A stretch of DNA of 38,180 nt from Actinomycetota bacterium (GTDB lineage: Bacteria; Actinomycetota; Thermoleophilia; Gaiellales; Gaiellaceae): NCBI GenBank assembly GCA_013812235.1, contig JACCTU010000133.1, forward strand, positions 1 through 38,180. The letters run 5' to 3'. Of this stretch, positions 1-38,180 are shown piece by piece. Both the position numbers and the translations under genes were made by a program. The notes under the pieces were generated by a model. The model ran no database searches. It saw only the letters and a list, made by a program, of their open reading frames with translations, and had not been told where the DNA came from. Each line of letters opens with the position of its first letter. Positions within the stretch are counted from its first letter, which is position 1.

Positions 1-863
1 CGCAGGAAGCGGAAGTGGAGGTGCGCCTGGTCGGCCGCGTAGAGCTTCTCCCCGTGCTTGATCCTCCGCGCGAGCACGAACGTCGTATCCAAGATCGGGA
101 TCGCGAGCATGACGAGCGGGAAGAACAGCACGACGGTCGACGCCGTTTTCAGCAATCCTTGGATCGCGATCGTCGCGAGCGCATAACCGAGCAGCAGCGC
201 CCCCGAGTCGCCCATGAAGATCCGGGCGGGGAAGAAGTTGTGGCGCAGGAAGCCGAAGCATGCGCCGGCGACGATCGCCGAGAAGACGGCGGCGGTCGGC
301 TTGCCGAGCGAGAGCGCGATCACCGCGAACGTGAAGCCGGCGATCCCGCAGACGCCCGCCGCCAGGCCGTCCATCCCGTCGAGGAAGTTAACCATGTTCA
401 TCAGCGCGACGACCCAGACGATCGTGGCGCCGACACCGAGCCACGTCGGCAGCTCCAGGTACGGATCGGTCAAGAGCGGGAACGTGAAGCGGTCGATGTA
501 GATCCCGAACGCCGTCGGCACCGCGGCGGCGGCCACCTGACCCGCGAGCTTTTGCCACCACGCCAACCCGCGGAAGTCGTCGATCGCTCCAACGGTCGTC
601 GCGATCGCTGCGCCGAGCAGCAGGCCGCGCGCCTCGCGGTTGATCTCGAGGAACGCGAGCGCGGGCACGAGGATCCCGAGGAAGAGCGCGAGCCCGCCCA
701 GCCGCGGCACGGGCAACTCGTTCAGCCGGCGAGGCTCGGGGGCGTCGACCGCGCCGATTCGCCGAGCCATCTGCCCGATCGCCGGCGTGAGCAGCAACAC
801 GATCCCGAGCGCGAGCGCGAAGCCCCAGACGACCTCGGGCGTGTCCCTCAGTTCGTCGAGCAT
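1..863 (-). CDS. UDP-N-acetylglucosamine-1-phosphate / MraY-WecA family glycosyl-1-phosphate transferase (3' part runs off window)
   Basis: Reverse-strand translation from ATG at 863: MLDELRDTPEVVWGFALALGIVLLLTPAIGQMARRIGAVDAPEPRRLNELPVPRLGG...NFLDGMDGLAAG...FMGDSGALLLGY...ADQAHLHFRFL, motifs typical of the family. Confidence 0.9.
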   Translation of the reverse strand, partial: MLDELRDTPEVVWGFALALGIVLLLTPAIGQMARRIGAVDAPEPRRLNELPVPRLGGLALFLGILVPALAFLEINREARGLLLGAAIATTVGAIDDFRGLAWWQKLAGQVAAAAVPTAFGIYIDRFTFPLLTDPYLELPTWLGVGATIVWVVALMNMVNFLDGMDGLAAGVCGIAGFTFAVIALSLGKPTAAVFSAIVAGACFGFLRHNFFPARIFMGDSGALLLGYALATIAIQGLLKTASTVVLFFPLVMLAIPILDTTFVLARRIKHGEKLYAADQAHLHFRFL

Positions 864-1475
864 CTACTTCGTGCCGTAGAGTCGGTCGCCCGCATCGCCG
901 AGACCCGGGACGATGAAGCCCCGCTCGTTCAGCTCACGGTCGATCGCCGCGCACACGATGTGCACGTCGGGGTGGTCGCGGTGCACGCGGTCGATTCCCT
1001 CCTGAACTGCGACGAGCGAGACGAGCGTCACGGTGCGGGCTCCCGCCTGCTTGACCGTCTCGATCGCCGCAGCGCTCGAGTTCCCCGTCGCGAGCATCGG
1101 GTCCAGCACGATCGCATCGCGGTCGGTCATGTCTGCGGGTAGCTTCACGAAGTACTGCACCGGCTGGAGGGTCGCCTCGTCGCGATACATGCCGATGAAC
1201 CCGACACGTGCGCTCGAGATGAGCGAGAGCACGCCGTCGAGCATCCCGACGCCCGCGCGGAGTACCGGGCAGACGGCGACCTTTTTGCCGGCGATTCGGG
1301 GAAACGGCGCGGTTTCCAGGGGCGTCTCGATCACGACGTCCTCCGTCGGGAACTCTTTCGTCGCCTCGTAGGTCAGGAGCAGCGTGACCTCTTCGACGAG
1401 CTTCCGGAAGTGGACGGTTGGTGTGTGTTTGTCGCGCAGGTACGACAGCTTGTGCTGCACGAGCGGGTGCGTCAC
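864..1475 (-). CDS. upp: Uracil phosphoribosyltransferase
   Basis: VTHPLVQHKLSYLRDKHTPTVHFRKLVEEVTLLL...LDPMLATGNSSAAA...GDAGDRLYGTK; GTG start chosen inside the longer ORF 864..2177. Confidence 0.95.
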   Translation of the reverse strand: MTHPLVQHKLSYLRDKHTPTVHFRKLVEEVTLLLTYEATKEFPTEDVVIETPLETAPFPRIAGKKVAVCPVLRAGVGMLDGVLSLISSARVGFIGMYRDEATLQPVQYFVKLPADMTDRDAIVLDPMLATGNSSAAAIETVKQAGARTVTLVSLVAVQEGIDRVHRDHPDVHIVCAAIDRELNERGFIVPGLGDAGDRLYGTK

Positions 1476-1504
1476 GTGCGTGACGCGGCCGGTTGCCGTT
1501 GCGC

Positions 1505-2797
1505 TCACGCCGCGTACGTCGTGTAGCCGCGGAACCCCGGATAGAGCGGCCGTTTTGCGCAGAGCGCGTCGATGCGCGCGTTCAGCCCCGGGAGCTCGGG
1601 AGCGTCCGCGAGCGCCTCGACCATCACCGTGCCGACCTCGCGGAAGTCGTCCTCGTCGAAGCCGCGCATCGTCGCCGCCGGCGTGCCGACGCGCACACCG
1701 GAGCCGATCGTGGGTGGGCGCTCGTCGAACGGCACCGTGTTGCGGTTGACGGTCAGCTTCACCTCGTGCAGCCGCTCCTCCGCGTCCTTGCCCGTCCACT
1801 CCGAGTTTCGCAGGTCGATCTGCAGGAGGTGCGTGTCGGTGCCCCCGGTGAGCAGGTCGAGCCCGCCCTGCATCAGCGTTTCGCCGAGGGCGTCGGCGTT
1901 CGCGCGTACCTGCGACTGGTAGTCGCGGAAGGCGTCGGTCATCGCGATCTTGAAGCACGCAGCCTTCGCCGCGATCGTGTGCTCGAGCGGACCGCCCTGC
2001 ATCCCCGGGAAGATCGCGCGGTCGACGTCCTTCGCGAACTCCTCCTTGCAGAGGATGAACCCTGCGCGCGGGCCCGCGAGCGTCTTGTGCGTCGTCGAGG
2101 TGACGAAGTCGCAGTGCGGCATCGGGTTCGGGTGCAGACCGGCCGCGACGAGGCCCGCAAAGTGCGCCATGTCGCACATCAGCAGCGCATCGACCTCGTC
2201 GGCGATCTCGCGGAAGCGGTCCGCCTCGATCGCGCGGGGATACGCGGAGCCTCCGCAGATGATCAGCTTCGGCCGGTGCTCCTTCGCGAGCGCGAGCACC
2301 TCGTCGTAGTCGACGAGCGACGTCTCACGATCGACCCCGTAGCCGACGATCGTGTAGAGCCGCCCCGAGAAGTTGACCTTGAGCCCGTGCGAGAGGTGCC
2401 CGCCGGAATCCAGCTTCATCGACAGGATCGTGTCGCCCGGCTGGAGCGCGGCGAAGTACACCCCCATGTTCGCCTGCGCGCCCGCGTGCGGCTGCACGTT
2501 CGCGTGCTCGGCGCCGAAAAGCGACTTCGCGCGCTCGATCGCGATCGACTCGATCTCGTCGACGACCTCGCAGCCGCCGTAGTAGCGCTTGCCCGGGTAC
2601 CCCTCGGCGTACTTGTTCGTCGGCACGGACCCGACCGCCTCGAAGACGCTCGGCCAGGTGAAGTTCTCCGAAGCGATCAGCTCGATCTGACCGCGCTGCC
2701 GCTCGAGCTCGGCGGTCAGCAGCTCCGCGATCTCGGGATCGACCTCTGAAAGGCCTGCAGAGCGGAGGTGCTGGAGGGTCTCCTGCGCGACGGCCAT
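1505..2797 (-). CDS. glyA: Serine hydroxymethyltransferase
   Basis: ORF 430 aa; LIASENFTWPSVFEAVGS, TTHKTLAGPRAG motif; good SD (ggaaggag) upstream. Confidence 0.97.
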   Translation of the reverse strand: MAVAQETLQHLRSAGLSEVDPEIAELLTAELERQRGQIELIASENFTWPSVFEAVGSVPTNKYAEGYPGKRYYGGCEVVDEIESIAIERAKSLFGAEHANVQPHAGAQANMGVYFAALQPGDTILSMKLDSGGHLSHGLKVNFSGRLYTIVGYGVDRETSLVDYDEVLALAKEHRPKLIICGGSAYPRAIEADRFREIADEVDALLMCDMAHFAGLVAAGLHPNPMPHCDFVTSTTHKTLAGPRAGFILCKEEFAKDVDRAIFPGMQGGPLEHTIAAKAACFKIAMTDAFRDYQSQVRANADALGETLMQGGLDLLTGGTDTHLLQIDLRNSEWTGKDAEERLHEVKLTVNRNTVPFDERPPTIGSGVRVGTPAATMRGFDEDDFREVGTVMVEALADAPELPGLNARIDALCAKRPLYPGFRGYTTYAA

Positions 2798-2840
2798 GTA
2801 GCTCTCCTTCCGGGAGGTCCCCAGGAATGCTACTCGCGCC

Positions 2841-3428
2841 TCAGGCCAGCACTGCCAGGGCGCGCTCGACGTCGCCGGCGCCCTCGCGGAGGACGACGGG
2901 GCGCTCGCCGGTGAAGTCGATCACGGTCGAGGGAACACCGGGGAGCTCCCCCGCGTCGACGACTTCGGCGACCCCGTTCAGGATCTCCTGCGGAATCTCC
3001 GCGACCGTCTTCGGGTCGGGGCCACCGTGGACGTTCGCGCTCGTCGCCGCCACCGCGCCGACGCGGTCGAGCACCTGCTTGCCGTAGCCGTCGAGGACCG
3101 GGACGCGCACCCCGATCGTGTCCGGTCGGGTCCCCGTCAGCCACCGGTAGCGGTGCGCCGGGTTCGGGAAGACCAAAGTGTAGGGGCCTGGGAGCAGTTC
3201 GCGCGCGATCGTCCCGGAACGGCCGCGAAGCTCCGAGACACACTCGAACAGCATCTCGAGGTCGGCCGCGACGAGCGCGATCGCCTGTTGGTTCTCGCGG
3301 CCCTTCAGCTCGAACACCCTTCGCGCGGGCTCCTCCCTGTACGGCGACACGCAGAGCCCGTACACGGTGTCGGTCGGCAGGACGACGACCTGTCCGGCGT
3401 TCAGCGCGTCGACGGCGGTTTCGATCAC
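2841..3428 (-). CDS. L-threonylcarbamoyladenylate synthase (Sua5/YciO/YrdC family)
   Basis: ORF 195 aa; VVLPTDTVYGLCVSPYREEPARRVFELKGRE, PSTVIDFTGERPVVLREGAG. Confidence 0.93.
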   Translation of the reverse strand: MIETAVDALNAGQVVVLPTDTVYGLCVSPYREEPARRVFELKGRENQQAIALVAADLEMLFECVSELRGRSGTIARELLPGPYTLVFPNPAHRYRWLTGTRPDTIGVRVPVLDGYGKQVLDRVGAVAATSANVHGGPDPKTVAEIPQEILNGVAEVVDAGELPGVPSTVIDFTGERPVVLREGAGDVERALAVLA

Positions 3429-4249
3429 GGCCGCTTTCCCTCGACGATCCGATCCCGACCGGCAAGGTCCTCCGTGACGACGACGTCCTCGTAGCCGAGG
3501 CGCTCGAGCAGTCTGGCCGCCGCGCCCGCGCGTGTGTCCGCGACCTCGAGCACGAGATGCCCGCCCGGCACGAGGGCGTCGAACGCGTGCTCGACGATCT
3601 GCGCGGTGTGCTCGCCGCCGATCGTCGCGAGTCGCGGCTCCCAGTCGCGGACCTCGGGTTCGAGGGTGCCGATCTCGTCCTGCGCGATGTACGGCGGGTT
3701 CGACACGACGAGATCGTATTCGCGGTCACCCAGACCGCCGACCAGGTCGCCCTCGACGAGCTCAATTTCGAGCCCCGTCTGCTCGGCGTTCTCGCGGGCA
3801 AGCGCGAGGGCTTGCGGCGACACGTCGAGCGCGCGCACCTTCGCCCCCGGATGCTCGTCCACGATCGCGAGTGCGATCGCGCCCGTCCCCGTCCCGACGT
3901 CGAGCACTCGCGGCATCCCACCGTTGAGGAGCGCGAGGCAGCGCTCGACGACCATCTCGGTCTCGGGTCGCGGCACGAGCGCACGGCGGTCGGTTTTCAG
4001 CGTCAGCCGCCGAAATCCCCACTCGCCGAGCACGTAGGCGAGCGGCTCTCGCTCGCCCCGCCTGCGAACGAGTTCGCGGTAGGCGTCGCGCTCGGCGTCG
4101 TCGAGCGGCCGGTCGTGGTGCATGTACAACTCGACGCGCGAGAGGCCGACCGCCTTCCCGAGCAGGTGCTCGGCGTCCAGCCGGGGGCTCTCGACTCCCT
4201 TGCCGGCGAGGAACTCCGTCGCCCGGCGCAGCACCTCGCCGACGGTCAC
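3425..4249 (-). CDS. prmC: Peptide chain release factor N5-glutamine methyltransferase
   Basis: ORF 274 aa; [25 protein letters not shown] (NPPY motif); adjacent to prfA. Confidence 0.95.
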
Positions 4250-5292
4250 GCCGGCGTGGCTTCGAGCGCGCGGCGCCGCTCTTCCGCGGCGAGCGCCTCG
4301 GTGAAGTCGTCGAGCTCGCCTTCGAGGACGCGGTCGAGCTTGTGCTGCGTCAGGTGGATGCGGTGGTCGGTCACGCGGTTCTCCGCGAAGTTGTACGTGC
4401 GGATCTTCTCGGCGCGCTCACCCGTCCCGATCTGCGAGCGGCGCGTCGCGGCGAGCGCGGCCTGCTGCTTCTCGCGCTCGAGCTCGTAGAGTCGCGCACG
4501 GAGCACGCGCATCGCTTTCGCCTTGTTCTGAAGCTGCGACTTCTCGTCCTGCATCGAGACGACCGTGCCGGTCGGTGCGTGCGTGATGCGCACGGCCGAG
4601 TCGGTTGTGTTCACGCTCTGGCCGCCCGGTCCCGTCGAACGGTAGACGTCGATCTTCAGATCGTTCTGGTCGATGTCGATCTCCACCTCTTCGGCCTCGG
4701 GCATCACGGCGACGGTCGCGGTCGACGTGTGGATGCGTCCTTGCGACTCGGTCTCGGGGACACGCTGCACTCGGTGCGTGCCCCCCTCCCACTTGAATAC
4801 GGAGTACGCACCGTCGCCATTGACAGCGATCGTCATCTCCTTGATGCCACCGAACTCGTTCGGCGAGCCACCGAGCGTCTCGGTCTTCCAGCCGCGCCGC
4901 TCTGCGTAGCGAGTCAACATCCGAACCACCTCGGCGGCCCAGAGCGCGGCCTCGTCGCCGCCCACGCCCTGGCGCACCTCGAGGATCACGTCCTTGCTGT
5001 CCGCCGGGTCGGTCTCGACGAGCGCGAGCTTCAGCTCCTCCTCGAGAGCGACGAGCCGCGCCTCGAGGTCGGGAACGAGCTCGCGCAGGTCGCCATCGTC
5101 GCGGGCGGCCTCGAGATCGGCGGTCACGCCGCGCCACTCCTGCGTGAGCTTGTACGGGCCCTCGAGCTCTTTCAGCCGGCGGCCCGTGTCGGCCGCCTCG
5201 CGGTGGTCGTTGTAGACGCCAGGGTCGGACATCCGCTCCTGCGTCTCGCGGTACTTGCGCTCGAGCTCGTCGATCAGCGCGTCGATCGGCAT
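4246..5292 (-). CDS. prfA: Peptide chain release factor 1
   Basis: [30 protein letters not shown]...[24 protein letters not shown] (GGQ motif); start trimmed from ORF 4246..6159. Confidence 0.96.
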
Positions 5293-5297
5293 CGCCG

Positions 5298-6218
5298 TCA
5301 GGCCATGACTTCGACGCGCCGCGCCTCGGTGGGGCGCTCCTGCCCCTCGAGCCGGAGCACCTCGCGCAGCGCGCGAATCGAAACCTCGAGCTGGTCGAGC
5401 GAGGGCTCGCGCGTCGTCAGCCGCTGGAGCCAGAGACCGGGCGCGAGCATCGCCATCAGCAGTCGGTTGTCGGTGTGCTTGCCCGCGAAGCGGATCACCT
5501 CGTAGGCGAGGCCCGCGATCACCGGCAGCAGCAGGATGCGGCTCGCGATCAGCCACGGCCACGAGGGCTGGCCGATGAACGCGAAGACGAAGATCGCGAT
5601 CACCATCACCCAGAGCAGGAACGCCGTGCCGCAGCGCGGGTGGATCAGCGAGAAGCGCTGCACGTTCTCCGGTGTCAGCTCCGCGCCTGCCTCGAGCGCG
5701 TTGATCGCCTTGTGCTCGGCGCCGTGGTACTGGAAGACGCGCCGCAGGTCGGGAAGGAGTGAGATGACGAGGATGTAGAGGATGAAGATGGTCACGCGGA
5801 TCACCCCTTCGACGATCACGAACAGCCCGTCGGTGTCGATCGGGAGCCAGTTCGTGATCAGCGCGGGCGTCACCTTGAAGAGCGCGATCGCGAACCCGAT
5901 CGCGATCGCGAAGGCGAAGAAGATCGCTCCGCGCGAGAGCTCGGTCTCGACCTCTTCCTTGTCGTCCGCGTCCGCGTCCTGCGCCGCGTAGTTCGCGGAG
6001 ATCGCGAGTGCGCGGAAGCCGATCGCGAGCGACTCGCCGAGCGCGACGATCCCTCGGATCACCGGGAGCCGGAAGACCCGATGGCGCGCCATCGGCGAGG
6101 AGATCGACGTCGTGTGCTCGGCGATCTCGCCGTTCGGCTTCCTCACCGCGAGCGCCCAATGCGCGGGGCTGCGCATCATCACGCCTTCGAGGACCGCCTG
6201 GCCTCCGATCGTCTGCAT
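5298..6218 (-). CDS. DUF1385 (YqhQ-like) membrane protein
   Basis: [32 protein letters not shown]..., [28 protein letters not shown]; start trimmed. Confidence 0.88.
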
Positions 6219-6231
6219 CGAAATGAGGGAG

Positions 6232-6453
6232 CTAGCCCTTGCGGGGCGCGCCGCCGGCGCGTTCGAGCCGACGCTGGAAGCGCTCGACACGGCCGCCGGT
6301 GTCCATCAGCTTCTGCTTGCCCGTATAGAACGGGTGGCAGTTCGAGCAGATCTCGACGTGCAGCTCGGGCTTCGTGGACCGCGTCTGGAACGTGTTCCCG
6401 CAGGAGCACGTCACGTTCGAGAGCACGTACTCGGGATGGATGCCAGTCTTCAT
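6232..6453 (-). CDS. rpmE: 50S ribosomal protein L31 (Cys-containing form)
   Basis: [48 protein letters not shown]. Confidence 0.96.
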
Positions 6454-7418
6454 CGCGGAGCCAGGATAGCAGAGGCGGTTTCGGGGGCCACGTTGCCTCC
6501 TGAGACGACAAGCGCCACATGTTCGCCCTGCTCATGCTCGATCTTGCCGGCGAGCAAAGCGGCCGTCGCGGCGGCTCCGGCCCCCTCGACCGCGAGCTTC
6601 GCGCGGCCGTAGAGAAAGCGGAAGGCTTCCTCGATCTCCGACTCGGTGACGAGAACGAGTGCGTCGACGCGCTCTCGAACGACCGCAAGCGCGTGCGTCC
6701 CCGCGAAGGGTGCGTTGAGGCCGTCGGCGAGCGAGACGGGCACGATCGGGATGGGCTCGCCGGCCTCGACCGCGAGCTTCATCGCCGCCGACGTCTCGGG
6801 CTCGACGCCGATCACGCGCGCCGACGGTCGCAGACCCTTGACCGCCGTGGCGACGCCGGAGATCAGCCCGCCGCCTCCGATCGGGACGACGACCACGTCC
6901 GCCTCGACGTCCTCGATCAGCTCGAGGCCGACCGTTCCCTGGCCCGCCTGCGTGAACGGATCGTCGAACGGGTGCACAAGCGTCCTGCCGGTCTCCTCTT
7001 GGAGCTGCGCCAGCACCGCGAACGCCTCGGTCGGATCGCGCGCTTCCTGGTGGACCGCGGCGCCGTAGCCGATCGTCGCCGCGCGCTTTGACTCGTCGGC
7101 GCCCTGCCACATGACGAGGAGCGCGTCGATTCCCTCGAGCGCCGAGCAGTAGGCGAGCGCCTGTGCGTGGTTGCCCGCGGAGATCCCGATCACACCGCGC
7201 GACTTCTCCTCGGTCGTGAGCGAGGCGAGCTTCGTGAGGACGCCGCGGGGCTTGAACGAGCCCGTGCGTTGGAAGAGCTCCGCCTTGAGGTGCACCTGCG
7301 CGCCCGACAGCCGCGACAGCGACGCGGACGTGAACGTGGGCGTTCGGTGCAAACGGCCCGCGATCGCCTCGCGCGCACGGTGGACGTCGTCCAGAACGAT
7401 CAGCGCGGTGGCAGCCAT
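6450..7418 (-). CDS. Threonine ammonia-lyase / serine-threonine dehydratase family PLP enzyme
   Basis: [12 protein letters not shown] motif, [12 protein letters not shown]; start [12 protein letters not shown] trimmed from ORF 6450..7490. Confidence 0.9.
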
Positions 7419-7436
7419 GGCGAATCCTCGCATGCG

Positions 7437-7498
7437 CTGGTGCCAGGCACCGGGGCGTGCCCTGCTTGGACGTGCCCTGATGCCTGGCACCAGGGCAC
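7437..7498. repeat. REP/BIME-like palindromic unit (paired inverted GTGCCAGGCACC motifs)
   Basis: CTGGTGCCAGGCA (7437-7449) perfectly inverted at TGCCTGGCACCAG (7481-7493); core shared with repeats flanking the RAYT at 20085-20830. Confidence 0.75.
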
Positions 7499-7515
7499 GG
7501 TCGAAAAGGACGGGG

Positions 7516-9213
7516 CTACGTGCGTTGGTACTCGGGCCCCGAGCCGCCCTCCGGAGGAGTGAGCCGGCCTCCCTTCGCCGTGATCGCGCCGCACTGCACG
7601 CAGTTCGACGGGTTCACCTCCACCTCGACCGTTCCCTCACCGTCGGCGCCGCCGACCTCGTACACGTGCGCCGGACACATGCGGACCCACAGCTCGGCGA
7701 GCTCGTTCGGCACCTTCCGCTGGATGCGGATGTGGTCCGGCTGGTCGTCGCGCGTCTTGTTCCCCGAGAGGAACACCGATGAGAGCTTGTCGAACGTGAG
7801 CTTGCCGTCGGGCGCGGGGTAGTGCCTCGCGCGGTCGGTGACGATCAGCTCGACATCAGCGTCACGCTCCGTGCGAAAGGTGAACGGCGGGAGCTTGCCG
7901 CGCGTCGCGGTCATCATCCCGGCGAGCGCTCCGCCGACCCAGAAGCCGCGGCTGAACGCGGGCCGCATGTTCCGCACCTGTTCGAGGTCGCGCCAGATGT
8001 AGCTGTCACGCACAGCGCGGTCGTAGGACTCGAGCGCGCCCGGGGTCGCGGCCGTCCGGCCACGCTGCAGCGCCTCGAACGCCGTCTCCGCCGCGAGCCG
8101 GCCGGACTCGATTGCGTAGTGGATCCCCTTCAGCGCCGGCACGTTGACCATCCCGACGCCGTCGCCGCAAAAGAGCAGACCGGGAGCGTGCAGCTGCTTC
8201 GGCAGGGCGAGAAACCCGCCCTCGGGGATCGTCTTCGCCCCCCACTCCACGCGCTCACCTCCTGCCAAGATCTCGCGCACGATCTTGTGCGTCTTCAACT
8301 CCTGCAGCACGTCGTGCACGGAGAGCTCGGCATCGCGGTAGTCGAGCCCGACGACCATGCCAATCGCGACGTGCTCCTCGCCCATCGGGTAGATGAACGA
8401 GCCGCCGAACTCGCGGTAGCGTGCACCACCCCGCAACGGCCAGCCCATTGTGTGGATCACGCGGTGGAGCGGCTTCGCGACCCGCCAAATCTCTTTTACG
8501 CCCAGCGCCCACACCTGGGGGTTGTCGCCTGCGAGGCCGAAGCGCTCGATCGCTGCGCCGGTCAGGTGTCCCTGCGTCCCCTCGGCGAGCACCGTCACGC
8601 GCGCGACGAGGTCGGAGCCCGGCTCGAAGTTCGGCAGCGGCTCGCCGGCGCGTCCGCGCCCCTTGTCGCCCGTGCGGACGCCGACGACGCGGCCGTGTTC
8701 GACGAGCAGCTTCGTCGCGGCTGTCTCCGGCAGGATCATCGAGCCGCCTTCCTCCGCCTGCGAGGCGAGCCAGCGGCCGAGCTGCGAGAGCGACGCGACA
8801 TAGTTGCCCTCGTTCTTCATCGTCGGAGGCGTCGGGATCCGGAACGCGGAGCCGGCGGTGAGGAAGTAGACGGACTCGCCCTCGACCGGGCCCAGCAGCG
8901 GCAGCTCTTCGAGCTGCTTCCTCCCGCGGAAGAGCCGCCGGAGGCCGCGCGGGTTGACGACGGCGCCGGAGAGAAGATGTGAGCCGGGCTGCTTGCCCTT
9001 TTCGAGCACGGCGACCGGAACCTCGCCGAGCCGCCCGCGCACTTCGGGCGCTTCTTCGAGCAGCTGGCCGAGGCGGATCGCGCAGGCGAGGCCGGCGGGG
9101 CCCGCGCCGACGATCAGCACGCCGACGTCGATCCGCTCGTTGGGCGCGTCGGTCGGCGGTCCGACCGCCTCGTCGACAGAAAAGGGAGGTTGGTAGTCCG
9201 CGGGGCGCGTCAT
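7516..9213 (-). CDS. Electron transfer flavoprotein-ubiquinone oxidoreductase (ETF-QO)
   Basis: DVGVLIVGAGPAGLACAIRLGQ, LFCGDGVGMVNVPALKGIHYAIESG, C-terminal ferredoxin-like CPAHVYEVGG...NCVQCGAI...PPEGGSGPEYQRT; start trimmed to ATG 9213. Confidence 0.93.
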   Translation of the reverse strand: MTRPADYQPPFSVDEAVGPPTDAPNERIDVGVLIVGAGPAGLACAIRLGQLLEEAPEVRGRLGEVPVAVLEKGKQPGSHLLSGAVVNPRGLRRLFRGRKQLEELPLLGPVEGESVYFLTAGSAFRIPTPPTMKNEGNYVASLSQLGRWLASQAEEGGSMILPETAATKLLVEHGRVVGVRTGDKGRGRAGEPLPNFEPGSDLVARVTVLAEGTQGHLTGAAIERFGLAGDNPQVWALGVKEIWRVAKPLHRVIHTMGWPLRGGARYREFGGSFIYPMGEEHVAIGMVVGLDYRDAELSVHDVLQELKTHKIVREILAGGERVEWGAKTIPEGGFLALPKQLHAPGLLFCGDGVGMVNVPALKGIHYAIESGRLAAETAFEALQRGRTAATPGALESYDRAVRDSYIWRDLEQVRNMRPAFSRGFWVGGALAGMMTATRGKLPPFTFRTERDADVELIVTDRARHYPAPDGKLTFDKLSSVFLSGNKTRDDQPDHIRIQRKVPNELAELWVRMCPAHVYEVGGADGEGTVEVEVNPSNCVQCGAITAKGGRLTPPEGGSGPEYQRT

Positions 9214-10166
9214 CCGCGGCGTTCGCGCACGAGCTCGGTCAGCTTCGGGACGATCTGGTGGATGTCGCCGACGACGCCGAAGTCTGCGAACTCGAAGATC
9301 GGCGCGTTCGGGTCCTTGTTGATCGCGACGATCGTGCCGGAGCTCTGCATGCCGACCTTGTGCTGGATCGCCCCGGAGATCCCGCACGCGACGTAGAGCT
9401 TCGGAGCGACGGTCTTGCCTGTCTGGCCGATCTGCGTCGAGTACGGGTACCAGCCCGCGTCGACAACCGCGCGTGTCGCGCCGACGGCGCCGCCGAGCGC
9501 CTTCGCGAGCTGCTCGACGAGCGTGAAGTTCTCCGGCCCGCCGAGCCCGCGGCCGCCGGCCACGATCACGTCCGCCTCCTCGAGGTTCGGGCCCTCGCTC
9601 TCCGCGTGCGCCTGCTCGATCATCGTCGCGGCCTTGGAGTGCTCCTCCAGCTGCACGGTGGCATCCACGACCTGCGCGCTCCGGCCCGTCTCGACGGGGT
9701 CGAACGTTCCGGACCGGAAGAGGGCGAGCTTCGGACCGTCTCCCCAGCCGACGTCGACGACGACCGAGTCGCCGAGTGCCGGGCGCTTCCCGACGAGCCT
9801 GCCGTCCTGCTCCGTGAGGTCCGCGAGATCCCAGTTGAGGCCGGCGTCCAGCCGCGCCGCGAGCCCGGCCGCAACGTCCGCCGCGAGCACCGACGCCGCG
9901 AACAGCACCGTGTCGAAGCCGTGGTCGCGCACGAGCGAAGCGAGCACGTCGACGCGCGGCTGCGGCAACGGTGCGTCGAGCGCCGCATCGTCGGCGACGA
10001 ACAAATTGCTCGCGCCGTACTTGCCCGCCTGCTCGGTGAGCGAGCGCACGCCCGAGCCGACGACGACACCCGAGGCATCGCCGAGCTGCGCCGCCTTGGC
10101 GAGCACGCCCAATGCGCCCTTCTGGATCTCACCGTCGTGGTGCTCGAGAAAGACGAGCGTGCTCAC
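9210..10166 (-). CDS. etfA: Electron transfer flavoprotein subunit alpha
   Basis: VSTLVFLEHHDGEIQKGALGVLAKAAQLG...YVACGISGAIQHKVGMQSSGTIVAINKDPNAPIFEFADFGVVGD; GTG start at 10166. Confidence 0.96.
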   Translation of the reverse strand: MSTLVFLEHHDGEIQKGALGVLAKAAQLGDASGVVVGSGVRSLTEQAGKYGASNLFVADDAALDAPLPQPRVDVLASLVRDHGFDTVLFAASVLAADVAAGLAARLDAGLNWDLADLTEQDGRLVGKRPALGDSVVVDVGWGDGPKLALFRSGTFDPVETGRSAQVVDATVQLEEHSKAATMIEQAHAESEGPNLEEADVIVAGGRGLGGPENFTLVEQLAKALGGAVGATRAVVDAGWYPYSTQIGQTGKTVAPKLYVACGISGAIQHKVGMQSSGTIVAINKDPNAPIFEFADFGVVGDIHQIVPKLTELVRERRG

Positions 10167-10918
10167 AGCAAACGCTTCTCGGCGAGGAACTCGACGATCT
10201 GCGCGGCCGCGTTGCCGTCGTCTTCGATCTTCGTCGTGTCGCCGCGCGGCGGCGGGTCGCTCAGCGCAAGCACTTCGGTCTTCGCGCCCGCTTCGACGCC
10301 GAGGTCGGCGAGCGTCAGAGTTTCCTGCGGCTTCGACTTCGCGCCCATGATCCCCTTCAGCGACGGGTAACGCGGTTCGTTGATCGCGTCCGAGACCGCG
10401 ACGACCGCCGGCAGCGGCGCCTCGATCACGTCGTAGCCGAACTCGGTCTGGCGCTTTCCGCGCGCCTTGCCGTCGGCGACGGTCAGCTCGGCGACCTGCG
10501 AGATCACGGGGGTGCGCAGACGCTCGGCAACGGCCGACCACAGGACCGCACCGTCGGCGTCGGCGGCTTGCTGGCCGAAGAGCACGAGGTCCGCTTGCTC
10601 GCGCTCGAGCACCGCAGCGAGCACGCGGCTCGTGCCGACGAGGTCCGCGCCCGCCGCCGCGTCGTCCGTGACGAGCACCGATCGGTCGGCGCCCATCGCG
10701 AGTGCCTTTCGAAGCGCGTCGGCTGCTTTCGCGGGACCCATCGAGACGAGCACGATCTCGCCGCCCCCCGCTGCGTCCTTCACTCGAAGCGCCTCCTCGA
10801 CGGCGTGCGCATCGAAGGCGTTCAAGGCTCCCTCACCTGAGCGGTCCAGCCGCATGGTTGCGCGGTCGATGCGCTTCGTACCTTCCGGCACTTGTTTGAC
10901 ACAGACAGCAATCTTCAT
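10163..10918 (-). CDS. etfB: Electron transfer flavoprotein subunit beta
   Basis: MKIAVCVKQVPEGTKRID...NAFDAHAVEEALRVKD...DAINEPRYPSLKGIMGAKSKPQ. Confidence 0.96.
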   Translation of the reverse strand: MKIAVCVKQVPEGTKRIDRATMRLDRSGEGALNAFDAHAVEEALRVKDAAGGGEIVLVSMGPAKAADALRKALAMGADRSVLVTDDAAAGADLVGTSRVLAAVLEREQADLVLFGQQAADADGAVLWSAVAERLRTPVISQVAELTVADGKARGKRQTEFGYDVIEAPLPAVVAVSDAINEPRYPSLKGIMGAKSKPQETLTLADLGVEAGAKTEVLALSDPPPRGDTTKIEDDGNAAAQIVEFLAEKRLL

Positions 10919-10935
10919 GGAGCCGTGGCACTCTA

Positions 10936-11853
10936 ATGAAGGCACCCCGCCCGGAATCGCGAAACCGCTCCCCGATGCGCCGTCTTCTCACGCCAGTCGT
11001 TCTCGCTCTCACCGCAGGGCTCGCTGCCGCGTCGGCCCCCGGCGCCGCTGTGCCCAAGGTGCCGCAACTCATCTTCCCCGTCGTCGGCAAGGCGACGTAC
11101 TTCGACGACTTCGGTGCGGCGCGCGGTCAAGGGGGACACCAGGGGAACGACCTCATGACGACGTGGCGCTCGCCCGCCGTCGCCGTCGAAGCGGGCAAGG
11201 TGAAGTTCCACACGACGTCAGCGCGCGCGGGCTGCATGCTCTATCTCTACGGCGCGAGCGGCACGACGTACCTCTACATCCATCTGAACAACGACCTCAC
11301 CGCGAAGAACGACAACAAGGGCAAGTGCGTCGCGGGGGGGTCGTACTGGAATGGCCTGAAGGACGGCGCGCGCGTCGCGGCCGGTCAGCCGATTGCGTAC
11401 AACGGCAACTCCGGCGACGCCGACCAGGCGGGGTACCACCTGCACTTCGAGGTGCATCCGGCCGGCGGGGCGGCGGTCAGTCCGTTCGCGTACCTGAACC
11501 GCGCGAAGAAGCTCCTGTTCCCGGTGCAGCCCGACGCGAACTTCACTGCAGCGCTGCGCGGCAACGTCGTCAAGGCCGACGGCGTGGCGCGGTCGCTGAC
11601 GCTGATGGTCGACCGCTTGCAGTCGTGGCCTGGTGGACTGCGCATCACAGATCTCAAGCGCACGGTCCAGCTGTCGGTCCCGCCGAGCGTCGTGATCTCG
11701 AATCCGCTCGGCGCGCTGATCGCGTCTGCTCAGCTCGCGAAGCTCAAGAAGGGCCAGCCCGCCGTTGCGTGGACGGCAATAGCGCCCGCGACGATCGAGG
11801 CTGCGCTCGGCACGCCGCTGATGCTGTCGACCGAGCGGCTCGTCATCGGCTAG
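10936..11853 (+). CDS. Secreted M23-family (LytM-like) metallopeptidase
   Basis: Signal-like N-terminus (RRLLTPVVLALTAGLAAASAPGA), GGHQGNDLM and GYHLHFEVHP zinc motifs; possible later start at 10975. Confidence 0.88.
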   Translation: MKAPRPESRNRSPMRRLLTPVVLALTAGLAAASAPGAAVPKVPQLIFPVVGKATYFDDFGAARGQGGHQGNDLMTTWRSPAVAVEAGKVKFHTTSARAGCMLYLYGASGTTYLYIHLNNDLTAKNDNKGKCVAGGSYWNGLKDGARVAAGQPIAYNGNSGDADQAGYHLHFEVHPAGGAAVSPFAYLNRAKKLLFPVQPDANFTAALRGNVVKADGVARSLTLMVDRLQSWPGGLRITDLKRTVQLSVPPSVVISNPLGALIASAQLAKLKKGQPAVAWTAIAPATIEAALGTPLMLSTERLVIG

Positions 11854-12716
11854 CTGTCCTGCCCATGGACGTTGTGAACGCGGCTGATCGGGGGGTGGCC
11901 TGCGATCGAGCTGTGTGGTCGCCGCGTGTTGTAGTGGTCGAGCCAGTGTGGCAGGGCGGCGGTGCGGTCGCGGTGTGAGCTGTAGACGAGCCCGTAGGCC
12001 CACTCGCGCGCCATCGTTTGGTGGAACCGCTCGACCTTGCCGTTGGTGCGCGGCCGGTACGGCTTCGTTGTTAGGTGCCGAATCTGGTAGCGGGCGAGCA
12101 GCTCGCTGACGCCGCGGCTCTTGACGTAGATCCAGGCGTTGTCGGTCATCAGTCGGCGCGCGCGGATCCCGTGGCTGGCGTAGAAGGCGAGCGCGCGCTC
12201 GAGGAAGCCGATGACGGTCACGGCGCGCTGGTTGTCGTGGACTTCGGCGTAGGCGAGCCGCGAGTGGTCGTCGACGATCGCGTGGGACGATGTCGGTACC
12301 GTCGCGGCGCTGGCGGTCCTGGCTGCGACGGTCGCCGGTGACGGTGGCCGGGTCGCTGGAAGCGGACGTACTCGCTTGTGTCCATGTGCAGCAGGTCGCC
12401 GGGGCAGGGCCACTCGTAGCTGTTGGCCGGCTCCCGCACCGGTCGCGCCGGGCGCGAGATCCCCGCGCGCTTGAGCACCTTCCACACCGTCGAGTGGCAG
12501 AAGCCGGTCGCGCCGGCGACCCAGGCGCGGCCCCCAGCCGGTCTTGCGGCGGCAGGCGCAGATCAGCTCCGCGAGCTCGGGCGCAAGCTGCCGCGGCGAT
12601 CGGCGCGGCCGGCTCGAGCGGTCGAACAGACACGACAGCGTCGCCCGCGCCTCCTCGGTCGCGTCCCGCCAGCGGTGCCACCAGCGGTGCGCCGTCGCCG
12701 GCGACACGCTGAGCCA
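11850..12716 (-). pseudogene. IS481-family transposase, 5'-truncated and frameshifted
   Basis: C-terminal DDE part intact (MTDNAWIYVKSRG...RPRTNGKVERFHQTMAREWAYGL...RRPHSSIAGHPPISRVHNVHGQDS); SVSPATAHRWWHRWRDA near the N-terminus; middle (YEWPCPGDLLHMDTSEYVRFQRPGH) only in another frame (ORF 12218..12487), so at least two frameshifts. Confidence 0.88.
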
Positions 12717-13338
12717 TGGGCTTTCGCGGCGGCCACGGGCGCAACGCGAGCCGGAGCACCGCTACGAATGGCCCTGCCCGGGCGATCTGCTGCACATGGA
12801 CGTCAGCCTGTACGCGCGCTTTGAGCGCCCTGGCCATGCAGTCACCGGCGACCGCCGCTCCACCGCTGCCGAGAAGCGAGCGAAGGTCGGCTACGACTAC
12901 GCGCACGCGATCGTCGACGACCGCTCACGACTCGCCTACGCCGAGCTCCTCGACGACGAGCGCGCAACCACGGTCACCGCCTTTGTCGAGCGCGCGCTCG
13001 CCGTCTTCGCCGCGCATGGGATCGAGGCGAAGCGACTGATGACCGACAACGCCTGGGTCTACACCAAGAACCGCTCGCTGCGCGAACTGCTCGCCGCACG
13101 TCGCGTCCGCCACCTGACCACGCGCCCGCGCCGGCCGCGCACCAACGGAAAGGTCGAACGATTCCACCAGACGATGGCCCGCGAATGGGCCTACGGCCTC
13201 CGCTACCGCAGCTCTCGACACCGCGCGGCAGCCCTGCCACACTGGCTGCGCTACTACAACCAACGCAGACCACACAGCTCCCTCCGCGGCCTACCCCCGA
13301 TCAGCCGCGTTCACAACGTCTGTGGGCATGACAGCTAG
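12717..13338 (+). pseudogene. IS481-family transposase, N-terminal part missing
   Basis: YEWPCPGDLLHMDVSLYARFERPGH...MTDNAWVYTKNRS...RPRTNGKVERFHQTMAREWAYGL...RRPHSSLRGLPPISRVHNVCGHDS; upstream part of ORF 12544..13338 is merely antisense of the other copy. Confidence 0.88.
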
Positions 13339-14108
13339 CGGCCGGTGAAGCGCGCGTCGCGCTTCTCGACGAACGCCGACAAGCCCTCTTTCGCATCCTC
13401 GCTCGCAAAGAGCTCGCCGAAGTGGTACGCCTCGGACGCGAGGTTGTCCGCGTGGTCGCCCTGCAGGGCGCGGTTCGCAGCGGCTTTGGCCGCCGCCAGC
13501 GCGATCGGGCTGAGCTTCGCGAGCGTGCGGGCGGTCTCGAGCGACTTCGCCATCAGCTCCTGCGGCTCGTAGACGGCGTTCACGAGCCCGTGCCGATGAG
13601 CCTCGGCAGCATCGATCGTGCGGCCGGTGAGGATCAGCTCCTTCGCGAAGCCGATCGTGGTCGCGCGCGCCAGGCGCTGGGTCCCGCCCCAGCCCGGGAT
13701 GATCCCGAGCTTGATCTCCGGCTGGCCGAGCTTCGCCTTGGTCGAGGCGAAGCGGAGGTCGCACGCGAGCGCCAGCTCGCAGCCGCCGCCAAGCGCGAAG
13801 CCGTTGATCGCGGCGATCGTCGGCTGCGGCATCGTCTCGAGCAGCCGCGCGGCCTCGTGGCCGAGCGCGCCCCAGGCCTTCGCCTGCGTGACGTCGAGCG
13901 CGCCCATGTACTTGATGTCAGCGCCGGCGATGAACGCGCGGTCGCCGGCTCCGGTCAGCACGACCACGCGCGTGCCGGCGTCGGTCGCCAGCTTCCCGAG
14001 CTGGTCACGCAACTCCGTGAGCGTCGCGACGTCGAGAGCGTTCATCGCGTCGGGCCGGTCGACGGTCACGAGCGCGACGGCGTCGTCGCGCTCGACGAGG
14101 ATGCTCAT
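13335..14108 (-). CDS. Enoyl-CoA hydratase/isomerase family protein
   Basis: ORF 257 aa; AFIAGADIKYMGAL, INGFALGGGCELALACDLRFAS, LGIIPGWGGTQRL. Confidence 0.95.
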   Translation of the reverse strand: MSILVERDDAVALVTVDRPDAMNALDVATLTELRDQLGKLATDAGTRVVVLTGAGDRAFIAGADIKYMGALDVTQAKAWGALGHEAARLLETMPQPTIAAINGFALGGGCELALACDLRFASTKAKLGQPEIKLGIIPGWGGTQRLARATTIGFAKELILTGRTIDAAEAHRHGLVNAVYEPQELMAKSLETARTLAKLSPIALAAAKAAANRALQGDHADNLASEAYHFGELFASEDAKEGLSAFVEKRDARFTGR

Positions 14109-14109
14109 C

Positions 14110-14505
14110 TCACGCGGGGACGCCGGCGCGCAGAAAGTCGACGATCTCGCTCGTCGGCGCCCCCGGCGTGAAGACCGCGGCGACGCCCTTGCTTTTCAGC
14201 TCAGCCGCATCGTCGCTCGGAATCGTCCCTCCCACCACCACGAGCACGTCCTCGGCGCCCTGGTCCCTCAAGCCTTGGAGGATCTTCGGGACGAGCGTCA
14301 TGTGGGCGCCGGAGAGAATCGAGATGCCGACCGCATCCGCGTCCTCCTGGATCGCGGTCTCGACGATCTGCTCCGGGGTCTGGTGGAGACCGGTGTAGAT
14401 GACCTCCATGCCGGCGTCGCGGAGTGCGCGGGCGATGATCTTCGCGCCACGGTCGTGCCCGTCGAGGCCGGGCTTGGCGATCACCACACGGATCTTGCTG
14501 GCCAC
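14110..14505 (-). CDS. Cobalamin B12-binding small subunit of acyl-CoA mutase
   Basis: VASKIRVVIAKPGLDGHDRGAKIIARALRDAGMEVIYTGLHQTPEQIV: DGHDRG B12-binding motif; GTG start. Confidence 0.94.
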   Translation of the reverse strand: MASKIRVVIAKPGLDGHDRGAKIIARALRDAGMEVIYTGLHQTPEQIVETAIQEDADAVGISILSGAHMTLVPKILQGLRDQGAEDVLVVVGGTIPSDDAAELKSKGVAAVFTPGAPTSEIVDFLRAGVPA

Positions 14506-14520
14506 GGCTTGCGCAAGTAT

Positions 14521-15258
14521 ATGGAGGTGAAGCTCAGAATCGTGGGGTGCTCGCCCGCCTGGCCGAACCCGGGCGGTGCGCAGTCGGGGTATCTCGTCGA
14601 GGGCGCGGAAGGACGACTCCTGCTCGACTGCGGGCCGGGCGTGCTCGCTCGCTTGCGCGAGTGGGAGGACTGGCCGCGCGTCGACGCGATCGCGATCACG
14701 CACTTTCACCTCGACCACTGGGGTGACCTCGTGCCGTGGGTGTGGGCCGCGCAGTTCGGGCCGGCGCGAGAGCTCGCTGCACCCGAGCTCTGGGTGCCGC
14801 CCGGCGGTCGCGGCTTTCTGTCGGAGCTCGGCGGTCGGCTGGGGCAGCCGCAGATGTTCGAGCAGGCGTTCGGGATGCGCGAGTTCGAGCCCGGGACCGC
14901 GTTCGAGACCGTGGGGATGGAGGTGACGCCCGAGAAGGTACTCCACTACGACCTCGACGCATACGGCTTCCGGGCGTCGGCGAACGGGTCGGTGCTCGCG
15001 TACTCGGGGGATAGCGGCCCGAACGGGGGGCTGGCGGAGCTGGCCAAGGACGCCGACCTCTTCGTCTGCGAGGCGACGCTGGCGGACGGCAACGAGGAGC
15101 GCGAGGGCCGGCCGCGGGGCCACCTCTCGGCGCGCGAGGCGGAGAGCGTCTCGGTCGCCGCGGGCGCGAAGCGGCTTCTGCTCACGCACCGCCCAGCGGA
15201 GCGAGCCCTCGACGCGCGCTTCGAGCAGGCCCGCGACGGCCTCGAGGTGGAGCTCTAG
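14521..15258 (+). CDS. MBL-fold metallo-hydrolase (RNase Z-like fold)
   Basis: MEVKLRIVGCSPAWPNPGGAQSGYLVEG..., THFHLDHWGDL motif, YSGDSGPN; start trimmed to ATG 14521. Confidence 0.9.
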   Translation: MEVKLRIVGCSPAWPNPGGAQSGYLVEGAEGRLLLDCGPGVLARLREWEDWPRVDAIAITHFHLDHWGDLVPWVWAAQFGPARELAAPELWVPPGGRGFLSELGGRLGQPQMFEQAFGMREFEPGTAFETVGMEVTPEKVLHYDLDAYGFRASANGSVLAYSGDSGPNGGLAELAKDADLFVCEATLADGNEEREGRPRGHLSAREAESVSVAAGAKRLLLTHRPAERALDARFEQARDGLEVEL

Positions 15259-15268
15259 GGCCCCGGCC

Positions 15269-16924
15269 TCAGAAGACCGGAGTCTCCCGCCAGACGCCCC
15301 AGACTTCGCGCCAGACGTCGCACATCTCCCCCATCGTGACGTACGCGCGGGCGGCGTCCAGGATCACCGGCATCAGGTTCACGTCGTCGCGCGCGGAGGC
15401 CGCCTTCAACGCTCCGAGCGCCGACTCCGCCGCCGCCGAGTCCCGCCTTCCCCTCAGCGCCTTCACGCGCTCGATCTGCTGTGGCTCAAGAGCCGGATCG
15501 ATCTTCAGGATCTCCAGCGGCTGCTCGTCGTCCAGCTGGTACCGGTTGACCCCCACGATGATCCGATGCTTCGCCTCGACCTCCGCCTGGTAGCGGAACG
15601 ACGAATCGGCGATCTCCTGCTGAAAGAAGTTCTCCTTGATCGCCTCGACGACGCCACCGAGGGCGTCGATCCGTGAGAAGTACTCGTACGCCTGCCGCTC
15701 GAGCTCGTTCGTCAGATGCTCGACGTAGTACGACCCGCCGAGCGGATCGATCGTGTTCACGACGCCGGTCTCGTGCGCGATCACCTGCTGCGTGCGCAGC
15801 GCGAGTCGCACCGCATCTTCAGTCGGCAGCGCAAGCGCCTCGTCGAACGAGTTCGTGTGCAGCGATTGCGTCCCCCCCAGCACGGCCGCGAGCGCCTCGA
15901 GCGCCGTCCGGACGATGTTCACCTCCGGCTGCTGCGCAGTCAGCGACACGCCGGCCGTCTGCGTGTGGAACCTCATCAGCCATGACCGCGGCGACTTCGC
16001 ACCAAATCGATCGCGCAGCTCGCGCGCCCAGATTCGCCGTGCCGCGCGGTACTTTGCGATTTCCTCGAAGAAGTCGAGATGCGCGTTAAAGAAGAACGAG
16101 AGCCGCGGCGCGAAGGCATCGACGTCCAGGCCGCGCTCGATCGCCCACTCGACGTACGTGAATCCGTCGGCCAGCGTGAACGCGAGCTCCTGCGCTGCCG
16201 TCGATCCGGCCTCGCGAATGTGGTACCCCGAGATCGAGATCGGATGCCACTTCGGCATCGACGTCGAACAGAATTCCACCATGTCGGTCACGAGCCGCAT
16301 CGACGGCTCGGGCGGAAAGATGTACTCCTTCTGCGCGATGTACTCCTTGAGGATGTCCGTCTGGACCGTCCCGCGGAGCTCGGACATCGGTACGCCCTGC
16401 TCCTCGCCGACCACGGCGTAGAACGCGAGCAGCACCGCCGCCGGCGAGTTGATCGTCATCGACGTCGAGACGTCGCCGAGCGGGATCCCCGCGAACAGCG
16501 TCTCCATGTCCTCCAACGAATCGATCGCGACACCTTCGCGCCCGACCTCGCCCACCGATCGTTCGTGATCCGAGTCGTAGCCCATCAGCGTCGGCATGTC
16601 GAACGCCGTCGAGAGTCCTGTCTGGCCGTGGTCGAGCAGGTACCGAAAGCGCGCGTTCGTCTCCTCTGCCGTGCCGAAGCCGGCGAACTGCCGCATCGTC
16701 CAGAGCTTCCCGCGATACATGGACGGATAGACGCCGCGCGTGAACGGATAGACGCCCGGGTAGCTCGTTTCCTCGACGTCGACGTTGTCAGCCGTGTAGA
16801 GGGCGTCGTTCTCGACCCCCGAGATCGTCGAGAAGAGCTCGCCCTCGCGCTCCGCCGTCGCCTCGTAGAGCTCCTTCCAGGCTTCGAGCTCCGAGGCTGA
16901 ACGCCGGTCTTCGGTCGTCGCCAT
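15269..16924 (-). CDS. Acyl-CoA mutase large subunit (methylmalonyl-CoA mutase family; isobutyryl-CoA mutase-like signature)
   Basis: [94 protein letters not shown]; start trimmed to ATG 16924. Confidence 0.93.
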
Positions 16925-17226
16925 CGCGGAGCGATTGTACGGATGGGGAAAAAGTCGACTCCTTCGTCCACACGCCCTGTGGACGATGGCACGCCGCCGA
17001 CGCCGGCCGAGAACCACGAGGCGTTGGCTCGATGCGGGTCCGAAACCTACTCAAACCTCCCGCGGACCCCGGCTCGGCGTCGGCATCTCCACAGGGCAGG
17101 TGCTGGACCCCTTGCAGGATCCCTCGTACTGACCCACGATGACCTACATGACAGGAACCACAGTCGATGACCACCCGAACATGGTCCGCAGGCGAAACGG
17201 ATCATTCTCGTGGTGGTGACGCCGGG

Positions 17227-17895
17227 ATGAGGCGCGCGCGCGTCCTGATCGCCGACCCCCTCCCGCTTTTCCGCGCCGGCGTCCGCAACCTGCTCAGGCG
17301 TGAGAGCGACCTCGAGGTGCTCGAAGCGAGCAGCTCCGACGACGCCGCCGCACTCCTCGCGGGCGGCGATGCGGAGATCGCGCTCATCGACCTCGACCTG
17401 CCCCCCACCGGAGGCATCGACCTCGTCCGCCGCGTGCGTTCGCGCACTCGCGCGGCGATGATCGTCTGGTCGCTCGAGCCGTCCCGCGACGCGGTGCTCG
17501 AGTCGATCACCGCGGGCGCCCACGGCTTCTTGCACAAGGAGATCTCGCCGACAGGGCTCATGCGCGCGCTGCGCGGGACCGTGAACGGCGAAGCGCCACT
17601 GTCGCGCGACATGGCGGCGCTGATGATCGACGCTATCCACACGCTCGAGGCGCGATCGAAGGCGCGCGAACGCGCGGCCGTGCTTTCGGAACGCGAGAAG
17701 GAAGTGCTCACGTTCGTCGCACGTGGCGCTCGGAACCGCGAGATCGCCGAGGAGTTGACGATCTCCGAGTTCACCGTCAAGCGGCACATGCAGAACATCC
17801 TCCAGAAACTGGATGTGCCTTCGCGCCGCGCCGCGGCCGCGTTCTACGTCTCGGCGTACCGCGACGATGCGGTCGCCGAGGGGAGGTCGGCATGA
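17227..17895 (+). CDS. NarL/LuxR-type response regulator
   Basis: Receiver (RARVLIADPLPLFRAGVRNLL...LIDLDLPPTGGID...FLHKEIS) plus LuxR HTH (LSEREKEVLTFVARGARNREIAEELTISEFTVKRHMQNILQKLDV); start may be 17167. Confidence 0.9.
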   Translation: MRRARVLIADPLPLFRAGVRNLLRRESDLEVLEASSSDDAAALLAGGDAEIALIDLDLPPTGGIDLVRRVRSRTRAAMIVWSLEPSRDAVLESITAGAHGFLHKEISPTGLMRALRGTVNGEAPLSRDMAALMIDAIHTLEARSKARERAAVLSEREKEVLTFVARGARNREIAEELTISEFTVKRHMQNILQKLDVPSRRAAAAFYVSAYRDDAVAEGRSA

Positions 17896-18260
17896 GCGAG
17901 CGCGACGCGCCGCTCGTCGCCGTGATCTGCGCGGTCCCGCTGCTCGGCGAGGCGGTGACCGGCGCTCTCGAAGGCCTCGCCGAGTGCAAGTTCATTCCGG
18001 CCCGCCAGCCGGAGCTCGGCGGCCTCCTGAAGTCGCTCCAGCCGGATGCGATCGTCGTCGACGACGAGCACGAAGGCGCCGTCGCGGCGACGTACGCGAG
18101 GTTCGCGCGCGTGCCGGTGATCTTAATCTCGTTGCGTGAGAACACGGTGCAGCTGCTCGACGACGGCCTCTGGGTGTATCCGGAGGAGAGTGGCGCGTCG
18201 GCGGAGTCGATCCGTAACCTCGTTGCCGGCGGGATCTACGGCCGGCGGGCGCTGCGGTAA
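17892..18260 (+). CDS. Small receiver-like protein, translationally coupled to the preceding regulator
   Basis: 122-aa ORF, ATGA overlap with upstream CDS; receiver-like layout (APLVAVICAVPLLGEAVTGAL...DAIVVDDEHEG...PVILISLRENT). Confidence 0.65.
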   Translation: MSERDAPLVAVICAVPLLGEAVTGALEGLAECKFIPARQPELGGLLKSLQPDAIVVDDEHEGAVAATYARFARVPVILISLRENTVQLLDDGLWVYPEESGASAESIRNLVAGGIYGRRALR

Positions 18261-18263
18261 CGC

Positions 18264-18290
18264 ACTCGAGGACAAGCCTCAACCTCGAGT
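18264..18290. terminator. Candidate bidirectional hairpin between convergent genes
   Basis: ACTCGAGG - 11 nt - CCTCGAGT perfect 8-bp stem; no long T-tract. Confidence 0.5.
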
Positions 18291-18330
18291 AGAGGTCGAT
18301 TGTCGCTTCGGTCGTCGCGCGGCCGAGACG

Positions 18331-19005
18331 TCAGCCCCGCGCAGCCTGAGCTGCGAACGCCAGGGCGATCAGGAGCAGAGCGACGCCGATCAGGCGGCGC
18401 AGCGTCTCCTCGGAGAGCCCGCCGGTGACCCGCGCGCCGAGCCACGCTCCGGGGAGAGCGCCTGCCAGACCTGCCGCGAGAAGGTCCCACTCGACCTGGA
18501 GCTTCGCCGCGTGCGCTGCGAAAGCGGCGACGCCGAGCGCGAAGCCGACCACGAGGTTCGTGCCGACGGCCTTGTGCGCGCTCAGACCGACGGCGCCGAT
18601 GAGCGTGGGCATCCGGAGCGTGCCGAGGATGACGCCGATCGCTCCGCCGACGAGCCCGATCGCGAAGCCGAGGATGCCGGCGGGCCAGAGGCGCGGCTCC
18701 GCGCGCGGTCGAGCGCGAACAGGTCGCACGAGCAAGTCGATGCCGTTCCACGCGAGAACCGTGGCGATCACTGCGAAGAGCAGGCGCTCCGGCACGCTCG
18801 ACCCGATGAGCGCGCCGACCACCGCGCCGACGACGGACGGGGGCGTCATCCAGGCGATGACGCGCCAGTCGACGCGGCCCTCGCGCGCGTGGCGCCAGCC
18901 GCCCGCCGCAGCGGCCACGGCGCTGATCGCGATGTTCGTCCCCGCGGCCGCAGCCGGGTTGCCGGCGGCGAGCAGGATCGCGGGCAACCGGAGTGTCCCG
19001 AGCAC
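18331..19005 (-). CDS. Sulfite exporter TauE/SafE family permease (start uncertain; frame open to about 19060)
   Basis: Repeated GxxxGxxxGxxLGTLRxP motifs: ILGFAIGLVGGAIGVILGTLRMPTLI and upstream VGSVVGLVLGTLRLPAIL; hydrophobic. Confidence 0.85.
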   Translation of the reverse strand: MLGTLRLPAILLAAGNPAAAAGTNIAISAVAAAAGGWRHAREGRVDWRVIAWMTPPSVVGAVVGALIGSSVPERLLFAVIATVLAWNGIDLLVRPVRARPRAEPRLWPAGILGFAIGLVGGAIGVILGTLRMPTLIGAVGLSAHKAVGTNLVVGFALGVAAFAAHAAKLQVEWDLLAAGLAGALPGAWLGARVTGGLSEETLRRLIGVALLLIALAFAAQAARG

Positions 19006-19055
19006 GAGGCCGACGACCGACCCGACGTACCCCGCCGCGAACGACGCGGCGAAGG

Positions 19056-19628
19056 TCAGCGCGAGCTGCCCGGCTTCCAGAGCGGCTCACCGCGCCCGGC
19101 AGCCGCGTTCGCCGCGCGGGCGAGGATGAAGAGGAGGTCGGAGAGGCGATTGAGGTAGACGACGGCGAGCGGGTTGACGGGCGCCGCCAGCGCGTCGCGC
19201 TCAGCGCGACGGCAAACGGCGCGCGCGACGTGGATCCGCGCGGCACCCTCCTCCCCGCCCGGCAGCACGAAGCTCTTCAGCTCGGGAAGGTCGGCGTTGA
19301 AGACGTCGCAGTCGGCCTCGAGCGCGTCGACCTGCTTTTGCGTGGTGCGCAGCTTGTCGTCCGAGCCCTCCCACGGGACGGAGAGGTCGGCGCCCACGTC
19401 GAACAGCTCGTTCTGCACGCGCACGAGCACCGCGCGGATCGCGTCGGGAAGCGAACCCTCGAGCGCGACGCCGATCAGCGAGTTCAGCTCGTCGACCGCC
19501 CCGAAGGCACCGATCCGCGGGTCGAGCTTCGAGGCGCGCGACCCATCGCCGAGCGACGTCTCGCCGCGGTCACCACCGCGAGTGTAGATCTTCGTCAGCT
19601 GGACGGGCTCGTCGCGGTTGCGGGGCAC
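19056..19628 (-). CDS. Cob(I)yrinic acid a,c-diamide adenosyltransferase (PduO-type)
   Basis: KIYTRGGDRGETSLGDGSRASKLDPRIGAFGAVDELNSLIG, YLNRLSDLLFILARAANA. Confidence 0.95.
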   Translation of the reverse strand: MPRNRDEPVQLTKIYTRGGDRGETSLGDGSRASKLDPRIGAFGAVDELNSLIGVALEGSLPDAIRAVLVRVQNELFDVGADLSVPWEGSDDKLRTTQKQVDALEADCDVFNADLPELKSFVLPGGEEGAARIHVARAVCRRAERDALAAPVNPLAVVYLNRLSDLLFILARAANAAAGRGEPLWKPGSSR

Positions 19629-19647
19629 GAGCGTAGATTAGGCGCCG

Positions 19648-20085
19648 ATGCGGCTGCGACGTGGCGAGCCCGAGGATGTGGCGCCGATCGCGCGAATGAT
19701 GCGTTCCACCTACGACCGGATGACGTACATCCCGCGGCTCCACACTCCCGAGGAAGACCTCGCCTACATCGCGGGCCTCTTCGCCGATCACGAGGTGTGG
19801 GTCGCGGGCGACGGCGACGGCGTCCTCGGCTTCGCGCTCCTCTCGGCCGACCAGCTGCTCCAGCTCCACGTCTCCCCCGACGAGCAGAACAAGGGCATCG
19901 GCGGCCGGCTGCTCGCCCGGGCCAAGGAGCGCCGCCCCGACGGCTTCTCGCTCTGGGTCTTCCAGAAGAACGAGGGTGCACGTCGCTTCTACGAACGCCA
20001 CGGGCTCGGGCTCGTCCGCGTGACGGACGGGCAGGGCAACGAGGAGAACGAGCCCGACGCGCAGTACGAGTGGCGTCCGCTTTAG
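19648..20085 (+). CDS. GNAT family N-acetyltransferase
   Basis: MRLRRGEPEDVAPIARMMRSTYD..., LQLHVSPDEQNKGIGGRLLARAKE, ARRFYERHGLGLV. Confidence 0.9.
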   Translation: MRLRRGEPEDVAPIARMMRSTYDRMTYIPRLHTPEEDLAYIAGLFADHEVWVAGDGDGVLGFALLSADQLLQLHVSPDEQNKGIGGRLLARAKERRPDGFSLWVFQKNEGARRFYERHGLGLVRVTDGQGNEENEPDAQYEWRPL

Positions 20086-20157
20086 GCGTGCCCCGGTGCC
20101 AGGTACCAGGCCGTGCCTACTTTGGCCGTGCGCAGGTGCCAGACACAGGGCACGGCC
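20085..20157. repeat. REP-like palindromic repeats, left flank of RAYT
   Basis: GGCGTGCCCCGGTGCCAGGTACCAGGCCGTGCC followed by GGCCGTGCGCAGGTGCCAGACACAGGGCACGGCC (20124-20157). Confidence 0.75.
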
Positions 20158-20158
20158 T

Positions 20159-20722
20159 TCAGACCCGACGAGCGTCGAGCGAAGCCTGGACGAACGCCTG
20201 AAACCGTCCCCGTGCGATCGTCTGGTTGGGGTGGAAGAGTTGGAGGATCGCGCCGCCGGACAGGAAGTCCGGTGCCCAGGCGGCGCCGCAAACCGCGTTA
20301 TAGCTGCTCCACTCCCACTCGCTCGGGTGGTCGCACATTCCCGCGCGCACCGGATTGAGCAGGACGTAGCGGATCGCACCGAGCAGCTGCTCGTCGGTCG
20401 TGACGAGCGTGGAAGAATAGCGCCGTTCGAAGACGTGGCCCGTGAAGAGGTAGCGGCGGTTGTAGCGTCGTGCCCAGCGGGAGTTCAGCCGGTGCATGCC
20501 GGCTGCGATGTTCGCTTCACGCGTTTGCAGGACGAAGTGGTAGTGGTTCGTCATCAGGCAGAAGCCGTACGTTTCCCACCCCATCAGGGTCGCGACGTCG
20601 TGGTAGATCCCGAGCAACGCCGCGCGATCCAGATCGTTGTGAAAGATCGGTGCGCGCCTGTTGCCGCGCGCGGTGACGTGGTAGACGGCGCCCTCGGTCT
20701 GCGGACGATGGTTGCGACCCAC
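20159..20722 (-). CDS. REP-associated tyrosine (Y1, IS200-like) transposase
   Basis: [27 protein letters not shown]...YGFCLMTNHYHFVLQT (HUH motif)...AIRYVLLNPVRAGM. Confidence 0.92.
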   Translation of the reverse strand: MGRNHRPQTEGAVYHVTARGNRRAPIFHNDLDRAALLGIYHDVATLMGWETYGFCLMTNHYHFVLQTREANIAAGMHRLNSRWARRYNRRYLFTGHVFERRYSSTLVTTDEQLLGAIRYVLLNPVRAGMCDHPSEWEWSSYNAVCGAAWAPDFLSGGAILQLFHPNQTIARGRFQAFVQASLDARRV

Positions 20723-20799
20723 CGTTCCACGATGACGTCACGAGAAGCGCAGTCGGCCGCTTGGAGCGAAATGGACACAGGGCCGGCGCACGTTTGTGA

Positions 20800-20830
20800 C
20801 ATGCCCTGGTGCCTGGCACCGGGGCACGCC
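20800..20830. repeat. REP-like palindrome, right flank of RAYT
   Basis: TGCCCTGGTGCC-T-GGCACCGGGGCA nearly perfect hairpin; 29 of 33 nt identical to the inverted left copy. Confidence 0.75.
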
Positions 20831-20838
20831 TCGAACGG

Positions 20839-22008
20839 TCACCCCTGCGCGAGCGTCTGCTCGTGCCAGCGCAGCCCGAGCACCGAGCGGGCGATCACGA
20901 TGCGTTGGATCTCGCTCGTGCCCTCGTAGATCTCCGTGATCTTCGCGTCGCGGTAGTAACGCTCGACCGGGAACTCCTTCGTGTACCCGTACCCGCCGAG
21001 GATCTGGATCGCCTCGCCGGTCTGGCGGCGCGCCATCTCCGAGGCGAAGAGCTTCGCCTTCGCGCCCTCCTCGGTGTGCGGGCGGCCCTCCTGCTTCAGC
21101 CAGGCGGCGCGGTAGACGAGCAGCCGCGCAGCGTCGATCTCGGTCGCCATGTCGGCGAGCTTGAACTGGATCGCCTGGTGCTCGCCGATCGCCTTGCCGA
21201 AGGTGCGCCGCTCCTTCGCGTACTCGCGCGCGACGTCGAACGCCGCCTGCGCGATTCCCAACGCCTGGGCTGCGATGCCGATCCGCCCGCCGTCGAGCGT
21301 CGCCATCGCGACCTTGAACCCCTTGCCCTCCTCGTGCAGCAGGCGGTCGCGTCCGACGGTCGCGCCCTCGATCGAGATGTCGTTCGTGCACGACGAGTTC
21401 AGTCCCAGCTTCTCCTCGTCGCGCGTCACACGCACGTGCTCCGCGTCCAGCACGAACGCCGACACACCCTTGGCACCCGGCGTCTCCCGGTCCGTTCGCG
21501 CGAAGAGTAGGAACGTCGACGCGTGCGCGCCGTTCGTGATCCACTGCTTCGCCCCGGTGATGCGCCACCCGGTCCCGTCCGACTCGGCGCGCGTGCGAAG
21601 CGCACCAGCGTCCGAGCCTGCCTCGGGCTCGGTCAGCGCGAACGCGCCGATCCCTTCACCGCGCGCGAGCGGCGGCACGAAGCGCGCGCGCTGCTCGTCC
21701 GTCCCGAACATGAGCAGCGGCAGCGTGCACGCGCTCGTGTGGACGGCGACCGTCACACCGACGCCGGCGTCGGCACGCGAGAGCTCCTCGAGCACGAGGA
21801 TGTACGAGAGAAAGTCAGCGCCCGCACCCCCGTACTCCTCGGGAATGCAGACGCCCATCAGCCCGAGCTCGGCGAGCTTCCCGTACAGCTCGCGCGGGAA
21901 GCGGTGCTCGCGGTCCCACACGGCCGCGTTCGGCTCGATCTCGGCCTGCGCGACGTCCCGCGCGAGCGCCTGGATCTCGCGCTGGTCGTCGGTCAGCTCG
22001 AAGTGCAT
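20839..22008 (-). CDS. Acyl-CoA dehydrogenase
   Basis: MHFELTDDQREIQALARDVAQAEI..., AFALTEPEAGSDAGALRT, QILGGYGYTKEFPVERYYRDAKITEIYEGTSEIQRIVIAR. Confidence 0.96.
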   Translation of the reverse strand: MHFELTDDQREIQALARDVAQAEIEPNAAVWDREHRFPRELYGKLAELGLMGVCIPEEYGGAGADFLSYILVLEELSRADAGVGVTVAVHTSACTLPLLMFGTDEQRARFVPPLARGEGIGAFALTEPEAGSDAGALRTRAESDGTGWRITGAKQWITNGAHASTFLLFARTDRETPGAKGVSAFVLDAEHVRVTRDEEKLGLNSSCTNDISIEGATVGRDRLLHEEGKGFKVAMATLDGGRIGIAAQALGIAQAAFDVAREYAKERRTFGKAIGEHQAIQFKLADMATEIDAARLLVYRAAWLKQEGRPHTEEGAKAKLFASEMARRQTGEAIQILGGYGYTKEFPVERYYRDAKITEIYEGTSEIQRIVIARSVLGLRWHEQTLAQG

Positions 22009-22024
22009 CGGCGGGACTATCGTA

Positions 22025-22453
22025 GTGACGGTGCGAGCCGCCGGCCTCGTCGCGCTTGTCGCCTTCGTCCTGACGGGCTGCGGAGGCGGCGATCCCTCGC
22101 CCCAGAGCGTCGTCCGCGCCTGGTCCGAAGCGGTCAACTCCGACGACAATGAGGGCGCGGCGCGGCTCTTCGCCGAAGGCGCGCGCGTCGTGCAGGGCGC
22201 GTCGGTTCGGCGGCTCGAGACCTTCGCAGAGGCTCAGGCCTGGAACGCCGCGCTCCCCTGCGCAGGCCGCATCCTTAGCCTCAGCGAACGAGGCGACACC
22301 GTGCGCGCGACGTTCCTGCTCGCGAACCGCCGCCGCAGCCGCTGCGACGGACCTGGCGCGCGGGCACTCGCGCTCGTCCGCGTGCGCGAAGGCAAGATCG
22401 TGCTCTGGCACCAGCTCGAGGTGCCGATCGAGCAGGAAGAGCAGCCGGTCTAG
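22025..22453 (+). CDS. Small lipoprotein, SnoaL/NTF2-like
   Basis: VTVRAAGLVALVAFVLTGCGGGDPSPQSVVRAWSEAVNSDDNEGAARLFAEGA; lipobox LTGC; GTG start. Confidence 0.75.
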   Translation: MTVRAAGLVALVAFVLTGCGGGDPSPQSVVRAWSEAVNSDDNEGAARLFAEGARVVQGASVRRLETFAEAQAWNAALPCAGRILSLSERGDTVRATFLLANRRRSRCDGPGARALALVRVREGKIVLWHQLEVPIEQEEQPV

Positions 22454-23523
22454 AGAGCGGTCTCGAACTCCCTGCGCACCTCGCGCAGGGACGACTCGCA
22501 GGCGCGGAACGCGTCGACGACGTCGGGGTCGAACTGACGCCCGGATTGCGAGAGGATCTCGTCGTGCGCGGCCGACCAGGTAAGCGCCGAGCGGTACACC
22601 CGATCGCTCGTCATCGCGTCCAGAGTGTCCGCCACCGCGAAGATCCTCGCCCCGGTCGGGATCTCCTCGCGCACGAGCCGGTCCGGGTAGCCCTCGCCGT
22701 CCCAGCGCTCGTGGTGCGAGCGCACGATGTGCATGCCGGGGCCCTGCAGCAGCGCGACACCGGCGAGCATCTGCTCACCGAGAACGGTGTGGGTCTGCAT
22801 CAGCGCACGCTCCGGCTCGTTGAGCGGCGCGGGCTTTTGCAGCACCCGGTCCGGGATCCCGATCTTGCCGACGTCGTGGAGCAGGAACCCGTACTCGGCG
22901 GACGGATCGTCCGCGAGCTCGGTGCCCATCGTGCGCGCGAGCTCGAGCGCGTAGCGCTGCACGCGCTGCGAATGCGCTCGTGTGCGGGTGTCCTTCGACT
23001 CCAGAGCGCTGGCGAAGGCGGCCACAGTCTGGCGGTAGGCCTCCTGCACGAGCGACCGTTGTGCGCGCTCGACCTGCAGGAGATGGCGCAGGTCGCGGGC
23101 GTAGAGGAGCAGCTGCTCCTCCTCGCTGCCGCTCTTCTTCGTCGCGCGGAACGGAACGCCGTACAGACCCCCCGAGAGCCGCTCGACCACGGCGAGGAGC
23201 TCAAGCGGACTGAAGGGCTTCGGCACGTACGCCTCGGCGCCGGCAGCGTCCTCGGCGACGCGCGTACCGCCCTCGGATCCCGAGAGCAGGACGACCGCGA
23301 TGTCCCGCGTCTCGCGGCTCGACTTCAGCTCACGGCAGAACTCGAGCCCGTCCATGCCGGGCATCACGACGTCGAGCACGATCACATCGGGGGGATCCGC
23401 TCGAATCAACTCGCGCGCCTCGACGGCTCCTGCGGCCTCGTCGACGTCGATGTCGAAGACGTCGAAGGTCATGCGCAGAAGCGCCCTGAGACCCGCGTCG
23501 TCGTCAACGAGCAACACCCGCAC
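22450..23523 (-). CDS. Response regulator with HD-GYP domain
   Basis: REC (MRVLLVDDDAGLRALLR...VIVLDVVMPGMDGLE...YVPKPFS) and HD-GYP (HDVGKIGIPD...SHHERWDGEGYPDRL). Confidence 0.94.
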   Translation of the reverse strand: MRVLLVDDDAGLRALLRMTFDVFDIDVDEAAGAVEARELIRADPPDVIVLDVVMPGMDGLEFCRELKSSRETRDIAVVLLSGSEGGTRVAEDAAGAEAYVPKPFSPLELLAVVERLSGGLYGVPFRATKKSGSEEEQLLLYARDLRHLLQVERAQRSLVQEAYRQTVAAFASALESKDTRTRAHSQRVQRYALELARTMGTELADDPSAEYGFLLHDVGKIGIPDRVLQKPAPLNEPERALMQTHTVLGEQMLAGVALLQGPGMHIVRSHHERWDGEGYPDRLVREEIPTGARIFAVADTLDAMTSDRVYRSALTWSAAHDEILSQSGRQFDPDVVDAFRACESSLREVRREFETAL

Positions 23524-23580
23524 CCTTACGTCCTCCCTTTCTGGGGCCGATATCGGCAGCGAAAGTGGGCGGCTTGAGAG

Positions 23581-24411
23581 CTAGTACTCGAAGAATCCCC
23601 GCTTGGTCTTCCGGCCCAGTCGGCCGCCGGTCACGTAGTCCGTCAGCAGCGGGCACGGAGCGTAGCGGTCGTCGCCGAGCCCCTCCTGAAGCACCTTCAT
23701 GATCGCAACGCAGGTGTCCAGGCCGATCAGGTCGGCCAGGGCGAGCGGGCCCATCGGGTGAGCGAAGCCGAGCTTCGCGATCGTGTCGATCGCCTCCGCT
23801 TCGGCCACCCCGTCGTGGAGCGCCCAGACCGCCTCGTTGATGAATGGCATCAGGATGCGGTTCGAGACGAAGCCGGGGAAGTCGTTCGCCTCGGCCGGCA
23901 CCTTCCCGAGCTCTTTCGCGAGCTCGACGATCGAGCGGGCGGTCTCATCCGACGTGTCGCGCCCGCGGACGACCTCCACGAGCTTCAGCACGGGCACCGG
24001 GTTGAAGAAGTGCATGCCGATCACCCGGTCGGGTCGTTGCGTGCCGGCCGCGAGCGACGAGATCGGGATCGAGGACGTGTTGGACGCGAGCACCGCCTCA
24101 GGCGGAAGCGTGGCGTCGGCGCGCCGGAATACGTCGAGCTTCGCGTCGGCGTCCTCGACGACTGCCTCGACCATCAGGTCGGCCGGGACGATCTCCTCGA
24201 CGGCGCTCACGCGCGCGAGCACGTCGTCCGGCGCAGCTCCGCCCTTCTCTGCGAGCTTCGCGAGGCTCTTGCGCATTGCCTCGAGCGCGCGGTCGGTGGC
24301 GCCGGGCTGCTCGTCGTAGAGCGACAAACGGCGCCCCGAGCCCGCGACGACCTGAGCGATGCCGCCGCCCATCTGCCCCGCACCGACGACGAGAACGTGC
24401 TCGAACGTCAT
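23581..24411 (-). CDS. 3-hydroxybutyryl-CoA dehydrogenase family protein
   Basis: MTFEHVLVVGAGQMGGGIAQVVAGSG..., GMHFFNPVPVLKLVEVVRG, GFVSNRILMPFINEAV. Confidence 0.95.
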   Translation of the reverse strand: MTFEHVLVVGAGQMGGGIAQVVAGSGRRLSLYDEQPGATDRALEAMRKSLAKLAEKGGAAPDDVLARVSAVEEIVPADLMVEAVVEDADAKLDVFRRADATLPPEAVLASNTSSIPISSLAAGTQRPDRVIGMHFFNPVPVLKLVEVVRGRDTSDETARSIVELAKELGKVPAEANDFPGFVSNRILMPFINEAVWALHDGVAEAEAIDTIAKLGFAHPMGPLALADLIGLDTCVAIMKVLQEGLGDDRYAPCPLLTDYVTGGRLGRKTKRGFFEY

Positions 24412-24827
24412 GCGCAGGACGCGAGCCGCCGCGACGGGATGCCGCGGAAGAAGCCCGCCGACCGCTGCGAGCAGAGGTTCGACTCCCAGCGCCCCTTGAC
24501 CCTGCGCAGCAGCAGCCCGACCCGCTGGCCTCGCACGACCTCGAGTCCGCAGGACGCGCCGTCGCGCGTGCTCCGAACCTCGACCTTCTTGCCGAACGTT
24601 CCCTTGAGGCGCCGCTCGACGCGGAACTTGTAGAGGTACGGGTCGACGGAGCTGTACGTCGGCCCGGGCGGGTTCAGCGGACGACGGCCGAGGTAGACGC
24701 CGACGAACGCGCCGTTCGCGCGCGCGAGCTCCGCCTTCGGCTTGCCCCACGGGATGCAGGAGCACGCCGACGCCTTCGGCGCGACGAGTGCCACGGCCGC
24801 CGCGAGCGAGAGAAGCACGAGCTTCAC
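24408..24827 (-). CDS. Secreted small protein with CSC N-terminus (TIMP/NTR-like)
   Basis: VKLVLLSLAAAVALVAPKASACSCIPWGKPKAELARANGAFVGVYLGRR: signal peptide followed by CSC; GTG start. Confidence 0.6.
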   Translation of the reverse strand: MKLVLLSLAAAVALVAPKASACSCIPWGKPKAELARANGAFVGVYLGRRPLNPPGPTYSSVDPYLYKFRVERRLKGTFGKKVEVRSTRDGASCGLEVVRGQRVGLLLRRVKGRWESNLCSQRSAGFFRGIPSRRLASCA

Positions 24828-24828
24828 G

Positions 24829-25980
24829 TCACACCTCGAGCAGGAGCGCGTCGCCCTGGCCGCCGCCGGAGCAGATCGCCGCGAGCCCAAGGCCGCCGCC
24901 GTTTCGGCGCAGGTCGTGCACCATCGTGCCGACGATGCGCGCGCCGGACGCGCCGATCGGGTGGCCGAGCGCGACCGCGCCACCGTTCACGTTGACCTTC
25001 TCGGGGTCGGCACCGAGCATCTTCATCGAGTTGACGACCACGGACGAGAACGCCTCGTTCAGCTCGACCCGCTCGACGTCGCCGATCGACTTGCCGGCCT
25101 TCGCGAGCGCCATGTCGCCGGCCTTCGCCGGCGTGCGCGCGAGGAACGCGAAGTCGTCGGCGACGTACGCCTGGGCGACGATGGTCGCGAGCACCTCGAG
25201 CCCGCGCTTGCGGGCGAACTCCTCGCTCGTGACGATCACGCAGCCCGCGCCGTCGTTCACACCGGGCGCGTTCCCTGCGGTCGTCGTCCCCTCGGGATCG
25301 AAGACGGGCTTGAGCGACCCCAGGCGCTCGAGCGACGTGTCGCGCCTCGGGCCCTCGTCGACCTCGAAGCTGTCGACGGGCACGAGCTCATCGGCAAAGC
25401 GGCCCGCGTCCTGCGCGGCGACCGCACGCTCGTGCGAGCGTAGGGCCCAAGCGTCCTGGTCCTCGCGGGAGATCCCGAGCTCGCGCGAGACGAACGACGC
25501 CTGCTCGACCATGTGCTTGCCGTCGAAGCTCGATGTGAGCCCGTCGAAGACCATGTGGTCGATCAGCTCGCCGTTGCCGAGCTTGTAGCCGAAGCGGGCC
25601 TGCTTGAGCAGATACGGAGCGTTCGACATCGACTCCATCCCGCCCGTGACGACGAGGTGGTGGTCGCCCGAGCGGATCATCGCGTCGGCGATCTGCACCG
25701 CGCGGATCGACGACGCGCAGACCTTGTTGATCGTGTCCGCCGGGAGCTCCTTCGGCAACCCGGCGCCGATCGCGGCCTGCCGTGCGGGCGCCTGGCCGAC
25801 GCCGGCCTGGAGCACCTCGCCCATGATCACGTACTCGACCTCGGTCGGCTCAAGGCCGACCTTCTCCATCGCGGCCTTGATCACGTGCGCTCCGAGCTTG
25901 GGCGCCTCGTAGTCCTTGAGCGCGCCGCCGAGCTTGCCGAACGGCGTGCGGACGGCGCTGACGATCACCGAGCGGGCCAC
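24829..25980 (-). CDS. Acetyl-CoA C-acetyltransferase (thiolase)
   Basis: MARSVIVSAVRTPFGKLGGAL..., NKVCASSIRAV, GGMESMSNAPYLL, NVNGGAVALGHPIGASGARI. Confidence 0.96.
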   Translation of the reverse strand: MARSVIVSAVRTPFGKLGGALKDYEAPKLGAHVIKAAMEKVGLEPTEVEYVIMGEVLQAGVGQAPARQAAIGAGLPKELPADTINKVCASSIRAVQIADAMIRSGDHHLVVTGGMESMSNAPYLLKQARFGYKLGNGELIDHMVFDGLTSSFDGKHMVEQASFVSRELGISREDQDAWALRSHERAVAAQDAGRFADELVPVDSFEVDEGPRRDTSLERLGSLKPVFDPEGTTTAGNAPGVNDGAGCVIVTSEEFARKRGLEVLATIVAQAYVADDFAFLARTPAKAGDMALAKAGKSIGDVERVELNEAFSSVVVNSMKMLGADPEKVNVNGGAVALGHPIGASGARIVGTMVHDLRRNGGGLGLAAICSGGGQGDALLLEV

Positions 25981-25995
25981 GGTGCCAGCCTAGCG

Positions 25996-27051
25996 TCAGC
26001 GGGTGAAGCTGACGTTCGGCTCGAGCCGGCGGGCGAAGGCGGCGAGCAGGCGGGCGCACTGCTCGACGTCGGCGAGGTCGACGATCTCGGTCGGAGTGTG
26101 CATGTAGCGAAGGGGGATCGAGACGAGCCCCGTCGCGACGCCCGCGCGCGAAACATACATCGCGTCCATGTCGGTGGACGTCGTCCCTGCGGAGACCTCG
26201 AGCGTGTACTCGATCCCCTCCGCCTCGGCGGTCTCCGCGAGCAGGTCGAAGACCGTCGGGTTGATCGTCGACCCGCGGGAAATGGCCGGCCCGCTGCCGA
26301 GCCCGTGCTCGCCTTCGACCTTCGGGTCGCCGCCCGGCACGTCGGTCGAGTGCGTCACATCGACAGCGATCGCGATCGCCGGCTCGAGCGTGAACGCCGC
26401 GACGCGGGCACCGCCGAAGTCGCCGACCTCTTCCTGCACCGCGGCGACCGCCGCGACGTCACCGGGCACGCCGCCGGCCTCGGCGACGAGCCGCGCCGCC
26501 TCGAGCGCGACGAACGCGCCCAGCCGGTTGTCCAGCGAGCGCGAGGCGACGCGTCCGTTCGGCAGCTCGACGGGCTCGCCCGCGATCACGACGGCGTCGC
26601 CGGGCCGCACGAGCCGGCGCGCCTCGTCGCCGTCCTTCGCTCCGATGTCGATGTGGAGGTCGTCGAGCATTGTCAGTTGCGGGTCTGCGCCCTTGCGGAC
26701 CTTCTGCTTCGCGCGTTCGACGACACCCGGAAGCTGGCCGTCCTTCGTCAGCACGATCACACGCTGCGCGCGCAGCACCTCGGCGCTCCAACCCCCGACC
26801 GGCCGGAAGTAGGCGTACCCCTCACCGTCGATGTGCGTGACGATCAGGCCGATCTCGTCGATGTGTCCGACGATCGCGAGGAGCGGGCCGTCGCCCGTCC
26901 CACGCACGCGCGCGATCGACGAGCCGAGCGAGTCGCCCGTCACCTCCGCGAACGCGGACGCGGCTTCACGCCACACCGCCGTCGGCGCGCTCTCGTAGCC
27001 GGACGGCCCCGGCGCTGTCAGCAGCGAGCGAAGAACGGACGGCAGCGCCAC
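25996..27051 (-). CDS. M42 family metallopeptidase
   Basis: ALPSVLRSLLTAPGPSGYE, VGHIDEIGLIVTHIDGEGY, LDNRLGAFVALE, AVQEEVGDFGGARVAAF. Confidence 0.92.
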   Translation of the reverse strand: MALPSVLRSLLTAPGPSGYESAPTAVWREAASAFAEVTGDSLGSSIARVRGTGDGPLLAIVGHIDEIGLIVTHIDGEGYAYFRPVGGWSAEVLRAQRVIVLTKDGQLPGVVERAKQKVRKGADPQLTMLDDLHIDIGAKDGDEARRLVRPGDAVVIAGEPVELPNGRVASRSLDNRLGAFVALEAARLVAEAGGVPGDVAAVAAVQEEVGDFGGARVAAFTLEPAIAIAVDVTHSTDVPGGDPKVEGEHGLGSGPAISRGSTINPTVFDLLAETAEAEGIEYTLEVSAGTTSTDMDAMYVSRAGVATGLVSIPLRYMHTPTEIVDLADVEQCARLLAAFARRLEPNVSFTR

Positions 27052-27066
27052 GCAGCGAGCCTACCC

Positions 27067-27095
27067 TTGACGGATCCGGACACGGTCCCTACCCT
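27067..27095 (+). promoter_or_regulatory. Candidate trp operon promoter (-35 TTGACG, 17-nt spacer, -10 TACCCT)
   Basis: TTGACG 27067-27072; TACCCT 27090-27095. Confidence 0.65.
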
Positions 27096-27102
27096 GCGAT
27101 CG

Positions 27103-27165
27103 ATGACTTCTTCCCCGCAGAGCTGGTGGGCATGGCGCACCGAGCGGGGCAGGAGCCTGCGCTAG
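27103..27165 (+). CDS. trpL: trp operon leader peptide MTSSPQSWWAWRTERGRSLR
   Basis: 20-codon ORF with three Trp codons (WWAW) upstream of an intrinsic terminator and trpE. Confidence 0.9.
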   Translation: MTSSPQSWWAWRTERGRSLR

Positions 27166-27200
27166 CGACGCGCTAGCCGGAACACCTGTCTCGCTCTGTC

Positions 27201-27221
27201 AGCCCCGGGAGGGGCTTTTTT
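27201..27221 (+). terminator. trp attenuator terminator hairpin
   Basis: AGCCCC-GGGA-GGGGCT followed by TTTTT. Confidence 0.9.
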
Positions 27222-27228
27222 CGTACCC

Positions 27229-28464
27229 GTGATCGCGCAAACCGTCATCGCAACCGACCTCCTCACCCCGCTCGGGGCATACCTCCGCCTGCGCGGGACC
27301 GGTCAGGCGTCGTTCCTGCTCGAGTCGGTCGAGCACGGACGCCTCGGCCGCTACTCGCTCGTCGGCGCGGGCTCGCGGATCGTCGACCTCGACGAGGCGG
27401 AGGCGACGGGGGAGCCGGTCGTGGGGTACGTCGCCTACGACCACATCGCGAAGCTCGAGCCCACCGTCCCGCTCCCGGCCGCAGGCCCTGACCTCCCCGA
27501 GACCCGCTTCGTCGTCGCCGACGTCCTCGTTCGCTTCGACCACGTCTCAGGAATGGCCGAGGTGCTCTGCGGCGACCCCGCCGAGGTCGAGTCGCTCCTG
27601 GACGGGCCGCTCGGAGAGATCCCGGGTAGAAATGGTGCCGTGTCCGGCGCGCTCCGCCGCACCCCCTCCCGCCACGAGTACGAGCGCATCGTCGGCGTCG
27701 CGAAGGACCACATCCGCGCGGGCGACGCGTTCCAGATCGTGCTTTCCCAGCGCGCGGAGCGGCCCACGTCCGCCGGCGCGATCCAGCTCTACCGCTCGCT
27801 ACGCCGTGTCAACCCGTCGCCGTACCTCTTCCTCCTGGAACTCGGCGACGATCTCGCGCTGGTCGGCTCCTCGCCCGAGACACTCGTCAAGGCCGAGGGC
27901 CGACGCGCGAGCGTCAACCCGATCGCGGGGACGACGCTGCGCAGCGACGGCGACGCCGAGCGGCTGCTCGGCTCGGAGAAGGACCGCGCGGAGCACGTGA
28001 TGCTCGTCGATCTCGGCCGCAACGATCTGTCACGCGTTTGCGTGCCGGGCACCGTGCGTGTCGAGCGGATGATGGAGGCGGAGCAGTTCTCGCACGTGAC
28101 ACACCTCGTCTCCGAGGTGGCCGGCGAGCTACGCAAGGGCGTCTCGCACTTCGACCTCCTGCGCGCGTGCTTTCCCGCCGGCACGGTCTCCGGCGCGCCG
28201 AAGGTGCGCGCGATGCAGATCATCTCCGAGCTCGAGGGCTACCGCCGCGGTCCGTACGCGGGCGCGGTCGGCTACGCGATTCCCGGCGAGGCGTTCGACA
28301 CGTGCATCGCGATCCGCACGCTCGTGCTGCACAAGGGCGTCGCGTACCTGCAGGCCGGCGCGGGCATCGTGGCCGACTCGGACCCGCAGGCCGAGCAGCA
28401 GGAGTGCCTGAACAAGCTGGCCGCGCTCGAGACGGCGATCCGCCTCGCGGAGGCGCGCTCGTGA
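27229..28464 (+). CDS. trpE: Anthranilate synthase component I
   Basis: FQIVLSQRAERP, PSPYLFLLELGDDLALVGSSPETLVK, PIAGTTLR, FPAGTVSGAPKVRAMQIISELE; GTG start. Confidence 0.97.
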   Translation: MIAQTVIATDLLTPLGAYLRLRGTGQASFLLESVEHGRLGRYSLVGAGSRIVDLDEAEATGEPVVGYVAYDHIAKLEPTVPLPAAGPDLPETRFVVADVLVRFDHVSGMAEVLCGDPAEVESLLDGPLGEIPGRNGAVSGALRRTPSRHEYERIVGVAKDHIRAGDAFQIVLSQRAERPTSAGAIQLYRSLRRVNPSPYLFLLELGDDLALVGSSPETLVKAEGRRASVNPIAGTTLRSDGDAERLLGSEKDRAEHVMLVDLGRNDLSRVCVPGTVRVERMMEAEQFSHVTHLVSEVAGELRKGVSHFDLLRACFPAGTVSGAPKVRAMQIISELEGYRRGPYAGAVGYAIPGEAFDTCIAIRTLVLHKGVAYLQAGAGIVADSDPQAEQQECLNKLAALETAIRLAEARS

Positions 28465-29021
28465 TCCTGCTCATCGACAACTACGACTCGTTCACGTACA
28501 ACCTCGCGCACCTGTTCGGCGAGCTCGGCTGCGAAGTCGTCGTCATCCGAAACGACGAGCTCGACGCGGATGAGGCGGAACGGCTCGCGCCCTCACACCT
28601 CGTCGTCTCCCCCGGGCCCGGTCGGCCGGCCGACGCCGGCGCGACGATCGACGTGGTCCGGCGCCTCGCGCCGCACACGCGCACGCTCGGGGTGTGCCTC
28701 GGCCACCAGGCAATCGTCGAGGCGTTCGGCGGCGAGGTCGGTTTTGCCCGCGAGCTGGTCCACGGCAAGGCGGCCCGCGTCACCCACGACGGCCGCGGCC
28801 TCTTCGCGGGACTTCCGGACGGCTTCGCGGCGGGTCGCTACCACTCGCTCGCCGCGACGACGGTTCCCGACGAGCTCGAGGTTTCCGCGACCACCGCGGA
28901 CGGCGAGGTGATGGGCGTGCGGCACCGGGAGCTCCCCGTCGACGGTGTGCAGTTCCACCCGGAGTCGGTGCTGACGCCGCTCGGACCGACGCTCGCGAAG
29001 AACTTTCTGGAGGCGCGATGA
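28461..29021 (+). CDS. trpG: Anthranilate synthase component II (glutamine amidotransferase)
   Basis: VILLIDNYDSFTYNLAHLFGELG..., LGVCLGHQAIVEAFGG, GVQFHPESVLT; GTG start. Confidence 0.96.
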   Translation: MILLIDNYDSFTYNLAHLFGELGCEVVVIRNDELDADEAERLAPSHLVVSPGPGRPADAGATIDVVRRLAPHTRTLGVCLGHQAIVEAFGGEVGFARELVHGKAARVTHDGRGLFAGLPDGFAAGRYHSLAATTVPDELEVSATTADGEVMGVRHRELPVDGVQFHPESVLTPLGPTLAKNFLEAR

Positions 29022-30043
29022 TCCAGCGCGCGTTGCAGGAGCTGCTGGACGGTCGTTCGTTGCACCGCGCGCGCTCGCGCGCGGTCATGGACCACATCAT
29101 GCGCGGCGAGGCGACGCCTGCGCAGATCGGTGGCTTCCTGATCGCCCTCCGGCTGAAGGGCGAGACCGCGGACGAGATCGCGGGGTTCGCTGAGGCGATG
29201 CGGGCCCACGTCGTGCCGGTCCGTCCCGAGCGCGCCGACCTCGTCGACACTGCCGGCACCGGCGGCGACGGTGCACACACGCTCAACATCTCGACCGCGG
29301 CCGCGCTCGTCGCCGCGGCGGCGGGAGCCGCGGTTGCGAAGCACGGGAACCGTGCGGTCTCTTCCTCGTCGGGGTCCGCGGACGTGCTCGAGGCGCTCGG
29401 CTTCGAGCTCGAGCTCTCACCGGAGCGGATCGCGTGCTCGATCGACGAGCTGGGCTTCGGCTTCATGTTCGCGCCGACGCACCATCCGGCGATGCGCCAC
29501 GCTGCACCGGTGCGCCGCGAACTCGCGACGCGCACCGTCTTCAACGTCCTCGGCCCGCTGACGAACCCCGCGGGCGCGCGTGCGCAGGTCGTGGGCGTCT
29601 ACGCGCCCGAGCTCGTGCGCACGATCGCCGAGGTGCTCGCGCGTCTCGGTGCGCGACGTGCGTTCGTCGTGCACGGCGCGGCCGGAATCGACGAGCTCTC
29701 CCCCGCCGGGCCTAACCTCGTCGGCGAGGTGGTGGACGGCGACGTGCGCGACCGGATGATCGACCCGCTGGAGCTCGGCGTGCCCCGCTGCGACCCGGCA
29801 GAGCTCGTCGGCGCGGGACCCGCGGAGAACGCGACCCGGATCCGTGCGATCTTCGAGGGCGCCGAGAACGCCGGCGCGAAAAGTGCGATCCTGCTGAACG
29901 CCGCGGGCGCGATCGCCGCGGGCGGCCACGCGGCCGACCTGCGCGACGGGCTGGGCTACGCGCGCGAGGCGCTCGAGTCGGGCGCGGCAGCGACGAGACT
30001 CGAGCAGCTCGTCGCGTTCTCGCGCGAGGTCGTGGTGGCGTGA
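29018..30043 (+). CDS. trpD: Anthranilate phosphoribosyltransferase
   Basis: DTAGTGGDGAHTLNIST, KHGNRAVSSSSGSADVLEALG, NVLGPLTNPAGA. Confidence 0.96.
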   Translation: MIQRALQELLDGRSLHRARSRAVMDHIMRGEATPAQIGGFLIALRLKGETADEIAGFAEAMRAHVVPVRPERADLVDTAGTGGDGAHTLNISTAAALVAAAAGAAVAKHGNRAVSSSSGSADVLEALGFELELSPERIACSIDELGFGFMFAPTHHPAMRHAAPVRRELATRTVFNVLGPLTNPAGARAQVVGVYAPELVRTIAEVLARLGARRAFVVHGAAGIDELSPAGPNLVGEVVDGDVRDRMIDPLELGVPRCDPAELVGAGPAENATRIRAIFEGAENAGAKSAILLNAAGAIAAGGHAADLRDGLGYAREALESGAAATRLEQLVAFSREVVVA

Positions 30044-31194
30044 GGTTCCGCGACGCCCTCGCGGCACCCGGGCTCGGTGCGATCGCCGAGATCAAACGAC
30101 GCTCGCCGTCCGCCGGCGAGCTCCGCGGCGACGCCGACCCAGCACTGCTCGCGGCGCAGTTTGCGAACGCGGGAGCCGCCGCGCTCTCGGTGCTCGTTGA
30201 CAGCCGCTTTGGCGGTTCGCTCGACGACCTCCGGGCCGCACGTGCGGCGACGGAGCTACCGATCCTGGGCAAGGGCTTCTTCACGGAGGAGCGCGACCTC
30301 GCCGAGCTGAAGGCGGCGGGCGCGAACGCCGCGCTGATCCTGCTGCGCGACGTCGACGACGCGCCCGCTCGGGCGCTGCTCGCCGCGGCACGAAGGCTCG
30401 GGCTCGATGCCCTCGTCGAGGCACACGACGCGGAGGAGCTCGACCGCGCTGTGCGGCTCGAAGCCGAGATCGTCGGGGTGAACGCCCGCGACCTCGGCAG
30501 CTTCGAGATCGACCGCCGAGCGCAGCTCGAGCTCGTCGCACGCGTCCCCCACGACCGGGTCGTCGTCGCCGAGAGCGGTGTCCACACGCGCGCGCAGGGA
30601 GCGGCCGCCGAGCTCGCGGGCGCGGACGCGATCCTCGTCGGCACCGCGCTGATGCGGGCTACCGACCCCGGAGCGAAGCTCGCCGAGCTGATCTCCCGCC
30701 CGCTCGTGAAGGTCTGCGGGTTGACCCGCGACGAGGACGTCGCGATCGCCGTCGACGCGGGCGCAGACCTCGTCGGCTTCATCCTCGCCCGAGAGACGCC
30801 GCGGCAGGCGCCGCGCGTGCTCGACGTGCCCGACAGCGTTCTCTCCGTCGCGGTCTTCGTCGAGGACGTCGACGAGACGCCCGCCGACCTCGTCCAGCTT
30901 TACGCGAGGGAGAACGGACATCGCGCGCGTCACGCAACGCTCTATCGCGGCACCGAGCGCGTGGCGTCGGTGGTCGACCTTCCGTGGCTGCGCGAGGATC
31001 CGCTCCACTGGAGTCGTGCGTCGTCGCTCGAGGGTCGCGTGATGCTCGCCGGCGGCCTCTCGCCGGAGAACGTGTGCGACGCGATCGAGGCAGTGCGCCC
31101 GTGGGCCGTCGACGCGAGCTCCTCGCTCGAGACGAGCCCAGGCATCAAGAACGAGGCGAAAGTTCGCGCGTTCGTCGAGGCGGCGCGATGCTGA
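30040..31194 (+). CDS. trpCF: Compact TrpC-TrpF fusion (indole-3-glycerol-phosphate synthase / phosphoribosylanthranilate isomerase-like)
   Basis: Trp[56 protein letters not shown]; Trp[29 protein letters not shown]...[14 protein letters not shown]...[25 protein letters not shown]. Confidence 0.88.
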
Positions 31195-32288
31195 CCTACG
31201 GCGAGTACGGCGGGCGCTACGTGCCCGAGACGCTCATCCCGGCGCTCGACGAGCTCGAGGCCGGCTGGCGCGCCGCGCTCGCAGACGACGGCTTCCACGC
31301 GGAGCTGCACCACCTGCTCACGACGTACGCCGGCCGCCCGACGCCGCTGACGCTCGCCGACCGGTTCGCCCCCGGCAAGCGCCTCTACCTCAAGCGCGAG
31401 GACCTGCTCCACACCGGCGCGCACAAGCTGAACAACGCGCTCGGCCAGGCGGTGCTCGCTCGGCGGCTCGGCAAGCGGCGCATCGTTGCCGAGACCGGAG
31501 CCGGGCAGCACGGCGTCGCCACCGCGACGGTCTGCGCGCGCTTCGGCTTCGACTGCGTCGTCTACATGGGGGCCGAGGACATGCGCAGGCAGCGCCCGAA
31601 CGTCGAACGCATGCACCTGCTCGGCGCGGAGGTGCGCCCGGTCGAGTTCGGGACGAAGACCCTGAAGGAGGCGACGAGCGAGGCGATCCGCAACTGGATC
31701 ACGAACGTCGACACGACCCACTACTTGATCGGCTCGTGCGTCGGCCCCCACCCCTACCCGGAGCTCGTCGCGGAGCTGCAGTCGGTGATCGGCCGCGAGT
31801 CGCGGGAGCAGGTGCTCGCGGCCGAAGGGCGGCTTCCCGAGGCGGTCGTGGCCTGCGTCGGCGGCGGCTCGAACGCGATCGGGATCTTCTCGGGCTTCAT
31901 CGACGACGAGGTGCGGCTCGTCGGGGTCGAGGCCGCAGGCGCGGCGTCGCTCGGCACGGGCCGCCCCGCAGTCCTGCACGGCGCCCGCTCGTCGGTGCTC
32001 GCGGACGAGGACGGCCAGGTGCTCGACGCCCACTCGATCTCCGCGGGCCTCGACTACCCGGGAGTCGGCCCGGAGCACGCGCACCTGCGCGACACGGGCC
32101 GCGCGGAGTACGTCGGCGCGACGGACGGCGAGGCGCTCGCCGCCGCGCACCGGCTCGCGCGTACCGAAGGCATCCTCCCTGCGCTCGAGCCCGCCCACGC
32201 GCTCGCGCGCTCGCTCGACGTGGACGATGAGCTCGTCGTCGTCTGCCTCTCGGGTCGCGGCGACAAGGACCTAGCGCAGCTCGCATGA
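31188..32288 (+). CDS. trpB: Tryptophan synthase beta chain
   Basis: [60 protein letters not shown]. Confidence 0.97.
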
Positions 32289-32992
32289 AACGCCTCGCGA
32301 TCTACCTGATGTGCGGGCGTGAGACGCCGGAGCTCGCCGAGGCCGCGGTCGAGGGCGGCGCCGATCTCATCGAGCTCGGATTCCCGTTCTCCGACCCGCT
32401 CGCCGACGGCCCCGTCGTGCGCGCGGCGGCAGAGCGTGCGCTTGCCGAGGGCATGCGCACGCGGGAGTGCCTCGACTGCCTCGCGCACACGCGCGCGCTG
32501 GTCGACGTGCCGCTCGTTCCGATGACCTATGCCTCGCTGCTCGAGGCATACGGCTGGGAGCGTTTCGAGGCCGACGCGCGAGCGGCCGGCGCAGACTCGC
32601 TGATCGTCGCCGACCTGCCGGCCGACGCGCACGAGGAGCTCCGCCGCGTGCAGCTCGTCGCCCCGACGTCGACCGACGAGCGCATCCGCCTCGCCGCGGA
32701 GCGCACGGACGGATGGCTCTACCTCGTGACGGTGACCGGCACGACCGGCGCCCGCGACGAGCTCTCCCCCGCGCTCGCCGGACTCGTCGGGCGCGTGCGG
32801 GCCCTCACCGACGTCCCGCTCCACGCAGGCTTCGGCATCTCGACGCCCGAGCAGGCGCGCGCCGCGGCTGAGCTCGCGGACGGCATCGTCGTCGGCTCGG
32901 CGGCGCTGCTGGCGGCCGACGGCGGACCGGAAGCTCTCCGAGGCTACGTCGAGTCGCTGCGATCCGCCTTGGACGCTACGGTCGCCGTCTAA
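32285..32992 (+). CDS. trpA: Tryptophan synthase alpha chain
   Basis: [67 protein letters not shown]. Confidence 0.96.
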
Positions 32993-33160
32993 CGCTCCTG
33001 CGCTCGTGGAGAGCGTCCGCGACGTCTGGGGCGGCAAGGCCCACAGCCACGTCGGCTCCCTCGGTTTCTTCGAGGGCTTAGCGGCTCGTAGCGCGCACGT
33101 TGCGCGCCCCTGGGCGCCGGGCCACACCGGCGCTGCACGGCCCCGTGGCACTCTTCAAGC

Positions 33161-33709
33161 GTGGACGCGGACACGGCAACCTTCGAAGTCGCTGTGATCG
33201 GGCGCTCTCGAGAGCGCCCGATCGTCGTCGACTTCTGGGCCGACTGGTGCGGTCCGTGCCACCAGCTCACGCCGGTGCTCGAGCGCGCTGCGGACGAGCA
33301 CGACGTCGAGCTCGTGAAGGTCGACATCGACGCGAACCCCGACCTCGCACAGCGCTACGGCGTCAACGGCATCCCCGCCGTCAAGGCGTTCAGGAACGGC
33401 CACGTCGTCGCCGAGTTCGTCGGCGCCAGGCCGCCCGCCGCAGTCGAGCAGTTCTTTGAGCAGTTGACCGCGCCAAGCGAGGTCGCCGGCCTGCTGGAAC
33501 AGCTCGGCCTGACGGACGTCGCGGAAGCGGTCGAGCAGGGCGACCACGAGCGCGCGCTGGCTCGTCTGCTCGAGGAGGCGGAAATGGCGCACGACCCAGA
33601 CCGCCGGGAACTGCTCCGCCGGACGATGGTCGCGCTCTTCGCCGAGCTCGGGCAGGAGAATCCCCTCGTGGTGGAGTATCGGCGTCGCCTCGCCAGGGCG
33701 TTGTACTGA
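33161..33709 (+). CDS. Thioredoxin domain protein with C-terminal helical region (YbbN/CnoX-like)
   Basis: RPIVVDFWADWCGPCHQLTPVLE, GVNGIPAVKAFRNG, followed by helical C-terminus; GTG start. Confidence 0.88.
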   Translation: MDADTATFEVAVIGRSRERPIVVDFWADWCGPCHQLTPVLERAADEHDVELVKVDIDANPDLAQRYGVNGIPAVKAFRNGHVVAEFVGARPPAAVEQFFEQLTAPSEVAGLLEQLGLTDVAEAVEQGDHERALARLLEEAEMAHDPDRRELLRRTMVALFAELGQENPLVVEYRRRLARALY

Positions 33710-33710
33710 C

Positions 33711-34259
33711 ATGGGATCGTTGAAGGGCAAGCTGCTCGTCGCCGGGGCCGCCCTGTTCGACCCGCACTTCCGGCGCGCGGTCGTCCTTGTCACCGAGCAC
33801 GACGACGAGGGCGCGCTCGGGCTCGTGTTGAACCGGCCGGCCGAGACGAAGGTCACCGAAGCCGTGCCCGGGCTCGCGCCGCTCGTCCCCGAGGATGCGC
33901 TCGTGTTCGTCGGCGGGCCCGTCGACCAGCACTCCGTGCTCGTCGTCGCAGAGTTCGAGGATCCCGACGAATCGGCGTCGACGATTTTCGAGGACGTCGG
34001 CTTCGTCCGAGGGGACACCGACATCGATCTCGCCGCAGAAGCGACGCGCCGTGCGCGCGTCTTTGCGGGCTATGCGGGTTGGAGCGCCGGACAGCTGGAC
34101 GCCGAGCTCGCGGCCGACGGCTGGATCGTCGTCCCGGCGGAGCGCGAGGACGTCTTCGGCGACGAGGACGACGAACTGTGGAGCTCCGTCTTGCGGCGCC
34201 AGGGGCGGTCGGACTTCGCGCTCCTCGCGACGATGCCGATCGACCCGTCGCTCAACTAG
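33711..34259 (+). CDS. YqgE/AlgH family protein (UPF0301)
   Basis: GSLKGKLLVAGAALFDPHFRRAVVLVTEHDDEGALGLVLNRPAET, FVGGPVDQHSVLVVAEF. Confidence 0.93.
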   Translation: MGSLKGKLLVAGAALFDPHFRRAVVLVTEHDDEGALGLVLNRPAETKVTEAVPGLAPLVPEDALVFVGGPVDQHSVLVVAEFEDPDESASTIFEDVGFVRGDTDIDLAAEATRRARVFAGYAGWSAGQLDAELAADGWIVVPAEREDVFGDEDDELWSSVLRRQGRSDFALLATMPIDPSLN

Positions 34260-34274
34260 CGGCGGCGACTCCCC

Positions 34275-34859
34275 GTGGAGCTCGTCGAGGACACGATCGA
34301 GGCAGGACCGCTTAGCCTGAGCATCCTGCGTCCCCCGGACCCGGACGCGATGATCGACGAGGCCCGCTTCGACGAGAACGAGTTCATGCCGTACTGGGCG
34401 GAGCTCTGGACGAGCGGCGTCGCGCTCGCCGCGGTCGTCGCCGCGCGTGACGTCCAGGGCCTGCGCGTGCTCGAGCTCGGCTGCGGCCTGGGCCTGCCGA
34501 GCATCGCCGCCGCGCTCGGGGGAGCGGACGTCCTCGCGACCGACTGGGCGCCAGAAGCGCTCGACGTCACGCGCCGGAACGCCGAGCGAAACGGCGCGCG
34601 GGTCGAGAGGCTCCTCGCGGACTGGTCGCGACCGGCGACGCTCCTCGAACTCGCGCCGTTCGACCTCGTGCTGTGCGCCGACGTGCTCTACGAGCCGCGA
34701 AACGTCGACGCGCTGCTCGAGCTCCTGCCGCAACTTGCGCCCGAGGTGCTCCTGGGAGAACCGGGCCGCGCGACCGCAGGTCGCTTCTTCGAAGGCGCGG
34801 AGCGGAGCTGGCTGATCGGCCGCGAGGGCCAGGTCAGCGTGCTCCGCGCGCGCTCGTAG
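34275..34859 (+). CDS. Class I SAM-dependent methyltransferase (family-16-like)
   Basis: FMPYWAELWTSGVALA, VLELGCGLGLPSIAAALGGADVLATDW, LVLCADVLYEPRN; GTG start. Confidence 0.8.
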   Translation: MELVEDTIEAGPLSLSILRPPDPDAMIDEARFDENEFMPYWAELWTSGVALAAVVAARDVQGLRVLELGCGLGLPSIAAALGGADVLATDWAPEALDVTRRNAERNGARVERLLADWSRPATLLELAPFDLVLCADVLYEPRNVDALLELLPQLAPEVLLGEPGRATAGRFFEGAERSWLIGREGQVSVLRARS

Positions 34860-34879
34860 CTGCGCGCTCTGACCCTAAA

Positions 34880-34899
34880 GGCGGCCGTTCGCGGCCGCC
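34880..34899. terminator. Candidate bidirectional hairpin with TTCG loop between convergent genes
   Basis: GGCGGCCG-TTCG-CGGCCGCC perfect 8-bp stem. Confidence 0.5.
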
Positions 34900-34939
34900 G
34901 TCGCAGCGATTTCACATCAAGCCTCTAGTCGACGAGTCG

Positions 34940-35293
34940 CTAGCTGCTGTTGTCCACCAGCCCGACGAGGTGGCCCTCGGGATCGGTGAACATGGCGAAG
35001 GTGACGACGTTCGGGATCTCCATCGGCGGCATGACCGTCTTGCCACCGAGGCTCTCGGCCTTGTCGAGCGTCGCCTGAAGGTCGTCGACGCCGACGTAGA
35101 AGGTGAGGTGGCCGTCACTCCCCTCCTGCGCCGCGCTGATCCCGCCGCCGATCCCCGACTCCGCGGCGTCGACCATGCCGTAGTTCATGGGATTGTCCGA
35201 ATTCACGGTCCAGCCGAACAGCTGGCCGTAGAACTGCATGAGCTTCGGGCCGTCTTTGCCGACGACCTCGAAGTGGACGACTTTGTCCGCCAT
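34940..35293 (-). CDS. VOC family (glyoxalase/dioxygenase-fold) protein
   Basis: MADKVVHFEVVGKDGPKLMQFYGQLFGWTV...YVGVDDLQATLDKAESLGGK...FAMFTDPEGHLVGLVDN. Confidence 0.93.
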   Translation of the reverse strand: MADKVVHFEVVGKDGPKLMQFYGQLFGWTVNSDNPMNYGMVDAAESGIGGGISAAQEGSDGHLTFYVGVDDLQATLDKAESLGGKTVMPPMEIPNVVTFAMFTDPEGHLVGLVDNSS

Positions 35294-35353
35294 CTCGACT
35301 CCTTCCTAAGGGTTCGCTGTTCGTTAGACGAACGAGAGGGTCGAGATTCGACC

Positions 35354-36025
35354 CTACGCGAAGAGCGTTAGGTCGGGCTCGCGCCGGCCCCGGAGCAGGT
35401 CAAGATCGACCTCACGGGTGAGGATCCCGCGGGCGTCGGCCAGGGTTGCCGCCTGCGGGCGCACCTTCTGGGCGACGAGGATGCCGCGGCACCCGGACAT
35501 CGCCGGGTCGAGCCGGATCCGCTCGAGGTAGCGGGACAGCTGCTCGACCGCGTCCATCGTCGCGATTCGCTTGATCTCCACCGCGACCCACTGATCGTCG
35601 CAGTCGCGGCACATCAGGTCGACGGGGCCGATGTCGGTGGGCCATTCCCGCCGAACGAGCCGGAGCTCCTCCTCGATCGCGTGCGGCTGTGCCGCGAGCT
35701 CGAGCTGGAGGTCGCGCTCGACGCCGTCCTTCTCGAGCCCGGCCGCCTCCCCCATGTCGTGCCGCTGGTCGCTCAGGACCTCGACGAGGCGGATCTCCAA
35801 CCGGTCTTCGGTGCGACCGGAGCGCTTGCGCACGACGAGCAGGTCGGCGAACTCCTCGACGACCGTCGGCGGGGTCATCCAGTTGAGCGGCTTGAAACCG
35901 CCCGCGTCCGCGTGGACGAGCACCGAGCCGTCGTTCTTGACGATCAGCAGGCGCGTCGACTCGGGCAGGTACGCCGAGAGCCGGCCGGTGTAGGTGACCT
36001 CGCAGCGGGCGACGATCAGGCGCAC
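35354..36025 (-). CDS. nucS: Endonuclease NucS (EndoMS)
   Basis: VRLIVARCEVTYTGRLSAYLPESTRLLIVKNDGSVLVHADAGGFKPLNWMTPP...WPTDIGPVDLMCRDCDDQWVAVEIKR; GTG start at 36025. Confidence 0.95.
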   Translation of the reverse strand: MRLIVARCEVTYTGRLSAYLPESTRLLIVKNDGSVLVHADAGGFKPLNWMTPPTVVEEFADLLVVRKRSGRTEDRLEIRLVEVLSDQRHDMGEAAGLEKDGVERDLQLELAAQPHAIEEELRLVRREWPTDIGPVDLMCRDCDDQWVAVEIKRIATMDAVEQLSRYLERIRLDPAMSGCRGILVAQKVRPQAATLADARGILTREVDLDLLRGRREPDLTLFA

Positions 36026-36071
36026 GGAGCAGGACCGTATCGTCCGATTCGGACAGGCGTACGATCCGCCG

Positions 36072-37205
36072 ATGGAAGCGACCGCCGTCGCCGAAGCAGA
36101 GCGCCGCACTTCCTACCTCGAGCTCTTCTTCGACCTGGTTTTCGTCTTCGCGATCACCCAGGTGACGTCGCTGATGCTTGCCGAGCCGACGGCCTCCGGC
36201 TACGCGAAGTCCGCGCTCGTGCTCGCGATGGTCTACTGGGCCTGGTCGGGCTACGCGTGGGCGACGAACGCGATCGACCTCGGGTGGCCCGTGCTTCGGC
36301 TCGGCTATCTCGCCGCCATGGGCGCGAGCTTCGGGATGGCCGTCGCAGTCCCCGACGCGTTCGGCGACCAGACGCTCTGGTTCGCGATCCCCTACGTGGC
36401 CGTGCGACTGCTCAACCTCGCGCTGTACATCGGCGGGCTCCGCCACGACCGGGTACACCAGCGGGCGATCCTCGCCCTCGCTCCGTGGTTCGCAGTCTCC
36501 CCCGCGCTCGCCCTGATCGGCGCGTTCCTGGGGGGGCAGCTGCTGATCGCATTCTGGTGCGCGGGCCTCGCGATCGACGTGCTCGGAGCGCTTCGCGCGG
36601 GCGACAACGCCGGCTTCCGCGTCTCGCCCGAGCACTTCGCCGAGCGCTACGCGCTCTTCATCATCATCGCGCTCGGCGAATCGATCGTCGCGATCGGAAC
36701 AGGCGGCCTCACCGCCAACACGCGCGACGCGGCGTTCGCGCTCGCGCTCGCAGTCGCGTTCGTCGGCGTCGCGGCGGTCTGGTGGGCGTACTTCGACTTC
36801 ACGGCCGCGGTCCTCGCCCGCACGCTGCGCAACCAGTCGCCCGAGCGACGCGGGACGCTCGCGCGAGACATCTTCACGCTGTGCCACTACCCGATCGTCC
36901 TCGGGATCATCTTCTTCGCGGTCGCGGCGAAGAAGACGGTGGCAGAGCCCGGTGAGCCGCTGACGACCGCGGGGCGCTTCGCACTCGGCGCCGGCATCGG
37001 CTTCTTCCTCGTCGGCTTCGCGCTCGCGCGCTACCGGGTTATCCGGCGCATCGCCTGGGAGCGGGTCGCCGCTGCACTACCGGATGCCCCCGGCCTCGGG
37101 CTGATGGCGATCGTCGTCGGGTGCCTCGTCGCCGGCCTCGTCGCAGAGACGGTGCGCATCCGGGAGTTCCGAGCGGAGGTCCGCGCCGGCCCGACACAGC
37201 ACTAG
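36072..37205 (+). CDS. Low temperature requirement protein A (LtrA) family membrane protein
   Basis: MEATAVAEAERRTSYLELFFDLVFVFAITQVT..., FAERYALFIIIALGESIVAIG; start trimmed. Confidence 0.92.
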   Translation: MEATAVAEAERRTSYLELFFDLVFVFAITQVTSLMLAEPTASGYAKSALVLAMVYWAWSGYAWATNAIDLGWPVLRLGYLAAMGASFGMAVAVPDAFGDQTLWFAIPYVAVRLLNLALYIGGLRHDRVHQRAILALAPWFAVSPALALIGAFLGGQLLIAFWCAGLAIDVLGALRAGDNAGFRVSPEHFAERYALFIIIALGESIVAIGTGGLTANTRDAAFALALAVAFVGVAAVWWAYFDFTAAVLARTLRNQSPERRGTLARDIFTLCHYPIVLGIIFFAVAAKKTVAEPGEPLTTAGRFALGAGIGFFLVGFALARYRVIRRIAWERVAAALPDAPGLGLMAIVVGCLVAGLVAETVRIREFRAEVRAGPTQH

Positions 37206-37660
37206 GACGCGAGCATCCGTGCGAGGTTCTCGATGACCGCGGTCCAGCCCTTCTCGTGCTCGCCGCGGATCTCGCCGTTCGCGAACCCGCTGTGCGTCAG
37301 AACGACCTCGGTGCCGTCACCGTCCTCGAGGAACTCGACGACGACGAGCGAGCCGGCGCTCCCTTCCATCTCCGGTGGGCCGTCCTCCCACGACCAGGTG
37401 TAGGCGAGCCGCTCGGGGGGCGTGATCTCCTTGTACTCGCCGACCACGGTATGCACCGAGCCGCTCGGGTCCTCCATCGAGAGCCGATAGCGGCCACCGG
37501 GTCGCGCATCGACCTCCGCCGTCGGGGTCTTCCAGTCCGGCCCTGCCGCCCACCAGCTCCGCAGCACGTCCGGGTTCGTCCAGGCGTCGAAGACGCGCTC
37601 GCGCGGCGCGTCGAAACGCCGGGTCACGCGCAGCATCGTCTCTTGCTCCGTCCCTGTCAT
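37202..37660 (-). CDS. SRPBCC / AHSA1-like domain protein
   Basis: LRVTRRFDAPRERVFDAWTNPDVLRSWW..., coupled to ArsR gene. Confidence 0.92.
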   Translation of the reverse strand: MTGTEQETMLRVTRRFDAPRERVFDAWTNPDVLRSWWAAGPDWKTPTAEVDARPGGRYRLSMEDPSGSVHTVVGEYKEITPPERLAYTWSWEDGPPEMEGSAGSLVVVEFLEDGDGTEVVLTHSGFANGEIRGEHEKGWTAVIENLARMLAS

Positions 37661-37662
37661 CC

Positions 37663-37992
37663 CTACTCCTTTCGTTTGTCGGCGAGGTGGCGTTCGACGG
37701 CGTCGAACTTCGCCTCCCAGAGGGTCCGATGGCGCTCGATCCAGCTCTCGATCTCGGCGAGCGGCGCCGGCCGCAGCTCCAGCCGGTGCTCGCGCCCCAC
37801 GACCGTCCGCCTGATGAGCCCGGTCTGCTCGAGCACCTTCAGGTGCTTCGTTACCGCCGGCTTCGAAAGGCTGAGGCCGCGGGAGGCCTCACCGACCGTC
37901 GCCGGACCGCGCGCGAGCCGGGCCACGATCGTCCGCCGTGCGGGGTGCGCGAGGGCGTCGAAGCTGCGGTCGAGCTGGGCCGTATTGTTCAC
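37663..37992 (-). CDS. ArsR-family transcriptional regulator
   Basis: FDALAHPARRTIVARLARGPATVGEASRGLSLSKPAVTKHLKVLEQTGLIRRTVVGREHRLEL; GTG start inside palindrome. Confidence 0.93.
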   Translation of the reverse strand: MNNTAQLDRSFDALAHPARRTIVARLARGPATVGEASRGLSLSKPAVTKHLKVLEQTGLIRRTVVGREHRLELRPAPLAEIESWIERHRTLWEAKFDAVERHLADKRKE

Positions 37993-38009
37993 CTTAAGGT
38001 GAACAATAC
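37982..38009. promoter_or_regulatory. 28-bp perfect palindrome overlapping the ArsR gene start (candidate operator)
   Basis: GTATTGTTCACCTT|AAGGTGAACAATAC. Confidence 0.75.
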
Positions 38010-38013
38010 CAGA

Positions 38014-38033
38014 GTCTCATCGTCGTCTCATCG
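38014..38033 (+). promoter_or_regulatory. Two GTCTCATCG direct repeats with 11-bp period upstream of a secreted-protein gene
   Basis: GTCTCATCG at 38014-38022 and 38025-38033; possible -10 TAGCCT at 38043. Confidence 0.5.
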
Positions 38034-38084
38034 GGTACTCCCTAGCCTGGGCGAGCCCAGCCAGCAACCGAAGGAGATCGAACG

Positions 38085-38180
38085 ATGAGACGCCGACTGA
38101 CCATGATCCTCGCGGGCCTCGCCGCTCTCGCCGCGCTCGCGCTCGGCGGCGCCGCGATCGCCAACGCCACCGGCGTCGTC
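38085..38180 (+). CDS. Secreted protein (N-terminus only, truncated by window end)
   Basis: SD aaggag then ATG: MRRRLTMILAGLAALAALALGGAAIANATGVV signal peptide. Confidence 0.7.
   Translation, partial: MRRRLTMILAGLAALAALALGGAAIANATGVV

Follow-up and report, generated by a model that had tools for sequence, protein, structure and literature searches.

A putative trp attenuator with a predicted leaderless leader peptide in Gaiellaceae, in which the alternative helix abuts the terminator and shares no strand with it

The stretch of DNA analysed here (38,180 nt from a metagenome-assembled genome of a soil actinobacterium of the Gaiellaceae, order Gaiellales, hereafter called the window) carries a trp operon with the confirmed gene order trpE, trpG, trpD, trpC-trpF fusion, trpB and trpA. 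The first gene, trpE (27229-28464, + strand; anthranilate synthase component I), starts with GTG, and records of close relatives of its product are titled, for example, Thermoleophilia, Gaiellaceae or Gaiella sp. With 411 aa the TrpE of the window is short; in other families of the Thermoleophilia most open frames with a TrpE match measure 470-730 aa, and these matches align mainly from query residue 60 on. The trpC and trpF genes are apparently fused in a 384-aa ORF (30040-31194, + strand), the IGPS part of which matches the PRK09427/TrpC models while its C-terminal part matches PRAI/TrpF models. On the other side of the trp leader, a divergent aminopeptidase-like gene (25996-27051, - strand; matches below the NCBIfam cut-offs) starts 52 nt from the leader, so that the promoters of the two share a very short gap.

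Upstream of trpE, the sequence reads as a short leader ORF on the + strand (27103-27165; ATG at 27103, stop codon TAG at 27163-27165) encoding the peptide MTSSPQSWWAWRTERGRSLR, with TGG codons at 27124, 27127 and 27133. It is followed on the same strand by an intrinsic terminator (27201-27221) composed of AGCCCC (27201-27206), GGGA (27207-27210), GGGGCT (27211-27216) and a run of six T's (27216-27221), and the 7 nt CGTACCC separate the T-run from the trpE GTG at 27229. An earlier note on this DNA, which had proposed a ribosome-mediated trp attenuator, had placed the leader ORF, its Trp codons, the terminator and the trpE start correctly, as re-reading of the sequence confirmed. A search of the whole window against Rfam gave no family match, Trp_leader (RF00513) included. 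As the energy of the whole-leader fold is also unremarkable (z -1.07), the case for an attenuator rests on comparison with relatives.

For this comparison, 103 genomes from the GTDB family of the window were sampled, a TrpE match being found in 93 of them; upstream DNA was read only for trpE loci with an intact N-terminus, and 79 loci had upstream sequence. A short ORF in which Trp codons cluster precedes trpE at 70 of these 79 loci, with the peptide consensus MT..R.WWAWR.ERGGS, which bears out the leader ORF and its Trp codons as real features, and a parsable terminator is present in 69 of the 70 leaders, which does the same for the terminator before trpE. These 69 leaders constitute the set used for RNA analysis. 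Each has a stem-loop with a T-run, the T-run directly after the stem is conserved, and the native terminator arms pair better than arms swapped between leaders in 69/69. Beyond the family, Trp-rich leaders stand at all 16 loci fetched from two sister families of Gaiellales (peptides such as MRTTPNGAWWWLMPGRDPVR and MPIQRSTWWWTTERGSAR). Three further Thermoleophilia families have the leader at 0/25, 0/25 and 1/14 loci, and on these counts the Trp leader appears to be mainly an order-level feature of the Gaiellales. The single positive locus among the last 14, L244, has an isolated Trp-rich ORF (..LWSWWRWPDTRG) 5' of trpE, flanked upstream by a TTGACC..TACGGT promoter and downstream by an inverted repeat, while the 13 other loci of its family have none. 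A few members of the window's own family have lost the leader. At one such locus (L062) the attenuator is apparently deleted and a TTGCGC-type promoter lies directly 5' of the trpE ATG, so that trpE looks as if it had itself turned leaderless.

The promoter predicted from sequence and family comparison (27067-27095, + strand), which the earlier note had overlooked and which would make the leader leaderless, consists of the -35 element TTGACG (27067-27072), a spacer of 17 nt and the -10 element TACCCT (27090-27095), which ends 7 nt 5' of the leader ATG. Because of this TTGACG-17-TACCCT-7-ATG spacing there is no room for a Shine-Dalgarno sequence before the ATG, and the transcript of the window is predicted to start at the leader ATG or a few nt away. 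The arrangement is general in the family: in 69/70 leaders the distance from the end of a TAnnnT hexamer to the start codon downstream is 6-10 nt (mode 7-8), such a hexamer preceding only 0.8% of random ATGs in the same loci, and TTGAC or TTGC is found 17-18 nt upstream of the hexamer in most of them. To judge from this spacing, the leader is very probably leaderless.

Two alternative helices, both passed over in the earlier note, can be drawn in the RNA from the leader ORF to the terminator. Strand 2 (GAGCGGGGCAGGAG; 27142-27155, + strand), identified by folding, alignment and covariation at the end of the ORF, has two alternative partners, strand 1 (27107-27118, + strand) near the start of the ORF and strand 3 (CCTGTCTCGCTC; 27185-27196, + strand) located shortly before the terminator. 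The 2:3 helix comprises 12 bp (27142-27153:27185-27196) and encloses a small hairpin seen in the fold, GCTAGCG-ACG-CGCTAGC (27161-27177, + strand), which holds the leader stop codon; the corresponding inner hairpins of relatives differ in sequence. Across the family, strand 2 has the consensus GAGCGGGGCGGGAG and strand 3 commonly takes the form CCCGUUCCGCUC. On a plain MAFFT alignment of the 69 leaders, 92.7% of the cells of the 2:3 helix are paired, and the helix is destroyed when the partner is slid by 1-3 columns. Both-side changes that maintain it occur in 6 of its 12 pairs, with 21 such cells as compared to 5.3 +/- 2.0 after column shuffling (0 of 500 shuffles reaching the count), whereby the shuffles ignore the kinship of the sequences and leave their relatedness in.

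When free of the ribosome, strand 1 would pair with positions 27144-27155 of strand 2 (27107-27118:27144-27155), a duplex of -20.0 kcal/mol in the window with the Trp codons in its loop. A fixed-register column count on the family alignment saw no covariation for this pairing; as strand 1 changes its register with leader length, this count is uninformative and was replaced by duplex tests based on energy, recoding, partner swaps and shuffles. The mean 1:2 duplex energy is -21.0 kcal/mol versus -17.9 kcal/mol for synonymous recodings, the native sequence being lower in 58/69 leaders, and native partners pair better than partners from other species (t -5.9, or -7.0 where the strand 2 cores differ). 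Relative to shuffled controls, family z values are -2.3 for 2:3 and -1.9 for 1:2. These comparisons support the 1:2 pairing, although less strongly than 2:3. In 60/69 leaders the last Trp codon starts exactly 9 nt before strand 2. Two leaders, L027 and L050, have shifted by one base such that the second half of the peptide reads TSGAGAC instead of ERGGS while the strand 2 RNA is unchanged; since the frame-shifted peptides retain the same RNA, selection acts on the RNA and not on the peptide, and a conserved arrest peptide was rejected on the same ground.

With respect to the terminator, the 2:3 helix is constrained in position but not coupled through shared bases. The gap between helix and terminator is 0-6 nt in 69/69 joint folds, the two directly abutting in 28, whereas the spacing between strands 2 and 3 and the other spacers are much more variable. 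Interference, calculated as the folding energy forfeited if the terminator has to form alongside the best upstream fold, amounts to -0.6 kcal/mol in the window and to a median of 0.0 kcal/mol over the 69 leaders of the family, with only 3/69 below -3. The positive controls gave -8.8 kcal/mol for E. coli trp and -5.0 to -7.1 kcal/mol for three Streptomyces trp leaders, in which strand 2 (GGCGGCC) overlaps the 5' arm of the terminator. The family differs in this way from E. coli and Streptomyces whether the ribosome is stalled at the first or at the last Trp codon, and with each of three positions assumed for the ribosome edge. In the sister family, the median is -7.9 kcal/mol with the ribosome stalled at the first Trp codon, but only about -1 to -2 kcal/mol with a stall at the last. 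By this interference test, mutual exclusion of the 2:3 helix and the terminator through shared bases is found neither in the window nor in the family, and because it is absent a purely thermodynamic model would predict no regulation in the family.

Trp codons, promoter, alternative helices and terminator are conserved together before trpE-G-D-CF-B-A, which strongly supports the class originally proposed, and the locus very probably attenuates transcription of the trp operon in a ribosome-mediated manner, by way of a leader peptide ORF that is predicted to be leaderless. Since the 2:3 helix shares no bases with the terminator in the family, it would have to act by position. The reading that explains the locus best as a whole, to which we assign a probability of about 0.8, is ribosome-mediated Trp attenuation; in its more tentative last step, the 2:3 helix formed upon stalling would park the ribosome near the terminator and thereby block the latter. 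The ribosome would load on the 5' AUG while the AUG emerges. With sufficient Trp it would reach the stop codon and cover strand 2, leaving strand 3 free, and the terminator would halt RNA polymerase; with the ribosome absent, 1:2 would form and the terminator would work as well. When charged tRNA-Trp is scarce, the ribosome would stall on the Trp codons and cover strand 1, upon which 2:3 could form, loop out the RNA between ribosome and terminator and park the stalled ribosome against terminator and polymerase.

The last step of this scheme, the positional block of the terminator by a ribosome parked via 2:3, is put forward tentatively and at somewhat less than even odds. The same guarded estimate applies to its corollary that the 'antiterminator' never competes for terminator bases, but loops out approximately 50 nt and brings the stalled ribosome (or only the helix) to the terminator, which is blocked by position. 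From the edge of the stalled ribosome to the terminator the linear distance has a median of 62 nt, which becomes about 8 nt with 2:3 looped out. When the ribosome has reached the stop codon, its edge and the terminator are 15-29 nt apart (median 21), the stop codon itself being roughly 24-38 nt away. For one E. coli terminator, measurements gave nearly complete repression at several bp past a stop codon and full strength beyond about 27-30 nt (PMC4824070). The looped-out distance of about 8 nt would fall inside the range where ribosomes repress terminators. The parked-ribosome step draws on distances in the leaders and on a single study in E. coli, which concerned another terminator. The proximity repression known from the pyrBI and tR2 studies resembles the present proposal in that a ribosome near the terminator prevents folding of the hairpin; there, however, the ribosome comes near through translation, while here it would be brought near by the looped-out helix (PMC4824070).

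The closest alternative keeps the same attenuator but lets the 2:3 helix alone be the antiterminator: it would deny the terminator stem access to the RNA exit channel, and the ribosome would do no more than free strand 2. The narrow gap between helix and terminator, invariably 0-6 nt and absent in 28 leaders next to far more variable spacers, would fit this, and in the ilvBNC leader of Corynebacterium glutamicum a trinucleotide at the boundary already switches neighbouring hairpins (PMC11857589). A helix acting alone nevertheless leaves unexplained why the last Trp codon and strand 2 lie a constant 9 nt apart, and the literature searched yielded no paper on an upstream or abutting helix that by itself blocks an intrinsic terminator; this alternative is considered rather unlikely. 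Classical competition as put forward in the earlier note, with CGGGGC of strand 2 (27145-27150) pairing as antiterminator with GCCCCG of the terminator 5' arm (27202-27207), is improbable. The two segments are complementary, a 7-bp version is found in a same-genus relative, and overlapping antiterminators do occur in the sister family and in Streptomyces. Yet, when imposed on the RNA that lies 3' of a stalled ribosome, the pairing costs 13.4 kcal/mol in the window as compared to 2:3 plus terminator, the related pairing of the relative still costs 7.8 kcal/mol, and strand 3, which is transcribed earlier, takes strand 2. In the family, pairing of strand 2 with the terminator 5' arm is at the level of shuffled sequences (z -0.01), and native pairs have at best a marginal advantage over swapped pairs (t about -2 and -0.9). 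Other partners for the terminator arms, namely strand 1, the Trp codons, the middle region and strand 3, were tried as well and none came out clearly above shuffles; the nearest, strand 1 with the 3' arm, reaches z -0.45, and the two do not co-evolve (t 0.0).

That the leader is an unregulated relic before a constitutive terminator would accommodate the absence of thermodynamic coupling between 2:3 and the terminator as well as the loss of the leader in several relatives. It fits poorly, though, with a 2:3 helix maintained through both-side changes and with Trp codons, spacings and 1:2 complementarity kept across many genera, and is regarded as very improbable. Least probable by a small step is a hairpin that chiefly gates trpE translation by hiding the Shine-Dalgarno sequence, for which the earlier note had pointed to GGAGGGG in the terminator stem. 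The GGAGG ends 16 nt short of the GTG, a distance beyond that of normal Shine-Dalgarno sequences. Counted relative to the first trpE start in 67 leaders, a Shine-Dalgarno sequence at working distance (4-11 nt) lies inside the terminator 3' arm in nine relatives, which is what such a gate would look like, but 51 leaders, the window included, have none at working distance and seven have it downstream of the hairpin. Moreover, a translational gate does not need the conserved T-run right after the stem. By these counts, Shine-Dalgarno gating is not a general feature of the family.

Compared with known systems, the attenuator preferred here shares with its classical counterparts a leader ORF with clustered Trp codons, an intrinsic terminator before the first gene, a 1:2 pairing around the Trp codons and an alternative 2:3 pairing. 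It would be a trp attenuator in its working, but one without the shared strand, which is one tested defining feature of the class as represented by E. coli and Streptomyces. E. coli trpL (Rfam Trp_leader, RF00513) has the 1:2 and 2:3 strands in common with the window, with Trp codons before strand 2 and the terminator before trpE, but is translated from a Shine-Dalgarno sequence where the leader of the window is predicted to be leaderless, and its 2:3 helix and terminator are mutually exclusive. In Streptomyces trpL1-trpE a leaderless Trp-rich leader, as predicted for the window, stands before trpE with a terminator downstream (PMC1262725; PMC8079986); in Streptomyces lividans it is a known leaderless attenuator leader (PMC8079986). 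The trpL1 peptide differs (MFAHSTRNWWWTAHPAAH). The C. glutamicum ilvBNC operon responds to branched-chain amino acids instead, but has in common with the predicted switch of the window leaderless initiation of the leader, according to the model of its authors, an anti-antiterminator that blocks this initiation, and hairpins adjacent at their bases. These overlap by only a trinucleotide, GCC, which has been tested by mutation, whereas the helices of the window share none (PMC11857589); by analogy, ilvBNC looks like a step toward the non-overlapping state. The sister-family loci of Gaiellales (L166-L178) have a presumably leaderless Trp leader at the homologous position and a 2:3 helix adjoining the terminator, but there the helix runs into the GGGC of the terminator base, in contrast to the family of the window.

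No earlier report of trp attenuation in Gaiellales was found in the literature searched, and sequence comparison now documents a probable case for this order of the Thermoleophilia. In its textbook form, attenuation consists of two hairpins competing for one strand. In the 69 leaders considered here the sensing half is kept by covariation while the shared strand is missing, and a sister family still has the shared strand. Side by side, the two families amount to a natural experiment that asks if attenuation requires competition between base pairs at all, or if the position of a ribosome or helix beside the terminator is enough.
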